This document shows positions 1 to 52,744 of a stretch of DNA of 52,744 bases, piece after piece; position 1 is the stretch's first letter, and the number at the start of each line of letters is the position of its first letter. The stretch spans positions 1,475 to 54,218 of the forward strand of contig NZ_LN651371.1 in the NCBI RefSeq assembly GCF_000826125.2, in the 5' to 3' direction. The DNA is from Bhargavaea cecembensis (GTDB lineage Bacteria > Bacillota > Bacilli > Bacillales_A > Planococcaceae). Position numbers and translations under genes: made by a program. The notes under the pieces were generated by a model. It saw nothing but the letters and a program-made list of their open reading frames with translations. It had not been told where the DNA came from and made no database searches.

Positions 1-34
1 GCGCCGTTGCGTTTCTCGTTTTGGCGACTTTATT

Positions 35-63
35 ATCTTAACACCCTCAGTCCGGTGTGTCAA
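35..63 (-). promoter_or_regulatory. strong leftward sigma-A promoter, probably rRNA operon P2
   Basis: Read on the minus strand there is a perfect -35 TTGACA (58-63), a 17-bp spacer and a -10 TAAGAT (35-40). AAAGTCGCC follows at the expected start of transcription, and an A-rich tract lies just upstream of the -35. From memory, a consensus promoter with an AAAGTCGC-like start is typical of rRNA operon promoters in Bacillales. The transcript would run off the left edge, so the rRNA operon itself is inferred, not seen. Confidence 0.65.
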
Positions 64-109
64 CACTTTTTTTCAACCGGTTTTAGCCGGCGTCCTGAGG
101 ACAAGAACT

Positions 110-139
110 ACTATACCCCATGGCGGGGAAGGAAATCAA
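110..139 (-). promoter_or_regulatory. possible upstream promoter P1 in tandem with the rRNA-like promoter
   Basis: On the minus strand a -35 TTGATT (134-139), an 18-bp spacer and a -10 TATAGT (110-115) lie about 75 bp upstream of the stronger promoter. Tandem promoters are common before Bacillus rRNA operons. The -35 overlaps the last bases of the transporter gene at 136-1038, and the matches are less perfect than in P2. Confidence 0.35.
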
Positions 140-1038
140 CCCCTCTTTGCAAAAAAGAGTTTTCTGATTTTCCTTCCATCCACTACAAAGAGTACAATCC
201 CCGCAAGGACGACCAGTCCCCCGGCGATCTGTGTCCCGATGAGCTTCTCTCCGAACACGTAATAAGCGAGTATGGCAGCACCGACCGGTTCAAACAAGAT
301 GGCGATCGAGATGACATTCGTGCTCACCCACCGGAGAGCCCAATTGAACAGAGAATGCCCGAACAGGTTCGGCAGCAGGGCAAGCAGCGCAAACCACATC
401 CAGTCCGACGGCGGATAAGGGCCAAAGCTTTCCCCTTTCAGCAACACATAGAAAAACAGGGCGACTGTGCTGATCCCGTAAACGATGAATGTATAGGTCA
501 CAAGAGTGATGCGCTGCCTCACATCCTGGCCGAACAGGAGGTAGCCGGTGATGAGCGCGCACGCGATCAGCGCAAGCATATCCCCATAGAACGCCTCCCC
601 GCTGACGCGGAGATCCCCCCAGCTGATCAGGACGCTCCCCGCGATGGCGATCGCTCCGGAAAGAAGCGTCTTGACGGTGAGTCTCTCCTTGAAGAAGAAG
701 TAAGTTCCGGCGAATGCGAACAGCGGCTGGAGTGTTACAAGCACTGTCGAACTTGCGACGGATGTGTAATTCAGCGATTCGAACCATAGAATGAAATGAA
801 AAGCCAGAAAGACACCGGCGACGGCCGAAAAGATCCAATCCCGCTTCCGCAGGATCCGGAGTTCATGGAGATGACGGGAGAAAAACGCGGGAGCCAGTAT
901 GAGTACGGAGAAAAGCATCCTATAAAAGGCGATCGCTCCTGCTTCCGCGGTCGTCAGCTTGACAAAGATTGCGGACATCGAAACGGTGATGACCCCGATG
1001 ATGATGGGGATTGATGGGTGAATCGGCGGCTTTTCCAA
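136..1038 (-). CDS. EamA/DMT-family transporter
   Basis: A 300-aa, strongly hydrophobic protein with about ten membrane segments. It has the two-fold EamA repeat of the drug/metabolite transporter superfamily, with halves at roughly residues 10-140 and 150-290. The first half has the typical FILWFESLNYTSVASSTVL pattern and the second has FGHSLFNWALRWVSTNVIS. Members export amino acids or other small metabolites, and the substrate cannot be told here. The start is TTG at 1038 with AAGGAAG about ten bases upstream; no better start is visible. The gene is monocistronic and faces away from the MgtC-like gene. It ends inside the putative P1 region of the rRNA-like promoter. Confidence 0.85.
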   Translation of the reverse strand: MEKPPIHPSIPIIIGVITVSMSAIFVKLTTAEAGAIAFYRMLFSVLILAPAFFSRHLHELRILRKRDWIFSAVAGVFLAFHFILWFESLNYTSVASSTVLVTLQPLFAFAGTYFFFKERLTVKTLLSGAIAIAGSVLISWGDLRVSGEAFYGDMLALIACALITGYLLFGQDVRQRITLVTYTFIVYGISTVALFFYVLLKGESFGPYPPSDWMWFALLALLPNLFGHSLFNWALRWVSTNVISIAILFEPVGAAILAYYVFGEKLIGTQIAGGLVVLAGIVLFVVDGRKIRKLFFAKRG

Positions 1039-1168
1039 TTTTGTTGCACTTCCTTACTGATGAGTCTTCATGCTGCCTGGTTTGGGGTATCTGAAAAAAG
1101 AGGACACAAAAGATAGCCTACCACGAAAAGGGCCCGGTTGCCCATCACCAAAAGAAGGGGGGATTTCT

Positions 1169-1894
1169 GTGGAGTTTTGGATGATGTCACCTTCTCTGCT
1201 GACCGATACTTTCATGAAGCTGGGCCTGTCGGCACTCCTCAGCCTGGTGATCGGGATTGAGCGGGAACTGAAACGCAAGCCGGTCGGCCTGAAAACAAGC
1301 GTCGTCATCGCCACTTTCAGCTGTCTGCTGACAATCATCTCAATCGAGACCGCCTATTCCACCCCCGCGAGAGACGACATCAATATTACGATGGATCCGT
1401 TGCGACTGGCAGCGCAGATCGTTTCAGGGATCGGCTTTCTGGGTGCCGGCGTCATCCTCAAGCGCGGCAACGATAACATCACCGGACTGACTACCGCCGC
1501 CATGATCTGGGGCGCGGCCGGTATCGGAATTGCCGTCGGGGCCGGATTTTATATCGAGGCCGCCGTCGCCGTCGGCATTGTCATGTTCGCCATCGAGTTC
1601 CTGCCGCCGCTGATGAACATCATGGGACCGAAACGGCTCAGGATGCGGGAGCTTTTGCTCATCGTCACCCTCACCGATGAAGGAGATATCAAACGGGTGG
1701 TCGATCTTCTGTCCGCGCCCGGATACTCCGTTGAGAAGGTCCGGATGACCACTCTCCACACGGATGGCCGATTCTCCGGACATGAGCTCTCCGCCAGACT
1801 GGCGATCCCGCCGAAAATCGACCCGGGGACCGTCTATGCAGAACTCCAAGCACTCGATTACATCAAATCAGTCGAACTCGACATACTCTCATAA
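1169..1894 (+). CDS. MgtC/SapB family membrane protein
   Basis: A 241-aa protein. Residues about 10-150 hold four or five membrane segments with the MgtC signature (LVIGIERELKRKPVGLKT, then GFLGAGVIL and GLTTAAMIWGAAGIGIAVG). The C-terminal 80 residues form a soluble ACT-like domain. The family is linked to Mg2+ limitation and to regulation of membrane ATPases, and is not itself a proven Mg2+ channel. I chose GTG at 1169 because AGAAGGGGGG lies seven bases upstream and the family begins here; an ATG 33 codons upstream would add an atypical polar leader. A CDF transporter follows 14 bp downstream with its own ribosome binding site, so the two are probably co-transcribed as a divalent-metal pair. 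Confidence 0.88.
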   Translation: MEFWMMSPSLLTDTFMKLGLSALLSLVIGIERELKRKPVGLKTSVVIATFSCLLTIISIETAYSTPARDDINITMDPLRLAAQIVSGIGFLGAGVILKRGNDNITGLTTAAMIWGAAGIGIAVGAGFYIEAAVAVGIVMFAIEFLPPLMNIMGPKRLRMRELLLIVTLTDEGDIKRVVDLLSAPGYSVEKVRMTTLHTDGRFSGHELSARLAIPPKIDPGTVYAELQALDYIKSVELDILS

Positions 1895-1908
1895 ACGGAG
1901 GTTCATTT

Positions 1909-2898
1909 ATGAAAGAACTTTGGAAGCTGTTGAAAAACGGGAACAAGCCTTCCCTGCTGGCCGCGGTCGTCAATACGATCATTGCCTTTTTGAAGGGGGC
2001 AGGCTTTCTGTTCACCGGAAACGTGGCCCTATTCGCTGAAACGATGCACTCCTTCGGGGATGCGGCAAACCAGTACTTCGTCTATGTCGGTTCGGCTTTA
2101 TCCAAAAAGGCGCCGACCCCCAGATTTCCGAACGGGTTCGGCCGGATCGTCAACCTGGTCTGCCTGTTTGCGGTCGTCATCGTCGGGATCATGGCGTATG
2201 AGACGATCATCGAAGGCTGGCACCATATCGTCCATCCGGCCGTCTCCGGCGGTTTCTGGATCACCTTCTCGATTCTTCTCGCGGCGACGTTGCTGGAGTT
2301 CACCGTGCTCTACAAAGCCGGAAAAGAGATTCTCCATGATGCAGGCGTCGAGGGAGGTCCCCTCGCCCCCGTGACGAAGGGGTTCAAGAATCTGAAATAC
2401 GCCAGGCCGGCAACGAAGCTTGTCTTCATGGAAGATACGGTTGCAACGGCCGGCGGTCTGCTTGCACTTGTTGCCGTCGTGCTGGCGAAGTTCTTCGGAC
2501 TCGGTTGGACGGAAGGAGTGGCCTCCATCCTGATCGGCGGGATGATGTTCTACGTGGTCGGGATCATCTTCCTTGAAAACGCGCGGGGGGCGATCGGCGA
2601 GACCGACGAGGAGATGCTCGCCCATATCGCCAACCTGCTTTCGGATGATGAGGATGTCCGCGATCTGCAGAAAGTGGAAGTCATCAAGGAAGGCGAGGTT
2701 CTCCATGTGGAGATTATCGTTGAGGTGGATCCGACGCTCTCATTCGCCGAGGTCGACGATATCCGGGACCGTCTCCTGGACGTTGTCTGCAGCCAGAAGA
2801 ACGTGGCGGACGTCACCATCTCTTTCGACGAGGACGACGGGATCCGGACCTTCACGCGGCCGGGAAAAAGCACCCAGCCCGGAAAGCCGCAAATTTAA
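1909..2898 (+). CDS. cation diffusion facilitator (CDF) family transporter
   Basis: A 329-aa secondary transporter that exports divalent cations (Zn, Mn, Fe or Co) in exchange for protons. The N-terminal membrane domain has the metal-site segments LFAETMHSFGDAANQ near residue 45 and FMEDTVATAGG near residue 175. Residues about 225-310 form the cytoplasmic ferredoxin-like domain. The first site reads E-T-M-H-S-F-G-D instead of the classical DSLHSLSD, as in a CDF subgroup common in Firmicutes. GGAGG sits eight bases before the ATG. It follows the MgtC-like gene closely and is followed by a hairpin terminator. Metal specificity is not predictable here. Confidence 0.88.
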   Translation: MKELWKLLKNGNKPSLLAAVVNTIIAFLKGAGFLFTGNVALFAETMHSFGDAANQYFVYVGSALSKKAPTPRFPNGFGRIVNLVCLFAVVIVGIMAYETIIEGWHHIVHPAVSGGFWITFSILLAATLLEFTVLYKAGKEILHDAGVEGGPLAPVTKGFKNLKYARPATKLVFMEDTVATAGGLLALVAVVLAKFFGLGWTEGVASILIGGMMFYVVGIIFLENARGAIGETDEEMLAHIANLLSDDEDVRDLQKVEVIKEGEVLHVEIIVEVDPTLSFAEVDDIRDRLLDVVCSQKNVADVTISFDEDDGIRTFTRPGKSTQPGKPQI

Positions 2899-2914
2899 AA
2901 ACAACCGGACAGAA

Positions 2915-2955
2915 GAAACCGGAGAAGGCATCGGCCCTCCCCGGTTTCTTTTTTA
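2915..2955 (+). terminator. Rho-independent terminator after the CDF gene
   Basis: GAAACCGG (2915-2922) pairs with CCGGTTTC (2941-2948), with additional GAG/CTC pairing inside, followed by a T-rich run to 2955. It lies between the convergent CDF and alcohol dehydrogenase genes. Confidence 0.75.
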
Positions 2956-4122
2956 TAAGCTGTTTCTCAGGATCGTCTCGATTTCGTCCGTGTTCAGCCG
3001 GGCAAAGTTGCCGAGCGGCCCGTGGACCGATGCCTTTTCTGCCATGAGCCGGATGCTCTCATCGCCGATGCCGTAATCTGAAAGTTTCTCCGGCGCACCG
3101 ATCGAAGTCCAGAAGTCACGCAGCCTTCCGATTCCCTCAAGTGCGGTTTCTTCAGGCGCCTTCCCTTCCGGGTCAACGCCGAAGACGTTCACCGCGAGTT
3201 GGGCAAAGCGCTCCGGCTTGGTCCCTTTTTCGACATTGAATTTCATCCATTCCGGGAAAAGAATCGCCAGGCCGCCAGCATGGGGGATATCGTAGATCGC
3301 CGAAACCGCATGCTCGATGTCATGGGAACCCCAGTCCCCCTGGTAGCCCATCTCCAGGAACTTGTTTAGCGCAATGGTTCCGGCGTACATGATCGTTTCC
3401 CTGAGGTCGACATTGCCGGGATCCTTCATCAGATCCGGTGCCGTCCGCAAGACTGCCCGGAGCACGCCCTCGCACATCTCGTCCTGGACCGGCGTGTTGT
3501 CGGCATTGTTGAAATACTGCTCGAAAATATGGGACATCATGTCCACGATGCCATAGACCGTCTGGTTTTCCGGAACGCTGACCGTGTAGGATGGATCGAG
3601 GATGGAGAATTTCGGGAAGTTGAGCGGACCGCCCCAGCCATATTTCTCCTGTGTTTCATCGTTCGTGATGACCGATCCGGCGTTCATTTCTGATCCGGTC
3701 GCGGCAATCGTGAGGACCGTGCCGAAAGGAAGCGCCTCTTTCGCCGAAGCCTTTCCTGTTACCAGGTCCCAGGGATCGCCGTCATATTTGGCAGCGCTCG
3801 CGATCAGCTTTGTGCAGTCGATGACCGAACCCCCGCCGACGGCAAGAAGGACGTCGATTCCTTTTTCCCTGCAGATTTCCGCCCCTTTTGCGGCTGTCGT
3901 GACCCGCGGATTCGGCTCGACACCCGGCAGTTCGTGTACTTCCATCCCCGCTTCACCGAGGACCTGCATGACATCGTCATACACACCATTTCGCTTGATG
4001 CTGCCGCCGCCGTAGACGAGCAGCACTTTGTTGCCGTACGGCTGCAGTTCTTTTTTGAGCTTGCCGATCTGTCCCTTGCCGAAAATCAGCTTCACCGGGT
4101 TCTGGAAAGTAAATGGTTTCAT
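2953..4122 (-). CDS. yugJ: iron-containing alcohol dehydrogenase (BdhA/YugJ type)
   Basis: A 389-aa group III alcohol dehydrogenase. The N-terminal half binds NAD(P)H, with the [13 protein letters not shown] signature near residue 100. The C-terminal helical half carries metal ligands such as D/H in [14 protein letters not shown] and [12 protein letters not shown] around residues 265-285. It resembles the butanol dehydrogenases YugJ/YugK of B. subtilis, which reduce medium-chain aldehydes in the cytosol. The start ATG has GGAGGAGAACCG before it. The gene is single and flanked by convergent and divergent neighbours. The adjacent yuzA-like gene matches the B. subtilis yugJ-yuzA-yugK arrangement (from memory). 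The split between the yugJ and yugK orthologues is uncertain. Confidence 0.88.
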
Positions 4123-4242
4123 CGGTTCTCCTCCTTCTTCTTCCCATGCATTTTCTCATTTCCGCGGACTCTATGCCAACCGGCACGCCCTGCTGCATAA
4201 AACACCCCTCTTCGGTTCATGATGAACGGAGGAGGTGATCCG

Positions 4243-4533
4243 ATGGAAACATTCAGGAAGATTGCACTCGCCGTCGCCATCATCGGCGCATTGAACTGGG
4301 GGCTGGAGGCGCTCCTTGGATTTGACATCGTCGCAGACCTCTCAGGAGGCCGGGACAGCGGGTTCGCCAGATTCCTTTACGGGCTGATTGCCCTTGCGGG
4401 TGTCGCCAGTCTCGGCTATCTCTTCCCTGGCGGCAGGGGGAAAGGCGCTCGCGGCGGTTCCGACGAACATGAGTGGCAGTACCGTCCGCCGGCGGGATTG
4501 ATGGAAGACAAAGACAGGACCGCTCCCGATTAA
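4243..4533 (+). CDS. yuzA: DUF378 small membrane protein (YuzA-like)
   Basis: A 96-aa protein with two membrane segments (about residues 5-25 and 42-62) separated by a short loop. The IGALNWGLEALLGFDIV motif is typical of DUF378, and a hydrophilic tail of about 30 residues follows. Its function is unknown. The start is ATG at 4243, because GGAGGAGGTGAT lies immediately before it. Two earlier ATGs precede that ribosome binding site. The gene is divergent from the alcohol dehydrogenase, and its 3' end is inside a bidirectional terminator hairpin. Confidence 0.8.
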   Translation: METFRKIALAVAIIGALNWGLEALLGFDIVADLSGGRDSGFARFLYGLIALAGVASLGYLFPGGRGKGARGGSDEHEWQYRPPAGLMEDKDRTAPD

Positions 4534-4555
4534 CGGGAACGGCCCTGTCTTCTTT
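4513..4555. terminator. bidirectional terminator between yuzA and gudB
   Basis: GACAGG (4513-4518) pairs with CCTGTC (4544-4549). Inner pairing of ACCG..CTCCCG with CGGGAACGG closes around ATTAA, and T-rich tracts lie on both sides. The stem starts inside the yuzA coding end and can also stop the leftward glutamate dehydrogenase transcript. Confidence 0.75.
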
Positions 4556-4563
4556 TCTGATCC

Positions 4564-5808
4564 TTACGCCCAACCGCGGAAGCGTGCAGCTTCTGCAGTT
4601 CTGCGGATGCCGACCATGTATGCGGCAAGACGCATGTCGATATTGCGGTTCTGCGCAGTCGTATAGACGTTTTCGAACGCCTCCGTCATCTTCTTGTACA
4701 GACGGTCATGGACTTCTTCTTCGGTCCAGTAGTAGCCCTGGTTGTTCTGTACCCATTCGAAGTAGGAAACGGTGACGCCGCCGGCACTTGCCAGGACGTC
4801 CGGAACGATGAAGATTCCGCGCTCAGTGAGAATCTTCGTCGCTTCTGCCGTCGTGGCACCATTTGCCGCCTCAACAACGATCTTCGCCTTGATGTCATGC
4901 GCATTGTCCGCGTTGAGCTGGTTTTCGAGAGCTGCAGGAACGAGGAAGTCGCAGTCGAGCTTGAACATCTCTTCGTTCGTAATCGTCTCGTCGAACAGCG
5001 TCGTCACGGTGCCGAAGCTGTCGCGACGGTCGAGCAGATAATCGATATCCAGGCCGTTCGGATCATGAAGCGCGCCGTAGGCATCGGAGATTGCAATGAC
5101 TTTCGCCCCTGCATCGTGAAGGAACTTCGACAGATAGCTGCCGGCATTCCCGAACCCTTGGATGACGACCCGTGCGCCTTCCACTTCCAGGCCGCGGACT
5201 TTTGCCGCTTCCCGGAGGGCGATGATGACGCCTTCCGCAGTTGCACGGTCGCGTCCCTGCGAGCCGCCGAGTGCAATCGGCTTGCCCGTGATGAAGCCCG
5301 GGGAGTTGAATTCGTCAATGCGGCTGTATTCGTCCATCATCCATGCCATGATCTGTGCGTTCGTCATGACGTCTGGAGCCGGGATGTCCTTGGCAGGCCC
5401 CATGACCTGGCTGAGCGCACGGACATAGCCGCGGCTGAGCCGTTCCAGTTCGTCCATCGACATCTCGCGCGGATCGCAGATGATGCCGCCTTTACCGCCG
5501 CCGTACGGCAGGTCTACGATGCCGGCTTTCATCGTCATCCACATTGAAAGGGCACGGACTTCATCGGCCGTTACGCCCGGGTGGAAACGCACGCCGCCTT
5601 TTGTCGGTCCGACCGCGTCATTGTGCTGGGCCCGGTATCCGGTGAAGACTTTCACTTTTCCGTCGTCCATCTTGATCGGAATGCGGACTTCGGTCATGCG
5701 GATCGGCGCTTTGAGAAGGTCGTACATGCCTTCATCATAGCCCAGTCGGCTCAAAGCCTCGTGGATGACTTCCTGCGTCGAAGTTACTAGGTTCACGTTA
5801 TCGCTCAT
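4564..5808 (-). CDS. gudB: NAD-specific glutamate dehydrogenase (GudB/RocG)
   Basis: A 414-aa enzyme that oxidatively deaminates glutamate to 2-oxoglutarate in the cytosol. The substrate-binding domain carries the lysines in MTMKAG (K94) and PYGGGKGG (K106, catalytic). The Rossmann domain has GFGNAG at about 218-223. Length and sequence fit the hexameric catabolic family. It lies downstream of rocA and rocD in the same direction, so it completes the route ornithine to glutamate to 2-oxoglutarate. A roughly 90-bp gap with its own extended -10 separates it from rocD. Naming it gudB rather than rocG is arbitrary from sequence alone. Confidence 0.93.
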   Translation of the reverse strand: MSDNVNLVTSTQEVIHEALSRLGYDEGMYDLLKAPIRMTEVRIPIKMDDGKVKVFTGYRAQHNDAVGPTKGGVRFHPGVTADEVRALSMWMTMKAGIVDLPYGGGKGGIICDPREMSMDELERLSRGYVRALSQVMGPAKDIPAPDVMTNAQIMAWMMDEYSRIDEFNSPGFITGKPIALGGSQGRDRATAEGVIIALREAAKVRGLEVEGARVVIQGFGNAGSYLSKFLHDAGAKVIAISDAYGALHDPNGLDIDYLLDRRDSFGTVTTLFDETITNEEMFKLDCDFLVPAALENQLNADNAHDIKAKIVVEAANGATTAEATKILTERGIFIVPDVLASAGGVTVSYFEWVQNNQGYYWTEEEVHDRLYKKMTEAFENVYTTAQNRNIDMRLAAYMVGIRRTAEAARFRGWA

Positions 5809-5852
5809 AGTCTTGATTCGCCTCTTTAAATCATAATGGGATGCTCGGCATT

Positions 5853-5861
5853 ATTGTAACA
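5853..5861 (-). promoter_or_regulatory. extended -10 promoter for glutamate dehydrogenase
   Basis: On the minus strand TGTTACAAT gives an extended -10 (TG-N-TACAAT) about 45 bp upstream of the start codon. No good -35 is present at 16-18 bp, which is usual for extended -10 promoters. Confidence 0.45.
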
Positions 5862-5900
5862 TATAACGCCGGCAAGATTCACATATCCTTCACAAAATCC

Positions 5901-7094
5901 TTAAGCCGAGAAGACTTCACGGATTTTGCCGAGCGCCCAGTCGAGATCCTCTTTCGTGATGACGAGCGGAGGGGCAAAGCGGATGACCGTGTCATGCGTT
6001 TCCTTGCAGAGCAGGCCGAGTTCTTTCAGCTTTTCGCAATAAGGACGGGCCTCGCCGTGCAGTTCCACGCCGATGAACAATCCGCGGCCGCGGACTTCTT
6101 TGATCTCTTTGTTGTCGATTTTCTTCAGTTCGCCTTTGAAGTATTCGCCGAGTTCCTGCGCCCTGTCTGCAAGGTGCTCATCCTCGAGAACTTCGAGCGC
6201 TGCGATGGAGACTGCGCATGCCATCGGGTTGCCCCCGAACGTCGAACCGTGGGATCCGGGATTGAATACGCCGAGGATGTCTTCGTCCGCAGCCACGCAG
6301 GAGATCGGCAGGACGCCGCCGCCGAGCGCTTTCCCCATAATGTACATATCAGGCTTTACGCCTTCCCAGTCGCACGCGAACATTTTGCCGGTCCGGCCGA
6401 GGCCCGCCTGGATTTCATCGGCGATGAAGAGGACGTTTTTCTCGCTGCATACTTCGCGCACCCCTTTGAGGAAGCCCTCAGGAGGAATGATGATGCCGGC
6501 TTCGCCTTGGATCGGTTCCAGGATGATGGCCGCTGTGTTTTCATTGATGGCCGCCTTGAGGGCATCGATATCCCCGTAAGGAATGTGGACGATCCCCGGA
6601 AGCAGCGGACCGAAGCCGCGCTTGTATTCAGGGTCGGATGTCATGGAGACAGCCGTCATCGTGCGGCCGTGGAAGTTGCCGTTGCAGACGATGACTTCAG
6701 CTTTTCCTTCTTCAACGCCTTTGACGTCGTAAGCCCAGCGGCGTGCTGCCTTGAATGCTGTTTCTACGGCTTCTGCGCCTGTATTCATCGGCAGGACCAT
6801 GTTCTTGCCCGTGAGCTTGCTTACTTTTTCATACCATGGGCCGAGCTGGTCGTTATGGAAAGCACGGCTCGTGAGCGTGGCTCTGTCAGCCTGGTCTTTG
6901 AGCGCTTTGATGATATGCGGATGGCGGTGTCCCTGGTTGACTGCCGAGTAAGCCGACAGCATGTCCATGTACTTGTTGCCTTCCGGGTCTTGCACCCATA
7001 CGCCTTCCGCTTCGGAAATGACGATCGGCAGCGGAACGTAGTTCTTCGCACCGTATTTCTCTGTTTGCTCAATGATCTGTTGTGTGACTGTCAT
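5901..7094 (-). CDS. rocD: ornithine aminotransferase RocD
   Basis: A 398-aa class III PLP-dependent aminotransferase that converts ornithine plus 2-oxoglutarate to glutamate semialdehyde plus glutamate. It shows [13 protein letters not shown] (residues 225-237) and the PLP lysine in MGKALGGG (K255), with the GNFHGRT motif near 140. AAAGGAGG precedes the ATG at 7094, so the eleven extra in-frame codons upstream are not part of the protein. It lies directly downstream of rocA, and a strong hairpin occupies the gap. Its product feeds RocA, and gudB follows. Confidence 0.95.
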
Positions 7095-7111
7095 CGTGTT
7101 ATCCTCCTTTG

Positions 7112-7149
7112 AAAAAGACGGGCACAATCAGGTGCGCCCGTCTTCTTTT
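7112..7149 (-). terminator. hairpin with T-run between rocA and rocD
   Basis: AGACGGGC pairs with GCCCGTCT across a loop of about 14 nt, with A/T runs on both sides, so it can act in either direction. On the minus strand it sits after rocA and ends about 18 nt before the rocD start. I see no promoter between it and rocD. It may be a partial terminator, or a processing site that sets the rocA:rocD ratio. Confidence 0.65.
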
Positions 7150-7179
7150 GTGTGTTGCGGCTTTTCGGTTGATCCGGGA

Positions 7180-8724
7180 TCAGAATACTTCCGATACGGA
7201 TTTTGCTTGCATGTGGAGCTGCAGGTAGTCAGGACCGCCCGCTTTCGAGTCCGTGCCCGACATGTTGAATCCGCCGAACGGCTGGTATCCGACGACTGCA
7301 GCCGTGCAGCCGCGGTTGAGGTACAGGTTGCCGACGTGGAAGTCCTCGCGCGCTTTTTCGAGGTGGAAGCGGTTGTTCGAGAGGACTGCGCCTGTCAGGC
7401 CGTAATCCGTGTTGTTCGCAATGTCGATCGCTTCGTCGAAGTCCTTGGCTTTTGTGAAGCCGACGACAGGTCCGAAGATCTCTTCCTGCATGACGCGGGC
7501 TTTCGGATCGAGGTCTGCGATGATCGTCGGGTTCACGAAGTAGCCTTTCGAGTCGTCGCCGGTGCCGCCGAGGACGAGACGGCCCTCTTCCTTGCCGATT
7601 TCAACGTATTCGAGGATTTTGTCGTAAGACGCCTTGTCGATGACAGGTCCCATGAAGTTCGAGTAGTCGACAGGATCGCCGACTGTCAGTTCTTTCGTCA
7701 GTTCCGCTACGCGCTCAAGCACTTCGTCGTAGACGTCTTCGACGATGACCGCACGCGAGCATGCAGAGCACTTCTGGCCGCTGAAGCCGAATGCCGACTT
7801 GACGATCGACTGGGCTGCGAGTTCAAGATCCGCGTCGCTGTCCACGACGATCGTGTCTTTCCCGCCCATTTCAGCGATGACGCGCTTGAGCCAGATCTGG
7901 CCTTCCTGTACTTTCGCCGCACGTTCGAAGATCCGTGTTCCGACTTTGCGGGAGCCCGTGAAGGAGACGAAGCGGGTGCGCGGGTGGTCGACGAGGTAGT
8001 CGCCGATTTCGGAGCTGGAGCCCGGTACGAAGTTGATGACGCCGGCAGGCAGGCCTGCTTCTTCCATCAGCTCAACGAACTTGTATGCGACGACGGCTGT
8101 TGCCGAAGCCGGCTTGAGGAGCACGGTGTTGCCTGTTACGGCAGCTGCGACCGCTGTTCCCGCCATGATGGCGAATGCGAAGTTCCAAGGGGAGATGACG
8201 ATCCCCACGCCGAGCGGGATGTAGCCGAATCGGTTCGACTCGCCGGGACGCTGGTTGACCGGAACGCCATCTTTCATGGCGACCATCTGGCGTGCGTAGT
8301 ACTCGAGGAAGTCGATGCCTTCCGCAACGTCTGCGTCCGCTTCCGGCCAAGGCTTGCCTGCCTCTTTGGAAAGGAGAGCCGAGAATTCGAACTTGCGGCG
8401 GCGGACCATGGCCGCTGCGCGGAGGAGGATGTCAGCGCGGACTTCCGGCTTGACCTTTTTCCATGTGCTGAACGTTTCATCCGCAGCCGTCATTGCCTTT
8501 TCAGCGAGCTCGCGGGAGCACTTGGATACGTTGCCGATGATTTCCTCGCGGTTGGACGGGTTGAAGGAAACCATCTTGTCGTCCGTCATGATGCGCTCTC
8601 CGTTGATGATGAGCGGAACATCCATGCCGAGGTATTCTTTCACGACTTCAAAGCCTTGTTCGTAGGCTTTGCGGTTCTCCTCGATCTTGAAATCCGTGAG
8701 TGGTTCGTGCTTGTATGGAATCAT
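7180..8724 (-). CDS. rocA: L-glutamate gamma-semialdehyde (P5C) dehydrogenase RocA
   Basis: A 514-aa aldehyde dehydrogenase that oxidises 1-pyrroline-5-carboxylate/glutamate semialdehyde to glutamate with NAD+. The general base is E285 (AEMGGKD), the catalytic cysteine is C319 (GFSGQKC), and the nucleotide region has SPWNFAF near residue 180. Length and the N-terminal segment ([16 protein letters not shown]) match bacillar RocA. AAAGGAGG is eight bases before the ATG. It heads a leftward rocA-rocD(-gudB) group and is divergent from a RocR-like gene. I found no convincing sigma-54 (-24/-12) promoter in its upstream region. Confidence 0.95.
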
Positions 8725-8766
8725 GGTGATCCTCCTTTGTTATGTTCATGGGAGCGCTAAATATAT

Positions 8767-8795
8767 TTGCACTCTTTTCTTTTCACACTTATAAT
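8767..8795 (+). promoter_or_regulatory. sigma-A promoter of the RocR-like regulator
   Basis: TTGCAC (8767-8772), a 17-bp spacer and a perfect TATAAT (8790-8795). The start would be near 8802, giving a leader of about 65 nt. A rough inverted repeat TGCAA-N7-TTGCG (8798-8814) overlaps the start and could be an operator shared with the divergent rocA, but this is only a guess. Confidence 0.7.
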
Positions 8796-8866
8796 AATGC
8801 AAAAGATCGTTGCGAATTTCAAGTCTTATTATTTGATTGACGCAAAAAAACAGTCAGAGGTGGACC

Positions 8867-10180
8867 ATGACACCCGGAAAAGAAGCATTATGGCCTTTCT
8901 ATGAGTTCGCCGTCGAACACGCGGCCGTCGGCATCCATGCCGTCGATCTGAGCGGAAAGACCGTCATTTATAATGAAAAGATGAAGCAAATTGAAGGACT
9001 GGAGCTTGCCGAGCTGACAGACCGGACCGTCCTGGACCTTTTCCGGTTCGGGAAAGACGAGAGCACGCTCATGAAAGTGCTGAAGAGCGGAATTCCGGTC
9101 CAAAATGCCAAACAGACCTACTGGAACCGGAACGGGCAGGAGATCACGACAGTCAATGATACGTATCCCGTGAATGGCCCGTCCGGCCTGATCGGCGCCG
9201 TCGAACTGGCCCGCGATGTGACGGCTCTCGAGAAGTTCGTCCATCAGCCGCTCCGGACCTATGATGAAAAAATTTCGTTCTCCTCCATCACGGCCGAAAG
9301 TGCGGCGATGGAAGCGGTGGTGGCCACGGCGAAAAAAGCGGCCGCCGCCAAGCTGCCTGTTCTTCTCACCGGAGAGACCGGCACGGGCAAGGACTTGATT
9401 GCGGGCGCCCTGCACAACGGATCTGCGTACGCAGGCAAACCATACTTCACGCTGTTTTGCCCGGCGCTGGACACCCAGGACCTACGGCAGACGATGGAAC
9501 GGATCCAGGAAGTGCCCGAATGCACGGTCTTCTGCGACCGGATCGATCTGGCAGGAATGAGGATGCAGGAGGAATTGCTCCGGGAACTCGGCCGGCTGGA
9601 AGACGGATCCCGGCAATTCATCGCCAGCATCGGCGGAGACGCCATCGACCTGATCGCCGAAGGGGGCTTGCTGAAGGAGCTGTATTACTTTTTCTCCTCC
9701 ATCACCATTTATATCCCTCCCCTGCGCAAGCGGATGGCGGATCTCTGGCCGTTCATCGACGACTATCTGGACCGGCACCGGCGGAGATTCGGGTCGGCCG
9801 TACATGGTCTTTCTCCGGAGGTCCGTCAGACATTTGAATCATACAGATGGCCGGGCAATCTCAAGGAAGTCGAGCTGCTGCTTGATGAAATCACGTCCGT
9901 GCTCACGACCGAAACCGAGATCACCTATGACCTCCTGCCCCATCACTTCAAGCTGAAAGTCCAGGAAGGTTTCTCTCCCGCCAAGCGGCCGCAAGACTTC
10001 GTCATCCAGGAAGGGAATGATTTCCTGCCGCTCGACCAGTATTTGCGGGAGGCTGAAGAGTATTATCTGTCCAAGGTGATGAATGTATTCGAGGGCAATG
10101 TGACGAAGGCGGCGCAGGCGCTCGGGATGAGCCGGCAAAACTTGCAATACCACTTGAAAAAGCTGAAAAACGGCATATGA
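8867..10180 (+). CDS. RocR-like PAS/AAA+/Fis regulator with degenerate AAA+ domain
   Basis: A 437-aa protein with the three-domain plan of RocR-type enhancer-binding proteins: a PAS domain (about 10-125), an AAA+ domain (about 140-370) and a C-terminal Fis-type helix-turn-helix (NVTKAAQALGMSRQNLQYHL). Walker A is intact (GETGTGKD). The segment that should hold GAFTGA, the loop that contacts sigma-54, is missing. Walker B reads VFCDRIDL (acidic E replaced by R), and the arginine-finger region is LLKELYYFF instead of FRxDLYYRL. It therefore probably cannot remodel sigma-54 holoenzyme. The E. coli regulator TyrR, also lacking GAFTGA, is a precedent. Start at ATG 8867 after AGAGGTGG; a TTG ten codons upstream has no ribosome binding site. 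It is divergent from rocA, so roc control is inferred. Confidence 0.85.
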   Translation: MTPGKEALWPFYEFAVEHAAVGIHAVDLSGKTVIYNEKMKQIEGLELAELTDRTVLDLFRFGKDESTLMKVLKSGIPVQNAKQTYWNRNGQEITTVNDTYPVNGPSGLIGAVELARDVTALEKFVHQPLRTYDEKISFSSITAESAAMEAVVATAKKAAAAKLPVLLTGETGTGKDLIAGALHNGSAYAGKPYFTLFCPALDTQDLRQTMERIQEVPECTVFCDRIDLAGMRMQEELLRELGRLEDGSRQFIASIGGDAIDLIAEGGLLKELYYFFSSITIYIPPLRKRMADLWPFIDDYLDRHRRRFGSAVHGLSPEVRQTFESYRWPGNLKEVELLLDEITSVLTTETEITYDLLPHHFKLKVQEGFSPAKRPQDFVIQEGNDFLPLDQYLREAEEYYLSKVMNVFEGNVTKAAQALGMSRQNLQYHLKKLKNGI

Positions 10181-10215
10181 AAAAGCGGAGCTGATCTGAT
10201 CAGCCCCGCTTTTTC
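10179..10215. terminator. bidirectional terminator between the RocR-like gene and yugI
   Basis: A near-perfect stem of about 18 bp: GAAAAAGCGG-GCTGATC pairs with GATCAGC-CCGCTTTTTC around a single T, with one mismatch. The stem includes the last bases of the regulator's stop codon and serves the two convergent genes. Confidence 0.85.
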
Positions 10216-10223
10216 ATCTTGTC

Positions 10224-10598
10224 TTATTGTCCGGATTGCCGGATCCAGTCCTGCAATTTGTCACGGAGTGTGTTGAAGCCGTCGGCATCGCGCTCGTCGA
10301 TCCGGTCTTGGAGAGAGCGTCTCGGCCGTTCCTCGCGCCGGGACGCCGGCGGCTGTTCCTGGAGCGCGCGGATCGAGAGGCTGATCTTGCCCGCCTGCTC
10401 ATCGACGTCGAGCACCTTCACGGTCACTTCCTGCCCGACGGACAGATAGTTATTCACGTCTTTCACGAATCCGTACGTGATTTCTGAAATATGGACGAGT
10501 CCCTGTGTGTTTTTGTCGAGCGCGATGAAGGCGCCGTACGGCTGGATGCCGGCGACTTTTCCCGTCACCACGTCTCCTTTTTTATACGTTCCTGCCAT
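10224..10598 (-). CDS. yugI: S1 RNA-binding domain protein YugI (general stress protein 13)
   Basis: A 124-aa protein. Residues about 6-75 form one S1/OB-fold RNA-binding domain (KGDVVTGKVAGIQPYGAFIAL, HISEI, VGQEVTVKVLDVD). A charged, arginine-rich tail of about 45 residues follows. B. subtilis YugI is a ribosome-associated general stress protein, and binding to RNA or ribosomes in the cytosol is expected. I chose ATG at 10598 because GGGAGCGGTAAC precedes it, rather than an ATG six codons upstream. The gene is single and convergent with the RocR-like gene, sharing its terminator. Confidence 0.88.
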   Translation of the reverse strand: MAGTYKKGDVVTGKVAGIQPYGAFIALDKNTQGLVHISEITYGFVKDVNNYLSVGQEVTVKVLDVDEQAGKISLSIRALQEQPPASRREERPRRSLQDRIDERDADGFNTLRDKLQDWIRQSGQ

Positions 10599-10698
10599 GT
10601 TACCGCTCCCAATCATTTTGGTTTATCCGATCTGCCTGTTCGGCCATTGCAAATTATACCATAGGCCTCTCCCACCGGCAAAGATGACCGGACGGCGG

Positions 10699-12792
10699 TC
10701 AGTCGGGAGACGTCGGATCGACGGTCCAGACGCCGGACGCGGAATAATCAAGCCAAAGCTTATACACCCCTCCGTCGTGATCATTCATGACCGTGACGGA
10801 CGCATGGATTCCCGTATCCGAAGTTTCGACTTCCTGCGGCGAGAAGGTGACAGTCACGTCTCCCCCGCCAATTCCTCCGGCGATCAATTGCGCCGCTTTT
10901 TCACCGGCCTCCGAAGGGACGCGGCCGCCGGTGAGCTTCTGCATCATGTTTTCATCCTGCTGATGGACGGCCATTCCGTAGAGGACGGCGATCATGACCG
11001 GCGATTCGTCCGCCAAGATCGTTTGGTCGTCGGCCGACTGTATTTCTTCGTACAGCATTTCCGCACGCGCCTCGAAAGGATTTTCCGGCAGATAGACGGA
11101 CTGCGGCTGGAATCCGCCCGTGTCTTCATAATTTCCTTCCCTTACACCGGCCAGCAGGTCGAGGTATCCCGTGTTGCCGAGCCGGTTGTAGGCGGCTGAT
11201 TTCCGCCAGCCGGACGCCTCCATCTCAGAAACGACTGGGCCGATGAGCCGTGCGGCAGGGGATTCATCCCCAAGAGCGACAAGCGTTCGCCAGGCCTCCC
11301 GCCTGGCGGGTTCCACTGTTCCATCCGGCCCGAACACCTGGTTTCCCCCGCTGCCGAAAATAAGCTCGCTGAAAAGGTGGACGGCAAGCGACCTCGTCTC
11401 ATAGCCGCCCGGGGAAGACTCGTTCTCCAAAGCGGAAAGCCTTTCCAGCTCGCCGAGATCAGCGGCCATTTCCTGGAGCGGGTAATCTGCAGTTCCCAGT
11501 TCCGCAGCGGTCATCTTCTCCATCATGCGGACGTAGCCGGCGACCGACGGATGAAGCTGACCGGATTCTTCAAGCAGGGAAGGAAAGCGGATAATGGTCA
11601 GGATCTCCTGTCCATCCGCTTTCATCACTCCAAGTTCGTACCCCTCCGACTTCATCATGGCAGCCGTGTTCCGCAAGCGCTCCGGATAATCCGCCGAGCT
11701 TGCATAAAACCGTTTTTCATCAAACTCGCCTTCCCGGACGGCTTTCTGGAAATACTCCGGATACTCGTCGATGCGGTCCATGACCGACCCGCCGAGCTCC
11801 CACCTTCTCATGTTGAATAACTCATACAGCTCCCAGCTTTTATTGAAATCCTCCGTCAGGCTGTTCCGTTTCAGACGACTAGCCAGCTCCGACGGAAAAT
11901 CCAGGTAATGGACGATTTCCTGGTAATCTTTCTCCACTTTCCGCCTGTCGGCCGGCTCGCCCTTGAGGAGATCGTGCTCCTCCTTCAGCCGGAGATCCGA
12001 AAACCGGCGATTGGCCTCTTCCAGCGTGAACAGGCCGGTGAGCCCCTCTTTCTTCACTCCGGCCTTCACCCGGAAAGCCTCCACTTCCCCGTCATAACGT
12101 TCCTTGAGCTGTTCGAGGTAGGCCTCATCCACCGGACCGGTCCGAGACGACAGATAAAACGTGGCGGCGATCAAGAGAAGTGCAACGGCCCCGGCGGCGA
12201 AGACCGGCCATGTACGCCTGGAACGGGACCGGGCGGGCTCGGCCACCGGAGGATCTTCCGGTGTTTCCGCAGCTTCCGGAGCGGGAAATGAAATGCGTTC
12301 ATACGCTTTTTTCAAGAGTGATTCCCTGCTCCGGAGATGATCGATTCCATCACTTTCCGCCAACATTCCGGCGGCCTTTTCCCTTTTTTGAAGTGCCTCT
12401 TCCGGGCTGCATCCGAGAATCTCTCCTGCCTCTTCGGCGCCGAACCCGTGGAAGTCCAGCAGGAGCAAAGCGCGGCGCTCGTCTGCCGGAAGCCCGGTGA
12501 TCGACCAGTGAAGGAATTCATCTTCGGGAAAGCGGAAAACTTCGGATTCGTCCACGGCCGCCCGCTCGCCCGTCCGGATGCAGAAGATTTGATAAAGGAC
12601 TGCCCGGCCGGCTTCATCTTTTTCCGCTGCTTCCCGCAAGATGCTTTCGGCGGTTTCCCGTACTTTGCCTGCCGGCTCCCCGTCCTGATGGATGAACCGT
12701 TCAAGTCCGGTACGATGCGGTTCCAACGCCTGCCGTCTTTCCATCCGTACTTTATGAAGGTCGTTCTCTATCTTTTTTCGTTTCCTGAACAT
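10699..12792 (-). CDS. hypothetical membrane protein with sigma-70 region-4-like N-terminus
   Basis: A 697-aa protein I do not recognise as a named family. The cytoplasmic part (1-192) is charged. Residues about 100-145 read like sigma-70 region 4 (LPADERRALLLLDFHGFGAEEAGEILGCSPEEALQKR), with the helix-turn-helix pattern of ECF sigma factors. No region 2 is visible. One membrane segment follows at about 194-215 (WPVFAAGAVALLLIAATFYL). The remaining 480 residues should lie outside the cell and are mostly helical and acidic, with no enzyme motif I can name. The start ATG has a GGGGGAAC ribosome binding site. It is monocistronic with an extended -10 promoter. It may be a membrane-tethered regulator or a stress sensor; function unknown. 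Confidence 0.75.
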   Translation of the reverse strand: MFRKRKKIENDLHKVRMERRQALEPHRTGLERFIHQDGEPAGKVRETAESILREAAEKDEAGRAVLYQIFCIRTGERAAVDESEVFRFPEDEFLHWSITGLPADERRALLLLDFHGFGAEEAGEILGCSPEEALQKREKAAGMLAESDGIDHLRSRESLLKKAYERISFPAPEAAETPEDPPVAEPARSRSRRTWPVFAAGAVALLLIAATFYLSSRTGPVDEAYLEQLKERYDGEVEAFRVKAGVKKEGLTGLFTLEEANRRFSDLRLKEEHDLLKGEPADRRKVEKDYQEIVHYLDFPSELASRLKRNSLTEDFNKSWELYELFNMRRWELGGSVMDRIDEYPEYFQKAVREGEFDEKRFYASSADYPERLRNTAAMMKSEGYELGVMKADGQEILTIIRFPSLLEESGQLHPSVAGYVRMMEKMTAAELGTADYPLQEMAADLGELERLSALENESSPGGYETRSLAVHLFSELIFGSGGNQVFGPDGTVEPARREAWRTLVALGDESPAARLIGPVVSEMEASGWRKSAAYNRLGNTGYLDLLAGVREGNYEDTGGFQPQSVYLPENPFEARAEMLYEEIQSADDQTILADESPVMIAVLYGMAVHQQDENMMQKLTGGRVPSEAGEKAAQLIAGGIGGGDVTVTFSPQEVETSDTGIHASVTVMNDHDGGVYKLWLDYSASGVWTVDPTSPD

Positions 12793-12819
12793 ACAAGTTC
12801 CCCCATCCTGTCTATGGCT

Positions 12820-12828
12820 ATTATATCA
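12820..12828 (-). promoter_or_regulatory. extended -10 promoter of the 697-aa membrane protein gene
   Basis: On the minus strand TGATATAAT (TG-N-TATAAT) lies about 30 bp before the start codon. There is no clear -35. Confidence 0.45.
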
Positions 12829-12937
12829 GCGCAAGGAGCCGAACAGACACCCCCGGGGAAAATCGGCCATTAGCCCCTTTCTTTCCGTTTGCCTTCATGT
12901 ACAATGGGAGAATCAATTTCATTGAAGAGGTGGAGCG

Positions 12938-14265
12938 ATGGAAAAACGAGACCAATGGACGTCCAAGATCGGATTCATCCTGGCCGCGGCCGGGAGCGCC
13001 ATCGGCCTGGGCGCCATCTGGAAATTCCCATACATGGCCGGGATGAACGGCGGCAGCGTATTCATTTTCATGTTCATCTTGAGCACCGTCCTGATCGGCC
13101 TGCCGATCTTGATCGCGGAATTCATCATCGGCCGGAGAGGCCAGGCGGATGCCGTCACTGCTTTTCGCAAGCTCGCTCCCGGGACCGTCTGGCCGCTGGT
13201 CGGGAAAATGGGTTCATCCTGTCGATCGTCATCCTGTCTTTCTACAGTGTCGTCGGCGGATGGATCCTTTCGTATCTGTTCCGTTCTGCGGCATTTCTCG
13301 CCGGGGGCGGCCGGCCGGATGACTTCGGGGCGCTTTTTGATCAGGTGATCGCCAATCCCCTTGAAGCGGTGGCCGCGCAGGCCGTATTCATGCTGCTGAC
13401 GATTCTGATTGTCTCGGGCGGGATCAAGGCGGGGATCGAGCGGGCCAGCCGGTGGATGATGCCGCTCCTTTTCTTGTCGTTCATCGTCCTCGCGGCAAGA
13501 TCCCTCACCCTCCCCGGCGCCATGGAAGGAATCCGGTTCATGTTCGTCCCGGATCTTCAGTACCTAAACGGGCATACCGCACTGCTGGCTCTCGGCCAGG
13601 CATTCTTCTCGCTCAGTGTCGGGATCGGCGGGATGATCACCTACGCCTCCTATCTGCCGAAGGAAGAGAACCTCATGAGGTCGGCATGGAGTGTCACCGG
13701 ACTCAATATCCTCATTTCCATCCTGGCCGGCCTTGTCATCTTTCCCGCCGTGTTCGCGCTCGGCGGCTCGCCGGCGGACGGCCCGGGACTCATCTTCGTC
13801 GTCCTGCCCGGAATATTTGCGAACATTCCGTTTGGCGGCTGGTTCATGCTGTTATTCTTTGTCCTCATGCTGTTCGCGACGCTGACTTCATCGATTTCAA
13901 TGCTGGAGATCACAGTATCGATCGGCATCCGGAACCGGTACGACCGGCGCCGGCGTGCGGCCTGGGTGTATGGCCTGATCATTTTCATCATCGGACTGCC
14001 GAGCGCACTTTCCTTTGGTCTCATGGCGGATGTCCGGCTGTTCGGCCTTCCCGCGTTTGACCTGGCCGATACGATCGTCAGCAAATTCGGCATGCCGATC
14101 GGCGCCTTTCTCATCTCGCTCTTCGCCGGCCATGTTCTCACAAAAGCCGCGACCGACGAAGAGCTGGGCGGATCATCTTCCTCCGCCTCTGTGTGGAGGG
14201 CGGTAACCGGCTGGGTCTGCCCGGTCGCGATTCTCGTCATTTTCATTTCGACGATCGCCGGCTGA
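12938..14265 (+). pseudogene. NSS-family sodium-dependent transporter with a frameshift
   Basis: Two frames together encode a normal SNF/NSS transporter of about 442 aa with roughly 11-12 membrane segments. Frame 2 starts at ATG 12938 (GAGGTGG ribosome binding site) and runs through TM1 ([17 protein letters not shown]) and TM2 to about 13210. Frame 1 then continues with [11 protein letters not shown] (TM3) to the stop at 14265. Restoring one G in the GGG at 13210-13212 gives [15 protein letters not shown] and one uninterrupted protein, so the sequence lacks one base. No other damage is visible, so this is a very recent mutation or a base-calling error. Family members import amino acids with Na+. 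No MetS-type small subunit gene follows it. Confidence 0.8.
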
Positions 14266-14347
14266 ATGGCTGTCACAAGGTCATAACGGACCGAACGACC
14301 GGGCCGGAACATCACCCGGCCGGGAACTTCATCATTTCCGGAGCAAT

Positions 14348-14376
14348 GAAAAAAACCGCCAACCGGCGGTTTTTTC
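14348..14376. terminator. bidirectional terminator between the NSS gene and yugE
   Basis: AAAAACCGCC pairs with GGCGGTTTTT around a four-base loop (GAAAAAAACCGCC / GGCGGTTTTTTC overall), with A and T runs on both sides. It touches the stop codon of the convergent yugE. Confidence 0.85.
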
Positions 14377-14635
14377 ATGCAGGACAGACGACGCCATACT
14401 TGAGCGCGATCAGCTTGTATGCGATGTCCATGCAGGATTCAAGCGGAATCCAAAATTCGTGGGAATGTTCGTAAATGAGCCGGATCCGGTTCGCCAATTC
14501 TGAAGGATGACCGGTTTCATGAAGTGCGGCAATGACATCCGCAATCTCCTCATCATAAGCATCCTCCCCTTGTCCGAGCGGGTCCCACTGCTTTAAAAAG
14601 TCCGCTGCGAAGCGGTTCATTTCGACTGTATCCAC
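14375..14635 (-). CDS. yugE: DUF1871 family protein YugE
   Basis: An 86-aa acidic, all-helical soluble protein, the same length as B. subtilis YugE as I recall it. Recognisable segments are LKQWDPLG, YDEEIADV and YEHSFEFW-like YEHSHEFWIPLESCMD. Function unknown. GTG at 14635 is preceded by AGGTGAGACA. It is divergent from patB, which is also its neighbour in B. subtilis. Its stop codon is embedded in the terminator shared with the NSS gene. Confidence 0.78.
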   Translation of the reverse strand: MDTVEMNRFAADFLKQWDPLGQGEDAYDEEIADVIAALHETGHPSELANRIRLIYEHSHEFWIPLESCMDIAYKLIALKYGVVCPA

Positions 14636-14675
14636 TGTCTCACCTGAATTTTCATTTTTTTATTCGATAGAATGC

Positions 14676-14688
14676 TGTTATCATAACA
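14676..14688. promoter_or_regulatory. 13-bp palindrome over the putative patB -10 region
   Basis: TGTTATCATAACA is a perfect palindrome around a central C/G. It contains TGTTATCAT, a possible extended -10, about 37 bp upstream of the patB start. It could be a repressor operator, or simply chance in AT-rich DNA. Confidence 0.35.
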
Positions 14689-14722
14689 ATAGTCGCATGA
14701 AAAAGAAAGAGAGGGAAATGAT

Positions 14723-15901
14723 TTGGGGAATTTCGCTGAAACGATCGAACGCAAGGGAACCCGGTCGGTGAAATGGGACCGGTTGAAGGAAGTTTATGGA
14801 GTCGCGGACGCCACGGACATTCTGCCGATGTGGGTCGCGGATATGGACTTTGCCGCGCCGGAACCGGTGATCCGCGCGATGCAGGAACGCCTGGACCACC
14901 CGGTGTTCGGCTACTCCTACATATGTGATGGATGCAAGAAAGCTGTGGCCGACTGGCTGCTGAACCGGCACGATTGGAAAGTGGAATATGAGTGGATGCA
15001 ATTTGAGCACGGCGTCGTACCGGCAATCGCCTCGGCTGTCGAGACATTCACGGAAAAAGGGGATCACGTTCTGATCACGACCCCCGTCTATCCACCGTTC
15101 TTCACAATCCCGGCACTCCAGGACCGGGTGGTCGTCCAGAATCCGCTCCGGGAAAAAGACGGTATTTACTCGGTCGATTTCGAGTCGTTTGAACAGGCGA
15201 TTGAAGATAATGAAGTAAAGCTGTTCATCCTGTGCAACCCCCATAATCCGGGCGGATTCGCCTGGAGCCGGGAGGATCTGAAGAAAATGGCCGGGATCTG
15301 TGCAGAAAAAGGGGTCCTCATTTTCTCCGATGAGATCCATGCAGATCTCATGCTCGGCGGCAACAAGCACATTCCGATGGCCCTCGCAGCGGACGGGACC
15401 GGTGCCAAGATCGTCACATCCGTCGCCCCGACGAAGACGTTCAACTTGGCCGGTGTGCAGGCGGCGCTCATGATCACCGAAGACACTGAGCTCAGACAGC
15501 AGCTGGAGCATAACGCCATGGCCCACGGGCACTCCAACCTGAACGCCTTCGCTGCAGCCGCGCTCACCGCAGCCTACGAGGAAGGCGGCCCTTGGCTTGA
15601 AGAACTGATCAAAGTGATCGAGGAAAACATGGATCTCGTCATCCGTGAAATTCCGGCAGCCGTTCCCGGCGTGAAAATCAACAAGCCGGACTCCACCTAC
15701 CTCCTCTGGATCGATTACCGGGGCACCGGCCTTTCCGAAGAAGAAGTGATGGACCGGCTCCTGAACAAAGGCAAACTCGCTCTCGAGCCGGGCACGAAAT
15801 ACAGCGAAGCGGGCCGGGGCTTCCTCCGGATGAACGTCGCCGCGCCAAAATCAACCGTCGAGGACGGGATCGCCCGCTTTATCAAAGCATTCACCGACTG
15901 A
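14723..15901 (+). CDS. patB: cystathionine beta-lyase PatB (MalY/PatB aminotransferase)
   Basis: A 392-aa fold-type I PLP enzyme that cleaves C-S bonds of cystathionine or cysteine conjugates. It shows NPHNPGG (172-178), SDEIHADL (202-209) and the PLP lysine in SVAPTKTFNLAG (K238). The MWVADMDF motif near residue 36 is characteristic of MalY/PatB. The start is TTG at 14723 with GAGAGGG about seven bases upstream. An ATG at 14718 is out of frame. It is a single gene followed by a 17-bp-stem terminator. The role in methionine/thiol metabolism is inferred from the family. Confidence 0.92.
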   Translation: MGNFAETIERKGTRSVKWDRLKEVYGVADATDILPMWVADMDFAAPEPVIRAMQERLDHPVFGYSYICDGCKKAVADWLLNRHDWKVEYEWMQFEHGVVPAIASAVETFTEKGDHVLITTPVYPPFFTIPALQDRVVVQNPLREKDGIYSVDFESFEQAIEDNEVKLFILCNPHNPGGFAWSREDLKKMAGICAEKGVLIFSDEIHADLMLGGNKHIPMALAADGTGAKIVTSVAPTKTFNLAGVQAALMITEDTELRQQLEHNAMAHGHSNLNAFAAAALTAAYEEGGPWLEELIKVIEENMDLVIREIPAAVPGVKINKPDSTYLLWIDYRGTGLSEEEVMDRLLNKGKLALEPGTKYSEAGRGFLRMNVAAPKSTVEDGIARFIKAFTD

Positions 15902-15907
15902 CCTGAA

Positions 15908-15947
15908 CGCAAAACAGCCGCCTCATGGACGAGGCGGCTGTTTTGCG
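15908..15947. terminator. bidirectional terminator with a perfect 17-bp stem
   Basis: CGCAAAACAGCCGCCTC pairs perfectly with its complement across a 6-nt loop, with A and T tracts inside the stem. It ends patB. The other arm codes for the C-terminal residues of the convergent small membrane protein. Confidence 0.85.
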
Positions 15948-16141
15948 TTGCGTTCTGAAAGAACTTGCTTTTCAAGTTCCCGGGCCTTTTCTTCTTCCTG
16001 GCGGGATTTCTTGCGAATCCACTGGAAGAATACGTAACCGAGTGCCATGAACAGGAACAGCGTCAGGAATGCCGGAATATAAAGCGACTTATCTTCGGGA
16101 AAATAAAGAAACGGCATCAACAGAACCATTTCCATCTTCAT
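15923..16141 (-). CDS. small single-pass membrane protein, unrecognised
   Basis: A 72-aa protein with one membrane segment at about residues 22-42 (YIPAFLTLFLFMALGYVFF). A highly charged, probably coiled-coil tail follows (RKKSRQEEEKARELEKQ) and should be cytoplasmic. I do not recognise a family. AAGGAAG precedes the start. The first ATG (16141) is only three bases from it and the second (16135) has better spacing, so the true start may be two codons in. The gene lies just downstream of ppiB in the same direction, so it may be expressed with it. Its last codons lie within the patB terminator stem. Confidence 0.65.
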   Translation of the reverse strand: MKMEMVLLMPFLYFPEDKSLYIPAFLTLFLFMALGYVFFQWIRKKSRQEEEKARELEKQVLSERNAKQPPRP

Positions 16142-16183
16142 TCACTTCCTTGTAGGTCCCTGCCCCGGGAGGCAGGACCGGTC

Positions 16184-16774
16184 TCACTTTTTTAGGATCT
16201 CGATCGATTCAATGACCACGTCATCTGCGGGCTTGTCCTGGGCGCCCACTTTCACATCGGCGATTTTGTCCACGACGTCCATGCCTTCGACCACTTGTCC
16301 GAAGACGGTATGACGGTGGTCGAGCCAAGGGGTTCCGCCTTTCTCCTTGTACGCTTCGATGATTTCCGCCGGATAGCCGGCTCCCTCGAGCTGAGCGATC
16401 ATTTCTGCCGGAGTATTTTTCATCTGCACGATGAAGAACTGGCTGCCGTTTGTTCCAGGACCGGCGTTCGCCATGGAAAGCGCGCCGCGCAGGTTGAACA
16501 GCTCATGCGAGAACTCATCTTCGAATGTCGATCCGTAGATGCTTTCCCCGCCCATGCCTGTACCTGTCGGGTCGCCGCCCTGGATCATGAAATCTTTGAT
16601 GACCCGGTGGAAAATGATGCCGTCATAATAGCCATTCCTGGCGTGGGTCAGGAAGTTCTCGACCGTTTTCGGCGCCTGTTCGCGGAACAGCTTCACCTTG
16701 ACCGGGCCGTGGTTCGTATGGATGACCGCGAGCGCCTCCTGCTCTGCGGCTTCATTCGTCAATTGAGGGAACAT
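16184..16774 (-). CDS. ppiB: peptidyl-prolyl cis-trans isomerase, cyclophilin type PpiB
   Basis: A 196-aa cytosolic cyclophilin with no signal peptide. It has the catalytic [19 protein letters not shown] stretch and the [20 protein letters not shown] stretch, plus HTVFGQV near the C-terminus. It is about 50 residues longer than the B. subtilis enzyme as I recall it. The extra length is a leader of roughly 15 residues and an insertion ([19 protein letters not shown] region) that is common in other Firmicutes. It catalyses proline isomerisation during protein folding. AAAGGAGAG precedes the ATG. It is divergent from the MFS gene. Confidence 0.93.
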
Positions 16775-16883
16775 GAAGATCTCTCCTTTTCGTTTCTGCC
16801 CGTCCCGATGACGGCCAGCGTCTGTTTATCCCTCCAAGTGTATCACAGCAGACCTTTGAAAACGATGGATAAGCCGTGACACT

Positions 16884-16911
16884 TTGTTCGGGTTACGAAA
16901 TGCTCTATAAT
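16884..16911 (+). promoter_or_regulatory. sigma-A promoter of the MFS gene
   Basis: TTGTTC (16884-16889), a 16-bp spacer and TATAAT (16906-16911), about 33 bp before the start codon. Confidence 0.6.
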
Positions 16912-16944
16912 GGGCATAACAAGTGAAAAAAGGACGTTCGGTAC

Positions 16945-18180
16945 ATGACCCTTCAAAAGCGGAACTTCATCATCATCCTTGTTTCGAACTTCCTCGTTTC
17001 CGGCACGATTACGATGATCATGCCTTTCCTGTCGCTCTACATCGAGACATTCGGGGACTTTTCGGATGCCTATGTCCAGCGGTGGGCCGGCCTCATTTTC
17101 GGGGCCACCTTCGTGAGCGCGTTCATCATGTCGCCGATTTGGGGACGGATCGCGGACAAGTACGGATTCAAGCCGATCCTTCTCATTAACGCACTCGGCA
17201 TCTCCACGTTCATTTTTCTGATGGGATTTGTGGATAACGTCGTCTCGTTCTTCTTTCTCCGGCTGGCGATGGGCGTAGTGACGGGCTTCATCCCGACTTC
17301 GCTTGCCTTCATCAGTTCCCAGACAGCGAAGCATGAAGCCGGCAAGACGCTCGGCACGCTCCAGATGGGCAGCGTGTCCGGCACGCTGTTCGGTCCGGTG
17401 TTCGGCGGACTCCTCGCCGATTCATTCGGCTTTTCGTACGCGTTCATCATCTCATCGGTCGCGATTTTCATCGCCGCGTTCATCGTGCTGTTCGGCATCA
17501 AAGAGAAAAAACGGGAAAAGAAAGACCTCGATCACGTGTACACCCGGTCGACGATCATCCGGTCCATCCTCAGCCACCGTCTGATGCTCAATGTCATGAT
17601 CATCACGGCGCTGATCCAGATCGGAAACTTCAGCATCCAGCCGCTGCTGTCCTTGTATGTGGCGGAACTCACCGGCGCAAAAGAAGTCGCTTTCCTGGCC
17701 GGCCTGACATTCAGCGCCGCCGGAGTCGGCAACCTCCTGTTCGCCCGGAAGTGGGGCCAGCTCGGAGATGATCTGGGCTACGAAAAAGTGCTCACCGCCC
17801 TTCTCATCATGACGTTCATCTTCATCATCCCCCAGGCGCTCGTCACTTCCCTCTGGCAACTCGTCATCCTCCGGCTCCTGTTCGGGATTGCCGTCGGCGG
17901 ACTGATTCCGATCACCACCGCTATTATCCGGCGGGAAGCCCCTGTCGATATCCAGGGAGAAGTGCTCGGCTACAACACGAGCTTCCGGTTCTTCGGCAAT
18001 ATTCTCGGACCGACATTCGGAGGCATCGTCAGCGGGTTCATCGGCATCTCGTCCGTGTTTTACGTGACCGCCTTCCTGTTCCTGGTCGCCGTCGTGTCGC
18101 TTTACTTCACGAGAAAAAAGCCGGTGCAGGACTTCGAGGATGTGCTGCAGGAAGAGGAACTGCTCCACCCGCATAGCTAA
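16945..18180 (+). CDS. yuxJ: MFS drug-type exporter (YuxJ-like)
   Basis: A 411-aa, 12-segment major facilitator protein. The loop 2-3 motif is present as IWGRIADKYGFKP (about residues 70-82). Motif C-like GSVSGTLFGPVFGGLLAD in segment 5 marks proton antiporters of the drug-efflux (DHA1) branch. The substrate is unknown. Its position near patB and the mrp operon fits B. subtilis yuxJ (from memory), hence the tentative symbol. AAAGGACG lies upstream of the ATG, with a clear promoter 33 bp away and a terminator right after the stop. Confidence 0.85.
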   Translation: MTLQKRNFIIILVSNFLVSGTITMIMPFLSLYIETFGDFSDAYVQRWAGLIFGATFVSAFIMSPIWGRIADKYGFKPILLINALGISTFIFLMGFVDNVVSFFFLRLAMGVVTGFIPTSLAFISSQTAKHEAGKTLGTLQMGSVSGTLFGPVFGGLLADSFGFSYAFIISSVAIFIAAFIVLFGIKEKKREKKDLDHVYTRSTIIRSILSHRLMLNVMIITALIQIGNFSIQPLLSLYVAELTGAKEVAFLAGLTFSAAGVGNLLFARKWGQLGDDLGYEKVLTALLIMTFIFIIPQALVTSLWQLVILRLLFGIAVGGLIPITTAIIRREAPVDIQGEVLGYNTSFRFFGNILGPTFGGIVSGFIGISSVFYVTAFLFLVAVVSLYFTRKKPVQDFEDVLQEEELLHPHS

Positions 18181-18198
18181 CAATATCCAGCTAGACAG

Positions 18199-18241
18199 GC
18201 TGCTGACAAAGGGAGGTCCTCCCCGATCAGCAGCTTTTTTT
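18199..18241 (+). terminator. terminator after the MFS gene
   Basis: GCTGCTGA (18199-18206) pairs with TCAGCAGC (18227-18234). GGGAGG/CCTCCCC pairing sits inside the loop, and seven T follow. Confidence 0.85.
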
Positions 18242-18258
18242 CATTTTAGGGTTGATGC

Positions 18259-18478
18259 GTATACTCCGATTTCTCACCCCATACTCCGATTTTCCTCGCC
18301 ATACTCCAAATTTCATGCACATACTCCGATTTCCCCCGCCATGCTCCGAATTTAATGCCCATACTCCGATTTTTCCCGCCATACTCCGATTTTCGTATCC
18401 ATACTCCGATTTTCCACGCCATGCTCCGAATTTGGTGTCCATACTCCGATTTTCCTCGCCATGCTTCGAATCTCTTCT
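18259..18478 (+). repeat. 20-bp-period tandem array 1 (11 cores)
   Basis: Eleven copies of a 10-bp core, consensus CCATACTCCG, begin every 20 bp exactly, from 18259 to 18459. The 10-bp linkers fall into two recurrent types: ATTTTCCTCG-like and AATTTnATGC-like. Several cores carry one substitution (CCATGCTCCG). The array lies between the MFS terminator and the mrp promoter region. All frames across it are nearly free of stops, but the resulting peptides are repeat artefacts. The same repeat, reading CCATACTCCG in the direction of the flanking genes, occurs at 33878-34167. Function unknown. Confidence 0.92.
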
Positions 18479-18795
18479 TCCCGCTGTTGCTTCCAAGAAT
18501 GATGTCCTAGTCTCCATGGAAACTTAACCAGGCCCGTTCACCGCCATCTGTTCGTCCATGCCGGACGGCGACTCTGCAGCAAAAAGCGCTGCATCGGCCT
18601 GCAACGCAAATCAACGATGCTAACCCTACTCTTTTGAATGAAGAGGATTCTTCCCACCTTATATATAGGAAGGAGGCCGGGGCATTTCCTGAACTTTCCG
18701 TACGGTGCCAGTCTCTTCAATGCAACCGCTCCCCACTTGCGTTATAATTAGTCCTGTTACTTATCAACGGAACAGGTTTGAAAGGAGGATCCCTC
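18479..18795 (+). promoter_or_regulatory. mrp upstream region with -10 element and leader hairpin
   Basis: No gene is evident in this stretch. A TATAAT (18743-18748) within TTGCGTTATAAT is a likely -10 for the mrp operon, about 50 bp before the mrpA start, but its -35 is poor. In the leader, CCTGTT (18753-18758) can pair with AACAGG (18771-18776) just before the AAAGGAGG of mrpA. The 18480-18720 part shows nothing I can assign. Confidence 0.45.
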
Positions 18796-21213
18796 TTGGT
18801 ATCCGTGCTGCTGTTATTTGCGCCGGTCGCGGCCGCCCTGTTCGTGCCGTTCCTTGCACGACGGGTCAGTTCCGTCCATACCGGCTGGTTCGTGTTGGCG
18901 GTGCCGCTGCTGTTGTTTATCTATTATCTGGGCTATCTGCCCGAAGTGAGCGGCGGCAATGTCCATATTGCAGAATTGCCGTGGATTCCGTCATACGGCA
19001 TTTCATTTGTCTCATACATAGACGGCCTGAGCCTGCTGTTCACGCTGCTCATCACCGGCATCGGCTCGCTTGTCGTCCTCTACTCGGTCTTTTACTTGGA
19101 CAAGACGAAAGAGCGGCTCGGCAACTTCTACGTGTATCTCCTCATGTTCATGACGGCCATGCTCGGAGTTGTCCAGTCCGATAATGTCATTTCCCTTTAT
19201 CTGTTTTGGGAACTGACGTCGATTTCTTCTTTCCTCCTCATCGGTTACTGGTACACCCGGGACCGGTCGAGATACGGTGCACTGAAGTCGATGATGATCA
19301 CCGTGTTCGGCGGACTGATGATGCTCGGCGGCTTCATCCTCCTGTACTTGATGGGCGGGACTTTCTCGATCCGCGAACTGATCGGCATGACACCGGAACT
19401 CGTGCAGAGTCCGCTGTTCACTTGGTCGCTCATCCTCGTCCTGCTCGGCGCGTTCACGAAGTCCGCTCAGTTCCCGTTCTACATCTGGCTTCCGGACGCA
19501 ATGGAAGCGCCTACTCCGGTCAGTGCCTACCTCCACTCCGCCACGATGGTCAAGGCGGGCCTCTATCTCGTCGCGCGCTTCACGCCGATTTTCGCGGCTT
19601 CTGATCTGTGGGTATGGCTGGTCACTTCAATCGGGGTTCTCACGCTGTTCTGGGGCTCGTTCTTTGCGGTGAAGCAGACGGACCTGAAAGGGATTCTCGC
19701 GTTCTCGACCGTGAGCCAGCTCGGGCTGATCATGTCCCTCCTCGGTGCGGCGGGTGCCGCCTACCACGTCGAGGGAACGGCGGAGACGATGTTCAAGATT
19801 GCCGGGTTTGCGGCGATCTTCCATCTGTTCAACCACGCGGCGTTCAAGGGGAGCCTCTTCATGGTCGCCGGCATCGTCGACCACGAGGCGGGCACCCGGG
19901 ACATCCGGAAGCTCGGCGGGCTCATGGCGCTCATGCCGGTCTCGTTTACGATCGCGCTCATCGGTTCCCTTTCGATGGCGGGCCTTCCGCCGTTCGGAGG
20001 GTTCCTCAGCAAGGAACTGTTCCTCACCGGAATGCTCAGTCTTCGCAATTTCGATCTGTTCGCCCCTGCTTCATGGGGAACGGTTCTTCTCGTCGTTGCC
20101 TGGATTGCGAGCCTGTTCACATTCATCTACTCCCTGTATTTCGTTTTCGGGACGTTCACAGGCAAGCATAAGCCGGAAGAGCTTCCGAAAAACGCACATG
20201 AAGCACCGGCCGGCATGCTCGTCTCGCCCGCCATCCTGGCATTCATCGTTGTTGCGGTCTTCTTCATCCCGAACGTCATCGGCAAATGGATCGTCAAGCC
20301 GGCGGTTGCCGCAGTCCAGCCGTTCTTGTTCGACTCTCCTGCGGATGTGGACGTCCATGTGGCGGCCTGGCACGGCGGCCTCACGCCCGAACTGTCGATG
20401 ACCATCGGAATTGTGGCGGTCGGGCTCATCCTGTTCTGGCTCCTGCCGAAATGGCAGCCATTCTACGGTGTTGTACCCGAGGCTTTGAGCCTCAACAAGC
20501 TCTATGATGCCTCCATGGTGCTTGCGGAAGGCGGGGCCAACCGGCTCTCCCGCTCCTACATGGGCGGTCTCATCCGGAACTACCTGATCTACATGTTCAC
20601 GGGCATCGTCGTCATCGTCCTCGGTTCGCTCGTGGCGAAGGACGCCTTTGCCATCAAGCTGGACGGACTGACTCCGGTCGGGCCGGCTGAAATCGGGCTC
20701 ATCCTCGTCCTCCTTGCCGCGGCGACGACCACGCTGATCGCCAGAAGGCGGCTGACGGCGATCATCTCCCTCGGTGCGGTCGGCTACACCGTCGCCCTGC
20801 TGTTCGTCGTATTCAAGGCGCCGGACCTGGCGCTCACCCAGCTCGTCATCGAGACCGTGTCGGTCGCCCTGTTCCTGCTCGCGTTCTACCATCTGCCGAA
20901 AATGAGCCGGCATGATGAAAAGCGGCGGTTCCGGGTCGGAAATGCGATCGTGGCGGGTGCGGTGGGGCTCATGATGGCCCTCCTCGCCATGTCTTCCGTC
21001 TCGCAGCGCGCCCTTCCGTCCATCTCGGAATTCTACAAGGAGACGGTTCATTCGGAGGCCGGCGGCGGCAACATCGTCAACGTCATCCTCGTGGACTACC
21101 GGGGCTTTGATACGCTGTTTGAAATCGCGGTCCTGTCGATCGCGGCGATCGGCATCATCGGCATGATCCGTCTCCGCCTCACCAGAAAGGGGGATGGCCA
21201 TGAAAAGCAGTGA
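18796..21213 (+). CDS. mrpA: Na+/H+ antiporter subunit MrpA
   Basis: An 805-aa membrane protein with about 20 segments, homologous to respiratory complex I NuoL. The antiporter core has DGLSLLFTLLITGIGSLVVLYS and FWELTSISSFLLIGYW. The lysine/histidine channel residues lie around KSAQFPFYIWLPDAMEAPTPVSAYLHSATMVKAG in segments 7-8. The C-terminal part (about 640-800) carries the MrpA-specific MbhD/MbhE-like region. It is the largest subunit of a seven-subunit Na+(Li+, K+)/H+ antiporter used for alkali and salt tolerance. The start is TTG at 18796, seven bases after AAAGGAGG. It overlaps mrpB by 14 bp. Confidence 0.95.
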   Translation: MVSVLLLFAPVAAALFVPFLARRVSSVHTGWFVLAVPLLLFIYYLGYLPEVSGGNVHIAELPWIPSYGISFVSYIDGLSLLFTLLITGIGSLVVLYSVFYLDKTKERLGNFYVYLLMFMTAMLGVVQSDNVISLYLFWELTSISSFLLIGYWYTRDRSRYGALKSMMITVFGGLMMLGGFILLYLMGGTFSIRELIGMTPELVQSPLFTWSLILVLLGAFTKSAQFPFYIWLPDAMEAPTPVSAYLHSATMVKAGLYLVARFTPIFAASDLWVWLVTSIGVLTLFWGSFFAVKQTDLKGILAFSTVSQLGLIMSLLGAAGAAYHVEGTAETMFKIAGFAAIFHLFNHAAFKGSLFMVAGIVDHEAGTRDIRKLGGLMALMPVSFTIALIGSLSMAGLPPFGGFLSKELFLTGMLSLRNFDLFAPASWGTVLLVVAWIASLFTFIYSLYFVFGTFTGKHKPEELPKNAHEAPAGMLVSPAILAFIVVAVFFIPNVIGKWIVKPAVAAVQPFLFDSPADVDVHVAAWHGGLTPELSMTIGIVAVGLILFWLLPKWQPFYGVVPEALSLNKLYDASMVLAEGGANRLSRSYMGGLIRNYLIYMFTGIVVIVLGSLVAKDAFAIKLDGLTPVGPAEIGLILVLLAAATTTLIARRRLTAIISLGAVGYTVALLFVVFKAPDLALTQLVIETVSVALFLLAFYHLPKMSRHDEKRRFRVGNAIVAGAVGLMMALLAMSSVSQRALPSISEFYKETVHSEAGGGNIVNVILVDYRGFDTLFEIAVLSIAAIGIIGMIRLRLTRKGDGHEKQ

Positions 21214-21622
21214 TGTGATTATCCAGACGACGACAAAAGTCGTGTTCTTCATGATCTTCCTGTTTTCCATCCACATTTTCTTTGCGGGACATTATTCACC
21301 CGGAGGCGGATTCGTCGGCGGGCTGCTAACGGCTTCGGCCATCGTCCTGCTTCTGCTCGCATTCGATATCCAGACTGTGCGCAAGGCTTTGCCGTTCAAC
21401 TTCACGGTCATCATCGCGATCGGCCTCCTGCTTGCACTCGGGACGGCCAGCGCCTCCATCTTCTTTGATGTCCCGTTCTTCACGCACGCCTTTGACGACT
21501 TCCGGCTGCCGCTGTTCGGCGAAACTTCGCTTCACTCGGCGATGCTGTTTGACCTCGGCGTCTATCTCGTCGTCGTCGGAGCGACGATGACCATCATCTT
21601 ATCGATTGGAAGTGATGACTAA
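21200..21622 (+). CDS. mrpB: Na+/H+ antiporter subunit MrpB
   Basis: A 140-aa membrane protein with four segments and the MnhB motif FFAGHYSPGGGFVGGL near residues 30-45. It is a structural subunit of the Mrp complex. ATG 21200 is preferred over ATG 21194 because AAAGGGGG ends directly before the latter. The reading frame overlaps mrpA, which suggests translational coupling. The mrpC ATG follows the stop codon immediately. Confidence 0.93.
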   Translation: MKSSDVIIQTTTKVVFFMIFLFSIHIFFAGHYSPGGGFVGGLLTASAIVLLLLAFDIQTVRKALPFNFTVIIAIGLLLALGTASASIFFDVPFFTHAFDDFRLPLFGETSLHSAMLFDLGVYLVVVGATMTIILSIGSDD

Positions 21623-21964
21623 ATGGAAATCATCATGTCGGTCATCATCGGCTTCCTGTTCATGGCGGCCGTCTATCTGATGCTCTCCCGCAGCCTGCTG
21701 CGTGTCATCATCGGTACGGGGCTGCTGAGCCACGGCGCGCACCTGCTCATCCTGACGATGGGCGGATTCGGAGGGGCGGCGCCGCCGGTCCTGACAGACG
21801 GCGTCACCGATTTCGTCGACCCGCTCCCCCAGGCGCTCATCCTCACGGCGATCGTCATCAGCTTCGGCGTGACGGCCTTCTTCCTCGTGATGGCGTACCG
21901 TGCCTATCAGGAACTGGAGACGGACAATATGACTTTGCTGAAAGGAAATGACGAATATGATTAA
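21623..21964 (+). CDS. mrpC: Na+/H+ antiporter subunit MrpC
   Basis: A 113-aa NuoK-like protein with three membrane segments. It has IIGTGLLSHGAHLLIL in segment 2 and DPLPQALILTAIVISFGVTAFFL in segment 3, including the conserved DPLPQALVLTAIVI-type signature. It starts directly after the mrpB stop codon and overlaps mrpD by 8 bp, so it is part of a tightly coupled operon. Confidence 0.93.
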   Translation: MEIIMSVIIGFLFMAAVYLMLSRSLLRVIIGTGLLSHGAHLLILTMGGFGGAAPPVLTDGVTDFVDPLPQALILTAIVISFGVTAFFLVMAYRAYQELETDNMTLLKGNDEYD

Positions 21965-23438
21965 CCTGCTGTTATTTCCGGTCCTGATCCCGTTCCTCAC
22001 GGCCATGATCCTGATGTTCTTCCCGAAGAAGGTGAAGGCACAGCGCACGGTGACCCTGGCCGGCCTCGCAGCTTCAGTGGCCGTCTCGGTCTGGCTTCTC
22101 TTGACGGTCATGAGGGACGGCATCCAGGCGGTGACGCTCGGCAGCTGGCCGGCGCCGTTCGGGATCACGATGGTCTCCGATCCGCTGTCCGCGGTGCTTG
22201 TGCTCACTTCGAACCTCATCACCCTGTTCATCGCCTGGTACAGCATCCGCTCGATCGGCGAGGGACGGGAAAAGCATTTCTACTACCCGGCCATGATGTT
22301 CATGCTCACCGGCATCAACGGTGCCTTCACAACAGGCGATATTTTCAACATGTTCGTCTTCTTTGAAGTGCTCCTGATGGCTTCCTATGTACTGATTGTC
22401 CTTGGCGGCGAAAAGCGCCAGCTCCGCGAATCGATCAAATACATACTCGTGAACGTCATTTCCTCCGCCTTTTTCGTAACGACCGTGGCGATGCTTTACT
22501 CGGTTGTCGGGACGTTGAACATGGCGGATATTTCGGCCAAGACGGCGGACATCGGCCAGAGCGGGATCCTGACGGTCATTGCCGTCATGCTTATCCTCGT
22601 GTTCGGCCTGAAAGGCGCCATCTTCCCGCTTTACTTCTGGCTCCCGGGCTCCTACGCGGCGCCGCCAGTGCCGGTGCTCGCGCTGTTCGGCGCCCTGCTG
22701 ACGAAAGTCGGCGTCTACGCGATCATGAGGACGGTCACGCTCCTCTTTCCGAACGATCCCGGCTTCACCCATGAAATGCTCATGGTGCTCGCCATCCTGA
22801 CGGTCATCGCCGGGTGCATCGGAGCGCTCGCTTACTTTGACCTGAAGCAGATCGTCATCTACAACATCATCATCGCGGTCGGGGTCATCCTGTTCGGCGT
22901 TGCCCAGATGAATACGGCGGGTCTTGAAGGCGCCGTATTCTACCTGATCCACGACATGCTCATCAAGGCGGCGCTCTTCATGCTCATCGGCGTGATCATC
23001 GCGGTGACCGGGACCTCCAATCTCAGGGAGATGGGCGGCCTCCTGAAAACTTATCCGGGCCTCGCCTGGACTTGGCTCATTGCCGCGTTCGGGCTTGCCG
23101 GCATTCCGCCGCTGAGCGGGTTCTTCGGCAAGTTGCTCATCGTCCAGGGAGCCTTCGAGGCGGATAATCTGTGGGGCGGGGTCATTATCCTCGTGTCCAG
23201 CCTGGTCGTCCTCCTGTCGGTCATCCGGATTTTCATCCACGCATTCTGGGGTGAGCCGAGACCGGTCGCCGGCGTGTCTTCCCGGATCTACCGGGGGCTG
23301 TTCATCCCGGCTGCCCTGCTCACCGCCATCACGGTCTTCTACGGAGTCGGAACGGAATGGATCCGACCGGTCATGACCGACGCGGCGAATATCCTGCATG
23401 AGCCGTCGATCTATATCGACGCCGTGCTGAAGGAGTGA
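21957..23438 (+). CDS. mrpD: Na+/H+ antiporter subunit MrpD
   Basis: A 493-aa antiporter-like subunit (NuoM/NuoN relative) with about 14 segments. Conserved features include FFEVLLMASYVLIVLGG (E near residue 135), FGLKGAIFPLYFWLPGSYAAPP (K near 220) and the later VFYLIHDMLIKAALFM. The E and K are the residues implicated in proton transfer in the family. ATG 21957 is preferred to an ATG three codons earlier because AAAGGA lies ten bases before it. The mrpE start is 5 bp downstream of the stop. Confidence 0.94.
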   Translation: MINLLLFPVLIPFLTAMILMFFPKKVKAQRTVTLAGLAASVAVSVWLLLTVMRDGIQAVTLGSWPAPFGITMVSDPLSAVLVLTSNLITLFIAWYSIRSIGEGREKHFYYPAMMFMLTGINGAFTTGDIFNMFVFFEVLLMASYVLIVLGGEKRQLRESIKYILVNVISSAFFVTTVAMLYSVVGTLNMADISAKTADIGQSGILTVIAVMLILVFGLKGAIFPLYFWLPGSYAAPPVPVLALFGALLTKVGVYAIMRTVTLLFPNDPGFTHEMLMVLAILTVIAGCIGALAYFDLKQIVIYNIIIAVGVILFGVAQMNTAGLEGAVFYLIHDMLIKAALFMLIGVIIAVTGTSNLREMGGLLKTYPGLAWTWLIAAFGLAGIPPLSGFFGKLLIVQGAFEADNLWGGVIILVSSLVVLLSVIRIFIHAFWGEPRPVAGVSSRIYRGLFIPAALLTAITVFYGVGTEWIRPVMTDAANILHEPSIYIDAVLKE

Positions 23439-23443
23439 CGGAC

Positions 23444-23923
23444 ATGGCATTCCAAATTTTGCTGAACTTCATCATCGCCTTTCTCTGGATGTTCATCAGC
23501 GGATCGTTCTCCGCCTCTACGTTCATCATCGGATGGCTGATCGGCATGCTGCTCATCTTTATGACCCGGCGCTTCTTTCCGGGCAGCCTGTACATCCGGA
23601 GAATCTGGGCGATCATCAAACTGACTCTTCTGTTCTTCAAGGAATTGATGATGGCGAACATCCAAGTGTTCATGCTCGTCATCAAACCGAAACTTGCGAT
23701 CCGCCCGGCCATCTTCGCCTATCCGACGAAACTGACATCCGACTGGGAAATCACCCTGCTGTCGAGCCTCATCACGCTGACGCCAGGGACGATCGTCATG
23801 AACGTGTCCGAGGACAAGAAGACATTGTATGTCCATGCACTTGATATCGATGACGTGGACGAAGCCGTCATCGATATCCGGGACTCATTTGAAAAAGCGA
23901 TCATGGAGGTGAGCCGGCCATGA
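23444..23923 (+). CDS. mrpE: Na+/H+ antiporter subunit MrpE
   Basis: A 159-aa protein with two or three N-terminal membrane segments, then a soluble C-terminal domain (about 75-159) with the MnhE features LTSDWEITLLSSLITLTPGT and YVHALDID. AGGAG eight bases before ATG 23444 supports this start over an in-frame GTG three codons earlier. It overlaps mrpF in an ATGA. Confidence 0.93.
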   Translation: MAFQILLNFIIAFLWMFISGSFSASTFIIGWLIGMLLIFMTRRFFPGSLYIRRIWAIIKLTLLFFKELMMANIQVFMLVIKPKLAIRPAIFAYPTKLTSDWEITLLSSLITLTPGTIVMNVSEDKKTLYVHALDIDDVDEAVIDIRDSFEKAIMEVSRP

Positions 23924-24201
23924 AGATTCTGTTTTGGATCGCACTGATCTTCGTCGTGATTTCAATGGCGCTGTTCGTCTACCGGCTGATCAAAGGGCCG
24001 ACCGCCCCGGACCGGGTCATCGCCCTCGATGCGGTCGGCGTCGCGCTGATCTCGATGATCGGGCTGCTGTCCGTTCTCGTCGAGACGAACTTCTATCTGG
24101 AAATCATCTTGCTGCTCGCCATCCTTTCGTTCATCGGCACGGTGGCCTTCTCCAAGTTCATCGAGAAAGGGGAGATTTTCGACCGTGGAGATTCTGATTA
24201 A
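23920..24201 (+). CDS. mrpF: Na+/H+ antiporter subunit MrpF
   Basis: A 93-aa protein with three membrane segments and the family motif KGPTAPDRVIALDAVG near residues 24-39. The aspartates there are conserved in the family. It overlaps mrpE by 4 bp and mrpG by 17 bp. Confidence 0.93.
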   Translation: MKILFWIALIFVVISMALFVYRLIKGPTAPDRVIALDAVGVALISMIGLLSVLVETNFYLEIILLLAILSFIGTVAFSKFIEKGEIFDRGDSD

Positions 24202-24544
24202 CATTCTGATCGCCGTCCCGCTCATCATTGGAGTCGTCTTCACCCTTGTCACCGCCATCGGTCTGCTGCGCTTTCCGGATCCTTACACAAGGGCCCATGC
24301 AGCATCCAAGAGCGCAACGGTCGGGGTTCTCGGCATCCTCATCGCTGTCTTTCTCCATTTCTGGCTTGTCGAGGGGCACTTCAATCCGAGGATTCTCCTC
24401 GGGATCGCCTTTCTGTTCATCACCGCGCCCGTCGGCGGCCATATGATGGCACGGGCCGCTTACTTTGCAGGCGTCAAGCCGACCCCCCTCACCGTCAAAG
24501 ACGAACTCGGGGAAGAAATCGAACGGCACCGTTCAGAGAACTAA
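24185..24544 (+). CDS. mrpG: Na+/H+ antiporter subunit MrpG
   Basis: A 119-aa protein with three membrane segments. It has the PhaG/MnhG signature GLLRFPDPYTRAHAASKSAT at about residues 28-47 and the late segment ITAPVGGHMMARAAY. The start is GTG at 24185 after GAAAGGGGAG. It is the last gene of the operon, followed directly by a terminator. Confidence 0.93.
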   Translation: MEILINILIAVPLIIGVVFTLVTAIGLLRFPDPYTRAHAASKSATVGVLGILIAVFLHFWLVEGHFNPRILLGIAFLFITAPVGGHMMARAAYFAGVKPTPLTVKDELGEEIERHRSEN

Positions 24545-24580
24545 AAAAACGCTTCTGCGCAAATGCAGAAGCGTTTTTTC
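24543..24580. terminator. bidirectional terminator after mrpG
   Basis: AAAAAACGCTTCTGC pairs with GCAGAAGCGTTTTTT across a six-base loop. It serves mrpG and the convergent glycine/tyrosine-rich gene. Confidence 0.9.
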
Positions 24581-24582
24581 TT

Positions 24583-24783
24583 TCACCAGTAATATGGATA
24601 GTAAGGATAGCCGCGGTACGGATAGCTGTACGGATATGGATAATATCCCGGGTAGCCGCCGCGCCCGTATGGGAACAGGGTCGTCCCGAGCAGGCCGCCG
24701 ACGAATCCTCCAAGGAAAGGTCCCCCGAAGAGGCCTCCGCCGAACCCTCCCCCGTATCCTCCGCCGTATGAATATCGAGGCAT
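24583..24783 (-). CDS. glycine/tyrosine-rich low-complexity protein
   Basis: A 66-aa protein. The first half is built of GGG/GGGF repeats with a short hydrophobic glycine stretch (GGFVGGLLGTTLF). The second half is made of tyrosine-proline blocks (PGYYPYPYSYPYRGYPYYPYYW). The composition resembles small spore-coat or surface-matrix proteins, but there is no family I can name. ATG 24783 is chosen because AAAGGGGG lies six bases upstream; two other ATGs precede or overlap that site. It may be co-transcribed with pepA, whose stop is 57 bp upstream. Confidence 0.65.
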   Translation of the reverse strand: MPRYSYGGGYGGGFGGGLFGGPFLGGFVGGLLGTTLFPYGRGGYPGYYPYPYSYPYRGYPYYPYYW

Positions 24784-24839
24784 TTCCATCCCCCTTTCCA
24801 CGCTATCCTATGCGGAAGCCCGGAAAGGGGCTGGGCGCT

Positions 24840-26354
24840 TCAGTCTTCCAGCTGCCCTTCTTCTGCCATGAAATCAACGAGCGTGGCCAGTGTGCGGACC
24901 ATGACGCCCGTGCCGCCTTTCGGTCCGAGATCATGGGCAGATGAGGCATCGGAAGTCCCGGCGATATCCAGATGGATCCAAGGCGTCTCCCCGGCAAACT
25001 CACCGACGAAGCCCCCGCCGAAGATCATGTGGCCATCGCCCCCCGGAGAATTGTTCAGATCCGCGACTTCGCTTTTGCGGATCCGCTTTTTATCCCGGTC
25101 CGTGAGCGGCAGCCGCCAGACGAACTCGCCGGTCTCTGATGCCGCCTCCAGGAATGTCTCGAAGAACGCTTCATTGTTCGTCAGTGCGCCCGTCTTGTCA
25201 TACCCGAGCGCGGTGATGACCCCGCCCGTCAAGGTCGCGACGTCGACAAGATAATCGGCGCCTGATTGTTTGGCGTAGGTGACGGCATCGGCCAGCACGA
25301 GGCGGCCCTCCGCGTCGGTGTTCAGGATTTCGATCGTTTTGCCGCTCAGTGATGTGATCACGTCATCCGGCTTGAAGGCGCTGCCCGAAATCATATTGTC
25401 GGTCGATGCGATGACCGCCACAACGTTTTTTTCCGGACGAAGATTTCCGATGATGCGCATCGCGCCGAGCACCGCAGCGGCTCCGCCCATATCGCCCTTC
25501 ATCCCGACAATTCCGGTTTTCGTCTTCAGGGAATAACCGCCGGTATCGAAGGTGATCCCCTTCCCGACAAGACCGACAACATCTTCCCACTTGTCCGTTC
25601 CCTGGTATTTCAGGACGATGAGCCGGGGCTCCTCGACAGAACCTTGGTTGACGGCAAGCAGCGCACCCATCCCGAGTTCTTCCATCTCCGCCTTGCCGAG
25701 CACTTCGATCTCAAAGCCGTATTGCTCGGCCAGCTCCTTGGCGTAGTCCGCCATCGCGGTGGCCGTCAGCATGTTGCCCGGCGTGTTCACGAGATCCCGC
25801 GCTTCGTTCACGGCATCGGCATAGATCCGGCCGCTGCGGAATGCGGTCATGAGCGATTCCCCGTCCGACTCGGACAAAAGAAGAACGTTCCGGATTTCGG
25901 CCTGGCGCTCGTTGGATCCTGTTTTATAGCCTTCAAATTCATAGGAACCGAGTCCCATTCCTTCAGCGGCCGCCCACGCGATGTCCGCGTCCCCGAAATC
26001 ACCGGTCGCAAAAGACTCCGTCCAGACTGCCGCCGATTCGGCCTTCATCTTCCGGAGCTCCTTGCCGACTGCCGAGAAGACGTTCCGGAGATCGTCCGCG
26101 TCCAGCTTCTTGTCATTGCCGAGTCCCGCGAACAGGACCCGCTTGAACCCCTTCCCGGAGCCTGCCGGGACACGCGCCATCTCTTTCAGGCCGTTCGGCA
26201 CATCGCCGCTGCGGATCCAGTCTGCGAGCGCGCCGCCGAACACCTCTTCGATCTGCTTCCAGTTTTGCACGTGCTCGGTATGTTTCGGCACCCCGACGAC
26301 GAGCACATCGGCTTCAAAGCCGGACAACCTGTTCTCTCTTACTTCCACTTCCAT
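24840..26354 (-). CDS. pepA: leucyl aminopeptidase PepA (M17)
   Basis: A 504-aa dizinc aminopeptidase that removes N-terminal residues from peptides in the cytosol. The C-terminal catalytic domain has VGKGITFDTGGYSLK, MKGDMGGAAAVLGAM and the signature NTDAEGRLVLADAV, which hold the metal-binding D/E and the catalytic K/R. The N-terminal macro-like domain covers about 1-170. It corresponds to B. subtilis YuiE. GGAGGGGATC precedes ATG 26354, so eleven in-frame upstream codons are excluded. It is divergent from yuiD. Confidence 0.94.
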   Translation of the reverse strand: MEVEVRENRLSGFEADVLVVGVPKHTEHVQNWKQIEEVFGGALADWIRSGDVPNGLKEMARVPAGSGKGFKRVLFAGLGNDKKLDADDLRNVFSAVGKELRKMKAESAAVWTESFATGDFGDADIAWAAAEGMGLGSYEFEGYKTGSNERQAEIRNVLLLSESDGESLMTAFRSGRIYADAVNEARDLVNTPGNMLTATAMADYAKELAEQYGFEIEVLGKAEMEELGMGALLAVNQGSVEEPRLIVLKYQGTDKWEDVVGLVGKGITFDTGGYSLKTKTGIVGMKGDMGGAAAVLGAMRIIGNLRPEKNVVAVIASTDNMISGSAFKPDDVITSLSGKTIEILNTDAEGRLVLADAVTYAKQSGADYLVDVATLTGGVITALGYDKTGALTNNEAFFETFLEAASETGEFVWRLPLTDRDKKRIRKSEVADLNNSPGGDGHMIFGGGFVGEFAGETPWIHLDIAGTSDASSAHDLGPKGGTGVMVRTLATLVDFMAEEGQLED

Positions 26355-26428
26355 TTCTGATCCCCTCCATCCGATTTCCTTCTCCATTATAACGGATTCC
26401 GGAGCAACGGTCAGTCCAAGGCCCGTTA

Positions 26429-26437
26429 TGTTATAAT
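26429..26437 (+). promoter_or_regulatory. extended -10 promoter of yuiD
   Basis: TGTTATAAT (TG-N-TATAAT) lies about 40 bp before the yuiD start. No good -35 is visible. Confidence 0.5.
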
Positions 26438-26475
26438 CGGTTCAATCGCCGATGCCTGAAAGGTTGTGCCGCATC

Positions 26476-26955
26476 ATGGAGATCTTCCACAATATCCCCC
26501 TCTGGGTCGCGCTGTTCAGCATCTTCTTCGCCCAGTTCGTCAAAATCCCGATTCATTATCTCATGACCCGGAAGCTGGACTGGTCCCTCTTCACTTCGAC
26601 CGGCGGCATGCCGAGCTCCCATTCCGCCGCTGTCACTTCACTGACGACGGCCATCGGATTCGAGCACGGAACCGGCTCCTCCATTTTCGCCCTGTCCGTC
26701 ATCTTCTCTGTCATCGTCATGTTCGATGCTTCCGGCATCCGGTTCCAGGCCGGCCAGCAGGCGGTCGTCATCAACCAGATGCGCGAGGACTTCCGCTCCT
26801 TCATCCAAACGACGATCGATTGGCAGAAAAAAGACGGCCAGCAGAAGATCGAAGAACTGAAGACCCTCCTCGGCCACAAGCCGAGTGAAGTGTACGCCGG
26901 CGCCTTGACCGGCATCCTCATCTCGATTGTCCTCTATACGCTCATCCTCGGATGA
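26476..26955 (+). CDS. yuiD: divergent PAP2 family membrane protein YuiD
   Basis: A 159-aa protein with about four membrane segments. It shows the conserved FFAQFVKIPIHYL and GGMPSSHSAAVTSL motifs, the latter a PAP2-like histidine signature, then RFQAGQQAVVINQM. The DUF212 family may act on lipid phosphates, but no activity is established. ATG 26476 is chosen (AAAGGTTG upstream); an ATG eight codons earlier lacks a site. It shares a bidirectional terminator with yuiB. Confidence 0.87.
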   Translation: MEIFHNIPLWVALFSIFFAQFVKIPIHYLMTRKLDWSLFTSTGGMPSSHSAAVTSLTTAIGFEHGTGSSIFALSVIFSVIVMFDASGIRFQAGQQAVVINQMREDFRSFIQTTIDWQKKDGQQKIEELKTLLGHKPSEVYAGALTGILISIVLYTLILG

Positions 26956-26962
26956 AGCCCAT

Positions 26963-27001
26963 GAAAAAAGCGTTCCGCACCTGAGTGCAGAACGCTTTTT
27001 T
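26963..27001. terminator. bidirectional terminator between yuiD and yuiB
   Basis: AAAAAAGCGTTC-GCAC pairs with GTGC-GAACGCTTTTTT across CTGA. The distal T-run touches the yuiB stop codon. Confidence 0.88.
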
Positions 27002-27331
27002 TCAAAACATCCGGTACCCCTGCCGCCGCAGGATGATCATCACGATTCCCGCGAGAATGGCCCCGACCATCCCGCCGGACAGGATGATGACGTCCGCTGC
27101 ATGGAGTGCCATCAGTCTGTCCCCGAGGCGGCTGAAGGCCTCTCCGGGGCTCGTGAAGTACTTCGTGAAGCCGACGTCATCCACGATCAGGACGACGACG
27201 ATCGGATAGACGATGGCCATAAGCCAGGTCATCCTCAACAGCATATTGACCAGAAAGCCGATCCCGAAGAACATGACGATGAACAACAGGACCGACAAAG
27301 TGACTTCTATAATGGATAATGATCCGTTCAA
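27002..27331 (-). CDS. yuiB: YuiB-like membrane protein
   Basis: A 109-aa protein with three membrane segments (about 5-25, 30-50 and 82-102) and a short extramembrane helix between the second and third. FIVMFFGIGFLVNMLLRMTWLMA is typical of YuiB of Bacillales, which has no known function. The start is TTG at 27331, eight bases after GGAGG. Together with yuiD, pepA (yuiE) and yumB it preserves the B. subtilis yui-yum order as I recall it. Confidence 0.8.
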   Translation of the reverse strand: MNGSLSIIEVTLSVLLFIVMFFGIGFLVNMLLRMTWLMAIVYPIVVVLIVDDVGFTKYFTSPGEAFSRLGDRLMALHAADVIILSGGMVGAILAGIVMIILRRQGYRMF

Positions 27332-27430
27332 TGCGATAACCTCCGATTTCCCTCCACCAGTTTACCCGAACGGGAAATGTCTTTCAACAGGCCGGTGCCG
27401 GTTCACCGGATTGTCGGAAATTCGCCTGAA

Positions 27431-27925
27431 TCATTTCCGGAAATAAAACTTGTAGCTTGTATAGCCGAATATATCCCCCGGCCAGGCGCCCTCCACTTCC
27501 GGCAGGCCTTCTTCCACGGCCACACCGGCAATTTCATGGATGAGCAACGATGAGTCCTCGGATTCAGCCAGCTCAAACGGCGTCATCCAGCAGGCTTCCT
27601 CAATCTCCCGTTCCTGCGGAATCACGGGCTGCTGGCCGCTGACCGGCCTCAGGAGGAAAATCGCCATGTTGTCGCTCACTTCCCCTTTCAGCACACCCGT
27701 GCGGAACCCGACCATCCCGGCCGCCACCGTCCGGATTCCGGTCTCTTCCCCGACTTCCCGGACGGCCGCTTCATCCGCCCGTTCCCCGGGCTCGACAAAA
27801 CCGGCCGGAAAAGACCATTTCCCTTTTAGTCCGCCGTACTTCTTTTTCACGACAAGCCATTTCCCGTCACCGTCCATGACCAGTCCGGCCGCCCCGAGCC
27901 AGACGTTCCCCCGTTCTTTCTTCAC
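27431..27925 (-). CDS. NUDIX hydrolase
   Basis: A 164-aa protein with a complete Nudix box, GFVEPGERADEAAVREVGEE followed by TGI, at about residues 41-63; it should bind Mg2+ and hydrolyse a nucleoside diphosphate-X substrate. The substrate cannot be predicted. The start is GTG at 27925 after GGGGGAG. It lies downstream of yumB, but a strong terminator separates the two. There is no sign of a partner gene. Confidence 0.85.
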   Translation of the reverse strand: MKKERGNVWLGAAGLVMDGDGKWLVVKKKYGGLKGKWSFPAGFVEPGERADEAAVREVGEETGIRTVAAGMVGFRTGVLKGEVSDNMAIFLLRPVSGQQPVIPQEREIEEACWMTPFELAESEDSSLLIHEIAGVAVEEGLPEVEGAWPGDIFGYTSYKFYFRK

Positions 27926-27989
27926 CGAGAACTCCCCCTTATTGATCGACTGCGCGGGCCTTGCACATGCTCCGCAATCGGTGAAATAG

Positions 27990-28016
27990 AAAAACCGGCC
28001 GGGTCTGCCCGGCCGG
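27990..28016 (-). terminator. terminator after yumB
   Basis: On the minus strand GCCGGCCGGG pairs with CCCGGCCGG around a 3-4 nt loop, followed by TTTTT. Confidence 0.85.
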
Positions 28017-28029
28017 CTGGATCATTTCA

Positions 28030-29247
28030 TCAGAAGAAATCAAACTTCCCTTTTTTGAAGACGAGCGGAAGGCCGCCGATCATGTACAGTGCCCGGTTGT
28101 CGATCATCTTCTTCATGAAGCTGGCGGAAGCACCCGTCACTTTCTTGCCTCCAAAGATGTCACCGATCGCATCGTCATCACCGAGCGAGCAGACGGTCCC
28201 TTTCAGGTCCGGAACAAACTTGTGCGTCGGCTTTCCTTGCGTCAGGGCGATGATGTTCTCCGCGACCTGAACGCCCTGCTGCATGGCGATCTGAGCAGTC
28301 GGCGGGTAAGGACGGCCGGCATCCTCGTTCATCATGAATGCGCAGTCGCCGACGATGAATACATCATCATAGCCGGGCGCACGCATATCTTCGCGGACGG
28401 CCACGCGGGCGCGCTTGCTTTCGATCGACGTAGACTCGATCAGGCTGCTGCCGCGGACACCCGCAGCCCAGACGACCGTGCCGGCTTTGATAAATTCGAA
28501 TTCATCATCGCCTTTTTTAATTTTGACGCCCTCTGGTGTCGCTTCGACGACCGGCGTGCCGATCGAGAACTCAATCCCTTTGGACTCAAGGCGGGAAACT
28601 GCATATTTCACCAGTTCCGGATCAAAGCCAGGGAGGACCATCGGAGCCGCCTCCACGCAGATTACCCGGACTTTTTCCTTCGGCACGTCGAACTCCTTGC
28701 ACAGTTCCGGAACCCGGTTGCCGAGCTCGCCAAGGAACTCGATGCCCGTGAAGCCGGCGCCGCCGACGACGATCGTCAGGCGGCTGTCGTCTTTCTCTTC
28801 TTCCAGCGACCAGGTCGCGAACTGATACTCGATGTGTTCACGGATCTGACGTGCGGCATTGACGTTGGCGATGCTGAGCGCATATTGGTCCAGCCCCGTG
28901 ATGCCGAATGTTTCGCCTTCAAAGCCGAGGCCGATGACGAGGTAGTCGTAGGTGAACTCCCCTGCATCCGTCGAGACTTTCTTGCCGTCGACGTCGATCG
29001 CTTCGACAGTCGCCTGCACGAACTTCACTTTGTTTTCGTTGATGACCCGCTTGATATCATAACGGACATCCTCAGGCTTGAGCGTCCCCGCCGAAGCCTC
29101 GTGGAGCCAGGTTGATTCATAGTGGTAGTCGTTCTTGTTGATCAGGATCACGTCCATGTCGTCTGTCCCGATCTTTTTTTGGAGGTTGACGACGGTGGAC
29201 AAGCCTCCATAGCCGGCGCCGAGCACCAAAACAGTAGGTCTCTTCAC
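28030..29247 (-). CDS. yumB: type-2 NADH dehydrogenase-like flavoprotein YumB
   Basis: A 405-aa FAD protein that passes electrons from NADH to quinone at the inner face of the membrane without pumping protons. The FAD-binding GAGYGG is at residues 10-15. The second dinucleotide fold has [16 protein letters not shown] near 160-175. FIVGDCAFM near 305 is the second FAD contact. The C-terminal segment with FMKKMI and [13 protein letters not shown] is amphipathic and should bind the membrane. GTG 29247 is chosen because family members start MKRP and AAAGGTGG lies upstream. A second relative, yutJ, is about 1.5 kb away. Confidence 0.88.
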
Positions 29248-29345
29248 TTTAATCCAAACCACCTTTGAGGAAATTATATATTCAGGACGGCGTCATGCCG
29301 CGATTGTCACGGCACTCGCCGTTTTCGACAAAAACCATCATCCTT

Positions 29346-29374
29346 AGTTTAGTCCTTTATAAATATGAATTCAA
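29346..29374 (-). promoter_or_regulatory. possible promoter of yumB
   Basis: On the minus strand TTGAAT (29369-29374), a 17-bp spacer and TAAACT (29346-29351), about 100 bp before the start codon. The matches are moderate. Confidence 0.4.
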
Positions 29375-29389
29375 GGGGACACGCCAAAT

Positions 29390-29412
29390 AAAAAAGACCG
29401 GAATTCCGGTCT
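29390..29412 (-). terminator. terminator after yutM
   Basis: GACCGGAATTCCGGTC is a perfect 16-bp inverted repeat (29396-29411), followed on the minus strand by six T. It ends the yutM transcript just upstream of the yumB promoter region. Confidence 0.8.
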
Positions 29413-29774
29413 CAGCAATCGCCGGGCGAACCGGCCTTCGTTTTGGTCCTGAATGAGGTGCCACATCCGCAGGAAGCGATTGCGTTCGGATTTGTAATCG
29501 TGAATCCGCCGCCCATGAGCGACTGTTTATAGTCGACTTTCGTACCGGTCAAGATTCCGCCGTCTTCCTTCGAAACGAGGATCTGCAGTCCGTGCTGTTC
29601 CAGCAGTTCGTCGTCCTCGTGGCGTTCCCTCGTGAAGTTGAGTCCATATGTCAGTCCGCTGCAGCCGCCGCCATTGACGCCCACGCGAAGGTAAGAACCT
29701 TCCTCTTCATTGTGGCGCATCATTTCCTTGACTTGGAAAGCTGCCGCTTCTGTCAGTTCGACCGTCTGTGTCAT
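29412..29774 (-). CDS. yutM: HesB/IscA-type Fe-S carrier YutM
   Basis: A 120-aa A-type iron-sulfur carrier. The three conserved cysteines are C38 in NGGGCSGLTYG and C102/C104 in SCGCGTSF, which hold or transfer an Fe-S cluster to client enzymes such as LipA or aconitase. ATG 29774 follows AAAGGAGTG; six in-frame codons upstream are excluded. The last residues (KTKAGSPGDC) add a C-terminal cysteine beyond the usual end. It has its own promoter and terminator, and lies near yutI and the suf operon. Confidence 0.9.
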   Translation of the reverse strand: MTQTVELTEAAAFQVKEMMRHNEEEGSYLRVGVNGGGCSGLTYGLNFTRERHEDDELLEQHGLQILVSKEDGGILTGTKVDYKQSLMGGGFTITNPNAIASCGCGTSFRTKTKAGSPGDC

Positions 29775-29794
29775 CTTCCTCACTCCTTTCACTC

Positions 29795-29824
29795 ATCATA
29801 TCAAAGGCGGAGCCGGGCATTCAA
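29795..29824 (-). promoter_or_regulatory. promoter of yutM
   Basis: On the minus strand TTGAAT (29819-29824), an 18-bp spacer and TGATATGAT, an extended -10 whose TATGAT is at 29795-29800. This is about 20 bp before the start codon. Confidence 0.5.
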
Positions 29825-29849
29825 CCGGCCGGCTCCGAATCGGCTCTAT

Positions 29850-29897
29850 AAAAGGGGATATCCGAAAAGCGGGAAAAGGGGATATCCGAAAAGCGGG
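29850..29897. repeat. perfect tandem 24-mer, two copies
   Basis: The same 24 bases (AAAAGGGGATATCC... ending AAAAGCGGG) occur at 29850-29873 and 29874-29897 without mismatch. They lie in the non-coding gap between yutM and yutI, which otherwise holds the yutM promoter and the yutI terminator. The unit includes the palindrome GGATATCC. Confidence 0.85.
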
Positions 29898-29916
29898 CGC
29901 CCTTGCAGAAAAAAGC

Positions 29917-29975
29917 AAAAAGCAAGGACTCCGGCCGGCTGCTCCGCAGAATTCTCCAGACGTCCTTGCTTTTTT
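29917..29975 (-). terminator. long-loop terminator after yutI
   Basis: AAAAAGCAAGGAC (29917-29929) pairs with GTCCTTGCTTTTT (29962-29974). The roughly 32-nt loop has some G/C pairing of its own. T/A runs lie on both sides, so it can act on the leftward yutI transcript. Confidence 0.7.
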
Positions 29976-30019
29976 GATTCCACCGAGCATTTTAGCACTT
30001 CCCGGAAAGCCCCGGACGG

Positions 30020-30256
30020 TCAGAAGACTTGTTCTACTTCGACGACACCGGGCACTTCTTCAAGGAGTGCACGCTCAATGCCGGCTTTCAATGTAATCGT
30101 CGAACTTGGGCATGTTCCGCACGCACCGAGAAGCCGGAGCTTCACAATGCCTTCCTCGACATCGACGAGTTCGCAGTCGCCGCCGTCTCGGAGAAGAAAC
30201 GGGCGCAGTTTATCCAGGACTTCCTGTACTCCATCCAACATCGCTGTATCTGTCAC
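30020..30256 (-). CDS. yutI: NifU-like Fe-S protein YutI
   Basis: A 78-aa NifU C-terminal domain protein with the cluster-binding CGTC (C46, C49) after LRLLGA, plus the [15 protein letters not shown] segment of the family. It acts as a scaffold or carrier for 4Fe-4S clusters. GTG 30256 is chosen because AAAGGAG lies ten bases upstream; an ATG 19 codons earlier would add an unlikely leader and overlaps promoter-like TATAAT. It is divergent from yuzD and near yutM. Confidence 0.88.
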
Positions 30257-30338
30257 TTCGATTCGACTCCTTTCACTGCTATCATTATAATAGGTATAGA
30301 GCGGAAAATCCATTAAGCAATCCGGAGGGGGATGCAGA

Positions 30339-30671
30339 ATGAACGATCAGAAGGTGAAAATCGAAGTTTATGGCGCAGATGTCATCTGTGCAAGCTGCGT
30401 GAATGCACCGTCCTCAAAAGATACGTATGAGTGGCTGGATGCGGCGATTTCACGGAAATATCCGGATCAGCCGTTCACGATCGACTACATCGACATCGAG
30501 GGGCCGGTCGAGGACCCGGAACAGGCAGAAATTGCCGAACAGGTAAGGAACGATGAGTTCTTCTATCCGCTTGTCCGGATCGGCAACGAAGTGGTCGGCG
30601 AAGGCTACATCCGGCTGAAGCCCGTTTTCCTTGAGCTTGAAAAGCATGGCTTTTCGGCGGCTGCCGAGTGA
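30339..30671 (+). CDS. yuzD: DUF1462 protein YuzD (thioredoxin-fold)
   Basis: A 110-aa protein with a thioredoxin-like layout. A C-x2-C pair (C17, C20 in [12 protein letters not shown]) sits after the first strand, and [18 protein letters not shown] follows near residue 85. DUF1462 has no established reaction; a redox or metal-handling role is inferred from CxxC and from its position between yutI and yutJ. GGAGGGGGATGCAG precedes the ATG. Confidence 0.85.
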
Positions 30672-30776
30672 GATCCTCTTCAGTCTGTGACAAAAGCGGC
30701 CCTGCCACACATGGCGGGCCGCTTTCTTATGATGCGGAAAAAGGACAGGACTTATTCACCGCGCGACCGGCCGGTA

Positions 30777-31844
30777 TCAGCCGTTATGCCATTTGTACAT
30801 CCACAGAATGCCGGACTTCAAAAGACGCGCAATCCGTCCGGTGACGGTCCGGTCTGCCAGGAAGGCGAAGCCCTTCTTCTTGCCGAGCGAGCCGACGAAG
30901 CCCTGAAGCTTGATTTCCGGCATTTTCTCGGGCAGCTCTTCCCCGTTCCAGCGCATCTTCAGGACTTTGACGATCTGCTCTCCCTGTTCCTCCGCCAAAT
31001 AGGCGCTCGGCGCATGCGGCAGTGCGGCGCAGTCCCCGACCACGTAAACGTTTTCGTTTCCGGGAACATGATGATGGGGAGTCAGGACAACCCGGCCGCC
31101 CCGATCCGATTCCAGTCCGAGATTGCGGACGGCTTCAACCGGCCGGATTCCGGCGGTCCAGACGACGGCGTCCACTTCAATCGAGTTTTCATGGTTATAG
31201 AGCGTGTTCGGCTCCACCTTCGTAATGTTCGAGTTGCTGACGACGTCCACATTGTGCTCGTCGAACCAGCTTTGCACATAATTGCTGAGCCGCTCGGGGA
31301 AATCCCTCAAGACGCGCGGCCCCCGGTCGAACAGCTTGATGCGCAGATCCGGCCGGCTTTCCCTCAGCTCGCTCGCCAGTTCAATGCCGCTCAGGCCGGC
31401 CCCGACGATTCCGACGGACGCGCCTTCTCCGAGGTTCAGGAGATGACGGTACGTGTCGCGGGACTTTCCGATCGTCTGGATGCTGTGGGTGTGTTCGGCT
31501 GCACCCGGGACATTGTGATAGTTATCATCGCACCCGAGACCGATGACGAGATCGTCATAATCGATCTGTTCTCCGTTGTCGAGGAAAACCCGCTTTTCCT
31601 CCAGGTTGACGTCGATGATTTCACCTGTCACGACCTTCAGGCGCTCATGCTCCGGAAGGGCGACCCGGACCTCGGCGTCCGGGACCGTTCCCGCGGCAAG
31701 CGCATAGAATTCCGTCTTCAGACTGTGGAACGGCGTCCGGTCGACGAGGATGATTTCCCGGTCTTCGGGAAGATTATTCGGCAGCAGGCGCAGCAGGATG
31801 CGCATATTCCCGTAGCCTGCGCCGAGCAGGACTAGTTTTTTCAT
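30777..31844 (-). CDS. yutJ: type-2 NADH dehydrogenase-like flavoprotein YutJ
   Basis: A 355-aa FAD/NAD(P) oxidoreductase related to YumB but shorter. GAGYGN is at residues 8-13, a second GxGxxG (GIVGAGLSGIELASEL) near 150, and VVGDCAALP near 280. It lacks the C-terminal membrane helix region of full NDH-2 enzymes, although the tail is basic and amphipathic. Electron acceptor unknown. ATG 31844 follows AAAGGAG; eight earlier in-frame codons are excluded. It is divergent from yuzB, each gene with its own consensus-like promoter. Confidence 0.87.
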   Translation of the reverse strand: MKKLVLLGAGYGNMRILLRLLPNNLPEDREIILVDRTPFHSLKTEFYALAAGTVPDAEVRVALPEHERLKVVTGEIIDVNLEEKRVFLDNGEQIDYDDLVIGLGCDDNYHNVPGAAEHTHSIQTIGKSRDTYRHLLNLGEGASVGIVGAGLSGIELASELRESRPDLRIKLFDRGPRVLRDFPERLSNYVQSWFDEHNVDVVSNSNITKVEPNTLYNHENSIEVDAVVWTAGIRPVEAVRNLGLESDRGGRVVLTPHHHVPGNENVYVVGDCAALPHAPSAYLAEEQGEQIVKVLKMRWNGEELPEKMPEIKLQGFVGSLGKKKGFAFLADRTVTGRIARLLKSGILWMYKWHNG

Positions 31845-31899
31845 AAAGAAATTCTCCTTTTGGCACATTGCGGACTATTCGTTTCTACTCTCCATCGCC

Positions 31900-31928
31900 A
31901 TTATATCTGAATGTGAGAGGTTTCACAA
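31900..31928 (-). promoter_or_regulatory. promoter of yutJ
   Basis: On the minus strand TTGTGA (31923-31928), a 17-bp spacer and TATAAT (31900-31905). Confidence 0.65.
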
Positions 31929-31940
31929 TAAGCCGTTCAA

Positions 31941-31969
31941 TTGACGGGAAGGAGAAAAAAGAGTACGAT
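31941..31969 (+). promoter_or_regulatory. promoter of yuzB
   Basis: TTGACG (31941-31946), a 17-bp spacer and TACGAT (31964-31969). The start would be only about 18 nt before the yuzB GTG, which argues against the longer upstream ATG as the start. The two divergent promoters are separated by only 12 bp between their -35 boxes. Confidence 0.65.
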
Positions 31970-31993
31970 TTCCCGGTGAGAGAGGTGATTTTT

Positions 31994-32230
31994 GTGAATC
32001 CGATTGTCGAGTTCTGCATGAGCAACATGGCTTGCGGTTCACAGAAGACGTTTGAGGAACTGGAGCAGGACCCGAACCTCGATGTTCTGGAATACGGCTG
32101 CCTCAGCTTCTGCTCCCAGTGCGCGGAATCGCTCTATGCGGTCGTGAACGGGGAGATCGTCGAAGGCGAAACGCCCGAAGAGCTGAAAGAAAACATTTAC
32201 CGGTTTATAGAGGAAAATCCGCTATTTTAA
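31994..32230 (+). CDS. yuzB: DUF1450 cysteine-rich protein YuzB
   Basis: A 78-aa soluble protein with five cysteines: C8 and C14 ([10 protein letters not shown]), then C36, C40 and C43 (GCLSFCSQC). The spacing suits an Fe-S cluster or a zinc site. The family has no known function. GTG 31994 follows GAGAGGTG, and the promoter just upstream supports it. An ATG 42 codons earlier lies upstream of that promoter. It is divergent from yutJ. Confidence 0.85.
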
Positions 32231-32237
32231 TAGATGA

Positions 32238-32276
32238 AAGGGAGCAGCGCCCGAGGGCGTTGCTCCCTTTTTATTT
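32238..32276 (+). terminator. terminator after yuzB
   Basis: GGGAGCAGCGCCC pairs with GGGCGTTGCTCCC (one G-T pair) across a very short loop, followed by a T-rich tract. Confidence 0.88.
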
Positions 32277-32280
32277 TTGT

Positions 32281-32955
32281 TCATTTCCCCAGATAAGTGA
32301 GGGTGACTTTCAGGTTGGCATTTCTCTCGCGGATGCGGTCCAGCAGATCCCGGTCCAGCGTATCCGGCTTGCCCTGGATGGCGTACGTATAAAGGATCAT
32401 CGTGCCGAGATCGGTCGTTTCCACTTGGCGGAGCTCATGGCTCAGCGTGAATTCATTGAGAATCCCGTCAAACAGCCCTTCATGGTTCATTGTCTCCGGC
32501 ACGGTCACTTTCAGGATCTGCATATGCTTGCCTTTTGCATAGCCGGTCCGGTGCAGCAGGTAAAACGCCAGGCTGGCGAAGACCGTCAGCACGATTGCCA
32601 AGTCGAACCGGTAGAGTCCCGCCGTCATGCCGACGCAGAGGCCGAAGAAGATATAGGAGATATCCTTGGCGTCCGTCACTTCGCTCCGGAACCGGATGAG
32701 CGAGAACACGGCAAACAGTCCGAACGCCACGCCGGCATTGTCACTGACCACATTCATGACGACCGAGACGATGACGCTCATCATGATGATCGTGTGCGCG
32801 AATGCCTGGGAGTACCGCTGCCCGGTGAACGTCCGTCTATAGACGACGGTGATGATCAGGCTCAGTACGAACGATATGACCATCGCGACGATGCTCAGTG
32901 CCACCGTCCCCCCTGCCTGCAATTCCTGATGAAAAATTGATTCGAACATATCCAT
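32281..32955 (-). CDS. DUF4956 membrane protein
   Basis: A 224-aa protein. The first about 130 residues hold four membrane segments with AFAHTIIMMSVIVSVVMNVV and the motif FAVFSLIRFRSEVTDAKDI. The last 90 residues are a soluble alpha/beta domain. DUF4956 genes are repeatedly found beside VTC-domain polyphosphate polymerase genes. From that association, and from the stop-to-ribosome-binding-site coupling with the gene upstream, it probably assists polyphosphate synthesis or membrane placement; this is inferred. GGAGG lies eight bases before the ATG. Confidence 0.85.
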   Translation of the reverse strand: MDMFESIFHQELQAGGTVALSIVAMVISFVLSLIITVVYRRTFTGQRYSQAFAHTIIMMSVIVSVVMNVVSDNAGVAFGLFAVFSLIRFRSEVTDAKDISYIFFGLCVGMTAGLYRFDLAIVLTVFASLAFYLLHRTGYAKGKHMQILKVTVPETMNHEGLFDGILNEFTLSHELRQVETTDLGTMILYTYAIQGKPDTLDRDLLDRIRERNANLKVTLTYLGK

Positions 32956-32956
32956 T

Positions 32957-33721
32957 TCAATATCCTCCTATCAGCATCTGTTCATAAGCGTGTTCATGGG
33001 GCTGCGGCCGGCGCTCCGCCAGAAGTTCATGAGCCGTGCAGAATTTCGATTCGCTCTTCTGCAGGCATCCGGTCTCCTGCAGGACGCGCGCAAGCCAGAG
33101 CGGCACGCTGTTGTCCACTTTCACTTCCAGGATGACGAGGCCCGGATCGACGAAGTGGTGCCCGTACGGCCCCTTTTCGACGCCAAGATCTTCTTCTCTG
33201 CACCTCAGATTAAAGTCGAATGTCACCCGGACCGACGGATCATCCGTCTGGTGAAGCGCATGCCGGTCATAGCTTACGACCATTTCGGGGTGCAGGCGAT
33301 AATGACGCCGGAACCGGTCGATCTCTTTCAGGACCTGGACATTTGTCGTGTCGAAATCTTCCAGCGGGACCGCTCCGCCTTCTCTGAGGTACCGGTAGGC
33401 TTCCTTCAGCGGGAGCACCGTCCGTCTCTTATGGGTGATTTTCCGGTTTTTCTGTTTTGTCTCGAAGAAGGCTTTCCCGTCCGGTCCCGGCGTGTCGTAC
33501 ACCCGCAGACGCAGTTTCTGCCGGAACTTGAGCCGGTTCTTCACTTCAAAATAGATGGTGCTCTCGTCGTTGTCGAAGTAAAGCGTCGTGACGGTATAGC
33601 GCCCGTCCTTCCCGTTTTTGTCCGGCCTCAGCCTTGATCCCGCCCGGAGGAGCAGCTGACGGTACTGATCCACGGTGATCAGGTACTTCTGCTCCCGCCT
33701 TGTGAATATTTCAATGGCCAT
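32957..33721 (-). CDS. VTC-domain polyphosphate polymerase
   Basis: A 254-aa protein with the CYTH-like tunnel fold of yeast Vtc4. Conserved basic and acidic residues are visible: RREQKYLI (8-15), LYFDNDES (47-54), FRQKLRLRVY (67-76), FETKQKNRK (86-94), KRR (98-100), VSYDR and ILEVKVD. It should polymerise phosphate from ATP into polyphosphate at the cytosolic membrane face. ATG 33721 follows GAGGAGG. A longer in-frame extension is open only because it reads into the tandem array and is rejected. It is translationally linked to the DUF4956 gene. Confidence 0.85.
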   Translation of the reverse strand: MAIEIFTRREQKYLITVDQYRQLLLRAGSRLRPDKNGKDGRYTVTTLYFDNDESTIYFEVKNRLKFRQKLRLRVYDTPGPDGKAFFETKQKNRKITHKRRTVLPLKEAYRYLREGGAVPLEDFDTTNVQVLKEIDRFRRHYRLHPEMVVSYDRHALHQTDDPSVRVTFDFNLRCREEDLGVEKGPYGHHFVDPGLVILEVKVDNSVPLWLARVLQETGCLQKSESKFCTAHELLAERRPQPHEHAYEQMLIGGY

Positions 33722-33877
33722 GCTCCCGTCCTCCTCATCAATCTTTGTAAATACAGCATACCGGGCCCCCATGAGGAACCGGTGAGAGCCAGATGAGAAG
33801 TTGATGAGTAAATTATGGTAAGTAAGCCGGGGTGCAGGGAGCGGGTGATGGCGGAGGATGTCCGGGCGGAGTGGAAT
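33722..33877. other. leader region of the polyphosphate polymerase gene
   Basis: This stretch contains the GAGGAGG ribosome binding site and the presumed promoter of the VTC/DUF4956 pair. Candidate -10 elements on the minus strand (CATAAT, TATGCT) lack convincing -35 partners. No gene is evident. Confidence 0.4.
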
Positions 33878-34167
33878 CGGAGTATGGGCTGATAAATCGG
33901 AGTATGGATGCCATTTTCGGAGTATGGACAGGAAAATCGGAGTATGGATGCCAATTTCGGAGTATGGACAGGAAAATCGGAGTATGGGTCCCATTTTCGG
34001 AGTATGGACAGGAAAATCAGAGTATGGATGCTAATTTCGGAGTATGGACAGGAAAATCGGAGTATGGACGTCATTTTCGGAGTATGGGCGGGAAGATCGG
34101 AGTATGGACGTCATTTTCGGAGTATGGGCGGGAAAATCGGAGTATGGGTGCCATTTTCGGGATGGTG
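33878..34167 (-). repeat. 20-bp-period tandem array 2 (14 cores plus one decayed)
   Basis: The plus strand reads CGGAGTATGG every 20 bp from 33878 to 34138, with a decayed copy at 34158. On the minus strand, the direction of both flanking genes, this is CCATACTCCG, identical to array 1. The linkers mostly alternate strictly: ACAGGAAAAT (or GCGGGAAAAT) and ATGCCATTTT (or ACGTCATTTT), giving a 40-bp higher-order unit. ATTTTC and GAAAAT flank every second core and could pair. The array lies between the yutF terminator and the VTC gene. Confidence 0.93.
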
Positions 34168-34251
34168 TCCCGTTCTCTGTGTAATTTCATTTCAGAAGAG
34201 AAACTCCTGAGACACCTGCGGAAAATACTAATGAGCTTGCTCCCGGGCTCG

Positions 34252-34337
34252 CTCCGATTGCACTCAGCCCCGTTCCGATTGCACTCGGCGATCCTCCGAT
34301 TGCACTCGGCGGTCCTCCGATGACACTCGCCTCATTC
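34252..34337 (+). repeat. 21-bp-period repeat, four copies
   Basis: CTCCGATTGCACTCGGC-type units begin every 21 bp (CCGAT at 34254, 34275, 34296 and 34317). They share CTCCGATT with the 20-bp arrays but have a different remainder and point the opposite way to array 2. AATCGGAG in array 2 is therefore complementary to CTCCGATT here. Non-coding; function unknown. Confidence 0.85.
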
Positions 34338-34368
34338 CGCGCCTGATTATCACCTTCCCGAGCATGAC

Positions 34369-34397
34369 AAAAGCCGCCCCGAAACGGGCGGCTTTCC
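34369..34397 (-). terminator. terminator after yutF
   Basis: AAAGCCGCCC pairs with GGGCGGCTTT across about six nucleotides. On the minus strand the stem is followed by TTTTGTC. Confidence 0.8.
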
Positions 34398-34412
34398 TTG
34401 TCCAAAAAAGTA

Positions 34413-35177
34413 TTACTCATATAATTCCCCGAGCGTCCGAACGCTGACGGTGGGCTGCTCGGGATAACGGACGAGGTCTTCGGTCCGCGTCACGCCGGTG
34501 TCCACGTGGATTGTATCAATGCCGAAGCGGAGGCCGGCAGCGATGTCGGTTTCATAATTGTCCCCGACCAGGACCATCTCTTTCTTCTTGACGCCATGGA
34601 TCTTCGCAATCTCGGACAGCATATGGCCGGCCGGTTTTCCGATGATGGTCGGCTTCACGCCTGTCGTCAGCTCGATGAGCCCGGCGAAAGCTCCGTTCCC
34701 GGGTACGAGTCCCCGCTCATTCGGGAACGCCCGGTCTCCGTTCGTCGCAATGAACCGGGCCCCTCCAGAAACGGCCAGGCAGGCGGAGGCAAGCTTGGCG
34801 TAGCTGATGTCCCGGTCGATTCCGATTACAACCGTTTCACCGCCTGCCGTTACAATCCGGTGGCCCGCCAGCTCCAATGCCTGACGCAGGCCGTCTTCGC
34901 CGATCATGAACACGTCCTGTTTTCCGAATTCGTTCAAGAGATAGCCGGCAGTGGTGATCGAAGAGGTCATGATCTCTTCCGGCCCGGCGGCGATCCCCAT
35001 CCGGCCGAGCTTTTCCGCCTGCTGGTCCGGAGTCAGGGCGGAGTTGTTCGTCATGTAGAAAACCTGCCGTCCCTCTTTCCGGAGAAGCTCGATCAGACCG
35101 ACCGCCTCGGGGATCGCCGACTCACCCCGGTAGACTGTCCCATCCAGGTCAAAGCACCAAGCCCTGTAATCTCTCAT
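34413..35177 (-). CDS. yutF: HAD-IIA sugar-phosphate-type phosphatase YutF (NagD family)
   Basis: A 254-aa cytosolic phosphatase. HAD motif I is CFDLDGTVYRG (nucleophile D10, D12). MTNNSALTPDQQAEKLGRMG near residue 41 is motif II with the NagD-type cap start. KPAGHM gives the conserved lysine, and VGDNYETDIAAG near 209 is motif IV. The substrate is probably a sugar phosphate or nucleotide. Its start overlaps the yutE stop (4 bp), so the two are coupled. Confidence 0.9.
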   Translation of the reverse strand: MRDYRAWCFDLDGTVYRGESAIPEAVGLIELLRKEGRQVFYMTNNSALTPDQQAEKLGRMGIAAGPEEIMTSSITTAGYLLNEFGKQDVFMIGEDGLRQALELAGHRIVTAGGETVVIGIDRDISYAKLASACLAVSGGARFIATNGDRAFPNERGLVPGNGAFAGLIELTTGVKPTIIGKPAGHMLSEIAKIHGVKKKEMVLVGDNYETDIAAGLRFGIDTIHVDTGVTRTEDLVRYPEQPTVSVRTLGELYE

Positions 35178-35626
35178 TCTTTATCTTCTGGAAGAAAAGC
35201 GGATACCGGGCCGAGCTCCTCGGCGAGGTACCGCCGGACATCCCCCGGAAATCTTTTCAGGGAAGGCAATGCCTGGGCTATGGTCCGCTCTGTTTCCGCA
35301 CCGTCCACGTTCATGAATTCACGTACGACCATTTTGCGGAGGCCGACGAGCTTTTTCAGCGGGGCTTCCACGTCTTGGCCGATCACTTTTTCATCAAGGA
35401 GAATATCAAGGATATCTTCGTAGCTGCCCGGGTCTCGCATGATGAACCCGTCAATCATCGTATTGCCGATATCGATGACAGACTCGATCAGATTATGGGC
35501 AATACGCTCCAGAGCCAGTTCCGTCACCGGATCACCGCTCCAGTTTTGGCGCTGTTCGAATATATTCAGCAGATGTTCCATATGGGACGCCGTTTCTTCC
35601 ACTTTGTTGCGGTCGATGAAATACAT
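35174..35626 (-). CDS. yutE: DUF86 (HepT-like) protein YutE
   Basis: A 150-aa all-helical protein of the DUF86/HepT family. HepT members are toxins or RNases paired with MNT nucleotidyltransferases. Here no MNT partner is adjacent, and the usual R-x4-6-H motif is represented only by LERIAHNLIESVIDIGN. It is a conserved Bacillales neighbour of yutF and is more likely a housekeeping relative than a toxin. GGAGGAGT precedes the ATG. It overlaps yutF by 4 bp. Confidence 0.82.
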   Translation of the reverse strand: MYFIDRNKVEETASHMEHLLNIFEQRQNWSGDPVTELALERIAHNLIESVIDIGNTMIDGFIMRDPGSYEDILDILLDEKVIGQDVEAPLKKLVGLRKMVVREFMNVDGAETERTIAQALPSLKRFPGDVRRYLAEELGPVSAFLPEDKE

Positions 35627-35667
35627 ACTACTCCTCCTGTTCGTTCAAGGCGAAAACCCGCAACGGT

Positions 35668-36015
35668 TCATTCGCCGTCCTGCGGGTCCTCATCTTCCTG
35701 TGCCGCATCCGGTTCTGCCGGACGGCGGGTGTTCCCTTTTTGGCGCCCTGTCTTTTTCAGGACAAAGTAGGCGCATCCGAAATTGCAGTGTTCGAACAGA
35801 TAATCCTGAAGGGTGCTGATTTTCGTGCCGACCGTCGCCTTCGGGTTCCGGTCATCGAAAAATCCGCGAAGCCGGAGCTGGCCGTATCCCCAGTCCCCGA
35901 CAATATAATCGTACTTCGACAAGATTTCACTGTACCGGTCATTCACGGCCTCCTCCTGGAAGCCGTCCCGGTAATCCTCCAGGATCTCATATTCATTCTG
36001 TTCAAGTCGGATCAT
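35668..36015 (-). CDS. yutD: DUF1027 protein YutD
   Basis: A 115-aa soluble protein. The first 80 residues form the YutD domain (LEDYRDGFQEEAVNDRYSEIL, YDYIVGDWGYGQLRLRGFF). The lysine/glutamine-rich, acidic tail is low complexity. Function unknown. It starts 15 bp after the lipA stop with GGAAGGTGA as its ribosome binding site, so it is in an operon with lipA, as in B. subtilis. Confidence 0.87.
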   Translation of the reverse strand: MIRLEQNEYEILEDYRDGFQEEAVNDRYSEILSKYDYIVGDWGYGQLRLRGFFDDRNPKATVGTKISTLQDYLFEHCNFGCAYFVLKKTGRQKGNTRRPAEPDAAQEDEDPQDGE

Positions 36016-36030
36016 ATCCGGTCACCTTCC

Positions 36031-36978
36031 TCATGCCTGGGGAGCCGGAGCGAGCTCCTCCCCGCGTCTCTGCCGCTCCTTGGCTGCGGCATTGACCTGT
36101 TCGTCCGCATGATAGCTGCTTCGGACGAGAGGGCCTGCCTCGCAGTGTGAGAAACCCTTGGTCATGGCGATCTTCCGCAGCTCGCCGAACTCCTGCGGCG
36201 TGTAGTATTTCTGGACTTTCAAGTGTTTTTTCGTCGGCTGCAAGTACTGGCCGATCGTCATGATGTCGACATGGTTGGCACGCAGGTCGTCCATCGTTTC
36301 GATGATCTCGTCCCACGTTTCCCCGAGGCCGAGCATGAGCGAGGACTTCGTCGGGATATCCGGCTGCATCTCCTTTGCACGGCGGAGAAACTCAAGCGAC
36401 CGGTCATACGTGGCGCGTGCCCGGACACGCTTCGTCAGGCTGCGGACCGTCTCGATGTTGTGGTTCAGGATGTCCGGTCGGGCGTCCATGAGGATCTTCA
36501 GACTGTCATATTCCCCCGCAAGGTCCGAAGGGAGAACCTCAACCGTCGTGAACGGGCTTTTGCGCCGGATCGCCCGGATCGTCTCTGCCAGCACCCCAGC
36601 ACCGCCGTCCCGCTGATCGTCCCGTGCCACCATCGTGATGACCGCGTGCTTCAGGTTCATAAGGGCCACCGAATCCGCCACCCGCTCCGGCTCGGCAAGA
36701 TCCAGCTCGTTCGGAAGGCCCGTCTTCACCGCACAGAAACGGCAGGCCCGCGTGCATACCGCACCGAGAATCATGAACGTCGCCGTCCGGCGTTCTCCCC
36801 AGCACTCATGGATATTCGGGCAGCGCGCCTCTTCACAAACAGTATGAAGTCCCTTTTCACGCATCATCTTTTTCAGGTCCATGTAGTTTTCGTTCGTATT
36901 CAGCTTGATCTTCAGCCAGTCCGGCTTTCGGAGGTAGTCGTTTCCCGGCTTGCAAGAAGTCATCCCCATCGGCTCCAT
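36031..36978 (-). CDS. lipA: lipoyl synthase LipA
   Basis: A 315-aa radical SAM enzyme that inserts two sulfurs into octanoyl groups on E2/GcvH proteins. Auxiliary 4Fe-4S cysteines are C48, C53 and C59 ([13 protein letters not shown]). Radical SAM cysteines are C75, C79 and C82 (CTRACRFC). The C-terminal [12 protein letters not shown] holds the RSSY motif. The start is uncertain: ATG at 36978, 36969 or 36963. An ATG-like start at 37038 lies upstream of the promoter and is excluded. It depends on Fe-S carriers such as those encoded here (suf, yutM, yutI). yutD and perhaps yutE-yutF follow in the same direction. Confidence 0.93.
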
Positions 36979-37009
36979 TCTCTCTGTTTTGTTAACGCTC
37001 AGTGTTTTC

Positions 37010-37038
37010 AATGTACCATAAGGCAACCGGGACGACAA
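37010..37038 (-). promoter_or_regulatory. promoter of lipA
   Basis: On the minus strand TTGTCG (37033-37038), a 17-bp spacer and TGGTACATT, an extended -10 (TACATT at 37010-37015). The start of transcription would be near 37003, about 25 nt before the chosen ATG. Confidence 0.6.
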
Positions 37039-37082
37039 CAGCAGGGGCCGCTCGGGAGAAATCCGTCATGCATTTTTCTGAA

Positions 37083-37112
37083 ATGAAAGAAGCGCCCCTC
37101 GGCCGGGACGCT
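37083..37112 (-). terminator. probable terminator after metS
   Basis: AGCG-CCC pairs with GGG-CGCT (one bulge) across TCGGCC, followed on the minus strand by TTCTTTC. It is of moderate quality. Confidence 0.5.
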
Positions 37113-37120
37113 CCTGAAGT

Positions 37121-37225
37121 TTACTTGTTTCGTGATTTGGCCACTGCATTGGCGATGCTCGCCGCAAGGCCGCCCCAGATGATCAAGATGCCGAGGATCA
37201 TCATGAAGATTGCCGATCCGCTCAT
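37121..37225 (-). CDS. metS: MetS-family NSS transporter small subunit
   Basis: A 34-aa protein with a single membrane helix (IFMMILGILIIWGGLAASI) and a basic tail (KSRNK). AAAGGGGG lies just before the ATG at 37225. It begins 17 bp downstream of the large-subunit gene. This matches the MetP/MetS methionine/alanine transporter of Corynebacterium and its relatives, in which a tiny MetS is needed with the 12-segment MetP. The larger in-frame reading from 37336 overlaps metP and is not real. Confidence 0.85.
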   Translation of the reverse strand: MSGSAIFMMILGILIIWGGLAASIANAVAKSRNK

Positions 37226-37242
37226 GGCAGTTCCCCCTTTTC

Positions 37243-38766
37243 TCAGTCTCTGTCGTACGGCTGCATGGCCCGGCTGTTCCACTTGAACAGAGAGAACACG
37301 ATGCCGAGGACGAGCACCCCGATTGCAACCGACCATCCGGCGCCCATGATGAAGGCATCCGAGTATCCTTCATAGTTCCCGGTCGGATTGTCGAACCGCT
37401 TGCCGAGGTTTTCCCGGAGCAGGTCGATCATCATGATGCTGAGGACGACCGGCGTGATGACCATCAGCGACAGCTTCCACCAGCCGCCGATGCGGATATC
37501 CGACATCGAATCGGCGTGCGTCTTGAACAGATCGAGTTTGCGGAACACCCAGGCCACCGCGATGACTTCCACCAGGCCGAGGGCTGCGACACCGAACTGG
37601 TTGATGAAGTAGTCGACCGCATCCAGGAAGTACAGGCCGCCGCGTGTGGCGAACAGCGTAGAGACGAGGAATGCAATCCCTGCCCCGAAGAGAACCGCCT
37701 TGTTCCGGGAGATGCCGAACTTATCTGCCAGGCCCGACACATACGTCTCACAGATCGAGATGAGGGATGTGAGACCCGCCAGGACGAGCGACAGGAAGAA
37801 CAGGACCCCGAACAGGCTGTTCAGCCCCGGGAATTCATTGATGATCTGCGGGAAGACCGCAAATGCGAGCCCGACCCCGGCGGTCGCCACTTCCGATACC
37901 GGCACGTTCGCCTGAGCAGCCATGAAGCCGAGTGCGGCGAATACCCCGATCCCCGCAAGCAGCTCGAAGCCGGAGTTGGCAAATCCGGTGATGAACGCGT
38001 TGTTCGTGATGTCCGACTTGCGCGGCAGATAACTCGAGTAAGTGATCATGATGGCGAAGGCGATCGAAAGGCTGAAGAAAATATGCCCGTATGCCGCCAC
38101 CCAGACCGTTCCGTTTGCAAGCTGGCTCAGATCCGGCTTGAAGAAGGCGTCAAGCCCGGAGAGCGCGCCGGGCAGTGTGACCGCCCGGATGACAATGGCC
38201 AGAAACACAACGACGAGCGTCGGGATGAAGATGCGGTTCGCCATTTCGATCCCTTTCTTGACGCCGGCGAACAGAATGGCGAAGACGATGACCCACACGA
38301 GGATGAGCGGGATGAGGACGCCCGGCACATAGCCGCCCGCCTGCCCCGGCGTATCGCCGAGATGGAGGACCGAGTTGTACAGGAAGCCCTCCGTGTCGCT
38401 TCCCCATTTCTGACCGAACGAGTAGATCGTATACTTCATCGCCCATGCAATAATGACTGCGTAGTACGTGGAAATGGCGAAGGCGACGAAAATCCCCCAC
38501 CAGCCGAGCCACTCCGCTTTTTTCCCTTCCATCCTGAAGAAGGACAGCGGTGCCGAACCTCGATATTTCTGTCCGATCGTAAACTCCATGATCAAAATCG
38601 GGATTCCGGCGGTCAAAAGAGCAAATAAGTACGGAATGAAAAATGCACCGCCGCCATTTTCATAGGCAACATACGGAAACCGCCAGATGTTCCCGAGTCC
38701 GACGGCAGAACCGACAGCCGCCATGATAAAGCCGGCCCTCGTCCCCCACTGCGAACGCTGTTCCAT
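37243..38766 (-). CDS. metP: NSS-family sodium-dependent amino acid transporter, MetP-type
   Basis: A 507-aa transporter with about 12 membrane segments. TM1 has the Na+/substrate unwound motif AAVGSAVGLGNIWRFPYVAY near residues 16-35, and EFTIGQKYRGSAP follows TM2. Members import amino acids (methionine, alanine or others) with Na+. ATG 38766 follows AAAAGGGGGAAAACC; ten in-frame codons upstream are excluded. The small subunit metS is next in the operon. A second NSS gene at 12938-14265 is frameshifted. Confidence 0.9.
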   Translation of the reverse strand: MEQRSQWGTRAGFIMAAVGSAVGLGNIWRFPYVAYENGGGAFFIPYLFALLTAGIPILIMEFTIGQKYRGSAPLSFFRMEGKKAEWLGWWGIFVAFAISTYYAVIIAWAMKYTIYSFGQKWGSDTEGFLYNSVLHLGDTPGQAGGYVPGVLIPLILVWVIVFAILFAGVKKGIEMANRIFIPTLVVVFLAIVIRAVTLPGALSGLDAFFKPDLSQLANGTVWVAAYGHIFFSLSIAFAIMITYSSYLPRKSDITNNAFITGFANSGFELLAGIGVFAALGFMAAQANVPVSEVATAGVGLAFAVFPQIINEFPGLNSLFGVLFFLSLVLAGLTSLISICETYVSGLADKFGISRNKAVLFGAGIAFLVSTLFATRGGLYFLDAVDYFINQFGVAALGLVEVIAVAWVFRKLDLFKTHADSMSDIRIGGWWKLSLMVITPVVLSIMMIDLLRENLGKRFDNPTGNYEGYSDAFIMGAGWSVAIGVLVLGIVFSLFKWNSRAMQPYDRD

Positions 38767-38844
38767 GGTTTTCCCCCTTTTCCCCCGCCCGTTCATTTAC
38801 CGGACGGGAATTTTATACTTTTCAGATAACTCTATCTTATTGTA

Positions 38845-38873
38845 AGTATAACGTCCTCAAAATATGAAGTCAA
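38845..38873 (-). promoter_or_regulatory. promoter of metP-metS
   Basis: On the minus strand TTGACT (38868-38873), a 17-bp spacer and TATACT (38845-38850), about 80 bp before the start codon. Confidence 0.7.
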
Positions 38874-38910
38874 AGCATTTTTTAATTTTCGACAACTTTC
38901 GGAGACATGA

Positions 38911-38938
38911 CAAAAGGCAGGGGCATGGCCCCTGCCGA
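38911..38938 (-). terminator. terminator after the NhaC-family gene
   Basis: GGCAGGGG pairs with CCCCTGCC around a four-base loop. On the minus strand TTTTG follows. Confidence 0.85.
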
Positions 38939-38943
38939 AAGTC

Positions 38944-40542
38944 TTAGTTTCCAGTTTGGTGACGGACGGCGGAAGGTGCAGCCGACCGTCCCTTGAATGT
39001 CCAGATGACGATCACTGCCGCAAGGAGGATCGACAAAGTGAGGATCCCCGCCCAGACCGAGTCGGTCACGCCGAGGACGATGTAGCCGACGGCAGCAATG
39101 GCGGCGCTCGCCAGCGCGTAAGGCAGCTGGGTCGCCACATGGTCAATATGGTTGGAACCGGCGCCCGTCGAGGACATGATCGTCGAGTCCGAGATCGGTG
39201 AACAGTGATCCCCGAACACCGAGCCGCCGAGGACGGCTGCCAGTGAGGCTAGCAGCATTTCCGGAGCCGCGTCCAGCATGACCTGTCCGGCGATCGGAAG
39301 CAAGATCCCGAACGATCCCCATGAAGTGCCGGTGGCAAATGACATGACGCCCGCCAGGATAAACATGATTGCCGGAAGCAGGACGACCGGCACATTCGCC
39401 TTCTGGACGACCTCGGAAAGGAATGCACCCGTCTCGAGCTCGCCGATCAGGTAAGTGAGCGCCCAGGCGAAGACGAGGATGGAGACAGCCGGCATCATCG
39501 CCTTGAGGCCGCTGATGAACGCGGAACCGATATAGGAAATCTTTGCGGTCTCATTATGCTTCAGCTGGGTCATGTAAAGCAGGGCGGCGACGAGTACGCC
39601 CGCGATGCCTCCGGACAGCAGTGCAACCGGCACATCGGTCAGTTCAAAGATGGTCCAAATGTCCGCATATCCCATTTCCGCTATGCTCGCCCGGTAGCCG
39701 GTGAAGAACATTCCGCCGAATGTGACGGCGACGAGCGTGACGATCGGCAGGACGAGATCGATGACGCGGCCGTGGCTGTGCACCGGGAATTCTTCTTTCA
39801 GCTCGCCGGGAATCGCTTTTTCCGAGTCGTACAGTTCGCCTGTTTCCATCGCACGGCGCTCGTGCTTGCGCATTTCGCCGAAGTCAAAGTCGCTGAACGC
39901 CGCGAAGAACACGAAGACGAGCGTGGCCAGCACATAGAAGTTCATCGGGATCATGAGCAGGAACGCTTCGAGCGGCGTATAGCTGACAACAGCCGCTCCG
40001 GCTAGGATCGTGCCGATGACGCCGATCAGGTACGCCCCCCAGCTGGATACCGGCGCGATGGCGCAGATCGGTGCGGAAGTGGAGTCGATGAAGTAGGCGA
40101 GCTTTGCGCGGGACACTTTGTGCGTGTCGGTGATCGGCCGCGCAATCTGGCCGACCGCGAGCGCATTGAAGTAATCATCCACAAAAATCAGGATCCCGAG
40201 AAACGCCGCGAGCAGCTTGGCGCCCCGGCGGGTCCGGATCCGCTTTGTCGCCCACTCCGCGAATGCACGGCTGCCTCCCGAGAGGCTGACAAAGGCGGTC
40301 AAGACACCGAGAAAGAGGACGAACAGCATGATGAAGATATTGTACGTGTTGAGCCCGCCGTCCCAGAAACTGACCGTGAACGCCTTCCAGAGCGTCGCCG
40401 CCGAATCGGCCGGTTTGAAGGCGGCGGTGATGAGCGCACCGGCGACGATGCCCGAGCCGAGCGACAGGAGCACCCGTTTCGTGAGGAGCACCATGACGAT
40501 GGCGATCAGCGGGGGCAGAATTGAAAAGATGGTACCTGACAT
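38944..40542 (-). CDS. lysW: NhaC-family transporter under lysine riboswitch control (LysW-type)
   Basis: A 532-aa NhaC-superfamily membrane protein with about 12 segments. Conserved stretches include FLGILIFVDDYFNALAVG near residue 130, STSAPICAIAPVSSWGAYL near 170, GVMSFATGTSWGSFGILLPI near 405 and VFGDHCSPISDSTIMSSTGAG near 450. By sequence alone it would be called a Na+/H+ antiporter. The lysine riboswitch in its leader instead suggests that it imports lysine, as was predicted for the LysW group from comparative genomics of lysine riboswitches (from memory). ATG 40542 follows GGAGG. Single gene. Confidence 0.85.
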   Translation of the reverse strand: MSGTIFSILPPLIAIVMVLLTKRVLLSLGSGIVAGALITAAFKPADSAATLWKAFTVSFWDGGLNTYNIFIMLFVLFLGVLTAFVSLSGGSRAFAEWATKRIRTRRGAKLLAAFLGILIFVDDYFNALAVGQIARPITDTHKVSRAKLAYFIDSTSAPICAIAPVSSWGAYLIGVIGTILAGAAVVSYTPLEAFLLMIPMNFYVLATLVFVFFAAFSDFDFGEMRKHERRAMETGELYDSEKAIPGELKEEFPVHSHGRVIDLVLPIVTLVAVTFGGMFFTGYRASIAEMGYADIWTIFELTDVPVALLSGGIAGVLVAALLYMTQLKHNETAKISYIGSAFISGLKAMMPAVSILVFAWALTYLIGELETGAFLSEVVQKANVPVVLLPAIMFILAGVMSFATGTSWGSFGILLPIAGQVMLDAAPEMLLASLAAVLGGSVFGDHCSPISDSTIMSSTGAGSNHIDHVATQLPYALASAAIAAVGYIVLGVTDSVWAGILTLSILLAAVIVIWTFKGRSAAPSAVRHQTGN

Positions 40543-40582
40543 GTTCCATTCCTCCATTCCGAGGGAGAGGCTCCATTCAAGC

Positions 40583-40865
40583 AAAAAACGGCCGGCATCC
40601 TGCGCGTGTGCGCAAAAGGAAACCGGCCGCCTACTGTTCGTCAGTTGAAATAGATATCATAACAACGTACGATCTGTAGCTCTCCATACGGACATTAGTT
40701 CCGTATGACAGTGCCATCCCTGTTCGGAATGGCCCCAGCAGACCTTCATTGACAATCCGGTCCACTTCGGCAATGCTTCCTTTTACGCACGGTCATAGCT
40801 GTCAAACTCGCGTGTGTGACTCATAAGCAATTGCGGCCTCTACCCAATCGATATTCTGATTAATT
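40583..40865 (-). promoter_or_regulatory. lysine riboswitch (L box) with transcription terminator
   Basis: The minus-strand leader carries the conserved lysine aptamer strings in order: GTAGAGG, CGCAA, GGAAGC, GCCGAAG, CTGGG, GGCACTGTCA and GGAGAGCTAC. P1 pairs around 40840-40850 with 40670-40679 (CGAT..GTAG with CTAC..ATCG). The helix CATACGG/CCGTATG closes P5. About 40 nt downstream is a strong terminator: GGCCGG (to 40628) pairs with CCGGCC (from 40590), with TTTTTT at 40583-40588. Lysine binding should favour termination and switch the transporter off. Confidence 0.9.
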
Positions 40866-40872
40866 GACTTAT

Positions 40873-40901
40873 AGGATAACAGGATTCCGGCCGGATTGCA
40901 A
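40873..40901 (-). promoter_or_regulatory. promoter of the riboswitch-transporter transcript
   Basis: On the minus strand TTGCAA (40896-40901), a 17-bp spacer and TATCCT (40873-40878), about 20 bp before the aptamer P1. The elements are moderate, but the position is right. It lies within 10 bp of the 3' end of yunB. Confidence 0.5.
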
Positions 40902-40910
40902 GCGTCTTTT

Positions 40911-41678
40911 TCACTCTTCCGGAAGCGGGACCGGAACTTCGATCGACGGCGGGTCGACGGCTCCCTTGTTGAAGATGTACGGCACCTGCCCCTGCACGAG
41001 TCCGATGGCAACCGGAATCCTCTGCTCGATCCTCGACTGCTTGGAGGCGAACGGAACGATGATCTGGACATTCACCTGGATGATCGCCGTGACTTCGACG
41101 AGCGCATTGTTGATGCCGAACTCGCGGATTTCCGTCTTCGGATTGGCGTGGACATCCCCGATCACATGGAACCGGACGGGGATCTTCGGTCCGAGATTGC
41201 CGAGCATCGGCATGCCGATCGCCTGGGCAAGCGGGACGAAAAAGACGATGCCGTCCCTGTCTCTCATCGTCTCCACGTCGTATTCGATGCTTTCAAGCTT
41301 CGGAAGTGCGCTCAGTTCCCCCGCCTCCGCCTTCTCGAGGTAATCCGAGACGAGCCCGTGCGTTTCCGCGATGAACCGGTTGATGATCTCGGTGTTCAGC
41401 TTGGCGGTGACGACTTCCGATTGGTCGGACGGGACATATTCGATGATTTCATTGATATCGATCGCCGTCTTCGTATCAAGCGCTTTCGCGATGACTTCGG
41501 AGGCGATTTTATTCGTCTGGACTTCCGCATACCGGGTGAGCGCGGGAGAGAGCCGTTCATTGAAATAGAAAAAGAGAAGGAAGATCAGCAAAACGCCGAT
41601 CGGAAGCAGGAGCGGCAGCAGCCGCCTCTTTCCCGTCCGGGTCCGGACTTTTCGCCTGCGCGCATACGGAAATCTCAA
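40911..41678 (-). CDS. yunB: sporulation protein YunB
   Basis: A 255-aa protein with a basic N-terminus, one membrane segment (about 20-42, LLPLLLPIGVLLIFLLFFYF) and a long external domain. YunB is made in the mother cell in B. subtilis and is needed for proper sporulation; its biochemical role is not known. Its presence suggests a spore-forming ancestor or host. The start is TTG at 41678 after AAGGGGG. Downstream it ends just before the riboswitch promoter, and it precedes the yun cluster as in B. subtilis. Confidence 0.88.
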   Translation of the reverse strand: MRFPYARRRKVRTRTGKRRLLPLLLPIGVLLIFLLFFYFNERLSPALTRYAEVQTNKIASEVIAKALDTKTAIDINEIIEYVPSDQSEVVTAKLNTEIINRFIAETHGLVSDYLEKAEAGELSALPKLESIEYDVETMRDRDGIVFFVPLAQAIGMPMLGNLGPKIPVRFHVIGDVHANPKTEIREFGINNALVEVTAIIQVNVQIIVPFASKQSRIEQRIPVAIGLVQGQVPYIFNKGAVDPPSIEVPVPLPEE

Positions 41679-41719
41679 TAAAAATCCCCCTTCCCCATCG
41701 TATGGGCAGGAGGATCTGA

Positions 41720-43099
41720 TTATGAACCGGCCGCGCCGAACATCCGGACGGCGTGCTCCGCAAGCACGTCACGGATGAACTCGGGCATAAAGTACTTTTT
41801 CGGGAGCAGCTTGAAGGACGGGAAAAAGAACCCGTATGTGAACAGGTCGAGTGTGGCCAGCCGGTAAGTCCGTCCGCGGTCGAGGGGATGTCCGGCGACA
41901 AGCAGGCGCCCGTCCTCCGACTTCGTGAGCCGGTGGTGGATCATTGCGCCCATCACCTCACCGCGGAAGCCGAGCCCTTTTAGCCGGATGTCGGGCCATT
42001 CCGGATCGAAGCTGAGGTCATACGCCTCTTCGAGTTCCTCCCCGGTCAGCTCGATCACGCACGGATTGATCGGGTGGGGCATGAGCCGGTGAAGGTCCAT
42101 GCGCGAGACACCGCCGGCGCGGAGGCCGCCGAGGAAGATGCCGGAGTTATACATGGCGCAGTCCGCATCCGTATGTATGCGGAGGGCATCGGAAAAGAAC
42201 TTGGAGAGCGGAGAGGGGCCGGTCCAGCTTTCCGGCATGGCGGCCGGATTAAAGAAGACCGGATCTGCCATGAGCCGCTCCGCCTCTTTGCGGAGACCCG
42301 CATCAAACGACAGGTCATCACCGGGCGCAGGCAGCGTCTCCGAATCATGGACGGTCGCAGATGAATCCACAAGCGTTCCTTTCACCGTGTCGAAGGACAG
42401 CGTGATTTCCCCCACATACTGGCCCCACTTCCCCGCCGCCCCGATCAGGGTCTCCCCGATCCGGCGGCCCTCCGCATATACATGGTGGGTGTGGGCACCG
42501 AGGATCACGTCGACCGACCCTTCCGCCTCTTCCGCGAGCCTGTCATCTGCCGTCGAGCCCATATGGGACAGGCAGATGACGAGGTCGCAGTGCGCCTTCA
42601 CGCCCGGTGCGGCCGCAGCCAGCCAGGCGCCCGGCTTCCCGATCCGCCAGCCTAGGCTTTCATAGGAAGAAGTGAAATCGGCCGTCGCCCCGATCAGGCC
42701 GATGCGGATGCCGGAGGGCGTCGTCAGGATCGCTTCTTCCGATGCCCAGTCCGGCAGCGACCCGTCTGGCCGGGTCAGGTTGCCGAGCACGACCGGGAAC
42801 GGGACGCCCCGGTAAAGGCCGTCCAGGTCGTCCGGCGCAAGCGTGATCCCCTCGTTGTTGCCGATCGTGACGGCGTCATAGCCGAGGTCTTCAAGCATCG
42901 CCATGTTCCCCTTGCCGAGCGTTGCCTCCGTATACGGATGGGACCGGTCGATATGATCCCCGATATCAAACAGGAAACAAGGCTCGCCGGCAGCCTCATG
43001 TTCGGCCAGGCGCTCCTTGAGGAAGCTGCGGATCCGCGGCCACTTCTCAAAATGGCTGTGCAGATCGTTCGTATGGTAAATGTGAATGGTTTCTATCAT
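41720..43099 (-). CDS. yunD: metallophosphatase / 5'-nucleotidase YunD
   Basis: A 459-aa protein. The N-terminal calcineurin-like metallophosphatase domain has HTNDLHSHFEKW (metal ligands D and H near residue 10), DIGDHIDRS, TIGNNEGI and LGAHTHHV. The C-terminal 5'-nucleotidase domain covers about 290-459. Unlike exported 5'-nucleotidases it has no signal peptide, so it should act in the cytosol. It follows yunE by 5 bp. ATG 43099 follows GGGGTGG; six codons upstream are excluded. Confidence 0.9.
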   Translation of the reverse strand: MIETIHIYHTNDLHSHFEKWPRIRSFLKERLAEHEAAGEPCFLFDIGDHIDRSHPYTEATLGKGNMAMLEDLGYDAVTIGNNEGITLAPDDLDGLYRGVPFPVVLGNLTRPDGSLPDWASEEAILTTPSGIRIGLIGATADFTSSYESLGWRIGKPGAWLAAAAPGVKAHCDLVICLSHMGSTADDRLAEEAEGSVDVILGAHTHHVYAEGRRIGETLIGAAGKWGQYVGEITLSFDTVKGTLVDSSATVHDSETLPAPGDDLSFDAGLRKEAERLMADPVFFNPAAMPESWTGPSPLSKFFSDALRIHTDADCAMYNSGIFLGGLRAGGVSRMDLHRLMPHPINPCVIELTGEELEEAYDLSFDPEWPDIRLKGLGFRGEVMGAMIHHRLTKSEDGRLLVAGHPLDRGRTYRLATLDLFTYGFFFPSFKLLPKKYFMPEFIRDVLAEHAVRMFGAAGS

Positions 43100-43104
43100 A
43101 TTGT

Positions 43105-43932
43105 CTATCCACCCCAAATCCCTTCATAGATCGACCGGATCCCCATCAGGAGAAGGATGAACCGGAGTGCCAAGACGAGCCGCTCCGAATTCAGCCGCTT
43201 GTTGAGCGCGGCCCCGATCTTTGCACCGATGAACGCCGCAGGCACGACCGGCAAGGTATAGAGCCACGGAACGTTCCCGAGCGTGATATGGCTCATCGAA
43301 TTGACGACCGCCGACAGAAACACCATGAACATGGAAGTCCCGACCGCCATATGCGGCGGAAAAAGAAACAGCAGGATCATCGCCGGCACGATGATCGATC
43401 CGCCGCCGATGCCGAACAGTCCCGACGCGAACCCGACGCCGAACGTCAAAATGAGCGCGAACCAGACCGGATAGCCATAAGTATATTCCGCCCCGGCCGG
43501 GTCTATGTATGTCCGCTTCCTTCCCCTTTCCACGAACCAGCCGACCGGCTTCAAGTATTTCCTCACGAGCAGCAGTGTGGAGAGGAAGATGAGCAGAATT
43601 CCGAAATAAAGATTGAACGAAGGCAGATCCAGGCCTTTGTTCACATAGGCGCCGAGGATCGTCCCCGGCACGCTTCCCGCAAAGAAGATCAGCCCGCTCC
43701 GGTAGTCGACGGTCTTTGACTTCATATAGGAGAGCGTCGAGGAAAGGCCCGTGAAAATCATCATGATGACGGACAGGCCGACGACCTTTTGCGGAGTGAG
43801 GCCCGGGACGAGCCCGAGCGTGATGCCGAAATAAAGGGAAGCGGGAACGAGGATGATCCCTCCGCCGAGCCCGACGAGTGCCCCGACGATGCCGGCAAGC
43901 AGCGCTGCGGCTCCGAGGATCACAAACTCCAT
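43105..43932 (-). CDS. yunE: TauE/SafE-family permease YunE
   Basis: A 275-aa membrane protein with about eight segments and two related halves. Each has the family GALVGLGGGIILVPA / GFASGLFGIGGGSIIVPA motif (near residues 20 and 165). TauE/SafE proteins move sulfite, sulfoacetate or other organic anions; the substrate is unknown. The ATG follows the yunF stop immediately, with GGGGGAGTG as its site, so yunF-yunE-yunD form one operon. Confidence 0.9.
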   Translation of the reverse strand: MEFVILGAAALLAGIVGALVGLGGGIILVPASLYFGITLGLVPGLTPQKVVGLSVIMMIFTGLSSTLSYMKSKTVDYRSGLIFFAGSVPGTILGAYVNKGLDLPSFNLYFGILLIFLSTLLLVRKYLKPVGWFVERGRKRTYIDPAGAEYTYGYPVWFALILTFGVGFASGLFGIGGGSIIVPAMILLFLFPPHMAVGTSMFMVFLSAVVNSMSHITLGNVPWLYTLPVVPAAFIGAKIGAALNKRLNSERLVLALRFILLLMGIRSIYEGIWGG

Positions 43933-44799
43933 CTACCACTCCCCCTTGTCGAACAGATCCAGCTGCCTGCCGCCGGGCCCTCCCGGCTCGATGCCGGCGA
44001 TCTCCATGAACCGCTTGGCATTCTCGGCGGCATGCCCCCCGGAATTATTGTTGAAGATGACATAGACGTCCCGGCACTGGTCCGCGATCGCCCGGACCCC
44101 TTCCGCAATCCCTTCCAGCTCTTTGTCATTGTAGTCATAGAGATAGCGGACTTCCCGCCACTTCTTGCCGTCCCGGCCCTCCGCTTTCCAACCGGCGGTG
44201 TTGCGCCCGTGCAGGCGGACGAGCGTCTTGTCGTCCCGTGTCGCGACCGGGACGAACGGAACGCTCCCTTCACCTGCCTGGGGCTCATCGCAGACCGTAT
44301 GGATGAATCCCTGCTGCCGGAGGAAGTCGAGCGTTCCCTGGCGGTATTTCTCGGAATACCAGGACTGATGGCGGAACTCGACAGCCACGTCAAACCCCTC
44401 CAGCTGTGCCTTCAGCCGGCGCAGGATGCCGACATGTTCCTTCGTGCAGTCAAACCACGGCGGATACTGGGCGAGCACCATCGGCAGCTTCCCGGCCTCT
44501 TTGAGCGGACCGACGGACAGCTGGTAGAGGCCGAACATCTCTTCTTCGGATTCGTATGGAAGCGGACCCCGGTGATGCCCGGTCATGCCCTGGTAGGCTT
44601 TCGTGATGAAGCCGAAGCCGTCCGGCGTTTCACTGATCCATTTCCGGATATTCCGTTCGGGCTGGATTGCATAGAACGTCGAATCCAGTTCCACGATCGG
44701 AAAGTGTCCGCTGTAATCCTGCAGCTTCTCCGTCTTTTTAGAAGACGGGCTATAAACGTCCGGATGGTCTCCCCAGCCGGTCAGCCCCACTTTGATCAT
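43933..44799 (-). CDS. yunF: DUF72 protein YunF
   Basis: A 288-aa TIM-barrel-like DUF72 protein with the family segments GLTGWGDH, YSGHFPIVELDSTFYAIQP, VAVEFRHQSWY and YVIFNNNSGGHAAENAKRFME. DUF72 has no firmly assigned activity. ATG 44799 follows AAGGAGAGG. An in-frame extension of 28 codons upstream is charged, unlike the family, and is excluded. First gene of the yunF-yunE-yunD operon. Confidence 0.88.
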   Translation of the reverse strand: MIKVGLTGWGDHPDVYSPSSKKTEKLQDYSGHFPIVELDSTFYAIQPERNIRKWISETPDGFGFITKAYQGMTGHHRGPLPYESEEEMFGLYQLSVGPLKEAGKLPMVLAQYPPWFDCTKEHVGILRRLKAQLEGFDVAVEFRHQSWYSEKYRQGTLDFLRQQGFIHTVCDEPQAGEGSVPFVPVATRDDKTLVRLHGRNTAGWKAEGRDGKKWREVRYLYDYNDKELEGIAEGVRAIADQCRDVYVIFNNNSGGHAAENAKRFMEIAGIEPGGPGGRQLDLFDKGEW

Positions 44800-45118
44800 C
44801 GCCGAATCCTCTCCTTCCCCGGTCATTATCATCATCTTATCATATTCCTCGTGTTGTCCCCTCGCCCGTCGGCATCCGGGCAACGGCAGGGGTGAACTCC
44901 GGTAAACGGGACAAGACCGGACGGCCGTTCGAATGAAATCCTATCAGACCTCTCTCTGAGGGATTCATTAAAAATCGTCCGGCTGTCGTGCAGGCAGTCC
45001 GGACGTCCATCAGTATCCATGCATTTAACCGGATCGATGTTCCGCAGCCTTGGATCATCTGATTTTGCCGATTCCGGCAGACTTCCGGGCAACCGGCATC
45101 CCGTTCTCCCGCTGCCCG
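44800..45118. other. intergenic region between yunF and the aldo/keto reductase
   Basis: The right part holds the end of the aldo/keto reductase transcript and its terminator. The left part contains the yunF leader, with TATGAT/TAAGAT-like -10 candidates about 35-45 bp before the ATG but no clear -35. Open frames here have poor codon use and no ribosome binding site. I see no gene. Confidence 0.4.
44970..45005 (-). terminator. terminator after the aldo/keto reductase gene
   Basis: On the minus strand CGTCCGG (45005-44999) pairs with CCGGACG (44982-44976), with GCCTG/CAG-C pairing inside, and ATTTTTAA follows. It lies about 115 bp beyond the stop codon. Confidence 0.6.
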
Positions 45119-45961
45119 TCAGAATTCCTGGTAGACGGCGGGGTCCTGATCATCGATCCTGCCGTCTGGACGGCTGAGCCCGTCGATTTTCTTCATATCA
45201 TCCCCGCTTAACTCAAAGCCGAAAATCGAGAGGTTCTCCCGCTGGCGTTCCGGTGATGACGACCGGGGAATCGTCACGGCGCCGTGCTGATGATGCCACC
45301 GCAGGACGATCTGTGCAGGCGTCTTGCCGTACGCGTCTGCCAGGGCCATGATCGTTTCGTCGCCCAGCAAGCCCCGGCCGCGGAAAAGCGGGCTCCAGGC
45401 TTCGGTGACGATGCCGCGCTCCTCCTGCCATCGCCTCTGTGAAGACTGGTTGAAGAATGGGTGCATCTCGATCTGATTAATGACAGGCAGCTCGCCGGTC
45501 TCCTTGTCCAGCCTCTCCAAGTGCTCCGGCAGGAAGTTGCTGACACCGATGGAACGGACGAGCCCCCGTTTCTTCGCATCGATCAACGCTTTCCACGCTT
45601 CCACATATTTTCCCTCTTTCGGGTTCGGCCAGTGGATCAGATACAGATCGAAATAATCGAGCTGTGCCCGAAACAGGGATTCCTCAATCGCTTTGATCGC
45701 TTCGTCATAACCATGGTACCGGCCCGGAAGCTTGGAGGTGACGGGCAGTTCGTTGCGGCTCGCCGGGCCTTGCCGGATCGCTTCTCCGAGCGTGCCTTCA
45801 TTTTCGTAATTATATGCCGAGTCGATGAGCCGGTATCCGTCTTCGATTGCCGACCGGATCGCCAGCACACCCTCGCTCCCTTTCAGAAATACGGTCCCAA
45901 AACCGATCACCGGGATTTCGAGCCCGTCTCTGAGTCTGATTTTCGGAATCTCCAACACCAT
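45119..45961 (-). CDS. aldo/keto reductase
   Basis: A 280-aa NADPH-dependent AKR with a TIM barrel. It has the catalytic tetrad region IDSAYNYENEGTLGEAIR (D, Y near residue 48) and lysine in VTSKLPGRYHGYD. LIHWPNP holds the active-site histidine near 110, and VRSIGVSNF is present. The NADPH site (PRSSSPERQRENL) is near residues 233-245. It reduces aldehydes such as 2,5-diketogluconate or methylglyoxal in relatives; the substrate here is unknown. ATG 45961 follows AAGGAGAAGGAGTG. Single gene. Confidence 0.9.
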   Translation of the reverse strand: MVLEIPKIRLRDGLEIPVIGFGTVFLKGSEGVLAIRSAIEDGYRLIDSAYNYENEGTLGEAIRQGPASRNELPVTSKLPGRYHGYDEAIKAIEESLFRAQLDYFDLYLIHWPNPKEGKYVEAWKALIDAKKRGLVRSIGVSNFLPEHLERLDKETGELPVINQIEMHPFFNQSSQRRWQEERGIVTEAWSPLFRGRGLLGDETIMALADAYGKTPAQIVLRWHHQHGAVTIPRSSSPERQRENLSIFGFELSGDDMKKIDGLSRPDGRIDDQDPAVYQEF

Positions 45962-46028
45962 CACTCCTTCTCCTTGTAAGCTACCACCAAATTATGAGGA
46001 CTACACTCATGCGGCGGAATCCATCATA

Positions 46029-46060
46029 AAAAACCCGTCACAACGTTAGCTGTGACGGGC
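46029..46060 (-). terminator. terminator of the suf operon
   Basis: CCCGTCACA (46034-46042) pairs with TGTGACGGG (46051-46059) across eight nucleotides. On the minus strand TTTTTTATG follows. Confidence 0.88.
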
Positions 46061-46071
46061 AGGGAGGCAGA

Positions 46072-47469
46072 TCAGCCGATTGAGCCTTCCATTTCAAATT
46101 TAATCAAACGGTTCATTTCAACTGCGTACTCCATCGGCAGTTCTTTCGTGAACGGCTCGATGAAGCCCATGACGATCATTTCTGTCGCTTCCTGCTCGGA
46201 AATCCCGCGGCTCATGAGGTAGAAGAGCTGCTCCTCGGAGACTTTCGACACTTTCGCCTCGTGTTCGAGGGAGATGTTGTCGTTGAGGATTTCGTTGTAC
46301 GGAATCGTGTCGGACGTCGACTGGTTGTCCATGATCAGCGTATCGCACTCGATGTTCGACCGGGCGCCGGACGCCTTGCGGCCGAAGTGGACAATCCCGC
46401 GGTACGAGACTTTCCCGCCGTGTTTCGAGATCGACTTCGAGACGATCGAGGACGATGTGTTCGGTGCGAGGTGCATCATCTTCGCGCCTGCGTCCTGGTG
46501 CTGGCCCTTGCCCGCGATGGCGATCGAGAGCGTCATGCCGCGTGCGCCTTCGCCTTTGAGCAGGACGGACGGGTACTTCATCGTCAGCTTGGAGCCGATG
46601 TTGCCGTCGATCCATTCCATTGTGGCATTTTCCTCTGCAACCGCACGCTTCGTGACGAGGTTGTAGACGTTGTTCGCCCAGTTCTGGATCGTCGTATAGC
46701 GGCAGTAGGCATCTTTCTTGATGATGATTTCAACGACCGCGGAGTGAAGCGAGTTCGTCGTATAGACAGGTGCCGTGCAGCCCTCGACATAGTGGACGCT
46801 TGCGCCCTCGTCGACGATGATGAGCGTCCGTTCGAACTGGCCCATGTTCTCGGAGTTGATCCGGAAGTAGGCCTGGAGCGGCGTATCGACCTTTACGCCA
46901 GGCGGCACGTAGATGAAGGAACCGCCCGACCAGACGGCGGAGTTCAGGGCAGAGAACTTGTTGTCCGCCGCCGGAATGACCGTCGCCCAGTATTTCCGGA
47001 AGAGCTCTTCGTTTTCACGGAGCGCCGAGTCGGTGTCCTTGAAGACGATGCCCATTTCCTCCAGGTCTTCCTTCATGTTGTGGTAGACCACCTCGGACTC
47101 ATACTGCGCCGAGACGCCCGCCAGGTATTTTTGTTCCGCTTCAGGAATGCCGAGCTTGTCGAACGTGCGCTTGATTTCCTCAGGCACTTCGTCCCACGAG
47201 CGTTCTGTTGCTTCGGACGGTTTCACGTAGTAGGTGATTTCATCGAAGTTCAGTTCGCTCAGATCTCCGCCCCAGAGAGGCATCGGTTTCTTGTAGAAGA
47301 TCTCGAGGGATTTCAGTCGGAAGTCGAGCATCCATTGCGGCTCTTCCTTCATGCGGGAGATCTCTTCGACGATTTCGCGGGTCAAGCCGCGCTTCGAACG
47401 GAAAACCGAGACATCTTTGTCGTGGAAGCCGTATTTATAATCGCCGATTTCCGGCATATTCTTTGCCAT
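46072..47469 (-). CDS. sufB: Fe-S cluster assembly protein SufB
   Basis: A 465-aa scaffold subunit with the long right-handed beta-helix of the SufB/SufD family. It includes [32 protein letters not shown] (conserved cysteine), HSAVVEI, and near the C-terminus [12 protein letters not shown] and the EHEAKVSKV region with [10 protein letters not shown]. With SufC and SufD it assembles clusters from sulfur delivered by SufS-SufU. Start at ATG 47469 after GGAGG; a 50-codon in-frame upstream extension overlaps sufU and is excluded. Last gene of the operon. Confidence 0.96.
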
Positions 47470-47485
47470 GCTTCTTCCTCCGTTC

Positions 47486-50455
<2,970 letters not shown>

Positions 50456-50473
50456 TTCGTTCGTCCCCTTCCG

Positions 50474-51253
50474 TTAAGCTTCTTGTCCGACAGTTTCGTC
50501 TTCGATGCCAAGTTCTTCTTTGATCCAGTCATAGCCCTGCGCTTCGAGCTTCTGGGCGAGTTCCGGGCCGCCGGATTTGACGACGCGGCCCTGCATCATG
50601 ACGTGGACCTTGTCCGGCGTGATGTAGTTGAGGAGGCGCTGATAGTGCGTGATGATCAGGCAGCCGAATCCTTCTCCGCGCATTTCATTGATGCCTTTGG
50701 AGACGACTTTGAGTGCGTCGATGTCGAGGCCGGAGTCGATCTCGTCGAGGATGGCGAACTTCGGCTTCAGCATCATAAGCTGGAGGATTTCGTTGCGTTT
50801 TTTCTCCCCGCCGGAGAAGCCTTCGTTCAGGTAGCGCTGGGCCATGTCCTGATCCATTTCGAGGAGTTCCATCTTGCCGTCGAGCTCACGGATGAACTTC
50901 ATGAGGGAGATTTCCTGGCCTTCTTCGCGTTTCGCGTTGATCGCGGAGCGGAGGAAGTCGGCGTTCGTGACCCCGGCGATTTCGCTCGGATACTGCATGC
51001 CGAGGAACAGGCCAGCCTGGGCACGCTCGTCCACTTCCATCGCCAATACGTCTTCTCCGTCAAGAGTGACCGTGCCGGCCGTCACTTCATATTTGGGATG
51101 CCCCATGATCGCCGAAGCGAGAGTGGATTTACCGGTCCCGTTCGGTCCCATGACAGCATGGATTTCATTTGTATTGATCGTCAAATCGACGCCTTTCAGG
51201 ATCTCTTTGCCTTCGATTTCGACGTGCAGGCCTTTGATTTCAAGAGTAGACAT
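50474..51253 (-). CDS. sufC: Fe-S cluster assembly ATPase SufC
   Basis: A 259-aa ABC-type ATPase. Walker A GPNGTGKS is at 36-43, the signature region is GFSGGEKKRNEIL, and Walker B is FAILDEIDSGLD, the SufC-specific variant of the D-loop. It drives conformational change of SufB-SufD. ATG 51253 follows GGAGGTATTTGG. An in-frame extension of 30 codons reaches into the promoter and is excluded. First gene of sufCDSUB, the usual Bacillales order. Confidence 0.96.
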   Translation of the reverse strand: MSTLEIKGLHVEIEGKEILKGVDLTINTNEIHAVMGPNGTGKSTLASAIMGHPKYEVTAGTVTLDGEDVLAMEVDERAQAGLFLGMQYPSEIAGVTNADFLRSAINAKREEGQEISLMKFIRELDGKMELLEMDQDMAQRYLNEGFSGGEKKRNEILQLMMLKPKFAILDEIDSGLDIDALKVVSKGINEMRGEGFGCLIITHYQRLLNYITPDKVHVMMQGRVVKSGGPELAQKLEAQGYDWIKEELGIEDETVGQEA

Positions 51254-51314
51254 CCAAATACCTCCAGTATGGTGTAATGAACGGCGGATACCGTCCTTAT
51301 TTATCATCATTCTA

Positions 51315-51343
51315 ATCTTAACCGAAACGGGTGGGGCTTGCAA
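51315..51343 (-). promoter_or_regulatory. promoter of the suf operon
   Basis: On the minus strand TTGCAA (51338-51343), a 17-bp spacer and TAAGAT (51315-51320), giving a leader of about 55 nt. I see no clear regulator site. Confidence 0.65.
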
Positions 51344-51586
51344 ATCATTTAGACGATGCGACCCGATTCATCTGATATTCTTGAAAAGCGGATGTTCAGG
51401 CGTCTGGCCGCCCCCCTCCGCCCCAATTGATGCCTTTTTTCAATTATGCTCCATCCAGTGAGAATAAACACCGGGAATTTCATCCGGATCATCCGCTTTT
51501 ATCATGCGGGAAGGCCCGCTCCGTATGCCGAATCCGGCAGCCGTGCGGGCCCTCCCATCCATGACCGATTCATTTGTCCCTTTGCT
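51344..51586. other. intergenic region with a large two-tier hairpin
   Basis: Upstream of the suf promoter there is no gene of normal size. At about 51508-51560, GGGA-GGCCCGC pairs with GCGGGCC-TCCC, and inside it TGCCG pairs with CGGCA. No T-run follows on the minus strand, so it is not a standard terminator for the small ORF upstream. It may be a structured 3' end or a processing signal. Confidence 0.5.
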
Positions 51587-51763
51587 TCAGCGGCGGTTCC
51601 TGATTTTCGGCCGGGTGCCGAATTCAAGGCTGCGGGCGTAGTCCTGCTCCCGCCGCTTCTCCACTTGGAGGCGCAGTCCCGGATTCATCCGATACTCCTC
51701 GTATCCAAATCCGTGCGCGCTGCGGAAACTCTGCGCCATCCTGTCCGTGTAATCAAGCCTCAT
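51587..51763 (-). CDS. small basic protein, unrecognised
   Basis: A 58-aa open frame that starts MRLDYTDRMAQSF and ends RPKIRNRR. It is rich in R, E and Y, with no membrane segment. Codons have the strong G/C third-position bias of the neighbouring genes, which argues for coding. The ATG at 51763 has no good ribosome binding site. AAAGGA lies seven bases before an in-frame ATT four codons upstream, so a rare ATT start is possible and would add four residues. I do not recognise a family. It lies between the suf promoter and the symporter gene, in the same direction as both. Confidence 0.5.
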   Translation of the reverse strand: MRLDYTDRMAQSFRSAHGFGYEEYRMNPGLRLQVEKRREQDYARSLEFGTRPKIRNRR

Positions 51764-51795
51764 GGGGTCGATAATGAACCAGTCCTTTCACTGAT

Positions 51796-51820
51796 TTCCG
51801 GGAAGCCCGGAATTTTATTT
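51796..51820. other. palindromic hairpin between the symporter gene and the small ORF
   Basis: TTCCGGG-AAG-CCCGGAA is a perfect 7-bp stem. A T-rich tract follows on the plus strand, but only an A-rich tract precedes it on the minus strand. All neighbouring genes are on the minus strand, so its role as a terminator is doubtful. Confidence 0.4.
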
Positions 51821-51868
51821 ACGTTTTGTTTATACCCGCCTGAACCATCTCTAAACATCTGATGCAAA

Positions 51869-52744
51869 TCAAACCGCTTTTGTTCCGGATTCCACCGGGA
51901 CGGCGGCCTTTCCTGTTGCAAACCGGTCCGTGATGATGGCGAGCGCCCCGTCGCCGGTGACGTTCGTCGCCGTGCCGAAGCTGTCCTGCGCCATGTAGAG
52001 GGCGATCATGAGTGCGAGCATCGGCTCGGTGAATCCGAGCATCGACGACAGCAGGCCGATCGCCGCCATGACGGCGCCGCCCGGTACGCCCGGCGCGGCG
52101 ATCATCGTCACGCCGAGCATGAGGATGAAGCCGATCATGCCGCCGAATGTCACGGACATGCCGTTCATGAGCATCACGCCGATCGCGCAAGATGTGAGCG
52201 TGATCGTGCTGCCCGACAAGTGGATGGTCGCGAAAAGCGGAACCGTAAAGTCGACGATCTTTTCCGAGGCGCCGGTTTTGCGCGCCTGGCGGAGTGTGAC
52301 CGGGATGGTCGCAGCGGACGACTGTGTGCCGAGTGCCGTGAAGTAGGCCGGTGCCATCGTCTTCAGCAGGCGGAACGGATTGCGGTGCGTCAGTGCGCCC
52401 GCCGCCGTGTACTGCAGCATGAGCATGAACAGGTGCAGGATGATGATCAGGACGAACACGACCGCGAACACCGACAGCACCCTCGCCACCTGACCGGCAT
52501 AAGTCATGTTCAGGAATATGCCGAAAATGTGGAATGGCAGAAGCGGGATGATAACCGCACTGATCGTTTTTTCGATCAGGACATTCAGTTCGTCAAACAT
52601 CGAAAGGAGCGACTTGCTTTCGATGGCCGCCATTCCGATCCCAAACAGGAATGCAAGCAGAAGGGCCGTCATGACACCCATGAGCGGAGTCATTTCCAGT
52701 TCAAAAAACGGGCCGACGAGCGATTCCGTCGGGTCTTTGATGCC
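51869..52744 (-). CDS. dicarboxylate/amino acid:cation symporter (SDF family), 5' end missing
   Basis: The C-terminal 291 residues of an SDF (GltP/DctA/TcyP-type) symporter, read without a start to the right edge of the window. Conserved parts are TALGTQSSAATIPVTL, equivalent to the serine-rich HP1 motif, MSVTFGGMIGFILMLG, and the substrate/Na+ site SFGTATNVTGDGALAII, the family's NxTGD motif. It imports an amino acid or dicarboxylate with Na+ or H+; substrate not determined. The stop is at 51869. Confidence 0.88.
   Translation of the reverse strand, partial: GIKDPTESLVGPFFELEMTPLMGVMTALLLAFLFGIGMAAIESKSLLSMFDELNVLIEKTISAVIIPLLPFHIFGIFLNMTYAGQVARVLSVFAVVFVLIIILHLFMLMLQYTAAGALTHRNPFRLLKTMAPAYFTALGTQSSAATIPVTLRQARKTGASEKIVDFTVPLFATIHLSGSTITLTSCAIGVMLMNGMSVTFGGMIGFILMLGVTMIAAPGVPGGAVMAAIGLLSSMLGFTEPMLALMIALYMAQDSFGTATNVTGDGALAIITDRFATGKAAVPVESGTKAV

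Follow-up and report, generated by a model that had tools for sequence, protein, structure and literature searches.

The row of 20-bp direct repeats that separates a VTC-domain gene from an HAD-hydrolase gene in the window (the whole 52,744-nucleotide stretch of DNA analysed here) would belong, as one lattice, to a class of intergenic elements found throughout the genus, and we interpret the arrays of this class, with a probability of roughly 45%, as lattices of candidate sites, two helical turns apart, for sequence-specific DNA-binding proteins that are probably architectural. A lattice in this sense would be a short row of identical sites set at intervals of 20 or 21 bp, the core of each site measuring 10-15 bp. 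The interpretation is drawn from comparison of sequences within and between genomes. Cores that are conserved in place argue for function, and a pitch fixed at two helix turns, which places all the sites on one DNA face, would together with free spacers suit a row of proteins along one face of the duplex.

Repeat arrays in the window

The features of the window that concern us are collected in Table 1. A preliminary description, made from the letters alone, had recorded array 2 as 14 cores plus a decayed one, and this is confirmed: read on the minus strand, the array holds 13 exact copies of CCATACTCCG and one core with a single mismatch at 34018, all in 20-bp steps. On the plus strand the unit reads CGGAGTATGG-N5-AAAWT. 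The window contains 18 copies of the exact 10-mer, 13 from array 2 and five from array 1, vs 0.08 expected. TRF reports array 2 with a period of 40, 7.1 copies and an 89% match, the doubled period arising because two unit types alternate. Between array 2 and the HAD terminator sits a second array, of the B family and opposite to array 2 in orientation, which is absent from the preliminary description. Parts of the stretch separating the two resemble, at about 71-90% over 31-89 bp, the sequence that flanks A or B arrays at several further loci. Elsewhere in the window a lysine riboswitch (Rfam RF00168) was recognized on the minus strand.

Table 1. Coordinates of arrays and neighbouring features in the window.
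Feature	Position	Strand	Remarks
Terminator-like hairpin preceding array 1	18186..18245	+	fold z -3.1
A-family array 1	18261..18471	+	11 units of 20 bp; core exact in 5
VTC-domain gene	32957..33721	-	PF09359; downstream of array 2
A-family array 2	33878..34147	-	14 units of 20 bp, two unit types alternating
Decayed 15th core of array 2	34158..34167	-	
Stretch separating arrays A and B	34168..34252	.	similarity to other loci
B-family array	34253..34328	+	4 units of 21 bp, core CTCCGATTGCACTC
Terminator-like hairpin, HAD-hydrolase gene	34360..34412	-	fold z -4.5; upstream of array 2 by transcription
HAD-hydrolase gene	34413..35177	-	upstream of array 2
Lysine riboswitch	40669..40850	-	Rfam RF00168

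The A family and other core patterns in the genome

The genome comprises 3.16 Mb in 4 contigs and is given as 98.9% complete with 6.7% contamination. Exact A cores number 140 across it (60 on the plus and 80 on the minus strand, assembly duplicates retained), vs only 5 occurrences of the reversed pattern. A BLAST search with array 2 returned 19 A arrays and a two-core remnant, the figure of 19 being our own grouping of 29 BLAST rows, and this bears out the earlier suggestion of a dispersed element. Successive spacings in the 19 arrays are exactly 20 bp in 203 of 207 cases, and arrays contain 4-17 units when the core is allowed at most one mismatch; adjacent units are copies of one another, so that spacings and counts are not independent. 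The core columns carry 1.4-1.96 bits and columns 11-15 just 0.04-0.53 bits, which is near random, with the proviso that units in all families were detected via the core and conserved cores are therefore favoured. The spacers comprise 104 distinct 5-mers in 203 units, 88 of them confined to one locus.

About 15 core patterns, A among them, build 20- or 21-bp arrays in this genome. A motif-free periodicity scan of 554 kb gave 107 hits, 73 of them at 20, 21, 40 or 42 bp, and the same scan gave no hit on block-shuffled DNA; 31 of the remaining 34 had periods divisible by three, which coding repeats may give. A further 400 kb yielded 59 periodic hits, assembly duplicates included, with 55 at 20, 21, 40 or 42 bp. 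In 989 kb of sequence, selected in a way that over-represents A and G, the 15 core patterns identified 134 distinct arrays. The patterns are not all independent, since A, C and O (20 bp) can be aligned by eye and the 21-bp cores intergrade. The pitch is 20 bp for A and 21 bp for G, B, K and P. Unit number ranges from 4 to 13 in C and reaches 17 in K at one site (L075:3848-4212), where the array has a higher-order repeat of about 124 bp and the corresponding site of the congener G006 has 4 units. Duplicated stretches at single-N joins were removed from the array counts where their sequences were identical. Exact repeats of ~1-2 kb, found at L023/L024, L157, L159, L160, L166, L169 and L174, one of them flanking a single N, are probably unmerged contig ends, which may partly explain the 6.7% contamination.

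Constraint on core and geometry between species

The clearest separation of core from spacer comes from the G family, of which this genome has 17 arrays (nine with 4 units and eight with 5), with all 59 spacings at 21 bp, and G006 has 15, of which 13 have 4 or 5 units and 53 of 54 spacings are 21 bp. Tandem pairs of G units number 32 here, 34 in G006 and one each in four further congeners, and none was found in the other 255 genomes searched (assembly duplicates being retained in the G tandem-pair counts, as in those for K and P). Of the 76 units here, 74 have A at base 3 of the core; in G006, 49 of 69 have G. Across three orthologous pairs of arrays, 9 of 169 core positions differ, base 3 accounting for 6 of them; with base 3 set aside, 3 of 156 core positions differ vs 50 of 104 in the spacers, and all compared units stand at 21-bp spacing. 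Three other pairs (L243a/L236, L159/L238 and L160/L124) were left out of this comparison for unclear unit numbers or alignment. In the pair L240/L227 the spacers are still recognizable while base 3 is altered in two units. Core and geometry thus appear to be under constraint and spacer sequence free, which points to selection on both core and geometry. A single core base that has shifted at numerous loci within one species suggests that the cores and a reader have evolved together.

The G arrays have polarity, because AGAAA in place of AGCAA favours the last unit (10 of 17 arrays, compared with 9 of 59 inner units). Five 8-mer spacers are common to different G loci vs 1.3 expected, the maximum in 500 shuffles being 4. 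At the reductase site L067:9496, G-like units number 1 to 5 across congeners, as judged by eye.

The inverted design of the P family

The P family occurs in the other six congeners and is absent from this genome and from G006. Among 20 P loci fetched, 17 are inverted pairs with their GAATG ends facing the centre and three are one-sided, 14 of the 20 having been chosen for opposed matches in the search listing; three of the other six are also inverted. The centre measures 17 bp in 16 of the 17 inverted pairs and 18 bp in one. The arms have 4+4 units in 10 pairs, 4+3 or 3+4 in five, 3+3 in one and 4+2 in one. The centre is little conserved except for its end bases (G in 12/16, C in 12/16). No same-family inverted pair was found in 989 kb of the window's genome, and the dyad design is documented for P alone, opposed arrays having also been seen once, by eye, in G007.

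We tentatively suggest, from these patterns in the sequence, that the genus may run some 15 parallel site systems, each having a pitch and often a unit number of its own, and probably its own fast-evolving reader, and that P may be the footprint of a dyad complex, in which 4 units, a 17-bp centre and 4 units would correspond to about four protomers per side. In such a scheme, once the specificity of a reader had changed, the core would change in turn at many loci, the spacers staying as they were. No description of a bacterial architectural element of the P type was found in the literature searched.

Turnover across species and comparison with known repeats

The strict A tandem core occurs in one of 261 genomes of the family. 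Beyond the family, a scan of one genome per species, which may omit the window's own genome, gave one match, in an unrelated deltaproteobacterial MAG. With a relaxed pattern, diverged A-like arrays appear in six of seven congeners and not in G006, and relaxed A tandem pairs number 90 here and 0 to 10 in each congener. At the orthologous site L100, inspection by eye of four congeners showed a degenerate A-like array in G002 and none in G001, G005 and G006. A family search found K confined to this genome and G006. Outside the genus, similar 21-bp arrays with different cores were present in one genus (G069, 120 kb sampled); samples of G078, G016, G059 and five more genomes contained no such arrays, while a single 22-bp hit came from G017 and a single 21-bp hit, coding in appearance, from G010. 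Two G069 loci lying 17 kb apart (L210:343-493 and 17779-17897) carry five TTACAACGT units with spacers similar in order by eye, so that whole elements have seemingly been copied. G006 has about 870 bp of GAGTTTTCC/GAGTTTTACC-type units with higher-order repeats (L124:11419-12295) at the position that a short array (L160:6544) occupies here.

A cobalamin riboswitch lies ahead of a ribonucleotide reductase gene (L067:6670-6850 and 7024-7164), and the leader arrays vary in core and unit number among congeners. An early guess that this RNA was a tmRNA was abandoned when ARAGORN found nothing and Rfam identified the cobalamin riboswitch. By eye, the gap between riboswitch and reductase gene contains I units here, ~14 Q units in G003, ~6 in G004, 3 units in G002, 2 in G005, about four in G001, none in G006, and in G007 two opposed arrays of yet another core. 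Many array sites are vacant in one relative or another: the sites of the window's two arrays are empty in G006, and two other array sites are empty in G002 and G004. Arrays come and go, though some sites are reused or old.

Such turnover would fit functionless satellites of the STAR kind, selfish or neutral, that expand by slippage and recombination and are copied between loci, the core being recognized in copying. In the published account, STAR elements are short conserved direct repeats, intergenic, with locus-specific spacers and species-variable loci, whose function and mode of spread are unknown; the core consensus is a GC-rich 14-mer, T(G/A/T)TGTTG(G/T)GGCCC(C/A), and copies are separated by at least 40 bp (PMC3532100). 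The A arrays share with that portrayal of STAR their intergenic position (0/19 inside genes), variable unit number and locus-specific spacers (88/104 5-mers at a single locus), and the alternating dimers that TRF detects in array 2, the 8-mer spacers common to G loci and the empty orthologous sites speak for the same origin. They differ in that CCATACTCCG does not fit the STAR consensus and the A pitch is 20 bp (203/207), compared with at least 40 bp between STAR cores. The genome studied here further has ~15 cores, unit number is near constant in some families, and the P family of other congeners is built as a dyad around a centre of 17 bp. We consider a satellite origin somewhat unlikely, because orthologous cores are conserved in place while their spacers diverge, pitch remains constant despite drifting spacers, G arrays keep a constant unit number, the P centre is exactly 17 bp, and gene conversion over tracts of sufficient length to homogenize cores should homogenize spacers too.

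The other close parallel is with plasmids. Their iterons are direct repeats at about 19-22 bp pitch, few per array, and form part of replication origins that come with their own initiator gene. The present arrays share the pitch of ~19-22 bp but differ in that the 19 A loci are dispersed over the chromosome and have free spacers. No initiator gene was found near the window arrays in 8 reading frames scanned with Pfam, and A+B and G arrays had no match in the plasmid collection searched. It is hardly credible that the arrays titrate foreign replication initiators, whether as decoys of the iteron type or as what is left of plasmid or phage origins. Their pitch and unit number are like those of iterons, yet the two arrays had no similar DNA in 72,556 plasmid records, in viral contigs neither A nor K was matched, E was matched once and G had 29 single matches and none multiple, and the positions are orthologous and near gene ends. 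The arrays fit neither the STAR nor the iteron definition, these two being the closest known systems. CRISPR loci also alternate a constant repeat with a variable spacer, of about 20-70 bp each, whereas the core (10-15 bp) and spacer (5-10 bp) found here are far too short, spacers recur in alternation and the loci are many and dispersed.

Neisseria and Haemophilus have uptake sequences, and marks of that kind, spread by biased DNA uptake or recombination, would account for the many intergenic copies and for a one-base dialect between species. We regard this origin as very improbable here, given about 15 different cores per genome in tandem phased arrays; uptake specificity is not known from this bacterial group.

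Orientation and placement relative to genes

Genes were called with a simple model made for this analysis, and none of the 19 A arrays falls inside one of these, although a single array shares 8 bp with the start of a gene. This upholds the preliminary view that the arrays sit between genes. The accompanying view that they are oriented fails for the A family: among 13 A arrays in co-directional gaps, the purine strand CGGAGTATGG runs along the gene direction in 6 and against it in 7, and relative to the local majority gene strand the split is 9 and 8. Random orientation together with copies inside genes had been named as what would tell against a dispersed, oriented element, and of the two the first is seen in the A arrays and the second in 0/19. 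Both window arrays come after a terminator (Table 1). This does not apply to a G-family array that separates a ribonucleotide reductase gene from a closely following flavodoxin-like gene, no terminator having been called there. Placement before a promoter region was not borne out, as a simple scan of the interval from array 2 to the VTC gene revealed no promoter of the sigma-70 type.

Over all families, the purine strand is the sense strand of the nearest gene ending at the array in 39 of 48 cases (23/27 in a first sample and 16/21 in an independent one, by an objective purine rule), vs 157 of 248 for purine-rich sense strands in array-free DNA after stops (Fisher p 0.019). This excess is modest to moderate and partly background, and it runs opposite to the sense seen in the window by the preliminary description. 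Orientation was dropped as a signal, given the random A arrays and the background share of the bias, and the idea that the arrays are Rho sites, based on a C-rich, G-poor strand downstream of genes, was dropped on orientation grounds.

The purine excess would fit an element acting in RNA, whereby transcribed arrays are bound by an RNA-binding protein or processed and the purine strand is favoured in transcripts, and some arrays must indeed be transcribed, namely those in the riboswitch-reductase gap and between the reductase and the next gene. We nevertheless hold an RNA role to be unlikely. A arrays are randomly oriented, and RNA folding of array 2, the one array that was folded, was no better than that of shuffles on either strand (z +0.99 and +0.75), which gives no support to the RNA-level insulator proposed earlier. 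Rfam covariance models gave no match up to E 1 in positions 33600-34500. A pitch of 20 or 21 bp with free spacers indicates duplex geometry, and the reading of single-stranded RNA has no obvious need for a two-turn pitch.

Arrays lie in 22 convergent, 49 co-directional and 4 divergent gaps, vs 59, 309 and 106 such gene pairs, so that convergent gaps are enriched and divergent ones depleted (p 0.0004 and 0.0003), a bias due in part to the 20 regions picked around A arrays, the loci surrounding A and G arrays having been selected for those arrays. Median distances are 99 bp to stops and 264.5 bp to starts. Proteins bound to the lattice might on this basis be a roadblock or insulator that halts read-through past weak terminators and between convergent genes, and the position of both window arrays after terminators agrees with such a role. 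So do neighbouring arrays of different families in one gap, whose purine strands face each other (+- 9, ++ 4, -- 4, -+ 0), though an objective recount gave a much smaller figure, 2/7. We judge a roadblock quite unlikely, because the I-family array lies between the cobalamin riboswitch, with its terminator-like hairpin, and the ribonucleotide reductase gene that it controls, where a block would silence the gene and where congeners have up to about 14 units; A orientation is moreover random, and avoidance of promoters alone gives the same placement.

Proposed mechanism and significance

On the protein-lattice interpretation that we prefer, each family would be read by its own putative sequence-specific protein, molecules of which would bind side by side and possibly cooperatively. 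Protein and target would drift together, with the core shifting at many loci and the spacers staying in place. The resulting complexes may serve as chromosomal architecture or as anchoring sites, which is the weakest step of the proposal; we favour this role, with moderate confidence, because a strict roadblock clashes with the arrays in the reductase leader and between the reductase and its neighbour. Complexes would be kept where neither promoter nor coding sequence is disturbed, that is, near the 3' ends of genes and often in convergent gaps. Arrays gain or lose whole units or pairs of units, with some being copied from locus to locus.

No function has been known for STAR and other repeats interspersed between genes, and the comparison of orthologous arrays, by splitting core from spacer, makes the functional question testable. 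If the interpretation is true, these genomes would carry protein-binding lattices along the chromosome, a large class in which specificity changes from one related species to the next, and they would offer a natural system in which to study the joint evolution of a DNA-binding protein and its many sites.
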